From the NCBI GenBank assembly GCA_029975055.1, contig JARKPU010000005.1, positions 1 through 64,000 of the forward strand: 64,000 bases of DNA, read 5' to 3'. Position 1 is the first letter of the stretch; every line of letters begins with the position of its first letter. The notes under the pieces were generated by a model. That model did no database searches. It had not been told where the DNA came from and saw only the letters and a program-made list of their open reading frames with translations. A program made the position numbers and the translations under genes. Below are positions 1 through 64,000 of this stretch, in pieces. This DNA comes from Anaerolinea sp. Its GTDB lineage: Bacteria; Chloroflexota; Anaerolineae; Anaerolineales; Anaerolineaceae.

Positions 1-65
1 GTGTGGGCTGGGGGCCGGCCCCCTGCGCACACCTGTTTTTCGGGTAACGCCCCATCCCTTCACCC

Positions 66-150
66 CACCTTGTCCATTTCTTTATTCACCGTGTAGTGCA
101 GACTCTCCGCGCGCAGGTCTGATAGCGCGTAGCACGGCCCATACGTGCTC
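66..150 (-). pseudogene. Remnant copy of the C-terminal coding end of the VWA gene at 1090..1941
   Basis: Minus-strand translation GPCYALSDLRAESLHYTVNKEMDK nearly matches the C-terminus of ORF 1090..1941 (GPCYALSDLRAESLYYTVKKEMDKAV). Confidence 0.75.
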
Positions 151-303
151 GCCAGGGTCTTTCCGCAACCTGCTCCACGATACCAAATTAGCTGCATTTA
201 CGTTCTCCTGCTAACGTTAGCGCACAACTTAATAGGAAAATTTATAAGGGTATATACTCATCCTAACACCTTCTTCGGACGTTACAATTGAGGAGATTGG
301 GCC

Positions 304-921
304 ATGTGCATTATCATCTATAATGCTTCGGTCGAAGAACGCCGCCAGGCGATGCCGGGCGACTCGATTGTGCCAGATCCAATCTACATTGAGACCCGCG
401 CCCTCACCATCCACGCGCCGGTGGAGCGCGTCTGGCCCTGGCTGGCGCAGATGGGTTCCGGCCGCGCCGGGTGGTATGCCTTCGACTTCATCGATAATGA
501 CGGCACCCCGAGCGCCAAGTCGATCTTGCCAGAATTCCAGCATATCATGCCCGGAGATACCCTGCCCGCGTTGCCGGGGATGAAGGATATTTTCCATGTT
601 GAGGAAGTCGATCCTCCGTACCGTTTGATACTCACCGTCCCCGATGCAGACTCCAAGAGCCGCGTCAGCTGGGAGTTCCTCCTCAAGCCGCTTGAGGGCG
701 GGCACACCCGTCTGATCGAACGGGGCCGAATTTCACCCAACTGGCTGGCTGCCGATTCCCAGGAAAGCCCCACAAAACCGGGTCGAAAAACGTTGATCGA
801 GCATATTTACGGCCTGTTGGCGCGCCTTCCAATGCCGATCATGGTTGCAGCCGCGAGTTTCGGGCATGGCCTCATGGAAACCCGCCAGCTCCACGGCATC
901 AAGATCCGCGCGGAAATGTAG
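304..921 (+). CDS. SRPBCC/polyketide cyclase-like protein
   Basis: ORF with IHAPVERVWPWLAQMG...GRAGWYAFDFIDN typical of SRPBCC-fold proteins. Confidence 0.6.
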   Translation: MCIIIYNASVEERRQAMPGDSIVPDPIYIETRALTIHAPVERVWPWLAQMGSGRAGWYAFDFIDNDGTPSAKSILPEFQHIMPGDTLPALPGMKDIFHVEEVDPPYRLILTVPDADSKSRVSWEFLLKPLEGGHTRLIERGRISPNWLAADSQESPTKPGRKTLIEHIYGLLARLPMPIMVAAASFGHGLMETRQLHGIKIRAEM

Positions 922-1089
922 CTATTCAGCCGTCGCTCCGAAGGCCAGCTTAACCCTGATAGCCGCCCCTCGGGTTCCAAACGCCGAAAGGCCCACGGTT
1001 CTCCACTCGTTCTCCTCCAAAACGGGCCAGCCTTGCGGCTGACCCGTTCGTTGTTGCTCGCTTATGGTTGGCTATGCTACCCCACCACT

Positions 1090-1941
1090 TCACACAGCCT
1101 TATCCATTTCTTTCTTCACCGTGTAGTATAAACTCTCCGCGCGCAGGTCGGATAGCGCGTAGCACGGCCCCTTGAGGTGATCGGCCAGGTCTTGCGCCAG
1201 GCCCTGGTCGAAGGCGGCGTGCTCCATGTTGATCACCACGCTGTGGATGTTCTCCTCGGCGATGCGCTCGGCCACCCAGCGGGCCTCTTCCAGCGGCGGC
1301 AAATGGCCCATCGAGACGTTCCCCGCCCCGTCGGTCAGGACGATCAACAGCGGCAGCACATCGGGGTGAAGCAGCTTTTCGCGCCGCAGCACGCCGTAAG
1401 CCAGGTCCAGCCCGGCAGAGAGGGGCGTCTTGCCGCCCACGGGGATATCCTGCAGGGCGCGCTCGGCCAGCTGCACCGAGTTGGTGGGCGTGAGGATGAG
1501 CGTGGCCCGGTCGCGCTGGAAGGTGATCAGCCCCACGCGGTCGCGGCGCTGGTAGGCATCGTTGAGCAGCGAGAGGATGGCCCCCTTGGTGGCGATCATG
1601 CGCTCGGCCACCGCCATCGACCAGGAAGCATCCACCAGAAAGAGCACCAGGTTGGCGGCGCGCTTGACGCGCACCTTGCGCTGGTAATCGGCCGGGCGCA
1701 CGGCAAAGGCCACGCGGTTGCGGCGCTTGATATCCTCGCGCTGGCGCTGGAAGGGCGCCGCCGCGCGGATGGTGGCGTCGAAGGCCAGGTCGTCGCGCTT
1801 GCGCCCGGCCGGGCGCGCCATGATATAGCGCCCGCGCTTGCGGTCGGTGTAGGTGCGCGAACGCCTGCCGGCGTTGCGGCGCATCATCTTATCCAGGGGG
1901 GTATCCAGGCGGCGCGGCTCGAAGGACTCGCCCACCTTCAC
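1090..1941 (-). CDS. VWA-domain ChlD-like C-terminal half of a magnesium/cobalt chelatase subunit; probably made as a frameshift fusion with 2049..3164
   Basis: VLFLVDASWSMA MIDAS motif; only a GTG start with no clear SD; the same frame is open upstream to the A9 run at 2054..2062. Confidence 0.8.
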   Translation of the reverse strand: MKVGESFEPRRLDTPLDKMMRRNAGRRSRTYTDRKRGRYIMARPAGRKRDDLAFDATIRAAAPFQRQREDIKRRNRVAFAVRPADYQRKVRVKRAANLVLFLVDASWSMAVAERMIATKGAILSLLNDAYQRRDRVGLITFQRDRATLILTPTNSVQLAERALQDIPVGGKTPLSAGLDLAYGVLRREKLLHPDVLPLLIVLTDGAGNVSMGHLPPLEEARWVAERIAEENIHSVVINMEHAAFDQGLAQDLADHLKGPCYALSDLRAESLYYTVKKEMDKAV

Positions 1942-2048
1942 CTGCTTACCGCCGTCCCACCAGGTCTGGTTGCCCTGGTCGAAGATATCCTGGCGCGCAG
2001 GTTCGGTCTGGTTGGGCTGCTGGTCGGCCTCGCCCTGCTCGCCGTCAG

Positions 2049-3164
2049 TTACGTTTTTTTTTCTGCGCGGTCTTCCTGGACGGTGGTGTTGCTCTCGCGC
2101 GGCTCGCCCTGCGTGGCGCGGCCCTGGAGCTGCTCCAGGCGTTCGGCCAGCTCTTCCATCGTGGTGGAAGCCTGCTGGAAGGGCGAGTGCTTCAGGCGGT
2201 GCGGCAGGGCCAGTTCGGCGGCCAGCGCGATATCGCGCGCGTTGATCGCCGTGCGCCCCTCAAAAGCTGCCTGGGCGCGCGCCGCTTTCAAGATCACCAG
2301 GTCAGGCCGGTGCCCGTCCACGTTCAGCGAGGCGGTCAGCGAGGCAATCGAGAGCAGGTCGCGGCTGGTATAAGTGACCTTGCCGACCAGCTTCCGCCCG
2401 GCTTCGATCTGCTGGGTGAGTTCGTTTTCTTTCTCTTTCCACTGCGCCGAGAAGCCCTCGGGGTCGCTCTCGAAGGCCAGGTTGCGCTCCATGATCATCA
2501 CGCGCTCGCGCGCGTCGCGGATGCCGTGAATTTCCACCGAGAGGGCAAAGCGGTCCAGCAGCTGCGGGCGCAGGTCGCCTTCTTCGGGGTTCATCGTCCC
2601 CACCAGGATGAAGCGTGACGGGTGGCTGAAGGAAATGCCCTCGCGCTCGACGATGTTCATGCCCATCGCCGCCGCGTCCAGCAGCAGGTCCACCACGTGG
2701 TCGTCCAGCAGGTTGACTTCATCAATGTAGAGCAGCCCGCGGTTGGCGGCGGCCAGCACACCCGGCTCGAAATGCCGCTCGCCGCGCTGGATGGCGGCTT
2801 CGATATCCAGCGTGCCCACCACGCGGTCTTCGGTGGCCGAGACGGGCAGGTTGATGAAGGCAATCTGGCGCACGTGCGAAGGGAGCTGCTCCCCGCCGGC
2901 GGCGCGCTCGCGGCACTCGGTGCACCAGGTGGAGGGCGAATCTGGGTCGCAGCCGAAGCGGCAATCCGAGACGACCTTCACCCTCGGCAGCAGGGCCGCC
3001 AGGGCGCGCGCCGCGGTGGATTTGGCCGTACCGCGCTCGCCGCGGATCAAGACACCGCCGATGCGCGGGTCTACGGCGTTGAGGATCAGGCCCCGGCGCA
3101 TACGCTCCTGGCCGACAATGGCAGTGAATGGATAAATGGCTGGCATGCTGTCCTTGTCTGACAA
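2049..3164 (-). CDS. AAA+ ATPase, ChlI/BchI-like chelatase subunit; zero-frame product of a probable chlD-type gene
   Basis: FTAIVGQERMRRGLILNAVDPRIGGVLIRGERGTAKST Walker A, LLYIDEVNLLDDHVVDLLLD Walker B, magnesium chelatase family layout. Confidence 0.9.
   Translation of the reverse strand: MSDKDSMPAIYPFTAIVGQERMRRGLILNAVDPRIGGVLIRGERGTAKSTAARALAALLPRVKVVSDCRFGCDPDSPSTWCTECRERAAGGEQLPSHVRQIAFINLPVSATEDRVVGTLDIEAAIQRGERHFEPGVLAAANRGLLYIDEVNLLDDHVVDLLLDAAAMGMNIVEREGISFSHPSRFILVGTMNPEEGDLRPQLLDRFALSVEIHGIRDARERVMIMERNLAFESDPEGFSAQWKEKENELTQQIEAGRKLVGKVTYTSRDLLSIASLTASLNVDGHRPDLVILKAARAQAAFEGRTAINARDIALAAELALPHRLKHSPFQQASTTMEELAERLEQLQGRATQGEPRESNTTVQEDRAEKKT
2054..2062 (-). other. A9 slippery run (A AAA AAA in zero frame) at the ChlI-like/ChlD-like junction, 2 nt before the zero-frame TAA
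   Basis: Minus strand GAA AAA AAA ACG TAA; the -1 frame continues AAC GTA ACT GAC GGC GAG... into the VWA ORF; SD-like AGGAAG 9 nt upstream. Confidence 0.75.
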
Positions 3165-3489
3165 ATCAATTAATCAAATTAAGTGTACCACGAATGAAGG
3201 CCCTCAACCACGGTGGATTGGCACATGCATAGGGCTTTCTCAGAGGCGGCATAGAACACTCACCCAGCCCTCTCTCAGAGGGGAAGGAACCTGTCCCCCT
3301 TCGCCCGCCTGTAGAAGGGCCGGGGATGAGGGCGCTATTTTAACGAATCGAACGCCATGCAGTTTTCAGCACGATGCAGGCGAATTTCCAGGCGGATTGT
3401 GCAGATTCCAGGTTTTTTTTGTACAATAAAGTATCAACCTGATCCCTTTCGGCGGGGCTATGCTTGTAACAAACAGAAAGGGCCGTCCG

Positions 3490-4119
3490 ATGAGTCGTTT
3501 TCTCCGCCCGGCTGCACTCAGCCTGCTCCCGGCCGCCCTGCTGGCGGCGGCTCTCTTCTTCCTTCAGCCCGCAGCTTCGCTGCCCGCCCTCGGCCAGGCC
3601 GAGCTCCCCATCTATGGCTGGACGGTCTGCGGCGACGCCGGAATCGGCCCGGTGCCGGGCGTGGGAAACGTCCAGCGCGTGGATCTCTGCCAGGGCTCCG
3701 GCTGGGAGGTGCGAGCTTACTGCCTCGACCCAGGCAAGCCCGTGCCGGCGGTTGGCACCGTCTGCTCGATGGTCAATTCCACCGATTTCTGGTGCGGCGA
3801 CAGCGTGCAGCAACTGCGCGAGTTCCAGATCCTCCAAACCCCGGCGCCGCCCACCCCGGCCCCTTCGGCCACGCCCATCACGCCGCAGCCCAGCCTCACG
3901 CCGCAGCCCCCAACGGCCACCTCTGCCCCGCCCACGCCCAACGCCCCGGCTCCTTCGGCCACCCCGCAGCCCACGCTCTTTGTGCGCCCGCGCCCCGGCG
4001 GGCCCGGCAACCTGCTGGTGGTGCTTTCTGCCGCCACCATCGCCTGGGGAGCGGTCATCCTCGGCGCGGCGATTCTGCTGCTGCGCCGCCGGTCTGGCAA
4101 CCCCGGGCACGGCCGATGA
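3490..4119 (+). CDS. Secreted protein with Thr/Pro-rich stalk and C-terminal TM anchor
   Basis: N-terminal signal sequence MSRFLRPAALSLLPAALLAAALFF, TPAPPTPAPSATP stalk, C-terminal TM followed by RRR. Confidence 0.6.
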   Translation: MSRFLRPAALSLLPAALLAAALFFLQPAASLPALGQAELPIYGWTVCGDAGIGPVPGVGNVQRVDLCQGSGWEVRAYCLDPGKPVPAVGTVCSMVNSTDFWCGDSVQQLREFQILQTPAPPTPAPSATPITPQPSLTPQPPTATSAPPTPNAPAPSATPQPTLFVRPRPGGPGNLLVVLSAATIAWGAVILGAAILLLRRRSGNPGHGR

Positions 4120-4979
4120 GCCCGGCAAGGCGCCACCGGCGCATCCTACCGCGTGAACCGGCCTGGCTGCTGGCCGGGCTGGGCGCGCTGCTGATCGTCG
4201 CCGGGCTTTCCGGCTTCATCCGCTTCGCATCGGCGGCATCGGGCGCGCCAGGCGGCAGCTTTACGGCGGCTACACGCACACCCTTCGCCGCGCCGCCTTC
4301 GCCCACCCCCACACCCTTCCGCGCCCAGCCGCCCACCTCCACACCGCTGCCTACCACCACCCCAACCCCTTCGCCCACCCCGCAGCGCCCTCACTTTGCC
4401 GTCCGCCTGGTTGATGGCCTTGGACGGCCCGCGCAGATCCGCATCCTCCCGCCTGCGGACGTGGGCGGCGGTCGCGAGATCGAACTCAGCTTTGCCCCCG
4501 CCTCCGACTGCCCCTTTGGCAACGGCACCGCCTGCATCAGCCGCCACCGCTCCGGGCAGGTGATCCTCCTCACCGTACACTCCGGCCTCACCGGGCAGGC
4601 CGAAGCCTTCCGCCGGGCCGTGGAAGGCACCGGGCTGGATTCAGCCATCTTCTCGCTGGAACGCATCGGCGCCAACCTCACCGCGCTGCAGGGCGCGCCG
4701 GTCACCCTCCAGGTCGGCGCGGATTCGCTGGACGGGCTGGAGCTTGCGGCCGTGGCGCGCATCCCGCCCGCCAGGCTGGAGGACTACTTCAACCTGCCGT
4801 TCGATGATGCCCTCGCGCTGGCCGCCCAATCCGACCCGGCCGTTGCCGCCGCGCTGGCCTCGGGCGAGAACCTGCTCGTCTTCGAGGCCTGCGGCTGGGT
4901 GGTGCCCGGCGAGGGCTGGGCGCCGGGCGTCACCTCCACCACCGGCTCGATCTACCTGGGCTTTATTCGGGATCGTTAG
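4116..4979 (+). CDS. Membrane-anchored extracytoplasmic protein, possibly sortase-like
   Basis: ATGA overlap with the previous CDS; N-terminal TM, Pro/Thr linker, globular domain with TVHSG and FEACGW segments. Confidence 0.5.
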   Translation: MSPARRHRRILPREPAWLLAGLGALLIVAGLSGFIRFASAASGAPGGSFTAATRTPFAAPPSPTPTPFRAQPPTSTPLPTTTPTPSPTPQRPHFAVRLVDGLGRPAQIRILPPADVGGGREIELSFAPASDCPFGNGTACISRHRSGQVILLTVHSGLTGQAEAFRRAVEGTGLDSAIFSLERIGANLTALQGAPVTLQVGADSLDGLELAAVARIPPARLEDYFNLPFDDALALAAQSDPAVAAALASGENLLVFEACGWVVPGEGWAPGVTSTTGSIYLGFIRDR

Positions 4980-5100
4980 CCCGCCTCGCTTCCAACCTGA
5001 AAGGGATGGCCGGCATTCGACGGCCATCCCTTTCTCTATATTCCTCCTTCTCCCGCCGAGAGAAGGGCCAGGGGATGAGGGGCTTACGACAGAGCTTCAA

Positions 5101-5144
5101 TTTTTGTGTAAATTGTGGGGCAAGCCCCACAAATTACACAAAAA
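5101..5144. repeat. 44-bp inverted repeat (21-bp arms, 1 mismatch) downstream of the glycosidase gene
   Basis: TTTTTGTGTAAATTGTGGGGC-AA-GCCCCACAAATTACACAAAAA. Confidence 0.85.
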
Positions 5145-5160
5145 GATACACACGATCGGC

Positions 5161-7653
5161 TTACGTGTATGACTCGTACAGCGAGCGCACGCGCAGCGCC
5201 TTCTTCACCCTGGCCAGGCTCCAACCTGCCGGGATGGGGCAGGTCACCCGCACCTTCCACCCGGCGGGAACATCCACATAATTATCGCTGAAGACCGTGT
5301 CCGCCCCCTCCAGCTTGAGTTCCACGAAGCGCGCGAGCGACCGGGCGCCGATCTCAAAAACTGCCAGCCTGCCCTCTTTGCGCACCTCCACCGCAAGCTG
5401 CGGGTCCTTCAGCTCCAGGTGCTTGTTGGGCACAAAGGTCGCCAAACTGCTGGAGACCTGCTCCCCGCCCTGGAAGAGCTGCGCCAGGAAGACCAGCTCG
5501 CGCCTGCGCGCCGGGCTGCTCTCCACATCTGCCGCGAAGTCCAGCGAGCAGGCCAGGGCTGAGGCCAGCGCCGGAACCTTCACCCCGGCCTCGCCAGAGC
5601 GCACCACCTCGCCGCCGAGCGTGAGCAGCTGCCAGCGCACCGTCCCTTCCCAGGGCGCGTTCACATCGCTGGTCACGTGCACGTCCATGCGCGGGGGGGC
5701 ATCTTCGATCGAAAGCAGCACCGGCGCATAGAAGCGTTTGGCCGCGTAGTGCAGCGCCTTCCAGCGCCCGTAGTAATCGATGCTCGACCAGGAAGCCACC
5801 GGCCAGCAGTCGTTAAGCTGCCAGATGAGCGTGCCGCTGACGCGGTGCTTGTTGCGCCGCCAGTGCTCCACCCCGTAGCGGATGCCCTCGGCCTGCAGCA
5901 CCATGCTCAGGTAGCTCAGCGCGGCGAAGTCCTTGGGCATGCGGAAGGTATCCGTCATCTGGCCGATCATCAAGCCGTTGCCGTTGCCGCTGCGCTGGTG
6001 GTGCTCCATGATGTACGAAGTCATGTTCCAGTCTTTCGGCTCGGCGTAAGTGGCGATCGTCTCCAAAGGCGGCAGCGACTGGAAGCCAAACTCGCTCATA
6101 AAGCGCGGGTACTGCTGGCGGTAGGCCGTGAAGGGCTTGCGGCCGTGCCACACATCCCAGTAGTGCATGTCGCCGCGCTCGGCGCTGTTGGGCTTTTCGA
6201 ACGGCACATTGGAAGAAGCCGAGCTGGGCCAGTAGAAATGGTCGGGGTCGAGCTCCGCCACCCATTCCGGCAGGGTATGGTAGAAGAAGCGCTCGTAGGC
6301 CGCGCGCTCCAGCACGCGCAGCGGGTCCTCGGGGCGTGTCCAGCCCCAATCGGCCCAGCCCTGTTCCATCTCGTTGTTGCCGCACCACAGCGCCAGGCAG
6401 GCGCGGTGACGCAGGCGGCGCACATTATCCACCACCTCATGGCGAATGTTTTCGATGAACGCGTCTTCGTCGTGCGGGTAAATGTAACAGGCGAACATGA
6501 AATCATGCCAGAGCAGGATGCCGTAGCGGTCGCACAGGTCGTAGAAGCGCTCGTCCTCATAGAACCCGCCGCCCCAAATGCGCAGCATGTTCTGGTGCGC
6601 CTCGGCCGCCGAGCGGATGAGATGCTCGTAGCGCTCCTGCGTCATGCGCGTGGGGAAGGAGTCGGCGGGGATCCAGTCGGAGCCTTTCATGAAGACCGGC
6701 ACGCCGTTGACCACGAAGGTGAAGGACTGCCCCCACTCGTCCGGCCCCTGGCGCACCTCCACCGTGCGCAGGCCCACCTGGAAGGTTTTCACATCCTGCG
6801 CCTCGCCGCCGGCTTCGAGGGTGACTTCCACCTTGTAGAGCGGCTGCGCGCCGTAGCCGTTCGGCCACCACAGCTCGGGCTTCTTCACCGCCACGCTCAC
6901 AGCGGCCTTCCCGCCCGCCAGCGGTGCCGAAGCCTCGAAGCGCTTCTTCCCGTTCGGGCTCGTCACAACCATCCTGACCGAAAGCGGCGCAGCATCCCAG
7001 CTTTCGGCCTGCACCGAGGCCGAAAGCGTCACGCCGTTCTTGCCGTGCTGCTGGCGCACGTGCACATCCTCCAGCCGGGCGTGGGCGTAACCTTCCAGGC
7101 GCAGGTCGCGCCAGATGCCGACTGGCGGGAGCATGGGGCCCCAATCCCAGCCAAAGTGGCAGGGCGCTTTGCGCACGAACACCCCGCCCTCCAGTGACAT
7201 GCCGCTCTTGGGCGTGAGGGGCTTCTCGGCGTTGCGCGCCGCGCAGTAATTCACCGCCGAGGCGAAGGTGACGAGCAGCTCGTTCCGGCCCGCCTTCAGC
7301 AGGCCGGCCACGTCCCAACGGTAGGTGCGGAACATGTTCTCGGCCTTGCCAAGCAGCGTGCCGTTGAGGCGCACCTCGGCCAGTGTATCCAGCCCGTCTG
7401 CCACCAGGAAGAGGTGCGCCGCCGCGAGCGCCTGGGCCGAAGGCTCGAAAATGCCGCGGTACTCCCAATCGGCCTGGGCCACCCACTGCACGGCGATTTC
7501 ATTATCGCCAACAAACGGGTCTGGGATGCGCTCAAGCGCCAGCAGGTCGGTATGCGCCCCGCCGGGGACGCTGGCGTGCATCCAGGCTTGCTCGCCGCGC
7601 CGGCGAAAGGCCCACTGCGCTCCGGCAGCGGAGGTGATCGATTGTTGGATCAT
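5161..7653 (-). CDS. Glycoside hydrolase family 2 protein, beta-mannosidase-like
   Basis: VFVRKAPCHFGWDWGPMLPPVGIWR, NMLRIWGGGFYEDERFYDLCDRYGILLWHDFMFAC, WCGNNEMEQG; GH2 mannosidase hallmarks. Confidence 0.92.
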   Translation of the reverse strand: MIQQSITSAAGAQWAFRRRGEQAWMHASVPGGAHTDLLALERIPDPFVGDNEIAVQWVAQADWEYRGIFEPSAQALAAAHLFLVADGLDTLAEVRLNGTLLGKAENMFRTYRWDVAGLLKAGRNELLVTFASAVNYCAARNAEKPLTPKSGMSLEGGVFVRKAPCHFGWDWGPMLPPVGIWRDLRLEGYAHARLEDVHVRQQHGKNGVTLSASVQAESWDAAPLSVRMVVTSPNGKKRFEASAPLAGGKAAVSVAVKKPELWWPNGYGAQPLYKVEVTLEAGGEAQDVKTFQVGLRTVEVRQGPDEWGQSFTFVVNGVPVFMKGSDWIPADSFPTRMTQERYEHLIRSAAEAHQNMLRIWGGGFYEDERFYDLCDRYGILLWHDFMFACYIYPHDEDAFIENIRHEVVDNVRRLRHRACLALWCGNNEMEQGWADWGWTRPEDPLRVLERAAYERFFYHTLPEWVAELDPDHFYWPSSASSNVPFEKPNSAERGDMHYWDVWHGRKPFTAYRQQYPRFMSEFGFQSLPPLETIATYAEPKDWNMTSYIMEHHQRSGNGNGLMIGQMTDTFRMPKDFAALSYLSMVLQAEGIRYGVEHWRRNKHRVSGTLIWQLNDCWPVASWSSIDYYGRWKALHYAAKRFYAPVLLSIEDAPPRMDVHVTSDVNAPWEGTVRWQLLTLGGEVVRSGEAGVKVPALASALACSLDFAADVESSPARRRELVFLAQLFQGGEQVSSSLATFVPNKHLELKDPQLAVEVRKEGRLAVFEIGARSLARFVELKLEGADTVFSDNYVDVPAGWKVRVTCPIPAGWSLARVKKALRVRSLYESYT

Positions 7654-7714
7654 GGAATGGAGGGGAGGTCCTTTCGTGAAGATTGTTCAGGTGATTCTAC
7701 ATCAAAATTCCCCC

Positions 7715-7766
7715 TTGACAAAACGGCGGGAGCGCGATATTATTTCGATATCAAATGATTTGATAT
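7715..7766 (+). promoter_or_regulatory. Sigma-70 type promoter with MarR-type operator palindrome
   Basis: TTGACA(7715-7720)-N17-TATTAT(7738-7743) and perfect IR ATATCAAAT-G-ATTTGATAT (7748-7766). Confidence 0.8.
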
Positions 7767-7777
7767 GGAGATTCTTG

Positions 7778-8275
7778 ATGCCAACCCATTTCAAAGGCGA
7801 CCCGAAGACCGTTCTGGCGCTGGACACTTTCATCAAATTCACCCGCGCCGCCAGCGCGCTGGAAAACCGCCTGGCGCACCACAATGTGCTGGGCGATTTG
7901 ACGATGACCCAGTTCGGCGTGCTCGAGACGCTCTATCACCTCGGTCCGCTTTGCCAGGGGGCGATCAGCTCCAAGCTGCTCAAATCCACCGGCAACATCA
8001 CCCTGGTGCTCGATAACCTCGAGCGGCACGGCCTCGTGCGCCGCGAGCGCGACGCGCAAGACCGCCGCATGGTGAACCTTTCGCTCACCCCCAAAGGCGA
8101 AGAGCTGATCGCGCGCATCTTCCCGCTCCAGGCCGCCATCATCGCCGAAGAATTGGCCGTCCTCGAGCCTGCGGAGCAAGAACTGCTCGGCAGGCTTTGC
8201 AAAAAGCTCGGCCTTGGCAAACAAGCAGATCCAGCCGTTAACCGTACCCTTTCATCGTCCGAAGAACCGCATTAG
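7778..8275 (+). CDS. MarR family transcriptional regulator
   Basis: wHTH: LGPLCQGAISSKLLKSTGNITLVLDNLERHGLVRRERDAQDRRMVNLSLTPKGEEL. Confidence 0.9.
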   Translation: MPTHFKGDPKTVLALDTFIKFTRAASALENRLAHHNVLGDLTMTQFGVLETLYHLGPLCQGAISSKLLKSTGNITLVLDNLERHGLVRRERDAQDRRMVNLSLTPKGEELIARIFPLQAAIIAEELAVLEPAEQELLGRLCKKLGLGKQADPAVNRTLSSSEEPH

Positions 8276-8286
8276 GAGGTAGATTT

Positions 8287-8829
8287 ATGTCCTGGCAGAT
8301 TGACCCCGCCCACACGCACATCCTGTTCACCGCCCGCCACATGATGGTCAGCAAGGTGCGCGGCCTTTTCGAGAAGTTCCACGGCACCGTTTTGCTCGAT
8401 GAAGCGCACCCCGAGAACACCAGCGTGGAGATCGCCATCGAGACCGCCAGCATCAACACCCGCGATGCCCAGCGCGACGCACACCTGCGCTCGGCCGATT
8501 TTTTCAACGCCGAGGTTTACCCTGTCATGACCTTCAAGAGCAAGCGCGTCGAGCGCACGGGCGAGAACTCCGCCCGGTTGATCGGCGACCTGACCATCCG
8601 CGATGTGACCCGCGAAGTGGCGCTCAACGTGGAATTCAACGGCTTCAACAAGAACCCCTGGGGCAAGACGATCGCCGGTTTTGACGCCTCCGCGCGCATC
8701 AACCGCAAGGATTGGGGGCTGGTCTGGAACGTGGCCCTCGAGACAGGCGGCGTGCTGGTCAGCGAGGAGATCGACCTGTCCATCGAGCTGGAGTTGATCA
8801 AAATGACCGAACCCGCCCCCGTGGCGTAG
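8287..8829 (+). CDS. YceI family protein
   Basis: WQIDPAHTHILFTARHMMVSKVRGLFEKFHGTV, YceI signature. Confidence 0.92.
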   Translation: MSWQIDPAHTHILFTARHMMVSKVRGLFEKFHGTVLLDEAHPENTSVEIAIETASINTRDAQRDAHLRSADFFNAEVYPVMTFKSKRVERTGENSARLIGDLTIRDVTREVALNVEFNGFNKNPWGKTIAGFDASARINRKDWGLVWNVALETGGVLVSEEIDLSIELELIKMTEPAPVA

Positions 8830-8939
8830 GCAATCCGCGCTTTCGGCCTATCCGCTCGCAGAGTAAAGCGGCCGGTTGCGGCGATGTCTGCCGCAACCGG
8901 CCTCTGTTGTGAACCTGCCGCCCGCCGGAGGGCCCCTCC

Positions 8940-9848
8940 CTACGGGCGGATCACCGCCTGGTTCCCCAGCACCGACCACGAACTCAAGAAGCGGTCAAGC
9001 GAAACGTTGTAGTACAGGTTGTTATCCACGATGGCAACCGTCGAGGCGGTGTAGCCGTTGACGATGACGGTGTGCTCAAAGGGGGCCACGCGCACGGTCT
9101 GGCCGTCGGAGGCGGTGTAATCCACCGCGCGCCCGCCGGCCCACACGCCCCCATACACCCACACCACCACCGGCTCGCCGGAGGCGATCTCTTTGCGCAG
9201 GTCGTCCCAGCTCATCCCGCGCCGGTCTTCCGCCGGAACGCCATAGGCGCGCAGCAGCGCCGCCACCGGCGCAGCGTGCACCCCGTAGGGGTTGGGCGGA
9301 ATCTGCCCCCAGGCCCCCGCCGGGTTGCCCACAAACCCCACCTCGGGGTTATCGCTGCGCGGCAGGCCCCCCAGGAATTCCAGCTCGCCGATGTTCCAGC
9401 CGAAGAACTGCGCCCAATCCACCGCCGAGCGCGATTCGCAGCTCAGGCCCAGGCTCTGCACGTGCCCCACCACACCGCTCACCGAGGCCTCTTCGGGGAT
9501 CTCCGGCTGGGCCGGAGGCGGAGGCGGCGGGGGCGGCTGGGTGTTCGTCGGCTCGGGGGTGAATGTGGCGGTGGGCAGCGGTGTGGGCGTGGCGGTGGGG
9601 GTTGCCGTCGGCGTGGAGGTGTAGGCCGCCGGGCGGAAGGGCGTGCGTGTCGGCGTCGCGGGCGGGCCGCCGCGCTCTGCAACCGTCACAGGCTCATGCG
9701 GGGCCGCCTGCGCAGGCGGCGCAGACGTGAAATCCACCTGGATATACCCCAGCAGCATTCCGGCTGCCCCGGCCGCGCCCACCACGAAGGTGACCGGCAG
9801 CAATACCCATAAAATATTCTTCAACGGTGTCGGCTTCAGCGGTTTCAT
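8940..9848 (-). CDS. C39-like peptidase-family protein, membrane anchored with Thr/Pro-rich linker
   Basis: N-terminal TM; GLSCESRSAVDWAQFFGWNIGE...PFEHTVIVNGYTASTVAIVDN (peptidase_C39_2-like Cys/His). Confidence 0.75.
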   Translation of the reverse strand: MKPLKPTPLKNILWVLLPVTFVVGAAGAAGMLLGYIQVDFTSAPPAQAAPHEPVTVAERGGPPATPTRTPFRPAAYTSTPTATPTATPTPLPTATFTPEPTNTQPPPPPPPPAQPEIPEEASVSGVVGHVQSLGLSCESRSAVDWAQFFGWNIGELEFLGGLPRSDNPEVGFVGNPAGAWGQIPPNPYGVHAAPVAALLRAYGVPAEDRRGMSWDDLRKEIASGEPVVVWVYGGVWAGGRAVDYTASDGQTVRVAPFEHTVIVNGYTASTVAIVDNNLYYNVSLDRFLSSWSVLGNQAVIRP

Positions 9849-9971
9849 AACGCAATGAGACGATTGTACATGAGATTATCCAATATAATGAACGCATGAG
9901 CGTGCTGGTTGGTTCCGTGCAAGACTCCTGCCACCCGCTTCTATTCATTCCCACGTGCCCGAGGTGATGCG

Positions 9972-11150
9972 ATGCGGCGCAGCTTTTCCATCCCCGTCGT
10001 GGTGTTCCTGCTCGTGCGGGTGAGCATCCTGCTCGCCCTGCCCTATGACGGCCTGCGCGGTTACGGCGATTTCAATCACTTTTACAACCTCGCCGCCCTG
10101 CCCGGGCTGCCCTACCTGCACTATTGGGCCGAGTTCCCGCCGCTCTTCCCCTTCCTCTCGGAGCTTCTCCTGGCCGTTTCCGGCGGGCAGGAGCACATCT
10201 ACAGCTACCTGCTCATCCTGCTGCTCTTCGCCGCCGACCTTGGCAGCCTGCTGCTCTTCTCGCGCCTGGCCGCCCGCCTTGAAGCGCAAACACCCGCCCC
10301 CGCCTGGCGCGCGCTGATCTACGCCGCCATCCTCGGCGGGCTGGCCTACACCTGGTGGTACTTCGACAGCCTGGCGGTGTTTTTCACCCTCCTCGCGCTC
10401 GAGCTTTCCTTCTCGCGCCGCCCGCCCGCCCTGGCGGGCGCCGCGCTGGGGCTGGGCATCCTCACCAAGCTCTTCCCGGCCCTCCTCCTGCCTGCGCTGT
10501 GGCGCTGGCTGCCTGCCCGCCGCGCCGCCTGGGTGAGCGGGGTGGGGCTTGGCCTGGCGATCGCGGTCTATGGCGGTTTGCTGGCTGCTTCGCCGCAATA
10601 CACGCTGGCCTCGCTCCAGTCGCAGGCGGCCAAGGGCTCGTGGGAAACGCCCTGGGCCTTGCTGGACGGCAACTTCGCCACCGGCAACTTTGGCCCCGAG
10701 GTCGAGCGTCTCGACCCGGCCAAAGCCCTTGCACCCATGGGGAACCCGGCGCGCATCCCCGCCTGGGCCGGCCTGCCAGTCTTCGGCGCGCTGGGGTTGC
10801 TGCTCTGGCTGCGTTTCCGGCCCACCGCCCCGCGCGAGGCGCTGGCCTTCGCCGGGCTCACCTGGGTCATCTTCTTGCTCTGGTCGCCCGGCTGGAGCCC
10901 GCAATGGGTGCTCTACCTCGTCCCGCTCATCCTGCTGGCCCTGCCGGAACGCCTGGCGCTGCTGCTGGCGGGCGCCCTGCTGCTGGTGAACCTGCTGGAA
11001 TGGCCGGTGATGCTCTCGCGCGGCTACTTTCAATCCCTGCCGCTCACCATCTTGCTGCGCACGCTGCTCCTGGCGCTGCTGGGCGTGCAGTTCTGGGTCG
11101 AATCGCGCGCGCAACTTCCAGGCCAGCAAAAGCGTATAGAGGGTGGTTAA
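9972..11150 (+). CDS. Polytopic membrane glycosyltransferase-like protein (GT87/mannosyltransferase type)
   Basis: Multiple TM segments, N-terminal DFNHFYNLA...YWAEFPPLFPF, LGLGILTKLFPALLLPAL. Confidence 0.65.
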   Translation: MRRSFSIPVVVFLLVRVSILLALPYDGLRGYGDFNHFYNLAALPGLPYLHYWAEFPPLFPFLSELLLAVSGGQEHIYSYLLILLLFAADLGSLLLFSRLAARLEAQTPAPAWRALIYAAILGGLAYTWWYFDSLAVFFTLLALELSFSRRPPALAGAALGLGILTKLFPALLLPALWRWLPARRAAWVSGVGLGLAIAVYGGLLAASPQYTLASLQSQAAKGSWETPWALLDGNFATGNFGPEVERLDPAKALAPMGNPARIPAWAGLPVFGALGLLLWLRFRPTAPREALAFAGLTWVIFLLWSPGWSPQWVLYLVPLILLALPERLALLLAGALLLVNLLEWPVMLSRGYFQSLPLTILLRTLLLALLGVQFWVESRAQLPGQQKRIEGG

Positions 11151-11200
11151 TCGTATCCTTCACTTTTGAGTTACCTGAGACCCACGAAAGGAGTCTTCTC

Positions 11201-12007
11201 ATGAGCGATTTCACCAACTCTGCCGGTCAGCGCCTCGACCTGCCCGACCCGGTCGTCACCCTCAGCGGGCGCACCGTCGGCGGCGCCGATTTTCAAATCA
11301 TCGGGACGATCATGCAGGCTATCACCCTGCGCCTGCGCACCGGGCAGGCCTTCTATTCGGAGGTCGGCTCGCTCTCGTGGATGAGCGACGGCATCAAGAT
11401 GGACACCAACCTCGGCTCCGGCGGGCTGCTGGGCGCGCTCGGGCGCGTGGTCACCGGCGAATCGCTCTTCGTCGTCAACTACACTTCCAGCATAGATGGG
11501 GCCGTCGCCACCTTTTCGAGCGACTTCCCCGGCAAGATCATCCCGGTGAACCTGGCGCAGGGGCAGGCGATGATCGCCCAAAAAGATACTTTGCTGGTGG
11601 CCGAAAAGAGCGTCAACCTCTCCATCGCCTTCCAGAAGCGCCTGGGTGCGGGCCTGTTCGGCGGCGAGGGGTTCATCCTGCAAAAATTCGAAGGCCCCGG
11701 CACGTTCTTCGCCTCGTTCGACGGCGAGATCGTCGAATACACCCTCCAGGCGGGCCAGCGCATGCTGGTGGATACCGGCCACCTGGCGATGTTCGAACCC
11801 AGCGTGACCTACGACATCACCATGGTCAAGGGCATCCGCAACCTGATCTTCGGCGGCGAAGGGCTTTTCCTGGTCAGCCTCACCGGGCCTGGGCGCATCT
11901 GGCTGCAGACCATGCCGATGTCCAAGCTGGCGGGGGCGATCCGCAAGTATATGCCCCACGCCGAGGGGAAGGCCTCCGGCCCTGGCGTGAACTTGAATTT
12001 CGGCTAG
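11201..12007 (+). CDS. TIGR00266/AIM24 family protein
   Basis: FQIIGTIMQAITLRLRTGQAFYSEVGSLSWMSDGIKMDT; Gly-rich repeats typical of AIM24 family. Confidence 0.9.
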   Translation: MSDFTNSAGQRLDLPDPVVTLSGRTVGGADFQIIGTIMQAITLRLRTGQAFYSEVGSLSWMSDGIKMDTNLGSGGLLGALGRVVTGESLFVVNYTSSIDGAVATFSSDFPGKIIPVNLAQGQAMIAQKDTLLVAEKSVNLSIAFQKRLGAGLFGGEGFILQKFEGPGTFFASFDGEIVEYTLQAGQRMLVDTGHLAMFEPSVTYDITMVKGIRNLIFGGEGLFLVSLTGPGRIWLQTMPMSKLAGAIRKYMPHAEGKASGPGVNLNFG

Positions 12008-12028
12008 AAAGAACGAACGGCAAAAAAC

Positions 12029-12068
12029 AGCGCCGGCCTCGTCCGATCAACAGGCCGGCGCTTTTTTT
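12029..12068 (+). terminator. Rho-independent terminator
   Basis: AGCGCCGGCCT-N12-AGGCCGGCGCT followed by T7. Confidence 0.92.
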
Positions 12069-12093
12069 AACGAGCCAACCGCCTTCGAGCGGG

Positions 12094-12984
12094 TCAGCCT
12101 TCCTGCAACTTCACCTGCGCCAGCTGCTCGATGATCTCGATCACGGCAGAGTTATCCAGGTCGCCCAATCCCTGGGCGACCATGGCGTTAAAGAGCTGGC
12201 TGTTCACCGCCGTGACCGGCAGGGGGATGGCAAATTCACGCGCGGTTTCGAGGATGATATTCAGGTCCTTGGCCTGCATGCGCGCCTTGAAGCCCGGCTG
12301 GCGGTTGCCCGCGAACAGGCGCTGCGGCTTCACGTCCAGCGTCCAGCACTGCGCCGCGCCGCGCTTGATGGCCTCCACCACCCTGGCCGGGTCGGCTCCG
12401 GCTTTCTGCGCGAAGATCAATAATTCGCCCATCGCCGCCATCTGCGCCGCCACCATGATCTGGTTGGCCGCTTTGGCGATCTGCCCGGCCCCCGGCCCGC
12501 CGATGTGCGTCACCGTCTTGCCGACGGCCTGAAAGACCGGGCGGGCGATCTCCAGCGCTTCTTGAGGCCCGCCCACCATGATCGTCAGCGTGCCGTCGCG
12601 CGCGCCGATATCCCCGCCGCTCACCGGCGCGTCCAGCGCCAGCACGCCCTTCTCGGCCAGGCGTTCGGCCACCAGCCGCGCCGTGGCGGGCTTGATCGTC
12701 GAGTGATCCACGAAGACCAGCCCCGCGTGCGCGCCCTCGATGACCCCGTCCTTGCCCAGCGCCACGCGCTCCACGTCCGGCGAATCGGGCAGGTTGGTGC
12801 AGACCAGGTCTACCTGCGCGGCCACCTCGGCGGGCGAAAAGGCTGCCACGGCCCCTTCCGCCGCCAGTTCGGCCACCGCCGCGCGGCTGCGGTTGTGCAC
12901 CACCAGCGGGAAGCCTGCCTTGAGAATGTTGCGGGCCATCGACTTGCCCATGATGCCCAATCCAATGAAACCGACTTTGATCAT
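12094..12984 (-). CDS. NAD-binding 2-hydroxy-3-oxopropionate reductase-like (3-hydroxyisobutyrate dehydrogenase family)
   Basis: MIKVGFIGLGIMGKSMARNILKAG, DAPVSGGDIGARDGTLTIMVGG. Confidence 0.92.
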   Translation of the reverse strand: MIKVGFIGLGIMGKSMARNILKAGFPLVVHNRSRAAVAELAAEGAVAAFSPAEVAAQVDLVCTNLPDSPDVERVALGKDGVIEGAHAGLVFVDHSTIKPATARLVAERLAEKGVLALDAPVSGGDIGARDGTLTIMVGGPQEALEIARPVFQAVGKTVTHIGGPGAGQIAKAANQIMVAAQMAAMGELLIFAQKAGADPARVVEAIKRGAAQCWTLDVKPQRLFAGNRQPGFKARMQAKDLNIILETAREFAIPLPVTAVNSQLFNAMVAQGLGDLDNSAVIEIIEQLAQVKLQEG

Positions 12985-13010
12985 GCTGCCCTCACTTGAA
13001 TGGATACTCT

Positions 13011-13217
13011 TCATCCGATTCCCATACCGAAGTAACGCTCCACCAGGCCCATCCATTCCCCTTGAATCGTCTCCCCCGCCGGGGTGAGATGCGCCTCTCC
13101 ATCAATTACCTCCCCAAAGACCGGCTTGCGCCCGTTCATGCAAATCGGAATGAAATAAGCACCCGGTTGCGAATAATCATAATGAACGAGCCTGCGAATC
13201 CCTGGAAATCGCTTCAT
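13011..13217 (-). pseudogene. N-terminal fragment of an IS200-like/REP-associated tyrosine transposase (Y1_Tnp)
   Basis: IRRLVHYDYSQPGAYFIPICMNGRKPVFGEVIDGEAHLTPAGETIQGEW matches the RAYT N-terminal pattern; HUH and Tyr regions are absent. Confidence 0.7.
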
Positions 13218-13235
13218 TTGCGGGTGGGCACCCAA

Positions 13236-13925
13236 TCACTTATACTGCAGCCGGTACCCCACCCCCGGCTCGGTGAGAACGTACTGCGGCTGGTCGGGGT
13301 TGGGTTCGATCTTGCGGCGCAGATTGCTGATATTCACCCGCAGCAGGTGCGCCTCTTCCTCATACGCCGCGCCCCACACCTGCCGGAGGAGCTGTTTATG
13401 CGTCATCACTTTGCCGGCGTTCTGCACCAGGGCGCGCAGCAGGTCATACTCGGTCGGGGTCAGCGCCACACGCTCGCCTTTCAAGGCCACCTCGCGGCGC
13501 GCCAGGTCAACGCGCAGGTCATCCACCTCATAGACCGGTTCATCGCTGGCGTGCACGCTGTGGCGCATCGCCACGCGGATGCGCGCCAGCAGCTCGCCCA
13601 TCCCAAACGGCTTGGTGAGGTAATCGTCGGCCCCGGCATCCAGCGCTGCCACCTTGTCGTCTTCGCGGTCGCGCACCGAGAGGATCAGGATAGGCAGCTT
13701 GCTCCACTCGCGCAGGCGGCGCACCACCTCCACGCCGTCCAGGTCGGGCAGGCCCAGGTCGAGGATCACCAGGTCGAGCCGCTCGCGCACGGCCTCGCGC
13801 AGCGCCTCCTCACCCGAGGCCGCTTCCAGCACCGTATAACCGCGCGCCGTCAACGACGTGTGCAAATAACGCCGGATGGCGCGCTCGTCATCCACCACCA
13901 GGATGCGCAACCCCGTTTCTTCCAT
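13236..13925 (-). CDS. kdpE: OmpR-family response regulator, KdpE-like
   Basis: Receiver plus winged helix; downstream partner of KdpD; RILVVDDERAIRRYL. Confidence 0.9.
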   Translation of the reverse strand: MEETGLRILVVDDERAIRRYLHTSLTARGYTVLEAASGEEALREAVRERLDLVILDLGLPDLDGVEVVRRLREWSKLPILILSVRDREDDKVAALDAGADDYLTKPFGMGELLARIRVAMRHSVHASDEPVYEVDDLRVDLARREVALKGERVALTPTEYDLLRALVQNAGKVMTHKQLLRQVWGAAYEEEAHLLRVNISNLRRKIEPNPDQPQYVLTEPGVGYRLQYK

Positions 13926-13935
13926 GACGCTCCTC

Positions 13936-16536
13936 CTAAGCCGCTTCCTCTGCCTGAAGCGGCAGCGTGAAAGACACATTTGCCCCGCCCCCCGAGCGGT
14001 TTTCGGCCCAAATGCGCCCGCCGTGCACTTCGATGATCCCGCGGCAGATCGAAAGCCCCAGCCCCGTGCCTCCCACACCGTCGGGGCGCTGCACGCGGTA
14101 GAACTTGCCAAAAATCCGCTCCAGGTCGTCCGGCGGGATGCCCAGCCCCCGGTCGCCCACCGTGATGCGCAATTCACGGCCCACCACGGCGGCGGTCACT
14201 TCGATCTCGCTGCCCGCGGGCGAGTACTTGGCGGCATTATCGAGCAGGTTGAAGAGCACCTGCACGATCAAGACGAAATCCACCGCCACGGGGGGCAAAT
14301 CGGCAGGGATGCGGGTGACGAGCGGCCGCCCGGCCAGTTGCCTGCCGGCCTGCACGAGCGCCGAACCGATCAAATCCTGCACGTCGCTCAGGCGCTTGCG
14401 CACGCGCATGGCCCCGGCCTCGAGGCGGGTCATATCCAGCAGGTTGCCCACCAGCCGGTTGAGCCGGTCGGCCTCCTCGTCTGCGTTTTCGAGCAGGTCG
14501 AGGCGGGCGGCAGGCTCGAGTTTTTCTCCGGCCTGTTCGGCTTCCAGCAGGCTCGAAATGGCCCCGCTGACGGTGGAAAGCGGTGTGCGCAGGTCGTGCG
14601 AGATCGAATTGAGCAGCGCGGCCTGCAGCTTCTCGGTCGTCTGCAGGATGGCCGCCTGCTGTGCCTGTTCGTTGAGGCGGGCGCGCTCGATCGCCAGCGC
14701 GGCCAGGCTGTCGAAACCCTCCAGCAATTCACGCTGGTCGGGCGCGAGGAACTGGTCCGGCTCATGGGGGGCCACGGCCAGCACGCCCACCGCGCCGGTT
14801 CGCGTTTCGAGGGGCAGGCAGCGCGCCTGCGCCCCGGGCAGCGTATCGGTGCCCGCCCCGGCCGGCTGGCGGTTCGCGAACGCCCATTCGGCGGCCGCCA
14901 GGTCGGTGGGGCTCAAGGTCATCTCCGGCGAGGCGGCCCTGACGGCCAGGCGGCCCACTTCCGGCAGCAGCACCGCCGCCGAGCAGTTAAAAGTCTGGCC
15001 CACATGCCGGGTGACGGCGCCCAGCATTTCATCCAGGGTCAGGGCCACGGTCAGGTCACGGCTGAGCGCGTTCAGCGACGCCGATTGGATCTCACGCCGC
15101 CGCGCGGCCCGCACCTGCGCCCGCAGCCAGCCGGTAAGCGTGCCCACCACCAGCCCGGTCGCCAGCAGCCCGCCCAGAGTCACCAGGTGCCGTGCCCCCT
15201 CAGGCACCAGGAGGAGCGTCGGCTCGTCAAACAGCCAGGCAAACACCCCCGTAGAAAGCAGCGCCGCCAGGATGCTCGGCCCCCGCCCCAGCAGTGCGGC
15301 CGCCAGCATCACCCCGGCCAGGTAAAACATGACCAGGTTGGATGGCACAAACCAGCGCTGCAGCCACAACCCGAGCAGCGTGATAAGCCCGATCAGCCCG
15401 GCCGCCAGCAGGTAGCTGCGCAGCGGGGCGCGCAGCCCCCGCAGAAACGGCGCCGCCAGGCCCGGCTGGGCGCGGCGGTCTTCGTCGCTGATCACATACA
15501 CATCCATGTTGCCGCAGCGGTCCAGCAGCCGGTCCACCCGCGAGCCGTGCATCAGTTCCAGCCAGCGCGAGCGGCGCGGTTTGCCGATGACAATGCGGGT
15601 CACGTTCTGCGTGCGGGCGAAATCGAGCAGCGCTTCCACCACCGATTCCCCCGTCAGCATCACCGGGCGCGCGCCCATCTCTTCGGCCACGCGCAGGTTA
15701 TGCAGCACGCGTGCGCGCTCTGCGGCTTCGATCTGCAAATGGCGCGGGGTCTCCACGAAGACCACAAACCACTCTGCGTGGATGGCCTCGGCCATCCGCC
15801 GCCCCGCGCGGATCAGCCGGTCGCCGATGGGGTGCGTGCCCAGGCAGACCATCACCCGCTCGGCCGCGGGCCACGGCCCCTGGATGGCCTGGTCGGCCAT
15901 GTAATCGCGCATGTCGAGGTCAACGCGCTCGGCCGTCTCGCGCAAGGCCATCTGGCGCAGGGCTGCCAGCTCGCCGATGCGCGTGGAAGCGCCCACCGCG
16001 GGCGTTTTGCCGTCCTGCAGGCGCTGGAGCAGCTCTTCGGGCGGCAGGTCCACCATCTCCAGCTCATCGGCCTCGTCCACCAGCCCGTCGGGCACCGTCT
16101 CCACCACCCGCAGCCCGGTGATCTGCTGGACGATATCGTTCAGGCTTTCCAGGCTCTGCACGTTCAGGGTGGTATAGACCCCGATGCCTGCCTGGAGCAG
16201 CTCGAGCACATCCTGGTAGCGGTGGGTATGGCGGGAGCCCGGCACGTTTTGATGCGCCAGGTCGTCCACCAGCGCCAGTTGCGGCCTGCGGCGCAGCACC
16301 GCATCAATGTCCATCTCCTGCGGGCCGCCCTCCACGGTTGCCCGCCCGGCGATGCGTTCCAGCCCGCTCACCAGCGCGTCGGTGGCCGATTGCCGGTAGG
16401 TCTCCACCCAGGCGGCAACCACGTCCAAGCCTTCGGCCTTGCGGTCGAGCCCGGCCTGCAGCATGGCATAGGTCTTGCCGACGCCGTCGGCATACCCCAG
16501 GAAGATCTTCAGCTTTCCGCGCGGAGCAGGTTCCAT
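13936..16536 (-). CDS. kdpD: KdpD-like sensor histidine kinase
   Basis: GKLKIFLGYADGVGKTYAMLQAG, USP-like domain, 4 TM, HisKA SHDLRTPLSTVSGA, HATPase. Confidence 0.95.
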   Translation of the reverse strand: MEPAPRGKLKIFLGYADGVGKTYAMLQAGLDRKAEGLDVVAAWVETYRQSATDALVSGLERIAGRATVEGGPQEMDIDAVLRRRPQLALVDDLAHQNVPGSRHTHRYQDVLELLQAGIGVYTTLNVQSLESLNDIVQQITGLRVVETVPDGLVDEADELEMVDLPPEELLQRLQDGKTPAVGASTRIGELAALRQMALRETAERVDLDMRDYMADQAIQGPWPAAERVMVCLGTHPIGDRLIRAGRRMAEAIHAEWFVVFVETPRHLQIEAAERARVLHNLRVAEEMGARPVMLTGESVVEALLDFARTQNVTRIVIGKPRRSRWLELMHGSRVDRLLDRCGNMDVYVISDEDRRAQPGLAAPFLRGLRAPLRSYLLAAGLIGLITLLGLWLQRWFVPSNLVMFYLAGVMLAAALLGRGPSILAALLSTGVFAWLFDEPTLLLVPEGARHLVTLGGLLATGLVVGTLTGWLRAQVRAARRREIQSASLNALSRDLTVALTLDEMLGAVTRHVGQTFNCSAAVLLPEVGRLAVRAASPEMTLSPTDLAAAEWAFANRQPAGAGTDTLPGAQARCLPLETRTGAVGVLAVAPHEPDQFLAPDQRELLEGFDSLAALAIERARLNEQAQQAAILQTTEKLQAALLNSISHDLRTPLSTVSGAISSLLEAEQAGEKLEPAARLDLLENADEEADRLNRLVGNLLDMTRLEAGAMRVRKRLSDVQDLIGSALVQAGRQLAGRPLVTRIPADLPPVAVDFVLIVQVLFNLLDNAAKYSPAGSEIEVTAAVVGRELRITVGDRGLGIPPDDLERIFGKFYRVQRPDGVGGTGLGLSICRGIIEVHGGRIWAENRSGGGANVSFTLPLQAEEAA

Positions 16537-16556
16537 CCTGGGAATATTATAAGGCA

Positions 16557-16668
16557 GCTATCTGCCGGACGCGATCCGCTTTCCGCGATCCGCTTTCAGC
16601 TGTCCGCTATCAGCTTTCCGCGATCCGCTTTCCGCTGTCAGCCGTCAGCCGTCAGCTATCAGCTACTT
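16557..16668. repeat. Imperfect heptad tandem array, 16 x 7 bp (consensus about GCNNTCM)
   Basis: GCTATCT GCCGGAC GCGATCC GCTTTCC GCGATCC GCTTTCA GCTGTCC GCTATCA GCTTTCC GCGATCC GCTTTCC GCTGTCA GCCGTCA GCCGTCA GCTATCA GCTACTT. Confidence 0.9.
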
Positions 16669-16769
16669 GTACGCTTCGCGCCCTTTGCGGCGAATTTTCC
16701 TCATTTCCCATACTTCTCATCAATCTGTGGTTTAATGTACTTTCAATCCACGACCGCGCCTCAACATCC

Positions 16770-18149
16770 ATGCTTCAGCGCCTCTTGCCCTTCCTCTCTG
16801 ACCGCGACTACATGCGCGGCCTCTCCGCCATCGCCGTGCCGATCATCCTCCAGCAGGCCATTTCGGCCAGCCTCAACGTGGTGGATGTGCTCATGCTCGG
16901 GCAGCTTGGCGAGGTCTCGGTCGCCTCGGTTGGGCTTGCCAACCAGGTGATGTTCCTCATGTTCTTCCTGCTCTTTGGCATCGGCAGCGGAGCGGGGGTC
17001 TTCTCGGCCCAATACTGGGGCAAGCGCGACCTGCCCAACATCCACCGCACGCTCGGCATCGCCCTGATGATGGGCCTGGCCAGCAGCCTGGGCTTCACCA
17101 TTCTGGCGGTCGGCTTCCCTCAGGCAGCGCTGCGCATCTTCTCGGCCGATGAGCAGGTCATCTCGGCCGGCAGCAGCTACCTGCGCATCCTCGGCCTCTC
17201 CTTCCTCTTCTCGGCGGTGACGAACAGCTACGCCATGGTGCATCGCAGCACGGGGCACGTGCGCCTGCCCACCACCGTCGGCATGGTCGCCATCGCGCTC
17301 AAGTCGTTTTTCAGCTTCGGGTTGATCTTCGGCAACTTCGGCCTGCCGCGCATCGGCATTGTCGGCGCGGGCATCGCCACGCTCATCGCCCGCGCCATCG
17401 AATGCGCCGTGGTGCTGGGCATCACCTATTGGCGCCGGCTGCCTGCCGCCGCGCCCATCCGAGCGATGTTCAGCTTCAACCTCAAGTTCCTCAAAGCCTT
17501 CCTGGTCGTTTCGCTGCCGGTGGTGGCTAACGAGACGCTCTGGTCGCTGGGCATCAGCACCTACAACGCCATCTACGCGCGCATCGGCACCGATTCCATC
17601 GCGGCTTATAACATCGCCAGCACCATCGAGGGCATGGCGTTCGTCATCTTCATCGGCCTGATGGACGCCTGCGCGATTATGGTCGGCAACAAAATCGGCG
17701 CCGGCGACCATCCCACCGCCATCCGCTACGGCGACCGCTCCATCCGCATCGCCACGGCCTTCGGCGTGCTGGTGGGCCTGCTGATCATCCTCGTCTCGAC
17801 CTTCATCACCAACTTCTATAAAATCTCGCCGGAGGCCGCCCTTTACGCGCGCAACATCATGCTCGTGATGGGCTGCTGCATGTGGATCCGCGCCACGAAC
17901 ATGATCGCCATCATCGGGGTGATCCGCGCAGGCGGCGACACGCGCTTTGGCTTCCTGCTGGATGCCGGGACCGTTTGGATGATCGGCGTTCCCAGCGCGC
18001 TGCTGGGAGCCTTTGTTTTCCACCTGAACGTCTATTGGGTCGTCTTGATGGTGATGAGCGAGGAATTTGTCAAAATGTTCATCGCCCTCTGGCGGGTGCG
18101 CTCGCGGCGCTGGCTGCGCGACCTGACGCAAACCCCGCAACCCGGGTAA
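16770..18149 (+). CDS. MATE family efflux transporter
   Basis: 12-TM protein; AIAVPIILQQAISASLNVVDVLMLGQLGEVSVASVGLANQ. Confidence 0.93.
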   Translation: MLQRLLPFLSDRDYMRGLSAIAVPIILQQAISASLNVVDVLMLGQLGEVSVASVGLANQVMFLMFFLLFGIGSGAGVFSAQYWGKRDLPNIHRTLGIALMMGLASSLGFTILAVGFPQAALRIFSADEQVISAGSSYLRILGLSFLFSAVTNSYAMVHRSTGHVRLPTTVGMVAIALKSFFSFGLIFGNFGLPRIGIVGAGIATLIARAIECAVVLGITYWRRLPAAAPIRAMFSFNLKFLKAFLVVSLPVVANETLWSLGISTYNAIYARIGTDSIAAYNIASTIEGMAFVIFIGLMDACAIMVGNKIGAGDHPTAIRYGDRSIRIATAFGVLVGLLIILVSTFITNFYKISPEAALYARNIMLVMGCCMWIRATNMIAIIGVIRAGGDTRFGFLLDAGTVWMIGVPSALLGAFVFHLNVYWVVLMVMSEEFVKMFIALWRVRSRRWLRDLTQTPQPG

Positions 18150-18158
18150 GGAGCCCGC

Positions 18159-19232
18159 ATGAACCCACCCGCAGCATCGCCCGCCTCTGCCTTAGCCGCC
18201 AGGTTTGCCCGCTGGATCGGCCGCTGGCCGGTGCTGGCCTTCGTGCTGCTCACGTTCGCCTTTTCGTGGCTGCTCTGGCTGGTGCCGTTCGCCCTGGGCG
18301 TGACCGAGCCGGTCACCTTCCGCCACCTCAACACCCTCGGCGCGTTTGGCCCTGCGCTGGCTGCGCTGATCCTCACCCGTGTGCTGCACCTGGCCGAAGC
18401 GCTGCCGCCCCGGCCCAGGCCGCTGGAGGCTTTTGCCCTCGCCACGGCGGCCGCCGGCGCGCTCTACTTCATCTGCCTGCCCTATGCCTCCAGCCTGCCC
18501 GTCGAGGCAGGGCTTTCGGGCTGGCTGGTGCGCATCCTGTTGTTTTGCGCGGCGGGGCTGGTGCTGGCCGCGGGGCTTTCGGGGCCACCCTCCTGGAAGC
18601 GCCTGTTCCTCTCGCCGCCGGGCGAGCGCCCGCGCCCGGCCTGGTACCTTGCCGCCGCGCTGGCCTACCCGCTCATCCTGCTCGCCGGGCTTGGGCTGGA
18701 TGCTCTCTCCGGCCAATCTTACCGCCTGAACCTCACCGGCCAGGACGTGCCCGCTTTCCTGCTGCGGGCGGGGGCTTCCTTTATCTACATCTTGCTCTTC
18801 GGCGGGCCGCTCAATGAAGAAGGCGGCTGGCGCGGCTTCATGCTGCCCATGCTCCAGCGCCGCATCAACCCGCTGCTCTCCACGCTCATTCTGGGCGGTG
18901 TGTGGGGAATCTGGCACTTCCCGATGCACCTGAACGGCTTTTACCCTTCCGGCGGGGCCGCCGAGCTCCCGGCAGAGCTGGCCACCCGCATGCTCACCAC
19001 CATGCTGGCGGCCGTCCTGCTCACCTGGTTCTACAACAAAACCAGGGGCAGCGTGCTGGTGTGCATCCTGCTGCATGCCGGGTTCAACACCGCCTCGGCG
19101 TTCATCCCCACCTCGCCGCTTTCGACGGGGCTGCTGGTTTGCCTGGCGGCTGCCTTGATCATCGAAAGCAGAATGTGGAAGCTGGCCGCCCCACCCTCCC
19201 AGGGCGGGCCCGGCAGCCTCCCAACCGCTTAA
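18159..19232 (+). CDS. CPBP family intramembrane metalloprotease
   Basis: NEEGGWRGFMLPML...GIWHFPMH motifs. Confidence 0.88.
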   Translation: MNPPAASPASALAARFARWIGRWPVLAFVLLTFAFSWLLWLVPFALGVTEPVTFRHLNTLGAFGPALAALILTRVLHLAEALPPRPRPLEAFALATAAAGALYFICLPYASSLPVEAGLSGWLVRILLFCAAGLVLAAGLSGPPSWKRLFLSPPGERPRPAWYLAAALAYPLILLAGLGLDALSGQSYRLNLTGQDVPAFLLRAGASFIYILLFGGPLNEEGGWRGFMLPMLQRRINPLLSTLILGGVWGIWHFPMHLNGFYPSGGAAELPAELATRMLTTMLAAVLLTWFYNKTRGSVLVCILLHAGFNTASAFIPTSPLSTGLLVCLAAALIIESRMWKLAAPPSQGGPGSLPTA

Positions 19233-19237
19233 ACAAG

Positions 19238-19272
19238 AAAAAGCGGTGAGCCAAAGTGCGCTGGCTCACCGC
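19238..19272 (-). terminator. Rho-independent terminator for the minus-strand usp gene
   Basis: Minus: GCGGTGAGCCA-N8-TGGCTCACCGC then TTTTTCTT. Confidence 0.88.
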
Positions 19273-19298
19273 TCCTCCGATTGGGGTTTTCTGAAAGG

Positions 19299-20210
19299 TC
19301 AGCGCCCCACCGGGAGCACCGGGGCCAGCAAGATGGGCCGGTGAGTCTGGCCGATCACCCGGGCTGCCGCGCTGCCCGACCAGAACGCCCCCATCCCGGC
19401 CCGCCCGTGCGTGCCCAGCACGATCACATCGCTGCCCGATTCCTCCGCCTCCAGCGCCAGTTCGCGCGGAACGTCGCCGCGGCGCACGCGCGTCGTCACC
19501 GCAAGCCCGCGCTCACGCCACGGGCCGGCCTGCCCATCGAGGTACTCCTGCGCCGAGGCGGCGGTCATATCCAGCATCGCCATGGCCGTGGCCGGGAGCA
19601 GTTTACCCGCCGCAGCCCGCTCGCCGCGCAGCGTATCCACCGTCTGCACCACGTTGACAAGGTGCAGCGCTGCACTCATCCGCTCGGCCAGCTCGCCCGC
19701 CAGCGCCAGGCAGCGCTCATGTTCGGGGACTCCGTCTAACCCCACCATCACTTTGCGCAGCGCGAACTCTTCAGTCCCGCTTGCCTCCTCCGGCTGGAGC
19801 AGCAGCACGGGCGTTTTACCCATGCCGATCACCTGCTGGGCAATGCTGCCCACCATCAAGTTGCGCAGGCCGCCGTGGCCGTGCGCGCACATGACGATCA
19901 AATCCGGCTCGAACTCGGCGGCGTGGTCGGTGATGCTGCGCGCCAGGTGGCGCACCTCTTCGCTGTGCACGTGCGTTTCCACCTCCACGCGCCCGCCAAA
20001 AGCCCGCTGCGCCACCTCGTCGAGGTAGCGGCAGGCATCTTCTTCGTTGGTCAGGTGCCGCTCGCCATGGATCTCATGCGGAGCGTTCTTCTCGATCACG
20101 TGGATCAGCATCACGCTGGCCCCCAGCCGCCCGGCCAGCAGAACCGCCGGGCGCAGGGCTTCTTCTGCCAGGCGCGACCCATCGAGCGGGATGAGCAAAT
20201 GTTTGAACAT
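19299..20210 (-). CDS. Universal stress protein, tandem UspA domains
   Basis: MFKHLLIPLDGSRLAEEAL, VMCAHGHGGLRNLMVGSIAQQV, VLGTHGRAGMGAFWSGSAA. Confidence 0.93.
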   Translation of the reverse strand: MFKHLLIPLDGSRLAEEALRPAVLLAGRLGASVMLIHVIEKNAPHEIHGERHLTNEEDACRYLDEVAQRAFGGRVEVETHVHSEEVRHLARSITDHAAEFEPDLIVMCAHGHGGLRNLMVGSIAQQVIGMGKTPVLLLQPEEASGTEEFALRKVMVGLDGVPEHERCLALAGELAERMSAALHLVNVVQTVDTLRGERAAAGKLLPATAMAMLDMTAASAQEYLDGQAGPWRERGLAVTTRVRRGDVPRELALEAEESGSDVIVLGTHGRAGMGAFWSGSAAARVIGQTHRPILLAPVLPVGR

Positions 20211-20214
20211 TGCG

Positions 20215-21519
20215 CTAACCTCCGAAGAAGGTCAGGTAGAGGAGGTAAAAATTCAACGCCACAATGATCGCCGCCACCAGCCCGGCCAGCACGCTCGTCA
20301 GCTTGCGGTTGACCAGCACGCCCATCAATTCTTTACGGCTGGTGAACATCACCAGCGGAATGATGGCAAACGGCAGCCCAAAGCTCAACACCACCTGGCT
20401 GATCACCAGCGTGCGCGTCGGGTCGAGGCCCACGGCGATGACGATCAACGATGGGACCATCGTCACCAGGCGGCGCACCCAGATGGGAATCTCGGCGTGC
20501 AGGAACCCCTGCATGATCACCTGCCCGGCCATCGTGCCCACCGAGGCCGAGCTGAGCCCCGAAGCCAGCAGCGAGATGGCGAACACCGCTCCGGCCGCGT
20601 TGCCCAAGAGCGGTTTGAGCGTGAGGTAGGCTTCCTGGATGGTGCCGACCGTTTTGAACCCCTGGGCGTGGAAGGTGGAGGCCGACATCACCAGCATGGC
20701 CCCGTTCACCAGGCTGGCCACCCCCATGGCAATCACCACGTCAATCTGCTCGAAGCGGAACAGGCGCTTCAACAGGTGCGGTTCGCGCACCACGATGCGC
20801 CCCTGGGTGAGCGCCGAATGCAGGAAGATGGCGTGCGGCATCACCGTGGCCCCCAGGATGCCCGCCGCCAGCAGGATGCTCTCGGGCCCGTTGAACTGCG
20901 GCACCACCGCGTGGTAGGCCACGCTCGACCAATCGGGCCGGTCGAGAACCGTCTCGACCACATACGAGATGGCCACGATTGCCACGAAGCCGGTGATGAC
21001 GGCCTCCAGCGGGCGGAAGCCGTAGCGCTCCAACCCCAGGATCAAGAAGGTGATGATGCCGGTGAGGATGCCCGCCACCCACAGCGGGATGCCGAAGAGC
21101 AGATTCAACCCGAGCGCGGCCCCCAGGAACTCGGCCAGGTCGGTAGCCATCGCCACCAGCTCCATCAGCGCCCACATCACCCACACCATCGGGCGCGGGA
21201 AGTGATTGCGGCACTGCTCGGCAAGGTTATAACCGGTGGCGATGCCCAGCTTGGCCGAGAGCGATTGGATCAGCATCGCCATCAGGTTGCTCGCCACGAT
21301 CACCCACAGCAGGGTATAGCCAAACTGCGCGCCCCCCGCGATGTTGGTGGCAAAGTTGCCCGGGTCCACATAGGCTACCGAGGCGATGAAGGCCGGCCCC
21401 AAGAAGGGCAGCAGGCGCGCCAGGCCGCTCTTCTTGCTCGTCCCATCGAGAATGCTGCTGGCGTCTTCCAGAAAATCGGTCTTGGGTGGACTGTGAGGTT
21501 TGGGCTGCGGGTTGGACAT
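20215..21519 (-). CDS. mntH: Nramp family divalent metal (Mn/Fe) transporter
   Basis: AYVDPGNFATNIAGGAQFGY and ATVMPHAIFLHSALTQGR motifs. Confidence 0.92.
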   Translation of the reverse strand: MSNPQPKPHSPPKTDFLEDASSILDGTSKKSGLARLLPFLGPAFIASVAYVDPGNFATNIAGGAQFGYTLLWVIVASNLMAMLIQSLSAKLGIATGYNLAEQCRNHFPRPMVWVMWALMELVAMATDLAEFLGAALGLNLLFGIPLWVAGILTGIITFLILGLERYGFRPLEAVITGFVAIVAISYVVETVLDRPDWSSVAYHAVVPQFNGPESILLAAGILGATVMPHAIFLHSALTQGRIVVREPHLLKRLFRFEQIDVVIAMGVASLVNGAMLVMSASTFHAQGFKTVGTIQEAYLTLKPLLGNAAGAVFAISLLASGLSSASVGTMAGQVIMQGFLHAEIPIWVRRLVTMVPSLIVIAVGLDPTRTLVISQVVLSFGLPFAIIPLVMFTSRKELMGVLVNRKLTSVLAGLVAAIIVALNFYLLYLTFFGG

Positions 21520-21595
21520 GCGAATCTCCCAATCGAATTATACTTCCGCGCGCCGCAATGCAAGGGACCGAAAGCTCAAAACAGCCCAGGCCAGG

Positions 21596-21645
21596 CTGTA
21601 AATGAAGATGAACCCCTGTTTGCAGGGGTTCGGCTTCATTTACAG
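21596..21645. repeat. 50-bp near-perfect hairpin between the hemerythrin gene and mntH
   Basis: CTGTAAATGAAG-at-GAACCCCTG-tttg-CAGGGGTTC-gg-CTTCATTTACAG. Confidence 0.9.
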
Positions 21646-21687
21646 AACGAATCAGACAGCCTTTGAGAGATGAAGAGGGGCGAAAGA

Positions 21688-22275
21688 TTACCTTTCCCGG
21701 CCCGGGAGGGCCGGCTCGTCCTTGAACGCTGCTTCCTTCTCCAGCGCCTCGGCCAGGGCCAGGTACTTCTCGTGCACGCCTTCGCCGGTCTCTTCGTGCT
21801 CCACGCGCTCAAAGCCCTCGAAGACGGCTTCATGCTCGGCGGCGGGGATGACTTGCTCGGCCATCGGGAAGAGCACATGATCTTCTTTGAGGATGTGCTG
21901 GCGCAGCAGCGAGGCATAACCGCGCGCGTTGCTCACCACCTCGGGCGCGGCGGAACGGTCGCCATCCTGCAGGCGGGCGGCTGCCTCGCGCAGGCGGCGG
22001 ATATACCCGCGGCCTTGCTCGTGCTCGTAGAGCATCGCCGCCACCGGGCCTTGCTCGGTGGACATGCCGTTATCGACCATCGTCCTGAAGAGCACCTGCT
22101 CCTCTTTCAGATGATGGCAGCCATCCGCGAAACCTCGCACGAAGCCCGCCGAATCGAGGAAGAATCCCGGGCGCACGTCCTCGCCGGCTTCCAGGCGGCC
22201 GGATGCCTGTTCCAGCGCCGCGATCACGCGCTCGATCACGCGGTGTTCCGAGCTTAGAATTTCGGTTGCTTTCAT
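21688..22275 (-). CDS. Hemerythrin HHE domain protein
   Basis: ILSSEHRVIERV..., HHLKEEQVLF, LLRQHILKEDHVLFPMAE. Confidence 0.88.
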   Translation of the reverse strand: MKATEILSSEHRVIERVIAALEQASGRLEAGEDVRPGFFLDSAGFVRGFADGCHHLKEEQVLFRTMVDNGMSTEQGPVAAMLYEHEQGRGYIRRLREAAARLQDGDRSAAPEVVSNARGYASLLRQHILKEDHVLFPMAEQVIPAAEHEAVFEGFERVEHEETGEGVHEKYLALAEALEKEAAFKDEPALPGRER

Positions 22276-22445
22276 TTCATACGCTCCTGTGGTTGGTTGA
22301 AACTCCAGGCGGTGCGGCGCGCCGGCAGCGATTGCCCGGCCCGCCATGCCCCGGAATAATTCGGATAACTATTGTCAGTTTAATCCACCCACGCATTGGC
22401 ATCTTTGCGCTGGAGCAATTTCGAGTAGAAGCGGGCAAATCGTGT

Positions 22446-22562
22446 AGATGCGGTCGATTGTATGGCCGCACCCTACAATTCCCCGTAGGGTGCGGTCGAT
22501 TTTTATGACCGCACCGTTTCGTGGGTACAAAGATGGTGCGGCCCAAAGCGACTGCAACCTAC
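22446..22562. repeat. REP-like palindromic element, copy 1
   Basis: GTAGGGTGCGGTCGATTTTTATGACCGCACC and GATGGTGCGGCCCAAAGCG, both shared with 47350..47495. Confidence 0.85.
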
Positions 22563-22587
22563 AAAAAAAGCGGACAGCTTCTTCACT

Positions 22588-22641
22588 GTGGGCGCGGAGG
22601 GACTCGAAGTTCATCCCCTTCCGGGGACCCCCGACCTCTCA
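22588..22641 (-). pseudogene. Partial duplicate of the tRNA-Val 3' end
   Basis: GTGGGCGCGGAGGGACTCGAA (22588-22608) identical to 22688-22708, exactly 100 bp away; GACCCCCGACCTC (22627-22639) resembles the continuation. Confidence 0.75.
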
Positions 22642-22647
22642 AAATAA

Positions 22648-22679
22648 CAAAAAAGCCCTCAGCATTTCGCTGAAAGCTT
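22648..22679 (-). terminator. Rho-independent terminator downstream of tRNA-Val
   Basis: Minus: AGCTTTCAGC-gaaat-GCTGAGGGCT then TTTTTTG. Confidence 0.85.
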
Positions 22680-22688
22680 CTTATCTGG

Positions 22689-22762
22689 TGGGCGCGGAGG
22701 GACTCGAACCCCCGACCTCGTGTGTGTGATACACGCGCTCTAACCAGCTGAGCCACGCGCCC
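22689..22762 (-). tRNA. tRNA-Val (anticodon CAC)
   Basis: Cloverleaf: acceptor GGGCGCG/CGCGCCC, D-arm GCTCAGCTGGTTAGAGC, anticodon stem CGTGT/ACACG with loop ATCACAC, T-arm GGGGGTTCGAGTCCCTC. Confidence 0.95.
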
Positions 22763-22831
22763 CAGGTGCCTGGATTATAGCAGAACCCCCCGCGCTTGAC
22801 AAGAGCTTTGCCCCGGGCGCAGACCGCTCCG

Positions 22832-23587
22832 CTACCCGAACCGCCCGGTGACGTAATCGGATGTGCGCCGGTCTTTCGGGTTGATGAAAAGCGTCTTCCC
22901 CTCACCCGTCTCCACCAGCTCGCCCTGCAAAAAGAAAGCCGCGAAGTCGGCCATGCGCGCGGCCTGCTGGACGTTGTGCGGCACCCAAACAATGGTGTAC
23001 TGCTCCTTCAGCTCCTGCATCAACCCTTCGATGCGCGCCGTCGAGACGGGGTCGAGCGCCGAGGTGGGCTCATCGAGCATGATCACCTCCGGCTCCAGCG
23101 CGAGCGCCCGCGCCAGGCACAGGCGCTGCTGCTGCCCGCCGGAGATGGCGATGGCCGGGTCGTGCAGGCGGTCATACACCTCATCCCACAGCACCGCCTG
23201 CTTGAGCGCGCGCTCCACGGCCTCATCCAGGCGGCTCTTGCGCCGCTCGCCCATCAACTCAAGCGGGTAGCTCACATTCTGATAAACGGTCATCGGCAGC
23301 GGCACCGGCCGCGAAAAGACGATGCCGATCTTGCGGCGCAGCTCCACCACGTCGGTCTTCGGGTCGAGAATATCCACGCCGTTGAACAGAATCCGCCCCG
23401 AGGTTTCGGCCACGTCGGCCAGGTCGTTCAGGCGGTTGATCGCCCTGAGCAGGGTAGATTTGCCCCCTCCCGCCGGCCCAAACAGCACCGTGATGGCGTT
23501 CGCCCGGATCGAAAAGTTGATGTCGCGCAGGCTTTCCACGCCGTCTTCGTAGCGGATGTTGAAATGGTCGAAGACAATCTTATCCAT
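22832..23587 (-). CDS. pstB: Phosphate ABC transporter ATP-binding protein PstB-like
   Basis: Walker A GPAGGGKST, signature SGGQQQRLCLARAL, Walker B VIMLDEPTSALDP; adjacent to pstA. Confidence 0.92.
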   Translation of the reverse strand: MDKIVFDHFNIRYEDGVESLRDINFSIRANAITVLFGPAGGGKSTLLRAINRLNDLADVAETSGRILFNGVDILDPKTDVVELRRKIGIVFSRPVPLPMTVYQNVSYPLELMGERRKSRLDEAVERALKQAVLWDEVYDRLHDPAIAISGGQQQRLCLARALALEPEVIMLDEPTSALDPVSTARIEGLMQELKEQYTIVWVPHNVQQAARMADFAAFFLQGELVETGEGKTLFINPKDRRTSDYVTGRFG

Positions 23588-23590
23588 GCG

Positions 23591-24451
23591 TCACCACATC
23601 CGGCGTGCGCGCGCCCGCTGGCGGATGAACGTGGCGATTAAGTTCATCCCCAGCACGAACACCAGCAGCACCAGCACCGTGCCATATTGGATCTTCACCG
23701 GCATGCCCGGCACCGAAGTGGAAATGACGAAGATATGGTATGGCAGCGCCATGGTCGAATCGAGCAGCGAAGCCGGCAGGCGCGGCAGGAAGAACGTCAC
23801 CCCGGTGAAGAGAATCGGGGCGGTCTCACCCGCGGCGCGCTCCAGGCCCAGGATCACCCCGGTGAGGATGCCCGGCAGGGCCTGCGGCAGGACAATGCGC
23901 CAGATCGTCTGCCAGCGCGTGGCCCCCAGCGAGATGCTCACCGTGCGGAAGCTCTGCGGCACGCTGCGCATGGCCTCTTCGGCGGTCGAGATGATCACCG
24001 GCAAGGTCATGATCGAAAGCGTCATCGAAGCCGCCAGGATGCTCGTGCCAAAGTTGAGGAAGAGCACGAACAACCCCAGCCCGAACAGCCCGTAGACCAC
24101 CGAAGGGATGCCCGCCAGGTTGATGATCGTGATGCGGATCAGGCGCGTCCAGGCGTTATCCGGCGCATATTCGGCGATGTAGATCGCTGCCGCCACCCCC
24201 AGCGGCACCGAAAATACCGCCGTGCCGAGCGTCAGGTAAAAAGTGCCCACAATGGCCGGCCAGACGCCCCCCTCGCGCATCCCGCTGCGCGGCATTTGCG
24301 TCAGGAATTCCCAGGTGATCGCCGGCGCGCCTTTGATCACAATATAGACAATGATCGCCACCACCGGCAGCACCGTCAGGAAGGTGATCAGGCGCAGCAG
24401 GTTGTTGCCAAGCATCTCCTGCAATCGGGCGCGGGTGAACGAGCGGTTCAT
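23591..24451 (-). CDS. pstA: Phosphate ABC transporter permease PstA
   Basis: VVYGLFGLGLFVLFL, ALGATRWQTIWRIVLPQALPGILTGVILGLERAAGETAPILFTG. Confidence 0.93.
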   Translation of the reverse strand: MNRSFTRARLQEMLGNNLLRLITFLTVLPVVAIIVYIVIKGAPAITWEFLTQMPRSGMREGGVWPAIVGTFYLTLGTAVFSVPLGVAAAIYIAEYAPDNAWTRLIRITIINLAGIPSVVYGLFGLGLFVLFLNFGTSILAASMTLSIMTLPVIISTAEEAMRSVPQSFRTVSISLGATRWQTIWRIVLPQALPGILTGVILGLERAAGETAPILFTGVTFFLPRLPASLLDSTMALPYHIFVISTSVPGMPVKIQYGTVLVLLVFVLGMNLIATFIRQRARARRMW

Positions 24452-25431
24452 GAGAGCACCCTCTCCGAGCGCGTGCGCCCGCGCAGGCTCATCGACGAAG
24501 CCACAATGTTGACCGCCAGCGAAAGCACAAAGAGCACGATCCCGATGAAGAAGAGCACCTGGTAATGCGGGCTGCCGTTGGCCACCTCGCCCATTTCGGA
24601 GGCGATCGTGGCGGTCATCGTCCGCACCGGCTTGAAGAGCGCATCCAGCCCGTGCGGAAGCACCGCCGCGTTGCCCGTCACCATCATCACCGCCATCGTC
24701 TCGCCGATCGAGCGCCCCACGCCCAGCATCACCGCGGTGAGGATGCCCGAGCGCGCCGCCGGAACGGTGACGCCCCAGATCGTCTGCCAGCGCGTGGCCC
24801 CCAATGCCAGGGCCGCCTGCCGGTAGGAAACCGGCACCGTGTTGAGCGCGTCTTCGGTGATCGAGACGATGGTGGGCGTGGCGATGAGCGCCAGCAGCAC
24901 CGCCCCGGTGAAGGCCGAAAGCCCGGTGGGCAGGTCGAGCAGGCGGCGCAAGAAGGGCGCCGCCACCTGGATGCCCAGGAACCCCAGCACAACCGAGGGC
25001 AGCCCGGCGAGAATTTCGATCACCGGCTTGATGATGTTGTTCAGCCACGGCGGGGCGATCTCCGAGATGAACACGCTCGTCCCCACGCCAAAGGGGATGC
25101 CGATGAGCAGCGCGCCCAGCGTGACGATCACCGAGCCGAACAGCAGCGGCCAGATGCCGAAATACCCTTCGATCGGGTACCAGCGCGCGCCGAAAATGCT
25201 GCTCAGCGGAGCGTTCGCCAGCGCGGGCAGGCCTTCGCGCATCAGAAAGAGGAAAATCAGCGTGACGAACAGGATGCTCGAATAACCCGATACCTTGATG
25301 ACCAGGTTAATCACCCACTCCTGCCGAGTCACGCTGTGTTCTTGCCTTTTCACTCCCTGCCCGCCTTCCTGTCCAGCCAGAAGCTTTTGGATTCCTCGAT
25401 TCAGTATACGGTCACGGGTTGACCGGCACAA
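24448..25431 (-). CDS. pstC: Phosphate ABC transporter permease PstC (true start probably internal to the ORF)
   Basis: GIPFGVGTSVFISEIAPPWLNNIIKPVIEILAGLPSVVLGF...GATRWQTIWGVTVPAA; ATGA overlap with pstA. Confidence 0.92.
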   Translation of the reverse strand: MCRSTRDRILNRGIQKLLAGQEGGQGVKRQEHSVTRQEWVINLVIKVSGYSSILFVTLIFLFLMREGLPALANAPLSSIFGARWYPIEGYFGIWPLLFGSVIVTLGALLIGIPFGVGTSVFISEIAPPWLNNIIKPVIEILAGLPSVVLGFLGIQVAAPFLRRLLDLPTGLSAFTGAVLLALIATPTIVSITEDALNTVPVSYRQAALALGATRWQTIWGVTVPAARSGILTAVMLGVGRSIGETMAVMMVTGNAAVLPHGLDALFKPVRTMTATIASEMGEVANGSPHYQVLFFIGIVLFVLSLAVNIVASSMSLRGRTRSERVLS

Positions 25432-26302
25432 ACCCCAGGTCGGTCACAATGGCCTGCGCTTCGGGGCCAAGAATCCAATCCATATAGTCGCGAATTGCCT
25501 GGCTCGCATCGGCATGAGTGTACATATACAGGTCGCGCGAGATGGCATATTTCCCGTCGTTGACCGTCTCCGCCGAGGGCAGCACGTAGGCTTCACCGGC
25601 GCGGCTGGCCACTGCCACCACCTTCACTTCAGAGGTGACGTAGCCCAGCCCATCGTAACCGATCGCATTCGGGTTGTCGCGCACCTCCGAGATGATGCCC
25701 TCAGAAGAGGGCAGCAGCAGCGTCTCGGGTGCGAAGATCGTTTTATCGCTCTTGTTGCCCAGGCGCACCACCGACTCCAGGAAGTACACATGCGTCCCAG
25801 AGTTCGTCTCGCGCGAGAGCAGCACAATCGGCCGGTCATCGCCGCCCACTTCCATCCAGTTGGTGATCACCCCGCGGTAGATTAACGAAATCTGTTCGAG
25901 CGTGAGCCGGTTCACCGGGTTTTCGGGGTTGACGATCACCGCGATGGCGTCTCGCGCGATGACATATTCTTTGGGTTCGATTCCATTGGCCTTCGCCGCG
26001 TCGATCTCCTCGGCCTTCATCGCGCGCGAGGCGTTGGCAATGTCCACCGTCCCGTCGATCAACCCGGTGATGCCCGTGCCGCTCCCGCCGCCCGTCACCG
26101 AAATGCGCGTCTCCGGGTGCAGCGCCTGGTAACGCTCTGCCCAGGCCAGCGCCAGGTTGACAATGGTATCGGACCCCTTATTTTGGATGCTGACCGTGGC
26201 CTCTGAGGAAGCCCCCTCCGCGGCTCCCTGAGCGCTGGAAACTGTACAGCCCGCCAGGAGCAGGAGGAGGAGCAGGTAGGTGACGAAGAGGTGGCGCTTC
26301 AT
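25412..26302 (-). CDS. pstS: Phosphate-binding lipoprotein PstS
   Basis: Lipobox LLLAGC; IQNKGSDTIVNLALAWAERYQ...SVTGGGSGTGITGLIDGTVDIANASR. Confidence 0.93.
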   Translation of the reverse strand: MKRHLFVTYLLLLLLLAGCTVSSAQGAAEGASSEATVSIQNKGSDTIVNLALAWAERYQALHPETRISVTGGGSGTGITGLIDGTVDIANASRAMKAEEIDAAKANGIEPKEYVIARDAIAVIVNPENPVNRLTLEQISLIYRGVITNWMEVGGDDRPIVLLSRETNSGTHVYFLESVVRLGNKSDKTIFAPETLLLPSSEGIISEVRDNPNAIGYDGLGYVTSEVKVVAVASRAGEAYVLPSAETVNDGKYAISRDLYMYTHADASQAIRDYMDWILGPEAQAIVTDLGFVPVNP

Positions 26303-26311
26303 GCCGTGTGA

Positions 26312-26370
26312 ATTATAGCGGATTAACCATCGCTTAATCTCGGGGGTTTCATCCTTAACAACCCGTTAAC
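26312..26370 (-). promoter_or_regulatory. pstS promoter with 11-bp-phased GTTAA repeats (Pho-box-like) and TATAAT -10
   Basis: Minus: GTTAACGGGTT GTTAAGGATGA ... ATTAAGCGATG GTTAATCCGC TATAAT. Confidence 0.75.
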
Positions 26371-27994
26371 GAATCAATCTCGCGCCCCACCCCAGCAGCA
26401 GCCCCGCCGCCGAGATGAACATGATCTGCACCGCTGAGATCAGCGCCACGAAAGCGCTGGTCGGCTCAGGCAGAGTCCAGGCGGCCCGCCAGCCGTTGAG
26501 CGCGTAACCGGCCAGCACCGGCAGGAGCAGCACATAGGCCAGGCTGAGCGACAGGCGCATCAGCGCAGCGGTTCGTTCAGCGCGCGCCAGCCTGAAGAGG
26601 CCCCCTCGCCATGCGAAGACGCCCGCCGCCGCCGCGAAGGCCCCCAGCGCCCAGCCCCCGCCCGCCGTCAAAACATCCACCGGCCCGCCCACCGAGCTGA
26701 GCGAGTACGTCCGCGCCGAGACGAGCAGGTACCCCAGGTTGAACACCGCCAGGAAGGCCCCCGCCGCCAGCAGCCGCGCCGTTCGCTCTTCCTTCACCCC
26801 CCACACCAGCCGCCCAAGCGCCAGGGCCAGCAGCAGCGCTACCAGCGCCCTGGGCGCGCGCTCGCGCACCAGCCGCGCCGCCCGCGCCCGCTCGATGCCC
26901 TCTGCCCCGGCGGTTTCATCCGCCCAGGCCGGCGGCGTCATGCCGATCGCCTTGCGGTACGCCCCGGCCAGGGCTGCCTGCTGGCTTTCCCACGCCGCCT
27001 TAAGCGAAGCTTCATCGCCTGCGCCCAGCGAAAGCATTTCCACCAGCGGGCGGCCTTCGGCGGAAGCCGGCAGCCCCACCCCGAGCAGCGCCGCCAGCGT
27101 GGGAGCCAGGTCCACCATCTGCACATCGCCATACACGCCGGGCTTCACCCCTGCCCCGGCCAGCACCAGCGGTTCCACCAGCGTCACCGGTTCGTTACCG
27201 CCGTGCCCGCCCCGGTCAATCTGCCCGTGGTCCGAAAACACCGCCAGCGTATCCTTCGAAAGGTCCAGCCCGGCCAGCACCTGCGCCAGCAGACCGTCTG
27301 CCCGCGCCGCGGCTTCCTTCCAGCGCGGATCCTGCGGGCCGCCTTCGTGGTGGCCGGCGTAATCCACCTGGTCCAGGTGAATCAGCACCAGCTGCTCGCC
27401 GCCTGAGCGCAGCCAGGGCAGCGCGGCAGCCAGCACGGCCTCATCGGCGGCAGCATCCTCGCCGGGCGTGTAAAAGAAGGCGTCAACCGCTGCCTGCGGG
27501 ACGAGCTTCTCGAACCAGTAGTAGCCGGAAATGCCCGTCTTGAGCCCCGCGCGGTGAGCCGATGAAAACAGGTCGTCCTGCGTGAAGGCGTGGATCTGCT
27601 CATAGGCCAGGTTGATCGGCGGGCCGTCGTTGATATCCGGCCAGGCGCCCGTCAACAGGGTGGTATAGCCCGGCTCGGAGTAAGAGGGCGGGCGGCTGTG
27701 CATCGTCGCCGAGGCGCCCACGGCGCGCAGCCTGGCCAGCGTGGGCATCACTGCCGCATCTTGCGAGGTATCCAACCGCAGCGCATCGATCAACACCAGC
27801 ACGGCCCGGCCCGTCAGAGGGCGGTTCGCGCTCGCCACGGGCGCCGGGGGGTCCTCTTTGAGCGGTGAGCGGTAGGCAAACTGCGCCTGCATCATGCCGG
27901 AGGCCCAGTAGTAACCGGCCACCACAAGCGCAACCGAGGCCACCAGCCCGCCGTACACCCAAACCATCGTCGAAATGCGCGTATCAGGCTTCAA
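26366..27994 (-). CDS. Alkaline phosphatase superfamily membrane protein (phosphodiesterase/phosphoethanolamine transferase-like)
   Basis: VLVLIDALRLDTS, LIHLDQVDYAGHHEG, AVFSDHGQIDRGGHGG, C-terminal TM segments. Confidence 0.8.
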   Translation of the reverse strand: MKPDTRISTMVWVYGGLVASVALVVAGYYWASGMMQAQFAYRSPLKEDPPAPVASANRPLTGRAVLVLIDALRLDTSQDAAVMPTLARLRAVGASATMHSRPPSYSEPGYTTLLTGAWPDINDGPPINLAYEQIHAFTQDDLFSSAHRAGLKTGISGYYWFEKLVPQAAVDAFFYTPGEDAAADEAVLAAALPWLRSGGEQLVLIHLDQVDYAGHHEGGPQDPRWKEAAARADGLLAQVLAGLDLSKDTLAVFSDHGQIDRGGHGGNEPVTLVEPLVLAGAGVKPGVYGDVQMVDLAPTLAALLGVGLPASAEGRPLVEMLSLGAGDEASLKAAWESQQAALAGAYRKAIGMTPPAWADETAGAEGIERARAARLVRERAPRALVALLLALALGRLVWGVKEERTARLLAAGAFLAVFNLGYLLVSARTYSLSSVGGPVDVLTAGGGWALGAFAAAAGVFAWRGGLFRLARAERTAALMRLSLSLAYVLLLPVLAGYALNGWRAAWTLPEPTSAFVALISAVQIMFISAAGLLLGWGARLIR

Positions 27995-29486
27995 TTTCGG
28001 CCTTGAACTCCTTCCCGTCGCGATTGCAGATCATCTGCAGCAGCGTGCGCGCCGAAAAGGCCGCGCTGGGCACTCCGCCGATGATCTCTACCCACTGCCC
28101 CGCCAGGTAGAAGCGCTCCAGCCCGGGCAGGGTCTTCTTGCTGAACCAGGCAGTGCCGTTGGATGCCTGCGGGGTGGGCACCCACCCCTGGCTGGAACCC
28201 TGCCAGTTGCCGGTATAACGCTCGAAGGTGACGGGGGTGGCCACATCCACCATTTCTACCTGGGCAGCCAGGCCGGGGTAGCGCGCGTCCAGCGCGGTGA
28301 TCACTTCGCCCGCCACGCGCCGCTTCTCAGCCTCGTAAAGCTCGGGCATCTCGCGCAGCTTCTTCCAGAAGGTATAGTCGCCGTAGAGGTTGGTGCGGAT
28401 CACCGTCTTGCCCTCCGGCGCCGCCGTGGGGTCATAATTGAACACCTGGATATTGATCATCTCCTGCGGGCGTCCGTAGAGCACCACCGGCGTCCTCGGC
28501 CTGAAGGACACGCCGGAGACGGTGGAAGGCGATTCTTCCACCCGCATCTTCACCCCCAGCGTCACCTGCAGCGGAGAGCCAATGACCGGCACGTTCTCGA
28601 ACCAGGCGCGCGACTCATCGGTCAGGTACCTGCCTTCCAGCATATCGTACATGGTCGCGTGCAGGTCGGCCGTGGAGATCACCGTCACATCTTCGCCGCG
28701 CACCTCGCGCCCGTCATCCAGCAGCAGCCCCACAGCCCGGCCTTCCTCCACCAGGATGCGCTTCACCCTGGCATTGTATTCGATCTCCCCGCCCAGCCCC
28801 AAGAAGCGCCGTTCGATCGAGCGCGCGAATTCCAGCGAGCCGCCGATCGGGTAGCCGGAAGATTTCTGGCTGGCATAGGCCAGCGGGAGCAAGAAGAAGA
28901 AGACCGGCATCCACGCCCCCGTCAGGGCGCTGAAGGCGCGCCGCAGCTTGGGGCTGCGCAGCCGGTCCATAAAGTAAGCCATGGTGGTGGTGTTCCACTT
29001 CTGCATGAAGCCGCCGAATTCCTCCCAGCGGGCCGGTTCGGCGCCCTTGGGAGGCAGCCAGGCGGCCTGCATGAGCGCCTCGTGGCGCACGAAATCGCGC
29101 ACGGCTTCGATCAGCTCTTGGATCACCTCTTCGTCTTCAGGCCCCAATTCGACCAGGTATTCTTCCAGCTGGTCGAGGTCGGTGTAGAGCGTGAAGGTCA
29201 TTTCGGGCAGTTCGATGCGGCTGAGCGCGGTGTGATCCACATAGCGAATATCTTTCGCCGGGCCGAGTTCCTGCCAAAGGCGGTGGATCGTCATCCGCGG
29301 CCCCGACCCGCACAGCCAGTGAATGCAGCCATCCACCAGGTAGCCCTTGCGCTGCCATGCCGTGCACAAACCGCCGGGCTGTGAATGCATCTCAAAGATG
29401 CGCGCCTTGTAACCGTTCATGCGCCCGTACACGCCCGCCGAAAGGCCGGCGATACCCCCGCCGATGATGAGCAAAGTTCCAGTCAT
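27984..29486 (-). CDS. FAD-dependent oxidoreductase of the phytoene desaturase/carotenoid isomerase (CrtI-like) superfamily
   Basis: LLIIGGGIAGLSAGVYGRMNGYKARIFEMHSQPGGLCTAW Rossmann; C-terminal FYLAGQWVEIIGGVPSAAFSARTLLQMI. Confidence 0.88.
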   Translation of the reverse strand: MTGTLLIIGGGIAGLSAGVYGRMNGYKARIFEMHSQPGGLCTAWQRKGYLVDGCIHWLCGSGPRMTIHRLWQELGPAKDIRYVDHTALSRIELPEMTFTLYTDLDQLEEYLVELGPEDEEVIQELIEAVRDFVRHEALMQAAWLPPKGAEPARWEEFGGFMQKWNTTTMAYFMDRLRSPKLRRAFSALTGAWMPVFFFLLPLAYASQKSSGYPIGGSLEFARSIERRFLGLGGEIEYNARVKRILVEEGRAVGLLLDDGREVRGEDVTVISTADLHATMYDMLEGRYLTDESRAWFENVPVIGSPLQVTLGVKMRVEESPSTVSGVSFRPRTPVVLYGRPQEMINIQVFNYDPTAAPEGKTVIRTNLYGDYTFWKKLREMPELYEAEKRRVAGEVITALDARYPGLAAQVEMVDVATPVTFERYTGNWQGSSQGWVPTPQASNGTAWFSKKTLPGLERFYLAGQWVEIIGGVPSAAFSARTLLQMICNRDGKEFKAEIEA

Positions 29487-29668
29487 GGTCTCTCCTCGAG
29501 CCGACGACCTGCATCAAGACTTGCTGCAAGTATAGCCCGGTTTCCCAAATCGCCACTGTGAAGAGCCGGCGCGGATGTATTCTCCCTTCCGCCCGGGGCA
29601 CTTTCGCCTCCGATTCCAGCGCCGGTTTGGTATAATAGACAGGTTACGCACAAGGCGAGGAAAATCTT

Positions 29669-32110
<2,442 letters not shown>

Positions 32111-32170
32111 TCCCGGCCCTCTACCCGTAGGCGCGGGGCCTGTCACCTCGTTTGCACTCCCCCACCCAAC

Positions 32171-32203
32171 CCTCCCCCGAAATCGCAGCGATTTCGGGGG
32201 AGG
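32171..32203. repeat. Perfect 16-bp inverted repeat with 1-nt centre between gyrA and a phosphatase gene
   Basis: CCTCCCCCGAAATCGC-A-GCGATTTCGGGGGAGG. Confidence 0.92.
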
Positions 32204-32244
32204 GCCAGGGAGGGCGTGAAGGGCTACAGGGTGAGGGTAAACCT

Positions 32245-33702
32245 CTACACCCCCATCCACTTCGCAAGCACCGGCATCAGGTCGGCGACCGAGGCGCGGC
32301 GGCCCTCGATGAGCGCGCCCGTCTCTTCGCGCAGGCGCCCGGCCTGCCCGCCCGAAGCCCCCACCCACCCCAAAGAAGCCACGCACAGGGACTCGCCCGG
32401 GTGCAGCCCGCCGTGCATGCCCGGCATCGGGTTGGCAAAGTAAAATCCCTCGCCGGAATTGGCCACCAGCAGCAGATCGCCCGCGTGCGGACCGGCCAGG
32501 CGCTCCAGGCGGGATTCGGCCTCCACCGTTTCGATCTCCGGGTGACCGGCCAGGAACTCGCCCACCCCCAGCATGCGCCCCTCGGGGGTGAGCGCCCGGT
32601 AGCCGGCCTGCCAACCCTCCGCTTCCACATTCCGCGCCAGGATCATCGCCAACGCCCCCTGCAGGTCGGGCGCGTGCCTGCCCGTCAGGTTGGCGTCCCA
32701 AAAAGCCATGCCCGCCCGCAGCACATCGGCCTGGAAGCGCGGCGCATCCGCCCAGCCGCCCTCGCGGTGACGCAGGTAAACGTGCGCCAGCCCGCCATTG
32801 CTCGCCGCCACCGCGTCGCAATCGGGGTCTTCGCCGGGCTTGTCGTGCACATCCAGCCCGAGCGCGTCGAAGAGATAGCCCATCTCCCGGTCGAACGGGA
32901 AGCTCATGCGCAGCGAATGGCGGTCATCGGGCGTCACACCCACCTGGCCGTGATCCGAAACCACCGCCGCCAGCGCGCCATCCAACAGTCCGGCCCGGTC
33001 ATACTCGGCGAGGAATTCGCCCAGCAGCCCGTCCACATCGGCCAGGGCGGCAGGCTGGTCCTGCGGGCCGTGCTGGTGTGAACGGTGATCCACCCCCATG
33101 AAGTAGAGCGTGAGCACATCGGGCCGCGCGCCCCCGCGCAGGTGCCGGGCGGCCTTTTCGACCATCTGCCGGTCGAACTCCAGCGCGCTCAGGCCCAGCA
33201 AGCCGCCGCCCTTGGTGAAGCGCGCGATATCGGCCAGGTTGGGGCGCAGCCAGGCATCGGCCCCGCGCCCGAGCATGTGATGCGCCACCGCCGAGCTCAG
33301 ACCGCGCCGCGCGGCCCGCTCATAGAGCGTGAGGATGCCCGGGTTGGCCGCCTTCCCCAACAGGCCCTCGGCCCCGCTGAACACCAGCACGGCGTCATCC
33401 ACCGCCAGCGTATCGCCGATGTCGAAGGCATAAAAGCGCGCCCGGCCGCGCGTCTGCGCACCGAAACGGTCGAAGAACTGGTTGCCCGCAATGCCGTGTT
33501 CATCGGACTGCGCGCCGGTGAACAGGCTGGTCTGCGCGCAAAAGGTGATGCTCGGGGCGGTGGAGACGGGGTCGAGGTGCACGCCGCCCGAAAGCAGCCC
33601 TGCCAGGTGCGGAGCGCTCCCATCTACCATCGCGGCGTGGAAGACATCCTGGCGCAATCCGTCAATATCGATCACCAGCAAGCGGTCGGGGAATTCATTC
33701 AT
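32245..33702 (-). CDS. Alkaline phosphatase family protein (nucleotide pyrophosphatase/phosphodiesterase-like)
   Basis: LLVIDIDGLRQDVF, APSITFCAQTSLFTG, YFMGVDHRSHQHGPQD, AAVVSDHGQVGV. Confidence 0.85.
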   Translation of the reverse strand: MNEFPDRLLVIDIDGLRQDVFHAAMVDGSAPHLAGLLSGGVHLDPVSTAPSITFCAQTSLFTGAQSDEHGIAGNQFFDRFGAQTRGRARFYAFDIGDTLAVDDAVLVFSGAEGLLGKAANPGILTLYERAARRGLSSAVAHHMLGRGADAWLRPNLADIARFTKGGGLLGLSALEFDRQMVEKAARHLRGGARPDVLTLYFMGVDHRSHQHGPQDQPAALADVDGLLGEFLAEYDRAGLLDGALAAVVSDHGQVGVTPDDRHSLRMSFPFDREMGYLFDALGLDVHDKPGEDPDCDAVAASNGGLAHVYLRHREGGWADAPRFQADVLRAGMAFWDANLTGRHAPDLQGALAMILARNVEAEGWQAGYRALTPEGRMLGVGEFLAGHPEIETVEAESRLERLAGPHAGDLLLVANSGEGFYFANPMPGMHGGLHPGESLCVASLGWVGASGGQAGRLREETGALIEGRRASVADLMPVLAKWMGV

Positions 33703-33856
33703 CGCGGGAGGGCCTCCTGTTCTGTCCCTCTGCGGGGGCGCACCGGCCCGCCGCGCTGATTCATTTTACCCATTCTCAGGCAGGATTTTGCACAAAACAG
33801 GTGATTCTTGCCTGAATCTCACCTCCCCTTGACTTGCGCGAAAAACCAATTATTGC

Positions 33857-34056
33857 TATAATCCACGTAACAACCTTGACAGATGATGTTTGATGCTTGA
33901 AAGAGAGGGTTGCTCTGGCCGCAGGATGGGGTAAGCCAGGCAGCCTGAACTCGCTCCCAACTATGCATTGATCAATCTACGCCGATCCACCATCCTGCGC
34001 CCGCAGGAGAACGTTGGACTATTCCCAATTCTGCCGGAGATCATTGTACCCTGCAT
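33857..34056 (+). promoter_or_regulatory. rho promoter (extended -10 TGC-TATAAT) and long 5' leader
   Basis: TTGCTATAAT at 33857-33862; ~190-nt leader with CGCAGGATGG (33920-33929)/CCATCCTGCG (33990-33999). Confidence 0.55.
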
Positions 34057-35334
34057 ATGATGAACATACTCGAGCTCGAAAATGAACCCCTGGCCAAACT
34101 GCGCCAGATCGGGCAGTCGTTTAACATCCCCAATGCACAACGACTGAAAAAAGAACTGCTGATCCTCAAGATCCGGCAGGTGGAAGCCGAACGCGAAGGC
34201 CTCGAAGTGCGCGGCGGCATCCTTGAAATCATGAACGAAGGCGTCGGCTTCCTGCGCACCGATTACCGCATCGGCCCGGATGACGTGTACGTCTCTCAGG
34301 CCCAGCTGCGCCGCTACGAGCTGCGCAACGGCGACCTGGTGATCGGCCACGTGCGCCCGCCGCGCGAATCGGAGCGCCATTATGGGCTGATCAAAGTCGA
34401 ATCGATCAACGGTCTCTCGCCCGAAGATGCCCGCCGCCGTCCAAGCTTCGAGGACCAGACGCCGATCTTCCCAGACAAGCGCTACGACCTCGAAACCGAC
34501 CGCACGATCCTCTCCACGCGCATCATCAACCTCATCGCCCCCATCGGGCGCGGCCAGCGCGGCATGATCGTCTCGCCGCCCAAAGCCGGCAAGACCACCA
34601 TCCTCAAACACCTGGCCAACGCCATCTCGCAAAATTACCCCGAAGTCCACCTCATCGTCGCGCTCATCGGCGAGCGCCCTGAAGAAGTGACCGATATGGA
34701 CCGCTCGGTGGACGGCGAGGTGGTGGCTTCCACCTTCGATGAACCCGTCACCAGCCACGTGCGCACCGCCGAGATCACCCTCGAGCGCGCCAAGCGCCTC
34801 ACCGAGATCGGCCGCGACGTGGTCATCCTGATGGATTCGCTCACCCGCCTGGCGCGCGCCTACAACCTGGTGGTCAACCCTTCCGGGCGCACCCTCTCCG
34901 GCGGCATGGACCCCTCGGCCCTCTACCCGCCCAAGCGCTTCTTCGGCGCCGCGCGCAACCTCGAGGAAGGCGGTTCGCTGACCATCATCGCCACCGCCCT
35001 GGTGGATACCGGCTCGCGCCTGGACGACGTGGTCTATGAAGAGTTCAAAGGCACCGGCAACATGGAGCTGCACCTCTCGCGCCGCCTGCAGGAACGCCGC
35101 ATCTTCCCCGCCATCGACATCGAGCGTTCCTCCACCCGCCGCGAAGACCTGCTCCTCGGCCCCGATATCCTCCAGCGCTCCTGGCTGATGCGCCGCATGT
35201 ACCTGCAGATGACCGGCACCCCGCCCCAGGGCGCGGGCATGGATCCCGCCGTGGCGACCGAGGCCATCTTGCAGCGCATGTCGCGCACGCGCAACAACCA
35301 GGAATTCCTGGAAAATCTCACGGAGGATGCGTGA
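34057..35334 (+). CDS. rho: Transcription termination factor Rho
   Basis: GRGQRGMIVSPPKAGKTTILKHLANAI, LIGERPEEVTDM, RTAEITLERAKRL; canonical Rho. Confidence 0.97.
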   Translation: MMNILELENEPLAKLRQIGQSFNIPNAQRLKKELLILKIRQVEAEREGLEVRGGILEIMNEGVGFLRTDYRIGPDDVYVSQAQLRRYELRNGDLVIGHVRPPRESERHYGLIKVESINGLSPEDARRRPSFEDQTPIFPDKRYDLETDRTILSTRIINLIAPIGRGQRGMIVSPPKAGKTTILKHLANAISQNYPEVHLIVALIGERPEEVTDMDRSVDGEVVASTFDEPVTSHVRTAEITLERAKRLTEIGRDVVILMDSLTRLARAYNLVVNPSGRTLSGGMDPSALYPPKRFFGAARNLEEGGSLTIIATALVDTGSRLDDVVYEEFKGTGNMELHLSRRLQERRIFPAIDIERSSTRREDLLLGPDILQRSWLMRRMYLQMTGTPPQGAGMDPAVATEAILQRMSRTRNNQEFLENLTEDA

Positions 35335-36440
35335 TCCGAAGGAAATCCATTGCGGTGAAGCCGTCTGGATTTTCGGCCGCCGCGCCCCGCAGCTTCGGCG
35401 CCGCTTACTGGCTCAGCTGGGTTGCGGCGGTTTTCATGCTCGCCTGGCTGGGATATGTGATCCTCCTGCGCGTGGGCGTCGTCCAGGCGGCCCGCGAAGC
35501 CTCTCAAACCAATACGGAGCTGGCCGCTGCCGTCCCTGAACAGGCCGGCCAGAGCGCGCCGATGCCCGAGTTCTCGCTCGAGGGCAGCGTGGCCTCGCTG
35601 GAGCGCGCCGCCGACCTGCACACCATCATCCCCACCCGCCCGCGCACGGCCCCGCAGAAATACACCGTCGAGGCCGGCGATTCGGTCTTCGGCATCGCCA
35701 AGTCCTTCGACCTCGAGCCCGAGACGGTGCTGTGGGCCAATTACACGCTCCTCAACGACAACCCCAACATGCTTTCGGTCGGCCAGGAATTGATCATCCC
35801 GGCCGAAGACGGCGTGCTGTACGAAGTCAAGGCCGGCGATACCATCGAGAGCGTGGCCAGGCAGTTCCAGGCCACCCCGGAGGATATCATCAGCTGGCCC
35901 GATAACAAGATCGACATCGCCGACCCCAAGCTGGTGGCGGGGACGGAAATTATGATCCCGGGCGGCAAGCGCGAGATGCGCTCGTGGGTGGTGCCCACCA
36001 TCTGGCGCGCCAATTCGGGCGCCAACCGCTCGATCAGCACCGCCTGCGACACCTCCGGCGCAACCGCCTACGGCACGGGCTACTTCATGTGGCCGGCCGA
36101 CAACCACTCGATCTCCGGCAACACCTTCTGGTCGGGCCACCTGGGCATTGATATCGCCGCGGCGACGGGCGCCCCCGTCTATGCCGCCGACAGCGGCGTG
36201 GTGGTCTATGCCGGGCCCATCGGCGGCGGATACGGGTTGATGGTGATGATTGACCACGGCAACGGCTTCCACACGCTGTATGCGCATAACAGCCAGATCC
36301 TCACCCGCTGCGGCGCGAACGTGGCCAAAGGCCAGGTGATCGCCTACGCCGGTTCCACCGGCAATTCCACCGGCCCGCACCTGCACTTCGAAATCCGCTA
36401 CCTGGGCGCTTTCGTCAACCCGCTGGATTATGTAAATTAA
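35331..36440 (+). CDS. LysM/M23 peptidoglycan endopeptidase
   Basis: GTGA overlap with rho; two LysM repeats (YTVEAGDSVFGIAKSF..., YEVKAGDTIESVARQF...), M23 HLGIDIAAATGAPVYAADSG...GPHLHFEIR. Confidence 0.92.
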   Translation: MIRRKSIAVKPSGFSAAAPRSFGAAYWLSWVAAVFMLAWLGYVILLRVGVVQAAREASQTNTELAAAVPEQAGQSAPMPEFSLEGSVASLERAADLHTIIPTRPRTAPQKYTVEAGDSVFGIAKSFDLEPETVLWANYTLLNDNPNMLSVGQELIIPAEDGVLYEVKAGDTIESVARQFQATPEDIISWPDNKIDIADPKLVAGTEIMIPGGKREMRSWVVPTIWRANSGANRSISTACDTSGATAYGTGYFMWPADNHSISGNTFWSGHLGIDIAAATGAPVYAADSGVVVYAGPIGGGYGLMVMIDHGNGFHTLYAHNSQILTRCGANVAKGQVIAYAGSTGNSTGPHLHFEIRYLGAFVNPLDYVN

Positions 36441-36460
36441 CCTCATTTGCTCCACCAATG

Positions 36461-36487
36461 AACCCGCCCTTCCGGGCGGGTTTTTTT
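36461..36487 (+). terminator. Rho-independent terminator
   Basis: AACCCGCCC-ttcc-GGGCGGGTTTTTTT. Confidence 0.95.
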
Positions 36488-36525
36488 ATATGCCGAATGA
36501 TGGCCTCCGCGCTTAGAATTGCCCC

Positions 36526-36583
36526 TTGACATTCTCAAAATCGAGAATATAATATGATTATATTATCGAATATGATAATATAA
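36526..36583 (+). promoter_or_regulatory. Promoter with overlapping operator palindromes
   Basis: TTGACA(36526-36531)-N16-TATAAT(36548-36553); IRs AATATAAT-atg-ATTATATT and TTATATTATC-gaatat-GATAATATAA. Confidence 0.8.
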
Positions 36584-36600
36584 GGAGAGAGAGCGATAAC

Positions 36601-37164
36601 ATGACCGAGAACCCCTCGCAGACCCTGCTCGAAGCCATGCTTCACCCCGTGCGGATGCAGATCATGCTGGCGCTGGCCGGCAGCCAGGGCATGACGGCCC
36701 TGCAGATCGCCGAACGGCTGGAAGGCGTGCCGCAGGCCACTCTCTACCGCCACATCAACCGGCTGGCGAAAGCCGGGCTCCTGCTGGTGGCAAAAGAACG
36801 CCCGGTGCGCGGCACGGTCGAAAAGGTGTACACCCTGAACAACGCCGTCCAGACTGACCTCGGGCAAGAGGCCTTTGCCGCAGCGAGCAAAACCGACCAC
36901 CTGAAGTACTTCACGGCCTTTGCCATGACCCTGATCGACGAATTCTCGCGCTATCTCAACAACACCCCCGTTGTTGACCTCGCCGCGGACGGAGTCGGGT
37001 ATCACCAGATTGCGCTGTTCATGAGCGATGAAGAGCTGCAGGCCTTTGCCCTCGCACTCAACCAGGCGTTGATGCCCTACATCCAGGCCGCCGACGCGCC
37101 TGGCCGCCGGAAACGGATTTTTTCGACAATCTTAATGCCGGATGTCTCTGGCAAAGAATCTTAA
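36601..37164 (+). CDS. ArsR-like winged-helix transcriptional regulator
   Basis: LLEAMLHPVRMQIMLALAGSQGMTALQIAERLEGVPQATLYRHINRLAKAGLL. Confidence 0.88.
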   Translation: MTENPSQTLLEAMLHPVRMQIMLALAGSQGMTALQIAERLEGVPQATLYRHINRLAKAGLLLVAKERPVRGTVEKVYTLNNAVQTDLGQEAFAAASKTDHLKYFTAFAMTLIDEFSRYLNNTPVVDLAADGVGYHQIALFMSDEELQAFALALNQALMPYIQAADAPGRRKRIFSTILMPDVSGKES

Positions 37165-37175
37165 AGAAGGAAAGA

Positions 37176-38015
37176 ATGAACGACTATCCCTGGACCATTT
37201 TCTACATTCTGCTGGTTGCCGGCGTGCTTGCCACGCTGGCCGTCATCCCCTATTCGCTGGCGATGAAGCCGGAGGCAATCGACACGCTGAAGAAGCAGCT
37301 TGAGGCCAAAGGCAAGTCCACCAACCCCATGTTGGTCGTCTTCCTTGCCAGTTCAGTGCAGGGCGGGCTTCTGGTGGCGGTGGCCGCGTTCGTGGGCCTG
37401 TTAGCCACACGCGCCATTGGCCTGGGCACGCCGATCCTCCAGGAAGCTGTGGCGGGCCGGCCTTTTACAGGGCAGATCCTGGCGTTTTTGCCCATCTCGC
37501 TCCTGGTGGGGTTCATCGGCGGGGCGGCCGTCCTCGGGCTGGAGCATTTCGTCTTCCAACCGCGCATGCCCGAAGAGCTGAAGCAGGCCTCGGCCCGCAC
37601 AGGTTTCTGGAAGAGCATGATGGCCTGCTTTTACGGCGGGATCGTGGAAGAAATCCTCATGCGGTTGTTCGTGATGTCCGGCTTCACCTGGCTGCTCGGC
37701 CTGGTCTGGAAGGCGCCTGACGGCGGGCCCGCCGCGGGAGCCTTTTGGCTGGCTAACCTGCTCGCCACCCTGCTCTTTGGGTTGGGCCACCTGCCCGCCA
37801 CCCGCCAGATAACGAAACTCACCCCTCTGGTGGTGACGCGCGCGGTCGTCCTGAACGGTCTCGCCGGGTTGATGTTTGGCGCCCTGTTCATCTTCTACGG
37901 GCTGGAGGCGGCCATCCTGGCCCATTTCTGCATGGACATCATCATGCACCTCATTTACCCGGCGTTGAAGCCGTCTGGCCCGGTCGGCTCGCAGGTCCAA
38001 TCGGCCGGTTCGTAA
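37176..38015 (+). CDS. CPBP family intramembrane metalloprotease
   Basis: GGIVEEILMRLFVMSG, FWLANLLATLLFGLGHLP, FYGLEAAILAHFCMDIIMH. Confidence 0.88.
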   Translation: MNDYPWTIFYILLVAGVLATLAVIPYSLAMKPEAIDTLKKQLEAKGKSTNPMLVVFLASSVQGGLLVAVAAFVGLLATRAIGLGTPILQEAVAGRPFTGQILAFLPISLLVGFIGGAAVLGLEHFVFQPRMPEELKQASARTGFWKSMMACFYGGIVEEILMRLFVMSGFTWLLGLVWKAPDGGPAAGAFWLANLLATLLFGLGHLPATRQITKLTPLVVTRAVVLNGLAGLMFGALFIFYGLEAAILAHFCMDIIMHLIYPALKPSGPVGSQVQSAGS

Positions 38016-38095
38016 AGCCGCGCCGCCTTCCATGAGTCATCGCTCGCCTTTGAGCAAAAGGTGAAGCCAAAGACCAGCCCGTTCTCACACAAATA

Positions 38096-38130
38096 GACCC
38101 CCGCCCGGCGACCTGGGCGGGGGTCTTGTC
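38096..38130. terminator. Hairpin, probable bidirectional terminator
   Basis: GACCCCCGCCC-N8-GGGCGGGGGTC. Confidence 0.65.
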
Positions 38131-38165
38131 TGGAGGAGGGTCAGGGGAAACCTCCTCCGAAGGCT

Positions 38166-39131
38166 TCAGGGGGTCGGGTTCTTCCAGTAAGACATCTCAT
38201 CCACCATGACGGCAAAATCATCCGTCGCGCTGGAACCCACGTACAGGCCGAAGTAGCCGCTCGTCCAGGTGCCGTCGCTCACCTCGCCCAGTAATTGTCC
38301 GTTGGCATACATCAACAGGCGCGTGCCCACCATCATCAGGCCCATGCGGTTGACCTGGTTGGTGCCCTTCAGGATCGCGTCGCTTGCGGTCCAATCCTTC
38401 AGGCGCGTCAGCTTGCCTTTAGCGCCGTCCAGGCCGTCCCACTTGCGCAGCGAGTAACGCCCGTCGCAGGTGAAGCCGAACAGGTAGCCCCGGTCGGCAT
38501 CGGCCAGCACCGGCACGCGCACGATCATCCCATACTGGTCTCCGGCGCTGCAATCGGTGGGCTTGAAGGTCGCCTCCAGGTAGAGGTCGCCAAAGGCGGC
38601 CCCCTCGGGGTTGGCCAGGCGCCAGGCCAGTTTATCCGTCAGGCCGGTGAGGATCATCCAGCCGTCGTTGAAGATCAGCGCCGAAAAGTCATCCGGCCCG
38701 GCCGGCCAGACCCAGGCCAGCGCATCGTCCATCCCATCGGTCGAACTGGGCCTGCCGAGGTGGCTGCGCGGGTCGCCGGGGGCCGGGGTGAAGGCCGGGC
38801 CGGTGGTGGCCGTGGGCGGCGGGTTGGTGGCGGTGGGCTGCGGCGGCTCCGGCGTGGAGGTCGCAGTCGGCTGCGCCGGGGCGGTGGTGTTGGTGGGCTG
38901 GTCGGGCGAGTGCGTGGCCGTCACAATGACCAGCCCGGGCGTTTCGGTGGGCTGGGTCTGCGGCGCCGAGGTCTGCGTGGGCATGGCCGTCAGCACCATG
39001 GCGAGCTGGGTTTGCATCTCCACATCCGAAAGCGTGGGCTGGGTGGAGGGGTTCTCTGGGGGCCTGGAGGAAGGCAGAACGCACCCGGCCAGCAGGACGG
39101 CGACCATCAGGAATGGCAAAAACTTCTTCAT
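38166..39131 (-). CDS. Lipoprotein with Thr/Pro-rich linker and C-terminal LamG/concanavalin-like domain
   Basis: Lipobox LLAGC; TPT/PTATSTP linker; LYLEATFKPTDCSAGDQYGMIVRVP...YFGLYVGSSATDDFAVMVDEMSYWK. Confidence 0.65.
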   Translation of the reverse strand: MKKFLPFLMVAVLLAGCVLPSSRPPENPSTQPTLSDVEMQTQLAMVLTAMPTQTSAPQTQPTETPGLVIVTATHSPDQPTNTTAPAQPTATSTPEPPQPTATNPPPTATTGPAFTPAPGDPRSHLGRPSSTDGMDDALAWVWPAGPDDFSALIFNDGWMILTGLTDKLAWRLANPEGAAFGDLYLEATFKPTDCSAGDQYGMIVRVPVLADADRGYLFGFTCDGRYSLRKWDGLDGAKGKLTRLKDWTASDAILKGTNQVNRMGLMMVGTRLLMYANGQLLGEVSDGTWTSGYFGLYVGSSATDDFAVMVDEMSYWKNPTP

Positions 39132-39302
39132 CCGATCTCCTTAAAAACCAAACGACCAGGCTGGAACACAGTGATGCCCCTATGACGCGCCAAAGCGCGA
39201 TTTGTTCCCTCGCCTGCGGGCCGCGCGGATTCTTGCTCCTGGAAAAAAGTATATACCCGAATCCAGGAACGGCCCCTTCGGGCGGCTTCAGGCAAGCTGC
39301 GT

Positions 39303-39788
<486 letters not shown>

Positions 39789-39918
39789 CGCAACCTCCGG
39801 CAAAATCCAGGTGAATCGCCTCGATCGGGCGATCAATTTCCCATATTGTACCTGCAAACCCATGCGCCAATTCTCGGGCGCGTTTGTCAAATATCTCTTT
39901 CTCGTGTAAGATAACTTT

Positions 39919-41679
39919 GTGAGAGCAAGTGAAATCCCCTTCCTGGCGGACTGGTTCGCCATCTCCTTCCGCTGGCTCATCCTGTTTGTGCTGTCCATCA
40001 CCCTGGCGCTGGCGGGCAGCCTGAGCGGCTGGGCGATCTTCGTGCTGGCCCTGCCGGTGCTCTGGAACCTGGTGATGAGCGTCCTGGCGGTCTTCAACCG
40101 CCGCCTGGCGGGGCACCGCGCCATCAACGTGGCCGTGGACCTGATCGGCGCCATGCTCATCTTCGCCGTCAGCGGCGACGTGAGCGGCCCGGCCCTGTGG
40201 GTGGGCACGCTGGCCATCGCCCCTGCTGCCATTTTCTACGAGCTGCGCGGCTCGGTTATCTCGGCCGTGGTGATCACCGTGCTGGAGGGGGCCTTCCTAT
40301 ACTTCATCCGCCCGGAATACTTTGCCAACCCGCCGCTGCTCACGCTGGTGACGATCAACGCGGCGGCGGCCCTCTCGCTTGGGCTGCTCAGCCTACCGCT
40401 CATCAAGCGCCTGCGCGGCACCTATCAAGAGCTGGTGCGCCGCCGCCGCGAGGTCGAACAGCGCATCCAGATCCGCGAGCGCGACCGCATGCGCGCCCTC
40501 AGCGAGATGATCGCCACCTTCAGCGCCACGCTCAATTACAAAACCGCGCTCGAAGCGGCGATGAACTCGAGCATTTCTACGATGGGCCTCACCGATGACG
40601 AGGCCACCCCGCTGCTGTGCGCTTTCTTCCTGTTCGAAGACGCCGGGTTGAAGTACGCCGTCGGCCGGGGGTTCACCGCTCATGAGCAGGCCATGCAGCT
40701 CCCCGCGCAAAGCGGGCTGCTGCAGGAAGTGCTCCAGACCGGCGAACACCGCCTGCACATCAGCGACTCCTGCGACGACCCGGAGCTGAGCTCGCTCATC
40801 TCGCTGCACACCTGCAAGGCGGTGCTCCTCCTGCCCCTCATCCGCGGCATGAACGCCTACGGCGTGCTGCTCTATGCCCACCCCAGCCCGGCCTTCTTCA
40901 ACGATGACCGCACCGAGCTGCTCGTGACCGTCGCCAACCAGGCCGTGATCGCCATCCAAAACGCGCGCCTCTACCAGGACCTGGCCGCCGAAAAAGAGCG
41001 CCTGATCCAGACTCAGGAAGAAGCACAGCGCAAGCTGGCGCGCGACCTGCACGACGGCCCCACCCAATCGGTTTCGTCCATCGCCATGCGCATCGGCATC
41101 GCCCGCAAGCTCTTCGAGCGCAATCCCCAATCGGCGCTGGAAGAGCTGGCCAAGGTGGAAGAACTGGCCCGCCGCACCACCTCCGAAATCCGCCACATGC
41201 TCTTCACCCTGCGCCCGCTGGTGCTGGAATCGGAAGGGCTTTCGGCGGCGCTGAACACCATGGCCGAGAAGATGCGCGACCTCTACCAGCAGAGCGTGAA
41301 GCTGGAGATCGACCCGCAGGTGGTGAACGCGCTGGATGCCAGCCGCCAGACGGTGATTTTCTACCTCGTCGAGGAAGCCGTGAACAATGCGCGCAAGCAC
41401 GCCCAGGCCTCGCAGATCACCGTGCGGCTCAAGTTCATCACCAACGATAGCAGCATGGCCGGGCTGGAGATCAGCGACAACGGGGTTGGGTTCAACGTGG
41501 ATGAAGTGATGGGCGGTTACGACCAGCGCGGCAGCCTGGGGATGATCAACCTGCGCGAGCGCGCCGATATGATCTCCGGGCTGTTGAAGATCGACTCGGC
41601 CCCCGGCAAGGGCACGCGCGTGCGCGTCTATATTCCACTCACCGAGGCCGCCGAAGACCGGCTGCACGGCGCGCGCTAA
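39919..41679 (+). CDS. Membrane sensor histidine kinase (GAF + HisKA_3/NarX-type)
   Basis: N-terminal TMs, GAF region, RKLARDLHDGPTQSVSSIAMRI, HATPase. Confidence 0.92.
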   Translation: MRASEIPFLADWFAISFRWLILFVLSITLALAGSLSGWAIFVLALPVLWNLVMSVLAVFNRRLAGHRAINVAVDLIGAMLIFAVSGDVSGPALWVGTLAIAPAAIFYELRGSVISAVVITVLEGAFLYFIRPEYFANPPLLTLVTINAAAALSLGLLSLPLIKRLRGTYQELVRRRREVEQRIQIRERDRMRALSEMIATFSATLNYKTALEAAMNSSISTMGLTDDEATPLLCAFFLFEDAGLKYAVGRGFTAHEQAMQLPAQSGLLQEVLQTGEHRLHISDSCDDPELSSLISLHTCKAVLLLPLIRGMNAYGVLLYAHPSPAFFNDDRTELLVTVANQAVIAIQNARLYQDLAAEKERLIQTQEEAQRKLARDLHDGPTQSVSSIAMRIGIARKLFERNPQSALEELAKVEELARRTTSEIRHMLFTLRPLVLESEGLSAALNTMAEKMRDLYQQSVKLEIDPQVVNALDASRQTVIFYLVEEAVNNARKHAQASQITVRLKFITNDSSMAGLEISDNGVGFNVDEVMGGYDQRGSLGMINLRERADMISGLLKIDSAPGKGTRVRVYIPLTEAAEDRLHGAR

Positions 41680-41709
41680 CACAGGCAGCCGCGAAGCCGA
41701 AGCAGCGGC

Positions 41710-42309
41710 CTAAACTCCAAACAATTCGTGCAATATCGGGATCGCAGCGCGCACGGCCAGCGCGCGATGACTCAGGCGGTTCTTCTCGGCGCTCTCCAGC
41801 TCGGCCATCGTCTCTGCCCGGCCTTCGAGCTGAAAGATGGGGTCATAGCCGAACCCGCCCGTGCCGCGCTCAGTGGGGATGATCTCGCCCGGGCAGTTGC
41901 CCACGCAGAGCTTCACCCCCCTGCCCGGCGCGGCTACCGCCACCGTGCAATGGAAGCGCGCCTTCCAGGGCCTGGCCACCCCCTTCAGGTTCGCCAGCAG
42001 ATGCGCGCGCCGGTCGGCGTCGGTGGCCCCGGCGATGGGCGAATAGCGCGCCGAATAAAGCCCCGGCGCGCCGCCCAGCGCTTCCACCTCCAGCCCGGAA
42101 TCATCCGCCAGCGTCACCAGCCCGGCGGCCTGGCAGTAGGCCAGCGCCTTTTTGGCCGCGTTCTCGGCGTAGGTGGCGCCGTCTTCTTCTACCTCTAAGA
42201 AAATGCCCAACTGCGCCGGCAGGAGCAGCTCGAACGGCTCGCCGCCGAGGATCTCTTGAAACTCGCGCAGCTTGCCCGGGTTGGTGGAAGCGATCAATAA
42301 TTGCGGCAT
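41710..42309 (-). CDS. rdgB: RdgB/HAM1 family XTP/dITP pyrophosphatase
   Basis: LLIASTNPGKLREFQEIL, TLADDSGLEVEALGGAPGLYSARY, GYDPIFQLEG, KNRLSHRALAV. Confidence 0.95.
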   Translation of the reverse strand: MPQLLIASTNPGKLREFQEILGGEPFELLLPAQLGIFLEVEEDGATYAENAAKKALAYCQAAGLVTLADDSGLEVEALGGAPGLYSARYSPIAGATDADRRAHLLANLKGVARPWKARFHCTVAVAAPGRGVKLCVGNCPGEIIPTERGTGGFGYDPIFQLEGRAETMAELESAEKNRLSHRALAVRAAIPILHELFGV

Positions 42310-42351
42310 GGTTGTTATTTCGCTAATTTTTATGATATTTTTATTAAATAC

Positions 42352-42380
42352 TTGACTTGCAGAATCCCGCGTGCTATAAT
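42352..42380 (+). promoter_or_regulatory. Sigma-70 promoter
   Basis: TTGACT(42352-42357)-N17-TATAAT(42375-42380); implies the CDS start is downstream of the longest ORF start. Confidence 0.8.
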
Positions 42381-42422
42381 TTGCGTGTATTATTATATCC
42401 CAATGACCCCAAACTTATTACT

Positions 42423-42896
42423 GTGAACCTTCCGCGACACCCGCTGCGCATCAATGTTGGATTCCTGCTCAATGCGCCAATAGGCTACAGCCGGGATATC
42501 CACTTTGAGTACCCTGCTATCCGGTTAGAAGAAGAAACCTACGTCGATTTTAACGGCGTGGTGCGGGTGAACCGCACGCCGCAGGGCATTCTGGCCGTGT
42601 GCGATTTTCACGCCACGGCCGCTCTCGAATGCGTGCGCTGCCTGAAGGGCTTCGAGCGGGCCCTCCATGCCGAGTTCAGCGAGTTGTACGCCTTCAACGT
42701 CCGCTCGACGACCGAATCCGACCTCATCTTGCGCGAAGACGGCAACATCGACCTCGAACCTCTCGCGCGCGAGTACCTGTTGATCGAAGTTCCCATCTCG
42801 CCGCTCTGCCGGCCCGACTGCAAAGGCCTGTGCATCGAGTGCGGCGAAGACCTCAACCTGGGCACCTGCGAACACAATGTTCGCGTAACTTATTAA
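42423..42896 (+). CDS. DUF177/YceD-like protein with Cys clusters
   Basis: ECVRCLKGFERALHAEFSELY...CRPDCKGLCIECGEDLNLGTCEH; GTG start chosen because the -10 overlaps the upstream ORF start. Confidence 0.8.
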   Translation: MNLPRHPLRINVGFLLNAPIGYSRDIHFEYPAIRLEEETYVDFNGVVRVNRTPQGILAVCDFHATAALECVRCLKGFERALHAEFSELYAFNVRSTTESDLILREDGNIDLEPLAREYLLIEVPISPLCRPDCKGLCIECGEDLNLGTCEHNVRVTY

Positions 42897-43010
42897 CCGG
42901 TTTTTTTGTTGTTGCTTCTGCGTCGGTGGGTCATGTGAACGGTCAACTTATCCATAAAACCAGGCAGAAACGAGTGGACCGGGATCTGTCATATCGGGAG
43001 GGTGGAATAA

Positions 43011-44192
43011 ATGACAAATCCGGGGCGACATAAACGCAATATCGAAATCCTCAGCATGCTGCTCGAAAAGGCAGACATCCAGGGTTACCTGACGACGGAA
43101 GACCTCATGGAGGTTTACCCCAACGTCACCGAAGACCGCGATCACTTCGAGGCCATTCTCGTCGCCCTGCGGCGGCGCGGCGTGGATATCCTCGACCATG
43201 ACGAGAGCGAGTCGGTTTTCGACGAGATCGACGACAGCCTCTCGGACGACTTCACCCCCCTTTCCGACCTGACGCGCATCTCCAGCGACGATACGGTGGG
43301 GCTGTACCTCAAAGAAATGTCGCGCGTCCCGCTGCTCACCAGCGAAGAAGAAATGGACCTGGCCAGGCGCATCGAGAAGGGCCGCTCGGCCAAGCGTGAA
43401 CTCTGCCGCACCAACGGAAGCACCCAGCCCGCCCGCCGCTGCGAGCTGGAAAACCTGATGAACGACGGCCTGCTGGCCCGCGAGCACCTCATCAAAGCCA
43501 ACACGCGCCTGGTCGTCTCCATCGCCAAGCGCTACATCGGGCGCGGCGTGCCCTTCCTCGACCTGATCCAGGAGGGCAACCTCGGCCTGATGAAAGCCGT
43601 CGAGAAATACGAATATCAACGCGGCTTCCGCTTCTCCACCTACGCCACCTGGTGGATCCGCCAGACCATCACGCGCTCCATCGCCGACCAGGGCCGCACG
43701 ATCCGTGTGCCCGTCCACATGGTTGACCGCATCCGCCAGCTCTACCGCACCACCCACGAGATGGAGCAAAAACTCGGGCGCTCGCCCACCAACGACGAGA
43801 TCGCCGAAGCCATCGGGGTTAAATCGAACAAGGTGGATTGGATGCTGCGCGTTTCGTGGCTGCCGCTCTCGCTGGAAAGCCCGATCAACGACGACGAGGA
43901 AGACTCGGAGCTGGGCATGTTCGTCGAGGACCAGGTCACGCCCTCGCCCATCCAGAGCACCTACACCAGCCTGCTGCGCGAGAAAATCCAGGAGGTGCTC
44001 GATACCCTCCCGCCGCGCGAATCGCGCATCCTGCGACTGCGCTTTGGGCTGGAAAACGGGCGCGCCTACACGCTCGAAGAGGTGGGGCAGAAGTTCGGCC
44101 TCACCCGCGAGCGCATCCGGCAGATCGAAAGCAAAGCTCTGCGCCGCCTCAGGCACCCGCGCCGCGCGCGCCAGTTGAAGGATTACCTGTGA
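43011..44192 (+). CDS. sigA: RNA polymerase sigma-70 family factor, RpoD/SigA group
   Basis: Regions 1.2-4.2 including [18 protein letters not shown] and [20 protein letters not shown]. Confidence 0.93.
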
Positions 44193-44225
44193 GCGCCAAG
44201 GCGGCACAACCCATGGGGTGAAATT

Positions 44226-44258
44226 CCAGACATTGGGGTGACTTGCCTCAATGTCTGG
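44226..44258. other. Hairpin downstream of the sigma factor gene
   Basis: CCAGACATTG...CAATGTCTGG with partially paired interior. Confidence 0.7.
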
Positions 44259-44306
44259 TTGCATTTATCTACCGATTGTGATTGCTTGACCATGACGGGG
44301 GGACCG

Positions 44307-44948
44307 ATGAGCGATCTGGACCTGGCGATTGAACTGCTCGAACAGGGCATGCGGGCCGAGGCTGTGAAGGAACTGGAGCGCATCCTGAGCGCCGATATCG
44401 ATAACATCTCGGCCTGGCGGCTGCTGGCCCAGGCTGTCACCGACCCGCAGGAGGTGAAGGAGTGCTACGAGCACGTCCTTCGCCTCGATCCGCACGACCG
44501 CGAAGCCGCCATCGCCCTGCAAGAGATGGGCGTGGAGGAGGCAGACCTCACCAGCGACGTGCCGCCCTTCTTCCATGAGGATGTCGAAGAACTGGGCTAC
44601 CAGTGGCAGCCCGAAGAACCTCCGCGCGAGCCGGGCGTCGATACCGCGCCGCTCAAGATGAAGGACGCCTACCCTGTTATTGAGCCCCCGGCAGATGCTC
44701 TCGCCCAAGCCGAAGAAAACCACGAAGCGCTCAAACGCGCCGAGGCCGCCCTCTTTGATGAAGAGGAAGAAGCCCCCGCCGTCCCCGAAAAGCAAGCCCC
44801 CTCGGGCAGCATCCTGGAGAATGACTCGTTCTTCTACACCGCCGTTGTCGTCATCCTCCTCATCCTCGCCGTGGTCGTCATCTACATCTTCCGCCAATCC
44901 ATCTGGGAATTCATCCAGGCCAATCTGCCGTTCCTGTTCAACAAGTGA
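44307..44948 (+). CDS. TPR-like protein with C-terminal TM anchor
   Basis: LDLAIELLEQGMRAEAVKELERILSADIDNISAWRLLAQAV...; C-terminal TM. Confidence 0.6.
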   Translation: MSDLDLAIELLEQGMRAEAVKELERILSADIDNISAWRLLAQAVTDPQEVKECYEHVLRLDPHDREAAIALQEMGVEEADLTSDVPPFFHEDVEELGYQWQPEEPPREPGVDTAPLKMKDAYPVIEPPADALAQAEENHEALKRAEAALFDEEEEAPAVPEKQAPSGSILENDSFFYTAVVVILLILAVVVIYIFRQSIWEFIQANLPFLFNK

Positions 44949-45000
44949 TCCGCTGCGCAGGCTGCCCCTAAAAGAGAGCGGAACCATGCTTCCTGGCAAA

Positions 45001-45298
45001 GCCTGCGCAGGCAGGCTTCGCGCCCCCCTTGCCGCGGTTTCAACCGCCCGGAACTCGCCTGCGCCCGCCCTTTGAGCCTACGCAGGCAGGCTTCGCGCCC
45101 CCTCTTGCCGCGGTTTCAACCGCCCAGGACTCGCCTGCACCCGCCCTTTGAGCCTGCGCAGGCAGGCTTCGTGCCCCTTTTGCAGCGGTTTCAACCGCCC
45201 GGAACTCGCCTGCGCCCGCCCTTTGAGCCTGCGCAGGCAGGCTTCGCGCCCCCTCTTGCCGCGGTGTCAACCGCCCGGAACTCGCCTGCACCCGCCCT
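45001..45298. repeat. Minisatellite, 4 x ~75 bp direct repeats with internal palindromes
   Basis: Units start at 45001, 45076, 45152 and 45227; each has GCCTGCGCAGGC (or variant) and GCGGTTTCAACCGC. Confidence 0.95.
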
Positions 45299-45315
45299 AA
45301 CCAAACCGGTTTCGG

Positions 45316-45344
45316 TTGAAATTCTCCCCCTTCTATGCTATGAT
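45316..45344 (+). promoter_or_regulatory. metG leader promoter
   Basis: TTGAAA(45316-45321)-N17-TATGAT(45339-45344). Confidence 0.8.
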
Positions 45345-45365
45345 TGGGTCTGCAAGGGAGTCACG

Positions 45366-45443
45366 ATGTGCCTGATGATGAGCATGCGCATGACAATGAT
45401 GATGCGTGGGAGAAACCCCTCTCCGCCGTGTCAGGCTGCCTGA
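45366..45443 (+). CDS. Met-rich leader peptide MCLMMSMRMTMMMRGRNPSPPCQAA (putative attenuator of metG)
   Basis: SD AAGGGAG just upstream; 8 Met in the first 13 codons; followed by an intrinsic terminator and metG. Confidence 0.85.
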   Translation: MCLMMSMRMTMMMRGRNPSPPCQAA

Positions 45444-45464
45444 AACACCCTGCGTGAATTCGGC

Positions 45465-45491
45465 CCGGCTGGCGGAATGCCAGCCGGTTTT
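45465..45491 (+). terminator. Intrinsic terminator in the metG leader (attenuator)
   Basis: CCGGCTGGC-ggaat-GCCAGCCGG then TTTTGTGTT. Confidence 0.9.
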
Positions 45492-45527
45492 GTGTTAACC
45501 ACTCTGCCAACATCCTTGAGGTGCCCT

Positions 45528-47321
45528 ATGTCTGAACCGGAATACATCCTCGTCTCAATTGCCTGGCCCTATGCCAACGCCGAAATCCACGTCGGCAATA
45601 TCACCGGCTCTCACCTGCCCGGCGATATCGTCGCGCGCTACCACCGCCTCAAGGGCAACCATGTGCTGATGGTCTCGGGCACCGATTCGCACGGCACGCC
45701 CGTCACGCTGCGCGCCGATGCCGAGGGCAAGCCCATCGAGGAGGTCTACAAGCGCTACCACGACGGCTTCCTCGATCTCTTCCAGCAGGCCGGCATTTCC
45801 TTCGACCTCTTCACCACCACCCACACCGAGAACCACTTCAAGGTCTCGCAGAGCATCTTCCTGGCCCTGCTCAAGAACGGCTACCTCTATACCGAGACGC
45901 GCCCGCAGTGGTATTCACCCGCTGCCAAACGCTTCCTGCCCGACCGCTACGTGGAAGGCACCTGCTACATCTGCGGCTTCGAAAACGCGCGCAGCGACCA
46001 GTGCGACCGCTGCGGCAACGTCCTCGAGCCCGAAAAGCTGCTCAACCCCCGCTCCAAGGTCGATTCCTCCACCCCTGAGCTGCGCGAAACCCAGCATTAT
46101 TACCTCGACCTTTCCAAGCTCGAGCCCGAAGTGGCCGAGTTCCTGCGTGAGCGCCAGTCTTACTGGCGCGAGACGGTCATCCGTCAGTCGCTCGGGCAGA
46201 TCGAGAGCGAGGGCCTGCGCAGCCGGCCGATCACCCGCGACCTCGACTGGGGCATCCCCGTGCCGGTGAACGGCTGGGAAGGCAAGTGCCTGTATGTGTG
46301 GTTCGAGGCGGTCATTGGCTACCTGTCCGCCTCCATCGAGTGGGCGCAGCTGGCCGGCGCGCCCAAAGAGTGGAAGCACTGGTGGACGAACCCCAACGCG
46401 AAAGCCTTCTACTTCATCGGCAAAGATAACATCTTCTTCCACGCCGCCTTCTGGCCCGCCCAGCTCCTGGGCGTCGGCGAGCAGTTCCTCGAGGTCTTCG
46501 CCGGCGAATACGGCCAGCCCCTCACCCTGCCGTACGACGTCCCAGCCAACCAGTTCATGAACCTGGAGGGCGAGAAGATCTCCGGCAGCCGCAACTGGGC
46601 CGTTTGGGGGCGCGATTTCCTCACCCGCTACGACCCCGACCCGCTGCGTTATTACCTGACGGCCAATATGCCCGAGCTGCGCGACACCGACTGGGATTGG
46701 GAAGATTTTTATCACCGCAACAACGACGAGCTGGTGGCCACCTGGGGCAACCTGGCCAACCGCGTGCTGGCCTTCGCGGTGAAGAACTTCGAGGGCAAAG
46801 TGCCAGAGCCTGGCCCGCTCACCGCGCAGGATGAAGAAATCTTACGCACCGTGGAGGGCGGTTTCGCCTCGGTGGGCGCCGAGCTAGAGGCGGTGCACCT
46901 GCGCAGCGCGCTGGCCGAGGCCATCCGCCTGGCCACCGAAGTCAACCGCTACCTCGACCAGACCGCCCCCTGGAAGGCGATCAAAACCGACCGCCCCGCC
47001 GCGGCGCGCGCGGTGTACACGGCCCTGCGCTGCATTGACAACCTCTCGGTGCTCCTGGCGCCCTTCCTGCCGCACACCAGCGAAAAGCTGCACAGCTTCT
47101 TCGCCTACGAAACGCCGCTTTTCGGCAAGCAGGCCACCCAGCAGGTGAGCGACGGGCTGGGCACGCACAACGTCTTGCGTTACGATCCAGACGGCGCCTC
47201 CGGCCGGTGGGAGCCAAGCAAGCTCCGGCCCGGCAGCCCGCTCATCGAGCCGCAGCCGCTCTTCAAGAAGCTGGATGCATCCATCATCGCGGAGGAACGC
47301 GCCCGCTTGGGCAGAAAGTAA
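45528..47321 (+). CDS. metG: Methionyl-tRNA synthetase
   Basis: ILVSIAWPYANAEIHVGNITGSHLPGDIVARYHRLKGNHVLMVSGTDSHGTP, CYICGFENARSDQCDRCG zinc knuckle. Confidence 0.96.
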   Translation: MSEPEYILVSIAWPYANAEIHVGNITGSHLPGDIVARYHRLKGNHVLMVSGTDSHGTPVTLRADAEGKPIEEVYKRYHDGFLDLFQQAGISFDLFTTTHTENHFKVSQSIFLALLKNGYLYTETRPQWYSPAAKRFLPDRYVEGTCYICGFENARSDQCDRCGNVLEPEKLLNPRSKVDSSTPELRETQHYYLDLSKLEPEVAEFLRERQSYWRETVIRQSLGQIESEGLRSRPITRDLDWGIPVPVNGWEGKCLYVWFEAVIGYLSASIEWAQLAGAPKEWKHWWTNPNAKAFYFIGKDNIFFHAAFWPAQLLGVGEQFLEVFAGEYGQPLTLPYDVPANQFMNLEGEKISGSRNWAVWGRDFLTRYDPDPLRYYLTANMPELRDTDWDWEDFYHRNNDELVATWGNLANRVLAFAVKNFEGKVPEPGPLTAQDEEILRTVEGGFASVGAELEAVHLRSALAEAIRLATEVNRYLDQTAPWKAIKTDRPAAARAVYTALRCIDNLSVLLAPFLPHTSEKLHSFFAYETPLFGKQATQQVSDGLGTHNVLRYDPDGASGRWEPSKLRPGSPLIEPQPLFKKLDASIIAEERARLGRK

Positions 47322-47349
47322 AATCAAGGTCTCTGCGGCCCTCCAAGCT

Positions 47350-47495
47350 GGTGCGGTCCAAAGCGCCTCTTGTAGGGTGCGGTCGATTTTATGACCGCAC
47401 CCTTTTTGGCAGTAAAAGATGGTGCGGCCCAAAGCGGCCGCACCCTACAAGGCTACCCATGGCAGGTGCGGCCCAAAGTGACCGCACCCTGCAAG
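47350..47495. repeat. REP-like palindromic element, copy 2 (several units)
   Basis: TGTAGGGTGCGGTCGATTTTATGACCGCACCC, GGTGCGGCC-caaagc-GGCCGCACC, GGTGCGGCCCAAAGTGACCGCACC; shared with 22446..22562. Confidence 0.9.
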
Positions 47496-47497
47496 GC

Positions 47498-48772
47498 TTA
47501 GGGCGTGATCAGCGCCTTCACCTGCTCCCACGTCGCGCCGCCGTCGGCGGTGTGGAGCAAGGCCTTGCCCACCTGCGAACCGCCTGCCACCCAGCCGTTC
47601 TGCGCATCGGCAAAATTCACCGGCCCGCTCCAATCGATGGCCGCCAGCTCGGCCCAGGTCGCGCCGCCATCGGTGGTGTGGTAAACCTTCGTCCCCACGG
47701 TCGAGTCCGGCGCTGGCGGGGCGATATACCAGCCCTGGTTCTCGTCCAGGAAGGTGATCTCACCCAGCGGGGCCGGCAGCAGCGCCGACGACCAGCTCTG
47801 CCCGCCGTCAACCGTGCGGTAAAGCCAGCGCCGTGCCTGCATGCTGTTCATATCGGTGCAGCGCACCAGCAGGCTGCCGTGCTGCGCGTCGGTAAAGAGC
47901 AGGTCGGTACCCTCGCACATCGACATCTCGTCCGTGTAAGCACCCGGCACTTCGTCCGGGGCGGGCAGCGCAGCCTCGTTCCAGGTTTCGCCGCCGTCGG
48001 CGGTGTCATACAGGTACAGCCCCGCCATCACTCCGTCGCACGTGCCCACCGCATACCCGTGCAATTCGTCGCGGAACCAGACGCCGTTCTTCTGGCAAGA
48101 CATCCACAGGTTGTCTTTCGTCGGGTCAACGATGTACTCCCAGCTTGCGCCGCCGTCTTGCGTGGTCAGCACGGCCACATAATCGTGGTTCATGCCCACG
48201 CCCAGGTGAACCAGCATCCAGCCGTGCCCGGCATCGCGGAAGGCGATCTGCCCGGGATAGAAAAAGTCCATCATCAACCCGCTGCTGTCGATGGTCGCCG
48301 GCTGCCAGGTGGCCCCGCCGTCGGCCGTGCGCCAGACGGTGGCATTCACCAGCTCCGGCCCAGGCTCGCCCACATAGATCACCCAGGCGTGCCGGTCATC
48401 CATGAAGAAGGCCGTCACGCGCCCGTTGGGGGGCCGCACGGCCTCCGGCGGGTTGGCCGGGGCCCAGGTCTGCCCGCCGTCGCTGGTGCGCGCCACCTCG
48501 GGCACATGCTCCACCCCGCGCGACCCGGCCCCCCAGCCGTGCAGCGCATCCAGCATCTTCACCTGCCCAAGCTCGAAGGGCGGAATCTCCGCCGTGGGGC
48601 TTGGCTCGGGGGTGGGGCTGGGGGGCAGCACGGTGGGAGTCGGCGCGGCCAGGGTTTCCGTCGGTGTGGCGGTGGGCGGCAGGGGGGGAACCTGCCTGCC
48701 GAGAGAGCAGCCTGCCAGGAGCAGGCCGCCGAGGAATGCAAACAGGAAGAATTTAGTGAATTTGCTCATCAT
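47498..48772 (-). CDS. YCF48/BNR-repeat lipoprotein
   Basis: Lipobox LLLAGC; repeated TxDGGxTW motifs (ARTSDGGQTWAPA, RTADGGATWQPA, TADGGATWEQV). Confidence 0.85.
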   Translation of the reverse strand: MMSKFTKFFLFAFLGGLLLAGCSLGRQVPPLPPTATPTETLAAPTPTVLPPSPTPEPSPTAEIPPFELGQVKMLDALHGWGAGSRGVEHVPEVARTSDGGQTWAPANPPEAVRPPNGRVTAFFMDDRHAWVIYVGEPGPELVNATVWRTADGGATWQPATIDSSGLMMDFFYPGQIAFRDAGHGWMLVHLGVGMNHDYVAVLTTQDGGASWEYIVDPTKDNLWMSCQKNGVWFRDELHGYAVGTCDGVMAGLYLYDTADGGETWNEAALPAPDEVPGAYTDEMSMCEGTDLLFTDAQHGSLLVRCTDMNSMQARRWLYRTVDGGQSWSSALLPAPLGEITFLDENQGWYIAPPAPDSTVGTKVYHTTDGGATWAELAAIDWSGPVNFADAQNGWVAGGSQVGKALLHTADGGATWEQVKALITP

Positions 48773-48784
48773 TTGTAGGACGCT

Positions 48785-49483
48785 TTACCCTTGAAATAGT
48801 TCCGGGCGCGCGCAGCCCAGCCAGCCGGGCAGCGCGTCCAGCAGATCCCCCATCACGCGGCGTGCGCCGTCGTGGAACACTTCCGGCGCGCCGTAAGCCT
48901 CCCCACCGCCCTCCCCCACCAGGTCGGTCACCCCTCGCAGAATCAAGCACGGCTTCGCGCTGCGCGCCGCCACCCAGGCAATCGCGCCGCTTTCCCAATC
49001 GGCCGCCGCCGCGCCGAAACGCTCGCGCAGCGCGGCAATCTCTGCGGGGACAATATCCCGGTCGCCCGAGACGAGCAGCCCCCGCCTCACTTTCTGCGGA
49101 TACGGCTCGCGCAGCCACGAAAGATCCATGCGGGTGGCATAGTGCCGGATAGCCGCTTCCGGGTCGGTCATTTGCTCGAGGATGTCATAGACCAGCGTGC
49201 GCTCCACCAGGATGACCTCGCCGCGCTCGATCTGCCCGGCAAAGCCGCCGCAGGTGCCCAGGTTGACCACCAGCTTCGGCTGCCAGCGGTCGATCGCATA
49301 CTGCGCCGAGGCCGCCGCCGAGATCTTCCCCCACCCGCCGCGGGCATAAACCACGCACCGCCCGCCCACAGAGCCTTCAAAGAACTCGCCGAAAGGCGTG
49401 AGCCCGCCTTGCAGGCCGGCGAACCGCTCGCGCGCGGCGCGCCATTCGGCATCGGCGGAGATGAGCACTGCCACGTCGGTCAT
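48785..49483 (-). CDS. Nucleoside phosphorylase / MTA-SAH nucleosidase-like protein
   Basis: VVNLGTCGGFAGQIERGEVILVE, AADWESGAIAWVAARSAKPCLILRGVTD. Confidence 0.82.
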   Translation of the reverse strand: MTDVAVLISADAEWRAARERFAGLQGGLTPFGEFFEGSVGGRCVVYARGGWGKISAAASAQYAIDRWQPKLVVNLGTCGGFAGQIERGEVILVERTLVYDILEQMTDPEAAIRHYATRMDLSWLREPYPQKVRRGLLVSGDRDIVPAEIAALRERFGAAAADWESGAIAWVAARSAKPCLILRGVTDLVGEGGGEAYGAPEVFHDGARRVMGDLLDALPGWLGCARPELFQG

Positions 49484-49484
49484 C

Positions 49485-50729
49485 TCAGCGCTCCGGCGAT
49501 TTCAGATCCTTGGTGTCGCCCCAGCGCACTTTGTTGCGGTTGAACAGGTCGATCAAGGTGGGCCGGCTGAACGCATGCCGGTGCGATAAGCGCCCGCGCA
49601 GGGCCGCCTGGTAGGCCAGCTCGGCCACTTCCAGCGCCGCGCGCGGCCGCCCGAGCTTCGCCGCGGTTTGGGCGCGCTCCTTCAAAAGCAGGCCGTCGTT
49701 TTGCATCCAGTGCGAGAAGGTCTCCAGCACTTCCATGTCGCTCTGGGCCAGGTCGCCGGCGCCGTTGGCCACCACGTACTCGGCATTGCCCGTCTCCTGC
49801 CCGGCGATCACGTCGATCAGCAGCATCGGGCAGCCGGCAGCCAGCGCTTCCGTCACCACCAGCCCCCCGGCCTTGCACACCAGGCAATCGGCGGCGCGCA
49901 TCATCTCGGGCACGTTGGTCACATACTCATACAGGTGCGCCGGCACGTGCCAGTCCAGTTCTTCCAGCGCAGTGTAAAGCTCCAGGTCTTTGCCCGCCAC
50001 CACCGCCAGTTGCAGCGGTGCGCCAAAGTGGTTGAGCACGTTGAGCGTATCCAGCAAACGATCCACCCGCTTGCTGCCCACCGCCAGCACGGTGGTCAGG
50101 TCGCTGCGCCAGCCCAGGGCGGCCCGAATTTCGGCGCGGCTGCGCTGATCGCTGGCCAGGTCGGGGTTGACCGGAATGCCCGTCACGCGCACCTGCTCTT
50201 CCGAAAGGCCAAAATGCAGCGCCTGGTCGCGCACGATGGTGGTCGGCACCAGGCAGGCATCCACCGTGCGGTTGAACCAGATACGGTGCACGTTGGCCAG
50301 GTCGGTGACCACTGTCAGCAGCGGTACGTCGTGCCCGCTCATGGTGAAGTACGCCTCCAGCGGGCTTTGATAGAGCGGGTAGGTGCTGACGATCGCGTCC
50401 GGCTGGTTGTAGCGCACGGCATCGCGGATAACCTCGTAGAGCAGCACGGTCAGCGCGCTTTCGACGATGGCGCTGGTGACGGTGGTATCGGAGGCATCAT
50501 ACCCAAAGCGGTAAAGCTCGGGCACGTTCTGGATCAGCCGGTCGTAATCGGTGCCCGAGTCGCGCAGGAAGAAGGGCGTGCGCCGGTCTTCGAGCGGGTT
50601 GAGCACCACGGTTTCGCAGGTGTCGGCAAAGTTCAGGTTCAGTGCGGCGGCAATCGCGTTCGCGGCGCTGCGATGCCCAAACCCCGCATCAGCCGTCAGG
50701 ATGAGGATGCGTTTCTTCTGGGCTGTCAT
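49485..50729 (-). CDS. MGDG synthase-like glycosyltransferase (GT28 type)
   Basis: ILILTADAGFGHRSAANAIAAAL, VTGIPVNPDLA, CLVCKAGGLVVTEALAAGCPMLL. Confidence 0.9.
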   Translation of the reverse strand: MTAQKKRILILTADAGFGHRSAANAIAAALNLNFADTCETVVLNPLEDRRTPFFLRDSGTDYDRLIQNVPELYRFGYDASDTTVTSAIVESALTVLLYEVIRDAVRYNQPDAIVSTYPLYQSPLEAYFTMSGHDVPLLTVVTDLANVHRIWFNRTVDACLVPTTIVRDQALHFGLSEEQVRVTGIPVNPDLASDQRSRAEIRAALGWRSDLTTVLAVGSKRVDRLLDTLNVLNHFGAPLQLAVVAGKDLELYTALEELDWHVPAHLYEYVTNVPEMMRAADCLVCKAGGLVVTEALAAGCPMLLIDVIAGQETGNAEYVVANGAGDLAQSDMEVLETFSHWMQNDGLLLKERAQTAAKLGRPRAALEVAELAYQAALRGRLSHRHAFSRPTLIDLFNRNKVRWGDTKDLKSPER

Positions 50730-50732
50730 AGG

Positions 50733-50969
50733 TCACCCCGCAAGCGGCCCGGCCGGCGGGCGAACCTGCCATGCCAGGGCAGGAGTGAGGATCAATTCAT
50801 ACACAGCCGCGCCGCCCACCGTGCAAAGGATGTGGCAGCCGGTATCGTCGCGCCAGGAGCGTCCCACCGAGTCCACCTGCCAGCTGCGCCCGCCCCACGA
50901 GAAGCGCAGCGGAGAGATCGCCCCATCTTTCTCCCAGCGCACCAGAATTTCATCAACCGGTGAGATCAT
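50733..50969 (-). CDS. Small conserved protein (DUF6504-like)
   Basis: ILVRWEKDGAISPLRFSWGGRSWQVDSVGRSWRDD; overlaps the cinA-like start. Confidence 0.55.
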   Translation of the reverse strand: MISPVDEILVRWEKDGAISPLRFSWGGRSWQVDSVGRSWRDDTGCHILCTVGGAAVYELILTPALAWQVRPPAGPLAG

Positions 50970-51487
50970 ACGCCTTCTCTTGTAGAATTTTGCAGGAAAT
51001 CGATCAGGATGCGCAGCGCCTCGCGCGCCGACTGGCGTTTGTTTTCGATCCGCCCGCCGCCCCAAGTGAAGCAATGCGCCCGTTCCACGCCCGGCCCGCT
51101 GAGGCCGATCCACGTCAGGCCTACCGGCTTGCCCGGCAAGGCTCCGCCCGGCCCGGCGATACCGCTCACCGCAAGAGCCACCACCCCGGCGGGGTCATAG
51201 GCTTCTGCCAGCATTTCGCGCGCGCCGCGGGCCATCTCGCGCACGGTTTCTTCGCTCACCGCGCCGAACTGCGCCAGCATACCGGGCGGAACGCCAAGCA
51301 GGGCCGTTTTCGCTTCGTAGGAATAGGCCGTCACGCCGCCCAGGTAGTAATCGGAGGAGCCCGGCACGTTGGTAATCCAGTCTCCGATCAACCCGCCCGT
51401 GCAGGATTCAGCCGTCACCAGTTTAAGCCCGCGCCTGCGCAGCCATTCGCCGGCCAGCGCCGAAAGGTTGTCATCTTCGTTGGTCAT
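50966..51487 (-). CDS. CinA C-terminal domain nicotinamide-nucleotide amidohydrolase
   Basis: LKLVTAESCTGGLIGDWITNVPGSSDYYLGGVTAYSYEAK...VSGIAGPGG. Confidence 0.95.
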   Translation of the reverse strand: MTNEDDNLSALAGEWLRRRGLKLVTAESCTGGLIGDWITNVPGSSDYYLGGVTAYSYEAKTALLGVPPGMLAQFGAVSEETVREMARGAREMLAEAYDPAGVVALAVSGIAGPGGALPGKPVGLTWIGLSGPGVERAHCFTWGGGRIENKRQSAREALRILIDFLQNSTREGV

Positions 51488-51701
51488 TAAATTGATTATA
51501 CCGTTTTGAAGCGGGTTAAGCGAAATTACCGTTTCGCGTCCCTGAGCGGTTCTGTTTCTTAACCGCGAAAGGACGCGAAAACACGCTAAGAAGAAGGAAG
51601 CACCTGCTTTTTTATTTTTCGCGTTCCTTCGTATTTCAATGCTAAAGACACGAGGACATGCCCCGGCCTGCGGATTCGTCTTCTTTCGCGGTGAATTTCT
51701 A

Positions 51702-53198
51702 TTACAACCCGCTCAGGCCGTGGCTGGTCTCTCGCAGCGCCGGGTACAGCCCGCGGTAGAGCGTGTAAACCTTCTCGTAGAATTCCACCTGCCCTGGCCG
51801 CGGTTCGGTCGCGCCGGTCTGGCGCACGGTAGATTGGCAGGCGCTGTCCACATCGGCCCAGGCGCCCACCCCCACCCCAGCCAGGAGCGCCGCGCCGTAA
51901 GCCGCCCCTTCGGTCGTATTGACCGTCACCAGCTCGGCATTGAACACATCCGCCAGGATCTGCCGCCACAGCGCACTGCGCGCCCCACCGCCAGAGACGC
52001 GCACCTGGTCAATCGAACTCAACCCCGCCGACTTGATCAGCTCGAAGCTGTCGCGCAGGCCAAAAGCCACCCCTTCCAGCACGGCGCGCGTCAGGTGCGC
52101 CATGCCGTGCCGCACCGTCATCCCAACAAAAGCGCCGCGCGCCAGCGGGTCGGGGTGCGGGGTGCGCTCGCCCGTCAGGTAGGGCAGGAAGAGCAGCCCC
52201 TCTGCCCCCGGCTGGACCCCCGCCGCCGGGGCCAGCAGGTCGTCATACCCCATGCCGGGGGCCAGGGTATCGCGATACCAGCGCAGGCTGCCCGCCGCCG
52301 AAAGCATCACGCCCATCAGGTGCCAGCGTCCCGGCGCCGAATGGCAGAAAGCGTGCAGCCGGCCCTCCGGCTCGATGAATGCCTGCCCGGTGGTGGCAAA
52401 CACCACCCCCGAAGTGCCCAGCGTGAGCGCCACAATGCCCGGCCTGACGGCCCCCACCCCCACCGCCTGAGCAGCCTGGTCGCCGCCTCCGGCAACCACG
52501 GGTGTGCCTTCCTTCAGCCCGGTCAGCCGGGCGGCTTCTGCACTCACCCGACCGGTCACCTCCGGGCCTTCGAAGGTCTTGGGCAGCCACGCCGCAGGGA
52601 TGCCCAGCGCCGCCAGCACCTCCGGCGACCAATCGCGCGTCTTGAGGTCAAAGAGAATCGTCCCGGCTCCGTCGGCGCGGTCCACAGCGAACCCGTCCGT
52701 CAGCCGGTAGCGCACATAATCCTTCGGCAGCAGGATATGCGCAACCCGCGCGTAAACCTCAGGCTCGTTCTCCTGCACCCAGAGGATCTTCGGCGCGGTG
52801 AAGCCCGTCAGCGCGTCGTTGCCCGTCACCTGGATCAGATGCGCCCGGCCCAATCGCCGGCGGATCTCGTCGCACTGCGCGCCGGTGCGCTGATCGTTCC
52901 ACAGGATGGCCGGGCGCAGCACCTCCCCGGCGGCATCGAGCAGCGTCAACCCGTGCATCTGCCCGGTGAGGCCAATGCCCCCCACCTCGGCCCCGCCGAC
53001 GCCTGTGTCGGCGAGCACCTTGCGGATGCTCCGAACCGCCCCATCCCACCAATCGTGCGGGTCCTGCTCGCTCCACAGGGGTTTGGGGGTTGAAAGCGGC
53101 AGATCGCTGGTGGCGCTGCCGGCAACGTTGCCCTGCCGGTCCACCAAAAGGGCCTTCACGCCCGTGGTCGAAACATCAATGCCCAAAAAGTAATTCAT
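51702..53198 (-). CDS. xylB: Xylulokinase
   Basis: YFLGIDVSTTGVKALLVD, GLTGQMHGLTLLD, GVAFGLRDSFELIK; FGGY kinase. Confidence 0.93.
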   Translation of the reverse strand: MNYFLGIDVSTTGVKALLVDRQGNVAGSATSDLPLSTPKPLWSEQDPHDWWDGAVRSIRKVLADTGVGGAEVGGIGLTGQMHGLTLLDAAGEVLRPAILWNDQRTGAQCDEIRRRLGRAHLIQVTGNDALTGFTAPKILWVQENEPEVYARVAHILLPKDYVRYRLTDGFAVDRADGAGTILFDLKTRDWSPEVLAALGIPAAWLPKTFEGPEVTGRVSAEAARLTGLKEGTPVVAGGGDQAAQAVGVGAVRPGIVALTLGTSGVVFATTGQAFIEPEGRLHAFCHSAPGRWHLMGVMLSAAGSLRWYRDTLAPGMGYDDLLAPAAGVQPGAEGLLFLPYLTGERTPHPDPLARGAFVGMTVRHGMAHLTRAVLEGVAFGLRDSFELIKSAGLSSIDQVRVSGGGARSALWRQILADVFNAELVTVNTTEGAAYGAALLAGVGVGAWADVDSACQSTVRQTGATEPRPGQVEFYEKVYTLYRGLYPALRETSHGLSGL

Positions 53199-53227
53199 CG
53201 CACTCTCCTTCTCCCTCGCTCCAGGGG

Positions 53228-54202
53228 TTACACCGGCCAGAGCGCCTGCAGGAACTTCAATTTGGCCTCGCTCTGCAGCGTGCCGCCGCCCTCGTGGTTG
53301 TTATATTCGTAAATGCGGATCTCCTTCGGCCCGGCATAGTGATTGTACGCCGCATAAACCGTCGAAGGCGGGCAGGTGGTGTCCATCAGCCCCACCGAGA
53401 AGAGCGCCTTTGCCCTGGCGCGCGCCGCGAAGCTCATCCCGTCGAAGTACGCCAGTGTGCGGAAGACCGTCTCCACCTTTTCGCGATGCACCTTGAGGAA
53501 ATTGCCAATCTCCTGGTAGGGGTAGGTGTCCACAATCTGCGTGGCGCGCCGGTAGTGGCACAGGAAGGGTACATCCGGCATGGCAACCTTCACCTCGGCC
53601 GAGAGGCCCGCCGCCGCCAGGGTAATCCCCCCGCCCTGGCTGCCGCCGGTGACGGCAATACGCGCGGCATCTACCCCCTCAAAGCTCTGCGCCGCCTCGA
53701 TGGCGCGCACCGCGTCGGTGAACACGCGCCGGTAATAATAGGTGCGCGGGTTGAGCACGCCGCGCGTCATAAAGCCGGGATGCTGCGGGTTGGCGCCTTC
53801 GGGCTCGGGGTCGGGCGTGTCGCCGGGCTGCCAGGTGCTGCCCTGGCCGCGCGTGTCCATCACAAAGGTGGCGTAACCGGCGCAGGGCCACGTGAGGTAA
53901 TTGAGCGGCGAGCCGCGCCCCCCGCCGTAGCCGATATATTCCACCACGCAGGGCAGCTTGCCCGCCCGCCCGCGCGGGAGCATCAGCCAGCCTTTGATAT
54001 CCTGCCCGCCGTAACCGGCAAACGTGGCGTCGCTTACGTCCAGCGTCTTGAGGCCGATGTCGTATGGCTCGAAGCGCGGATGGAGCGGGTGCGCCCTGGC
54101 TTCGGCAAGGGTTTCCTGCCAGAAAGCGTCGAAATCGCCCGGCTCGTTGCGCGGCGGCTTATACGCCACCAGTTCTTCGTATGGGAAATCAAAGAATGCC
54201 AT
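53228..54202 (-). CDS. Acetylxylan esterase / cephalosporin-C deacetylase family
   Basis: [71 protein letters not shown]. Confidence 0.92.
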
Positions 54203-54444
54203 GGGGGAATCTCCACCTGAGGGAATGATGTATTCATGATTATAGTCAAGAAGTCGGTGAGTGATAAAGACAACGTGAGGATGAGACCGCGCCGGGCCCT
54301 GGCTCTACTCCTCGGCTTCATCTCTCATCGACTAATCCTCTCTTCGACTTCATCTCTTATCGGCTCCCCCCAAATTCTTGACACTTCCACTCCATATATG
54401 GTACAGTTTCTACCAGGGTATAACGTGTAAACACGGAGGCTGCG

Positions 54445-54486
54445 ATGACGACCAAACTTTGCAACAGAATGGATTCTGGCATATGA
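54445..54486 (+). CDS. Short leader ORF MTTKLCNRMDSGI upstream of the ABC exporter pair
   Basis: GGAGG SD 5 nt upstream, TTGACA element at 54378-54383, downstream hairpins and terminator. Confidence 0.45.
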   Translation: MTTKLCNRMDSGI

Positions 54487-54543
54487 GCGTGCCTGCAGCC
54501 CGGTTTTCCTGAGGCTCCATCTTGAGCCAGGTAAAATCAGAAG

Positions 54544-54572
54544 CCGCCGGCGCCTCATGCCCGCGGTTTTTT
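54544..54572 (+). terminator. Intrinsic terminator in the ABC exporter leader
   Basis: CCGCCGGC-gcctcat-GCCCGCGG (1 mismatch) then TTTTTT. Confidence 0.8.
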
Positions 54573-54706
54573 GATTCCCCCTGCCCCCCGCAGGATTGCG
54601 CCTGTTCATTTCTGTAAAATGTGAGACTGATCCCTCATTTTGCTGGAAGAACCATGCACAATCCCCGGCAGCCGGGTTCACAACCAAGATTGGAGCTTAC
54701 CCATTT

Positions 54707-56512
54707 ATGAGCGATCTTGCGCTCGAACCGGCCCTTAAAAAACCTCCGGCGGCTTCCTTCCGCCTCGTCGCCCGCGCGCTTCGCCCGCATGCCGGGCAGG
54801 CGGCCTGGATGACCGCCCTGCTCCTGGGCGGCATCGCCCTTCAACTGGCCAACCCCCAGGTGATGCGTTACTTCCTCGATACGGCCCAGGCCGGCGGAGC
54901 CTTGCCTGTGCTCACCCGCGCTGCGGCCGTCTTCATCTTCTTTGCGCTCCTGCAGCAAGCCCTTAGACTGGCGGCCGGGTACGTCAGCCAGGATGTGGCC
55001 TGGCGTGCCACCAACCGCCTGCGCGCCGACCTTGCCTTGCACTGCCTGCGCCTGGACATGCCCTTTCACAAGCAGCACACCCCCGGCGAATTGATCGACC
55101 GCCTGGACGGCGACGTGGAGCGCCTTTCGAACCTCTTCTCCGAGTTCTTCGTGCATGTGGTGGGCAACGGCCTGCTCGTGCTGGGCATCCTCGCCCTGCT
55201 CTTCCGCGAAGATGCCGCCGTGGGCGCGGGCATGCTCGCCTACACGGCCGTGGTAGCCCTGGTGCTCGGCCGGATTCAAAAAATTGCCGTGCCGCGCTGG
55301 GCGGCCCAGCGCCAGGCCAGCGCCGAGCTGAACGGTTACCTCGAAGAGCGCATCAGCGGTGCAGAGGAAATCCGCGCTGCCGGCGCCGAGGCCCACGCCA
55401 TGCGCCGCCTCGATGCGCTCATGCGCGTCTTCACCCAACGGGCCCGCGCTGCGGTGGTCGTCTCGAGCCTCGCCTTCAACCTGACCAACCTGGTGCATGT
55501 GCTGGGCTACGCCGCCGGGCTGGTGCTGGCGGTGTACCTGTACCTGCAGGGCAAAGCCAGCCTAGGCGCGGCGTACCTGATCACCTACTACATCGGCATG
55601 CTCTCCGGGCCTCTCCAGGCCATCCGCGGGCAGTTCGAAGACCTGCAGCAGTCCACGGCCAGCCTCAGGCGCGTCCAGGAGCTGTTCGGTTTACGGCCCC
55701 AGGTAGCCGACCCCCAGCCGCCCGGTGCGATTCTCCCTCTGCCGCCGGGTGCGTTATCCGTCGAATTTGACGGCGTCTCCTTTCATTACACTGATGCGCC
55801 CGGAGCAATCGAACCGGGCGCACAGGTGCTGCGCGGGGTGAGCTTCGCCATCCCGCCCGGGCGCGTTTTAGGCGTCCTCGGGCGCACCGGCAGCGGTAAA
55901 ACCACCCTCACCCGCCTGCTCTTCCGCCTCTATGACCCGGCCGTGGGCTGCGTGCGCCTGGGCGGCGTGGACCTGCGCCAGGCTGCTCTGGCCGATCTGC
56001 GCCGCCGCGTGGGCATGGTCACCCAGGATGTGCAGCTCTTCCAGGCTACCCTGCGTGAGAACCTCACCTTCTTCAATGCAGAAGTGCCTGATGAGAAGCT
56101 CCAGGAAGTGCTGCGCACCCTCCACCTGTGGGATTGGGTGTCTTCCCTCCCGCAAGGGCTGGAGACGCCCATCGCCGCCGGGGGGCAGGGCCTTTCGGCG
56201 GGCGAAGCGCAGCTCCTGGCCTTTGCGCGCGTCTTCCTCAAAGACCCCGGCCTGCTGATCCTCGATGAAGCCTCCTCGCGGCTCGATCCCTCCACCGAAA
56301 CCTTGATGGAGCGCGCCATCGACCGGCTCTTCGCCGGGCGCACCGGCGTGGTCATCGCCCACCGCCTGGCCACCGTCGAGCGCGCCGATGACATCCTCAT
56401 CCTCGAAGGCGGCCGCGTGGTCGAATACGGCCCGCGCGCCGCGCTCGCCGCCGACCCTGCCTCGCGCTTCTACCGCCTGCTGCAGGCCGGCCTGGAGGAG
56501 GTGATGGCATGA
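54707..56512 (+). CDS. ABC exporter, fused permease/ATPase (subunit 1)
   Basis: 6-TM domain; [56 protein letters not shown]. Confidence 0.95.
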
Positions 56513-58323
56513 GCGCCCCCGCCACCATCTCTACTCTCCGGCTCAATTGGCAGCTCATCCGCAGCCAGCCGTGGCCTTTCGCCATTCATTCGTTCCTCAC
56601 GCTGCTGATCTTCGCCGAGCAGCTCGTCCCCGGGTTGATCACCAAAGCCGTCTTCGACCGTCTCGCCGCCCCAGCCTCCGCCCAGGCCGAAAGCTTCCTG
56701 GGCCTCAGCCTGCTCTGGTGGTTCATTATCCTCTACCTGGCAGTCGAAATTGCCCGCGTGCTCATCGCCATCGGCTACGAATGGTTCGGCATGACCTTTC
56801 GCCTGAACAACATCGCCCTGCTGCGCGCCAACCTTTTTGCCAGCATCCTGCGCCGCAGCGGCGACCAGCCCCTGCCCGTCGCGCCGGGAGAGGCGGTGAA
56901 CCGCTTCAGCTGGCACGGCGACATGGGCGAGATCACCGACTTCCCAACCTGGCTGCCCGACCAACTCGGCAAATGGGTGGCCGCGGGCATCGCGGTGGTT
57001 ATCATGGCGCGCATCAATCTGCCCATCACGCTGGTCATCTTCCTGCCGCTCATCGGGGTGATGTTCCTCACGCGCCTCTTTTGGGGGCGCATGCTGGAGG
57101 GCTACAAGACCACCCAGGCCGCCGCCGATGCCTCCGCCGGGTTCCTCGGCGAGTCGTTCGGCTCGGTGCTGGCGATTAAAATCGCCGGCGCCGAAGAGGA
57201 CGTTGCGGCCCGCCTCAGCCGCCTCAATGAGCGCCGCCGCGCGCTGGAACTGCGCCTGTGGCTCAGCCGCGGGCTGCTCAACGGCCTCAACGAGTCGATC
57301 GTCAATTTTGGCATCGGCGTCATGCTCCTCATGGCGGGCGCGGCCATCAGCGGTGGAACCTTCTCCGTGGGCGATTTCGCCCTCTTCGTCAGCTACCTGG
57401 GCTTCACCACTCAGGTGCCCTCCGAACTGGGCACCTTCTATGGCGACTACAAGACGCAAGCCATCTCCATCGAACGCCTGCTCGAATTGATCCGCCCGCA
57501 GCCGGTGGAGCGGCTGGTGGAGCTTCACCCCGGCGATGGGCGCGGCCCGCTCGCAGAGGGTGCGCCGCCGCAGAGCGAGCCGCCCGGCCGCCTGGAAAGG
57601 CTGGAGGTGCGCGGCGTGAGCTTCGCCTTCCCTGCCGACGGCAAGGGCATAAAACAGGTCAGTTTCTCGGTGGAACGCGGGGCGTTTGTGGTCATCACCG
57701 GGCGGGTCGGGTCGGGGAAGACCACCCTCCTGCGCGCGCTCCTCGGCCTCTTGCCCTTGCAGGGGGGAGAAATCCGCTGGAACGGCGCCCGCGTGGAAGA
57801 CCCGGCGGCTTTCTTCCGCCCGCCGCGCTGCGCCGCCACCGCCCAGGTGCCGCGCCTGTTCTCAGACACGCTGCGCGAGAATATCCTCATGGGCCTGCCT
57901 GAAAATGAGGCGGACCTGCCGGGCACCATCAACGCCGCCGTGCTGGAACCCGACATCGCCGCCCTGGAAAACGGCCTGGATACGCTGGTCGGCCCCCGCG
58001 GCGTGCGCCTTTCGGGCGGGCAGGTTCAGCGCGCGGCGGCGGCGCGCATGTTCGTGCGCGCGCCTGAGCTGCTCGTCTTTGACGACCTTTCCAGCGCGCT
58101 GGATGTGGAGACCGAGCGCCAGTTGTGGCAGCGCCTCGATGCGCGCCGCGCCGCCGGAGAGGGCGCGACCTGCCTGGTGGTCTCGCACCGCCGGGCCGCC
58201 CTGCGCCGCGCCGATTGGATTGTGGTGCTCAAGGACGGGCAGGTGGAAGCCCAGGGCCGCCTGGAAGAACTGCTCGAATCTTCGGATGAACTGCGCCGCC
58301 TTTGGAAGGGCGAGGTGGAATAA
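56509..58323 (+). CDS. ABC exporter, fused permease/ATPase (subunit 2)
   Basis: ATGA overlap with subunit 1; [52 protein letters not shown]. Confidence 0.95.
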
Positions 58324-58338
58324 TCGATCCACACGATC

Positions 58339-58375
58339 CAGGGACCGATGGGCACCCCCCGCCCACCGGTCCCTG
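58339..58375. other. Hairpin between the ABC exporter and ppk2
   Basis: CAGGGACCG-at-GGGC-accccc(c)-GCCC-ac-CGGTCCCTG. Confidence 0.8.
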
Positions 58376-58431
58376 CCCAGGTGCTTCTATTGGCACAAGG
58401 ATATATAATGGACGCAAGAAAGGGGAACCCC

Positions 58432-59253
58432 ATGGACACCTACCGCGTCAAACCCGGCGAAAAGATCGACCTCGATCAGCTCAACCCCGGCTCCACCGGC
58501 GCGTTCAAAGGCGAGAAAGAAGAAGCGCTCGCCGCCACCCAAAAGCTCAACGCCCAGCTCGAAGAACTCCAGGAACGCCTGTATGCCGAGCATAAACACC
58601 GTCTGCTCGTCGTCCTCCAGGGCATGGATACCAGCGGTAAAGACGGCGTGATCCGCTCGGTGTTCGAGGGCGTCAACCCGCAGGGCGTGCGCGTGGCAAG
58701 CTTCAAAGTGCCCACCCCCGCCGAACTCGACCACGATTATCTTTGGCGCATCCATGCCCAGGTTCCCGGCCGCGGCGAGATCGTCATCTTCAACCGCAGC
58801 CATTACGAGGATGTGCTGGTCGTGCGCGTCCACGAGCTGGTGCCCGAAGCCGTCTGGGGCAGGCGCTTCGAGCAGATCAACCACTTCGAGCGCATGCTGG
58901 CCGATGAGGGCGTCACGATCCTCAAATTCTTCCTCCATATCGACCTCGACGAGCAAAAACAACGCTTCCTCGACCGCCTGAACGACCCCGCCAAACAGTG
59001 GAAGTTCAACCCGGGCGATCTCAAAGAACGCGCGCTCTGGAAGGCTTACCAGAAAGCCTACGAGGACGTCCTTGAGAAGACTTCCACCCCCTGGGCGCCG
59101 TGGTATATCGTCCCGGCCAACAAGAAGTGGTACCGCAACTGGGTGATCAGCACCGTGCTGGTGGAAGCGCTCAAGGCCCTGGAAATCAAGCTCCCGCCGG
59201 TCTTCTCTGAAGAAGAAACCGCCAGCTACCGCGCCCAGCTGGCAGCGGAATGA
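58432..59253 (+). CDS. ppk2: Polyphosphate kinase 2 family protein
   Basis: LLVVLQGMDTSGKDGVIRSVFEGVNPQGVRVASFKVPT, HDYLWRIHAQVPGRGEIVIFNRSHYEDVLVVRV. Confidence 0.95.
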   Translation: MDTYRVKPGEKIDLDQLNPGSTGAFKGEKEEALAATQKLNAQLEELQERLYAEHKHRLLVVLQGMDTSGKDGVIRSVFEGVNPQGVRVASFKVPTPAELDHDYLWRIHAQVPGRGEIVIFNRSHYEDVLVVRVHELVPEAVWGRRFEQINHFERMLADEGVTILKFFLHIDLDEQKQRFLDRLNDPAKQWKFNPGDLKERALWKAYQKAYEDVLEKTSTPWAPWYIVPANKKWYRNWVISTVLVEALKALEIKLPPVFSEEETASYRAQLAAE

Positions 59254-59254
59254 G

Positions 59255-59590
59255 ATGAGCGCGAGGGGGTTCATCGGCCGCCGCCTCGAGGTGCTCATCG
59301 ACCGCCCCCTCGGCTCGCATCACCCGCAGCATGGCTTTCTCTACCCGGTCAATTACGGCTACCTGCCCGGCTGCCCCGCGCCCGATGGCGAAGACCTGGA
59401 TGCCTACGTGCTGGGCGTTGGCGAACCGCTTGAACGCTTCACCGGCGATTGCATTGCCGTCATTCACCGGCTGGATGACGCCGATGACAAGCTGGTCATC
59501 GTCCCGTCCGGGCTGGCCCTGAGCGATGAGCAGATCCGCGCGCAAACGCATTTTCAGGAGCAGTTCTTCGCCTCCATCATCCTGCGCTGA
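59255..59590 (+). CDS. Short inorganic-pyrophosphatase-like protein
   Basis: HPQHGFLYPVNYGYLPGCPAPDGEDLDAYVLGV resembles the PPase DGDPxD motif; starts 2 nt after the ppk2 stop. Confidence 0.8.
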   Translation: MSARGFIGRRLEVLIDRPLGSHHPQHGFLYPVNYGYLPGCPAPDGEDLDAYVLGVGEPLERFTGDCIAVIHRLDDADDKLVIVPSGLALSDEQIRAQTHFQEQFFASIILR

Positions 59591-59780
59591 GATCCGCTGC
59601 TGCATCTCCTCTCCTACCGGGAGAGGGCAGGGTGAGGGCACCCCACCCTTCAAAATCGTCAACACGCTCAGGCCCGAACTTCGATTACAATAGAGGCGAT
59701 CAGGCGTCTAAGCCCGCACCTGGGCGGCCGCCTTAAGCTGGATAGACAATCGTAAGTTTTCCTTGCAACGGAGTCTGGAT

Positions 59781-59915
59781 ATGCCGCAGAACAGCACGAC
59801 CAACAAATCGAAGATGACCCGCGAGCAGCGCACGCTGCGCCGCAACCAGCTCATCTTCGTCGGGTTCTCCCTTCTTCTGATCATCTCGATGCTCATTTCG
59901 CTGGTGCGCTTCTAA
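59781..59915 (+). CDS. Small single-TM protein (44 aa) coupled to the next gene
   Basis: MPQNSTTNKSKMTREQRTLRRNQLIFVGFSLLLIISMLISLVRF; TAATG overlap with the downstream start. Confidence 0.65.
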   Translation: MPQNSTTNKSKMTREQRTLRRNQLIFVGFSLLLIISMLISLVRF

Positions 59916-60928
59916 TGCTCAAGCGCTGGCAGTTCTGGGCCGGCTTGCTCATCAGCGCGGTCTTCCTTTACCTCGCCCTGCGCGGCCTGAAGCTCGCCGA
60001 TGTTTGGGAGAGCATGCGCGGAGCGCGTTACGGCTGGCTTCTGCCGGGCATCGCGGTGTATTTTGTTGCCGTGTGGGCGCGCTCCTGGCGCTGGCACTAC
60101 ATGCTCCGGCCGCTCAAGAAGATCTCCACCGCGGTGATGTTCCCCATCGTCACCATCGGCTACATGGGCAACAACATCTACCCCGCGCGCGCCGGCGAAG
60201 TGCTGCGCGCGGTGATCCTCAAGCAGCGCGAGGGCGTGCCCGTCTCGGCCTCGCTTGCCACCGTGATCGTCGAGCGCATCTTCGACGGCGTCGTCATGCT
60301 CGGTTTTGTCTTCGTCAACCTGCCCGAGCTGGCCCGCCTGACGCACGATTCGGGGCTGATCGGCAACATCGATATCCGCACCCTCGCCCTGGTCGGTTCG
60401 CTGGCCTTCTTCGGGGCGCTTGGCATCTTCCTGCTGGCGGCCATGTTCCCCCGCCAGACCGAACGCCTCATCGACCGGCTCCTGCCGGTGCTGCCCGGGC
60501 GCTTCCGTGAGAAGGTGCGCGCCGTTGCCCTGCGCTTCCTCTCCGGCCTGCAGGCGTTGCGCTCGCCCGCCGAAGCGTTGATGATCTTCCTCACCACGGT
60601 GATCATCTGGCTGCTCGAGACGGCCAAGTACTGGTTCGTCATGCACGCTTTCAACTTCAACATCGGCTTCTTCGGGCTGATGTTGATGAACGGCATCGTA
60701 AACCTGGCCACCACCCTGCCCTCGGCGCCCGGCTATGTGGGCACCTTCGATGCGCCCGGCATCGCCGTCCTGGCGGCCTACGGCGTGCCCGGCGAGACCG
60801 CCGCAGGCTACACGCTCGTCCTGCACGCCGCGCTGTGGTTCCCCATCACCCTGCTCGGCGCCTATTATTACCTGCGCCAGCCGCTGCGCTGGGGCAAGCA
60901 GGTGCAAACGCTCAAAGGGGAAGCCTGA
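59915..60928 (+). CDS. Lysylphosphatidylglycerol synthase TM / UPF0104-like flippase domain protein
   Basis: SWRWHYMLRPLKKISTAVMFPIVTIGYMGNNIYPARAGEVLRAVILKQREGVPVSASLATVIVERIFDG. Confidence 0.92.
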   Translation: MLKRWQFWAGLLISAVFLYLALRGLKLADVWESMRGARYGWLLPGIAVYFVAVWARSWRWHYMLRPLKKISTAVMFPIVTIGYMGNNIYPARAGEVLRAVILKQREGVPVSASLATVIVERIFDGVVMLGFVFVNLPELARLTHDSGLIGNIDIRTLALVGSLAFFGALGIFLLAAMFPRQTERLIDRLLPVLPGRFREKVRAVALRFLSGLQALRSPAEALMIFLTTVIIWLLETAKYWFVMHAFNFNIGFFGLMLMNGIVNLATTLPSAPGYVGTFDAPGIAVLAAYGVPGETAAGYTLVLHAALWFPITLLGAYYYLRQPLRWGKQVQTLKGEA

Positions 60929-60931
60929 GCC

Positions 60932-62227
60932 ATGAAACACATCGCCATCATCGGAGCCGGCCTCGGCGGCATGGCGGCAGCCTTCGACCTGCGCCGCGCC
61001 GGGAATTCCGTCACCATCCTCGAAGCCGCCGATTACGTGGGCGGGCTGGCGGCGGGCTTCAAGCAGCCTCATTGGGATTGGTCGGTCGAACGCTTCTACC
61101 ATCACTGGTTCACCAGCGATCAGTCTATCTTCGGCCTGCTCGGCGAGCTGGGCCTCTCGGACCATGTGGTCATCCCCCGCCCGAAGACGGTGGCCTATTA
61201 CAACGGGCGCTTCTACCCGCTGGATAGCCCCCTGGCGGCGCTCACTTTCCCCGGTTTCAGCTTCCCCTTCGGCGTGGTCCGCTTCGGCCTGGTCACCGCC
61301 TACCTGCGCTACCTGGCGCAGTGGCCCGCGCTGGAAAAGCACCTCGCTGATTCCTGGATGCGCAAGTGGTATGGCGAGCGCCTCTATACCGCCATGCTCG
61401 AGCCGCTCCTGGTGGGCAAGTTCGGCCGCCACTCCACCGAGGTGAACATGGCCTGGATGTGGGCGCGCCTCAAAGCCCGCACCACCCGCCTGGCCACCTT
61501 CCGCGGCGGGTTCCAGGCCTTCTGCGACCTGTTCGCCGGGCGCCTGCGCCGCGACGGTGTTACCCTGCGCCTTTCCACGCCCGTCGAGCGCATCGAGCCG
61601 CTCGAAGGCGGCCGCCTGCGCCTGCACCTGCCCTCCGGCCCGGAGGAGTTCGACCAGGCGCTCTCCACCACCTCGCCGGGGCTGCTGGCGCGCATGGCCC
61701 CCGCCCTCCCCGAGGGCTACCTCAAGGGGCTGTTGAGCCTGCAGCACATGGGCGCGGTGGTGCTCACCCTGTCGCTCCGCCACCAGCTCTCCACCGAAGG
61801 CTACTACTGGTATAACCTGCCTAAATCGGCCGGTTACCCCTTCCTGGCCCTGGTGGAGCACACCAACTTCCTCTCGCCCAGCTACTTTGGCGGCGACCAC
61901 ATCGTCTACTGCGGCGATTACCTCGACCCCGACCACGAGTACTTCTCGCTCGGCAAAGAGCAGCTCCTCGAGCGCTTCCTGCCCGCCCTCGCGCGCATCA
62001 ACCCGCAGTTCTCACCCGATTGGCTGCAAGATGCCTGGCTCTGGCGCACCACCTATGCTCAGCCGATTCCGCTCGTCAACCATTCGCGCAACATCCCCGC
62101 CATCCAGACGCCCATCCCCAACCTCTACTTCGCCAGCATGAGCCAGGTTTACCCCTGGGACCGGGGAACGAACTTCGCCGTGGAGATTGGCCGGCGGGCC
62201 GCCGGGATGATGAATCGCAGCGTATAG
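60932..62227 (+). CDS. NAD(P)/FAD-dependent oxidoreductase (amine oxidase / protoporphyrinogen oxidase-like)
   Basis: IAIIGAGLGGMAAAFDLRRAGNSVTILEAADYVGGLAAGF; C-terminal NLYFASMSQVYPWDRGTNFAVEIGRRAAGMM. Confidence 0.9.
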   Translation: MKHIAIIGAGLGGMAAAFDLRRAGNSVTILEAADYVGGLAAGFKQPHWDWSVERFYHHWFTSDQSIFGLLGELGLSDHVVIPRPKTVAYYNGRFYPLDSPLAALTFPGFSFPFGVVRFGLVTAYLRYLAQWPALEKHLADSWMRKWYGERLYTAMLEPLLVGKFGRHSTEVNMAWMWARLKARTTRLATFRGGFQAFCDLFAGRLRRDGVTLRLSTPVERIEPLEGGRLRLHLPSGPEEFDQALSTTSPGLLARMAPALPEGYLKGLLSLQHMGAVVLTLSLRHQLSTEGYYWYNLPKSAGYPFLALVEHTNFLSPSYFGGDHIVYCGDYLDPDHEYFSLGKEQLLERFLPALARINPQFSPDWLQDAWLWRTTYAQPIPLVNHSRNIPAIQTPIPNLYFASMSQVYPWDRGTNFAVEIGRRAAGMMNRSV

Positions 62228-62494
62228 TCGAGATTTAAAAATTGGCTTTTGACTCTACGAAAATCGCCCGCGAACACTATTGCAAATCCTTTTGGAATCA
62301 CCCCAATTTATGGGATTAATTTTCTATTTTGGCGTATAACCCCCATATATGGCGGTGGTACAACCCCTGAACCCTCACATGTGGAATAATTATTACCTAA
62401 CCGGTACAATTTAGAATTTCTATTTGGTTGCATTTCCTTAAGATTTTCGACCTTAAAATTCCGGGTATTTTTAGGCTGGCGTAGGGTTTTCGCC

Positions 62495-62523
62495 TTGCCG
62501 TGTGTTGCCCTTTTTGTTAGAAT
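62495..62523 (+). promoter_or_regulatory. Putative dnaA promoter
   Basis: TTGCCG(62495-62500)-N17-TAGAAT(62518-62523). Confidence 0.6.
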
Positions 62524-62677
62524 TTCAACTGAGAGAACACAAGGGAGCACATTTCGCCCTTTTTCACCTGCAAGACCACGGAATTCCATAGGGGGCTCTC
62601 ATCCCGCTGCAAAAACGGTGCAGCGGGTTTCTGCGCCCTTGCGCGTGGAGCCAAAATCTACCGCTGGAGGATTGCAC

Positions 62678-64000
62678 ATGAACGCGACTCAAGCATGGCA
62701 GGCGACACTCGGCCAGTTGCAGATGGACATGCCCAAAGCTTCCTTTGAAACCTGGGTGCGCGATGCACGTGTGCTCGACCATTCCAACGGCGTGTTTACA
62801 ATCGGCGTGCAAAACGCCTATGCGCGCGATTGGCTCGACAGCCGCCTTGCCAGCACCGTCTCCCGCCTGCTCACCGGGCTGATGGGCAGCACGCAGGAGG
62901 TGCGCTTCACCGTCAGCACCCACGAAGAAACCGAACCCGAGCCCGCCGCCCTGGAAGAACCCCTTCAGCCCGACTCTGCCGTTCTGCGCGTCACCAACTA
63001 CACCATCAACCCGCGCTACACCTTCGATAACTTCGTCGTCGGCCCCTCGAACCGCCTGGCGCACGCCGCCTGCATGGCGGTGGCCGAAAGCCCTGCGCGC
63101 GCCTACAACCCGCTCTTCCTCTACGGCGGTGTGGGCCTCGGCAAGACGCATCTGCTGCACGCCATCGGCAACGCCGCGCACAGCCAGGGGCTGCAGGTGC
63201 TCTACACCTCCTCCGAAGAGTTCACCAACGACCTGATCAACGCGATCCGCACGCACAACACGCCCGCCTTCCGCGAGCGCTACCGCCGCATCGACGTGCT
63301 GCTCATTGACGACATCCAGTTCATCGCCGGCAAGGAATCTACCCAGGAAGAGTTCTTCCACACCTTCAACACCCTCCACGGGCAGGATAAGCAGATCGTC
63401 ATCTCCTCCGACCGGCCCCCCAAGGCCATGGTCACCCTCGAAGAGCGCCTGCGCTCGCGCTTCGAATGGGGCCTCACCGCCGATATCCAGCCGCCCGATC
63501 TCGAGACGCGCATCGCCATCCTGCGCTCGAAGGCCGAGCGCAACAACAAGCAGGTTCCTGCCCTCATTCTCGAGACGATCGCCCGCCTGGTGCAATCGAA
63601 CATCCGCGAACTGGAAGGCGCGCTCACCCGGGTGCTGGCCTTCTCCGACCTCAGCGGCCTGCCCCTCTCGCCGCAGCTGGTGCAGACGGCCCTGGCCGAT
63701 CTCCTCCCGCAGCGCGGCAGCCTGGAGACGTCTCATGTGCTCGAGGCCGTCGCCGGCGTATTCGGCATCTCTTCCGAAGACCTCACCGGGCGCAGCCGCA
63801 CCCGCGATGTGGCCCTGCCGCGCCAGGTGGCCATGTACATCATGCGCGAGGAGGCCAACATCTCCCTCCCGCAGATCGGCGAAGCCCTCGGCGGGCGCGA
63901 CCACACCACCGTCATGTACGCCTGCGAGAAGGTCGCCGATATGATCGAGCGCGACGACCGCCTGCGCCGCCAGGTCATTCAAATCCGCGAGCGGCTCTAC
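62678..64000 (+). CDS. dnaA: Chromosomal replication initiator DnaA (runs off the window end)
   Basis: MNATQAWQATLGQLQMDMPKASFETWVRDA; NPLFLYGGVGLGKTHLLHAIGN; LLIDDIQFIAGKESTQEEFFHTFN; GGRDHTTVMYACEKV. Confidence 0.97.
   Translation, partial: MNATQAWQATLGQLQMDMPKASFETWVRDARVLDHSNGVFTIGVQNAYARDWLDSRLASTVSRLLTGLMGSTQEVRFTVSTHEETEPEPAALEEPLQPDSAVLRVTNYTINPRYTFDNFVVGPSNRLAHAACMAVAESPARAYNPLFLYGGVGLGKTHLLHAIGNAAHSQGLQVLYTSSEEFTNDLINAIRTHNTPAFRERYRRIDVLLIDDIQFIAGKESTQEEFFHTFNTLHGQDKQIVISSDRPPKAMVTLEERLRSRFEWGLTADIQPPDLETRIAILRSKAERNNKQVPALILETIARLVQSNIRELEGALTRVLAFSDLSGLPLSPQLVQTALADLLPQRGSLETSHVLEAVAGVFGISSEDLTGRSRTRDVALPRQVAMYIMREEANISLPQIGEALGGRDHTTVMYACEKVADMIERDDRLRRQVIQIRERLY

Follow-up and report, generated by a model that had tools for sequence, protein, structure and literature searches.

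Leader-peptide attenuators control amino-acid operons, as with trpL, hisL, ilvL, pheA and thrL, and in E. coli the leader peptide pheM places the synthetase operon pheST under the same kind of control. For methionine, RNA-level control usually takes the form of SAM riboswitches or T-boxes, and we know of no well-known attenuator that reads methionine codons. Attenuation of amino-acid and aminoacyl-tRNA operons is reportedly the subject of Lopatovskaya 2010, Mol Biol 44:128. Leader-peptide attenuators have also been described for trpS and leuS in Streptomyces (PMC1262725) and leader-peptide control for hisS and hisZ in bacilli (PMC2965389), while the Actinobacteria study, in the portions available, found no conserved RNA structure at Met operons (PMC1262725). 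The locus described here has in common with the pheST, trpS/leuS and hisS/hisZ leaders that a synthetase gene stands under codons of its own amino acid; none of those leaders is for methionine, and the available portions of these accounts mention no Met leader.

Here we describe a leader ahead of the methionyl-tRNA synthetase gene metG of an Anaerolinea species (Chloroflexota) that, judged from its sequence, is very probably a ribosome-mediated leader-peptide transcription attenuator sensing the charging of Met-tRNA. Like trpL, hisL, ilvL, pheA and thrL it consists of a promoter, an ORF of cognate codons and a mutually exclusive antiterminator and terminator, followed by the regulated gene; it differs from them in being devoted to methionine and metG, and in that the ORFs of about half of such leaders are probably leaderless, with the AUG near the -10 box. 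T-box leaders likewise sense tRNA charging and place a terminator ahead of synthetase genes, whereas metG, hisS and tyrS would here sense through the codons of a translated ORF. The kind of control is classical; its apparent novelty lies in amino acid, gene and phylum, in its breadth and in its coexistence with T-boxes in one genome. The open-licence literature yielded nothing relevant on a Met leader at metG or on such leaders in Chloroflexota, and an earlier prediction is possible.

Anatomy of the metG leader

The window, meaning the whole 64 kb stretch of DNA analysed, contains the sequence features of an attenuator, i.e. a Met-rich ORF, an intrinsic terminator, an upstream promoter (by sequence match) and a competing antiterminator (Table 1). 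The downstream gene had been named as metG and was confirmed as such by profile search (TIGR00398, 487 bits, cut-off 336). Direct reading and scanning reproduced to the base the promoter, Shine-Dalgarno sequence and Met-rich ORF of the original prediction, and the segments from which it had built its competing structures are all present (GGAGA at 45409-45413, TCTCC at 45420-45424, TCCGCCG at 45422-45428 and TGGCGGA at 45470-45476). The intrinsic terminator it had proposed exists as well, with limits now read as a hairpin at 45465-45487 and a T-rich tail to 45496, and its figure of 36 nt between terminator and gene is correct, the metG start codon being the ATG at 45528.

Table 1. Features of the metG leader region in the window
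Feature	Position	Strand	Evidence
Sigma-70-type promoter TTGAAA-N17-TATGAT, extended -10 (TATGCTATGAT)	45316..45344	+	Site scan, sequence match
Shine-Dalgarno AAGGGAG of the leader ORF	45354..45360	+	Sequence
Leader-peptide ORF MCLMMSMRMTMMMRGRNPSPPCQAA*	45366..45443	+	Sequence, ORF scan, related ORFs in G001, G002, G004 and other families
Met control codons (seven internal ATG)	45375..45404	+	Sequence
Possible protector hairpin GGAGA/TCTCC	45409..45424	+	Sequence
Antiterminator 5' strand, in the ORF tail (partner 45461-45476)	45422..45438	+	Predicted fold and duplex
Antiterminator 3' strand, overlapping the terminator 5' arm	45461..45476	+	Predicted fold and duplex
Intrinsic terminator hairpin, about -20 kcal/mol	45465..45487	+	Terminator scan, folding
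T-rich terminator tail TTTTGTGTT	45488..45496	+	Sequence
metG, methionyl-tRNA synthetase, 597 aa	45528..47321	+	TIGR00398 above cut-off

Methionine occupies codons 1, 4, 5, 7, 9, 11, 12 and 13 of the leader ORF, that is 8 of its 25 codons. The promoter is the only sigma-70-like site that the site scan returned between 43000 and 48500, where 0.6 would be expected, and of 40 terminator-like sites across the window only that of the metG leader adjoins an ORF with at least 4 Met in 14 codons. Directly 5' of the leader promoter, at 45000-45300, lie about four tandem G+C-rich units of about 75 nt each (GCCTGCGCAGGCAGGCTTCGCGCCCC...CTCGCCTGC...).

Met leaders at metG within Chloroflexota

For comparison, 277 distinct metG upstream regions were collected at the levels of family, order, class and phylum. 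A strict criterion asked for at least 4 internal Met within 14 codons of an ORF whose end lies -8 to 45 nt ahead of an intrinsic terminator; a looser one asked for at least 3 over the same span, again with an intrinsic terminator adjoining. Strict matches were found in 69/277 regions and looser ones in 89/277, as against 0/554 dinucleotide shuffles of the regions reaching even 3 Met. The strict matches comprise 4/69 regions of the window's family, confined to its own genus, 35/47 from named contigs outside the family set, 28/76 of the order set, 2/66 of the class set and 0/19 from the rest of the phylum, rates that are biased by the choice of the named contigs as best MetG matches and by the removal from the order set of copies already counted. 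In each of the two positive groups, Met leads the enriched residues (35 vs 12 for Ala, and 28 vs 16 for Arg). No Met leader was detected before metG of Bellilinea, Longilinea or Leptolinea in the upstream-region scan.

Within the genus, all four species with sequence upstream of metG carry the element (the window's species, G001, G002 and G004), and it also occurs in many further families of the order; metG of the fifth species, G003, lies at the end of a contig, which kept it out of the count. The leader peptides of G001, G002 and G004 read MKTTVMMGSMMMRGEILFPFCLAA, METLLMGMRGMMMRGRRISPPVLAA and MKRLMMSMSMLSMRGRFFSPPRQGF, and in each case a terminator comes next, 34-39 nt ahead of metG. Between families both peptide and RNA vary outside the Met positions, which are kept, and the C-terminal residues track the RNA pairing by group (AA, SPP, EWKAR). 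The conservation check suggested by the original prediction found Met codons, terminator, promoter position and antiterminator recurring at metG in the genus and the order. G004 also has a second, partial metG beside the full gene (G004:C1:446300-447451), which matches residues 213-596 of MetG in the window at 78% identity.

All four genus members share an extended -10 box, TATGCTATSAT, at the same position. In 46 of the 89 leaders a TAnnnT hexamer begins 12 or 13 nt 5' of the first leader ATG, frequently accompanied by a suitably spaced TTGACA. A -10 box so placed would put the start of transcription at the ATG or within a few bases of it, and many of the leader ORFs are, to judge by this spacing, probably translated from leaderless transcripts; in the window, a short untranslated region carrying a Shine-Dalgarno sequence precedes the ORF.

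Competing RNA structures

The original prediction had proposed an antiterminator of 7 pairs. Folding does predict an antiterminator, but seven pairs are too few: the predicted structure has 15, joining 45422-45428, 45430-45432 and 45434-45438 with 45461-45476, and reaches -24.0 kcal/mol when the 3' arm of the terminator is not yet made (-25.1 as a duplex). Short pairings like GGAGA/TCTCC are possible in all four genus members by inspection of the sequence, and in the window this one could possibly hide the antiterminator strand if no ribosome occupies its 5' arm.

Most leaders carry, just 3' of the Met codons, a copy of the terminator 3' arm that can pair with the 5' arm, in the forms UCCGCC:GGCGGA, GGGCAGC:GCUGUCC, GGCAGCC:GGCUGCC and UGGAnAGC:GCUGUCCA. 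In group B (24 leaders) UGGAnAGCnCGUUAG pairs with AACGGGCUGUCCA; here 100% of cells preserve the terminator pairs and 93.8% the antiterminator pairing, vs 20-54% for the latter with the partners slid, with a modest covariation consisting of double changes at 2 pairs. Group B' pairs GGGCAGC or GGCAGCC with GCUGUCC or GGCUGCC, and the leaders of the window's genus have the CUCCGCC form of the strand, which varies together with its partner (UCCGCC/GGCGGA in the window, CACCGCC/GGCGGUG in G002, CCGUU/AGCGG in G001). When arms were swapped among the 89 leaders, a tail paired with its own arm at -17.8 kcal/mol and with foreign arms at -14.3 (0/2000 permutations, kinship among the leaders being uncorrected). 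When the first 46 leaders are folded with the ribosome on the last Met codon and before the 3' arm has been transcribed, the mean probability that the 5' arm pairs upstream is 0.72 (0.60 when shuffled); placing the ribosome at the stop codon lowers it to 0.19.

A subgroup of eight leaders (L093, L096, L106, L109, L118, L135, L142, L149) has, around the leader stop codon, a conserved hairpin (GCAGUUCA...UGAACUGC) whose loop contains GCCAG, which is complementary to the terminator 5' arm. From this complementarity, these eight may switch via a pseudoknot antiterminator.

At equilibrium the picture is mixed. Across leaders, terminator probability is 0.84 with the ribosome at the stop codon and 0.65 at the Met codons (52 up, 3 down), a rise that is partly trivial since less RNA is free. 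Against dinucleotide-shuffled spacers the effect in the 89 leaders (0.68 vs 0.80, Wilcoxon p = 0.10) is a trend only. A switch at equilibrium is predicted for G002, where terminator probability goes from 0.01 with the ribosome on the last Met codon to 0.87 with it on the stop, and for G004 (0.23 to 0.73), with no clear switch for G001 (0.81 and 0.87) and none for the full-length window leader (0.78 and 0.77). The two folding states envisaged by the original prediction fit as regards the competing pairing, but the window's terminator stays at about 0.78, so that antitermination there would have to be kinetic. In the folding model, the window's antiterminator would win only if formed before the 3' arm of the terminator is transcribed; kinetic switching of this kind is usual for attenuators.

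Codon identity, rival readings and a proposed mechanism

A covariance model built from group B and searched in 121 genomes has its strong matches at metG: of 30 loci fetched, 26 are immediately followed by metG and the remaining four match weakly, and no strong match lies away from metG. The model does not fit the window's own subtype (no match in G000), and further Met leaders of the window's subtype may yet occur elsewhere; a peptide search of the window's own genome returned only metG at low E-value. In that genome an ORF ending LLHHHAHLHRS and then an intrinsic terminator stand ahead of hisS (TIGR00442; L349:1080-1320), and the ORF MFAPLYAYPYSYEVL and then a terminator ahead of tyrS (TIGR00234; L350, reverse strand). 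Relatives likewise have His-rich leaders at hisS (L363; L366, MFTERHAHHHRNGD; L371, ...ASHHHHHHNGHFSLG), and genus members have Tyr-rich leaders at tyrS (L380, L382). As cross-controls, 27 hisS regions gave 4 His-rich, 0 Met-rich and 0 Tyr-rich leaders, and 8 tyrS regions gave 3 Tyr-rich, 0 Met-rich and 0 His-rich. At the level of sequence, no other single argument for reading the leader as an attenuator is as strong as this match of codon to gene (Met at metG, His at hisS, Tyr at tyrS), and because codon identity follows the synthetase, the ORF is taken as a Met leader rather than a chance low-complexity ORF, a candidate rejected on the shuffles, the window-wide scan and the His and Tyr cross-controls. 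The original prediction had called a Met attenuator on metG unusual, which holds in that no Met version was found in the open-licence literature searched, but it is not a one-off, given the His and Tyr leaders at hisS and tyrS.

Other synthetase genes of the same genome have T-box leaders, found by Rfam search at L340, L341, L342, L346 and L347, with genes taken as valS, ileS, leuS, thrS and serS on the basis of family hits and N-terminal sequences. All five score below the Rfam gathering score (E 4e-9 to 2e-16) and would therefore be missed by routine annotation. The same search gave no T-box (RF00230) match at the window's metG leader, the T-box core motif is absent ahead of that gene, and hisS and tyrS of the genome gave no T-box match. 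SAM riboswitch families gave no match at the metG leader either, nor did any Rfam family even at E 0.5, and these candidates were rejected.

That lineage habit of placing T-boxes with terminators at several synthetase genes lends some plausibility to a T-box, SAM riboswitch or novel aptamer ending in the metG terminator, with the ORF as a by-product; since the promoter abuts the leader ATG in 46/89 leaders, leaving no upstream room for an aptamer, and since Rfam families are absent from the leader, we regard this as extremely unlikely. The terminator might instead belong to the upstream unit, whose gene has the same orientation and stops at 44948, with the Met-rich ORF arising by chance and no regulation involved. 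Such an origin has very little probability in view of the promoter lying between that gene and the terminator, the conservation of the element, the empty result of the 554 shuffles and the fact that no other terminator in the window has so Met-dense an ORF beside it.

Two further possibilities accept a working ORF and dispute what it is for. Upstream ORFs that sense ribosomes are reported (e.g. PMC12121999), and the leader could respond to translation generally, as when antibiotics or stress slow it, with the Met codons incidental; this is very unlikely, as Met is kept where other positions of peptide and RNA vary and as the codons change to His at hisS and to Tyr at tyrS. Met-rich peptides can bind copper, and the ORF could encode a functional, e.g. 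metal-binding, peptide adjacent to metG by accident, to which we assign an almost negligible probability because the peptide is unconserved between families except at the Met positions and its C-terminal residues follow the RNA pairing. The attenuator reading is preferred because the Met-rich ORF and terminator are conserved together, the promoter lies just before the ATG, ORF tail and terminator arm can pair, codon matches gene, and neither a T-box nor another Rfam family is present.

From these features we infer ribosome stalling, antitermination in the cell and a response to Met-tRNA, which would work together as follows. Transcription would begin just ahead of the short, AUG-crowded ORF. 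With Met-tRNA plentiful, the ribosome would reach the UGA and cover the ORF tail, the terminator would fold, and transcription would end some 30-40 nt short of metG. With Met-tRNA scarce, because methionine is short or the synthetase insufficient, the ribosome would stall in the AUG cluster and leave the tail free to pair with the emerging terminator 5' arm, so that no terminator forms and metG is transcribed. The output of metG would in this way be adjusted to the supply of charged elongator Met-tRNA.

By its sequence, the metG leader appears to belong to a wider series of leader-peptide attenuators that this lineage has on its synthetase genes. Anaerolineales probably use two kinds of tRNA-charging sensor on a set of these genes, T-boxes for some amino acids and cognate-codon leaders for Met, His and Tyr, the Met leader being old, order-wide and often leaderless. 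As an order-wide element, it would extend ribosome-mediated attenuation to a further amino acid, gene and phylum, account for many unannotated small ORFs in Chloroflexota and provide a natural sensor of elongator Met-tRNA charging, and the presence of T-boxes and leader peptides in one genome would make it possible to ask directly what leads a lineage to one sensor or the other.
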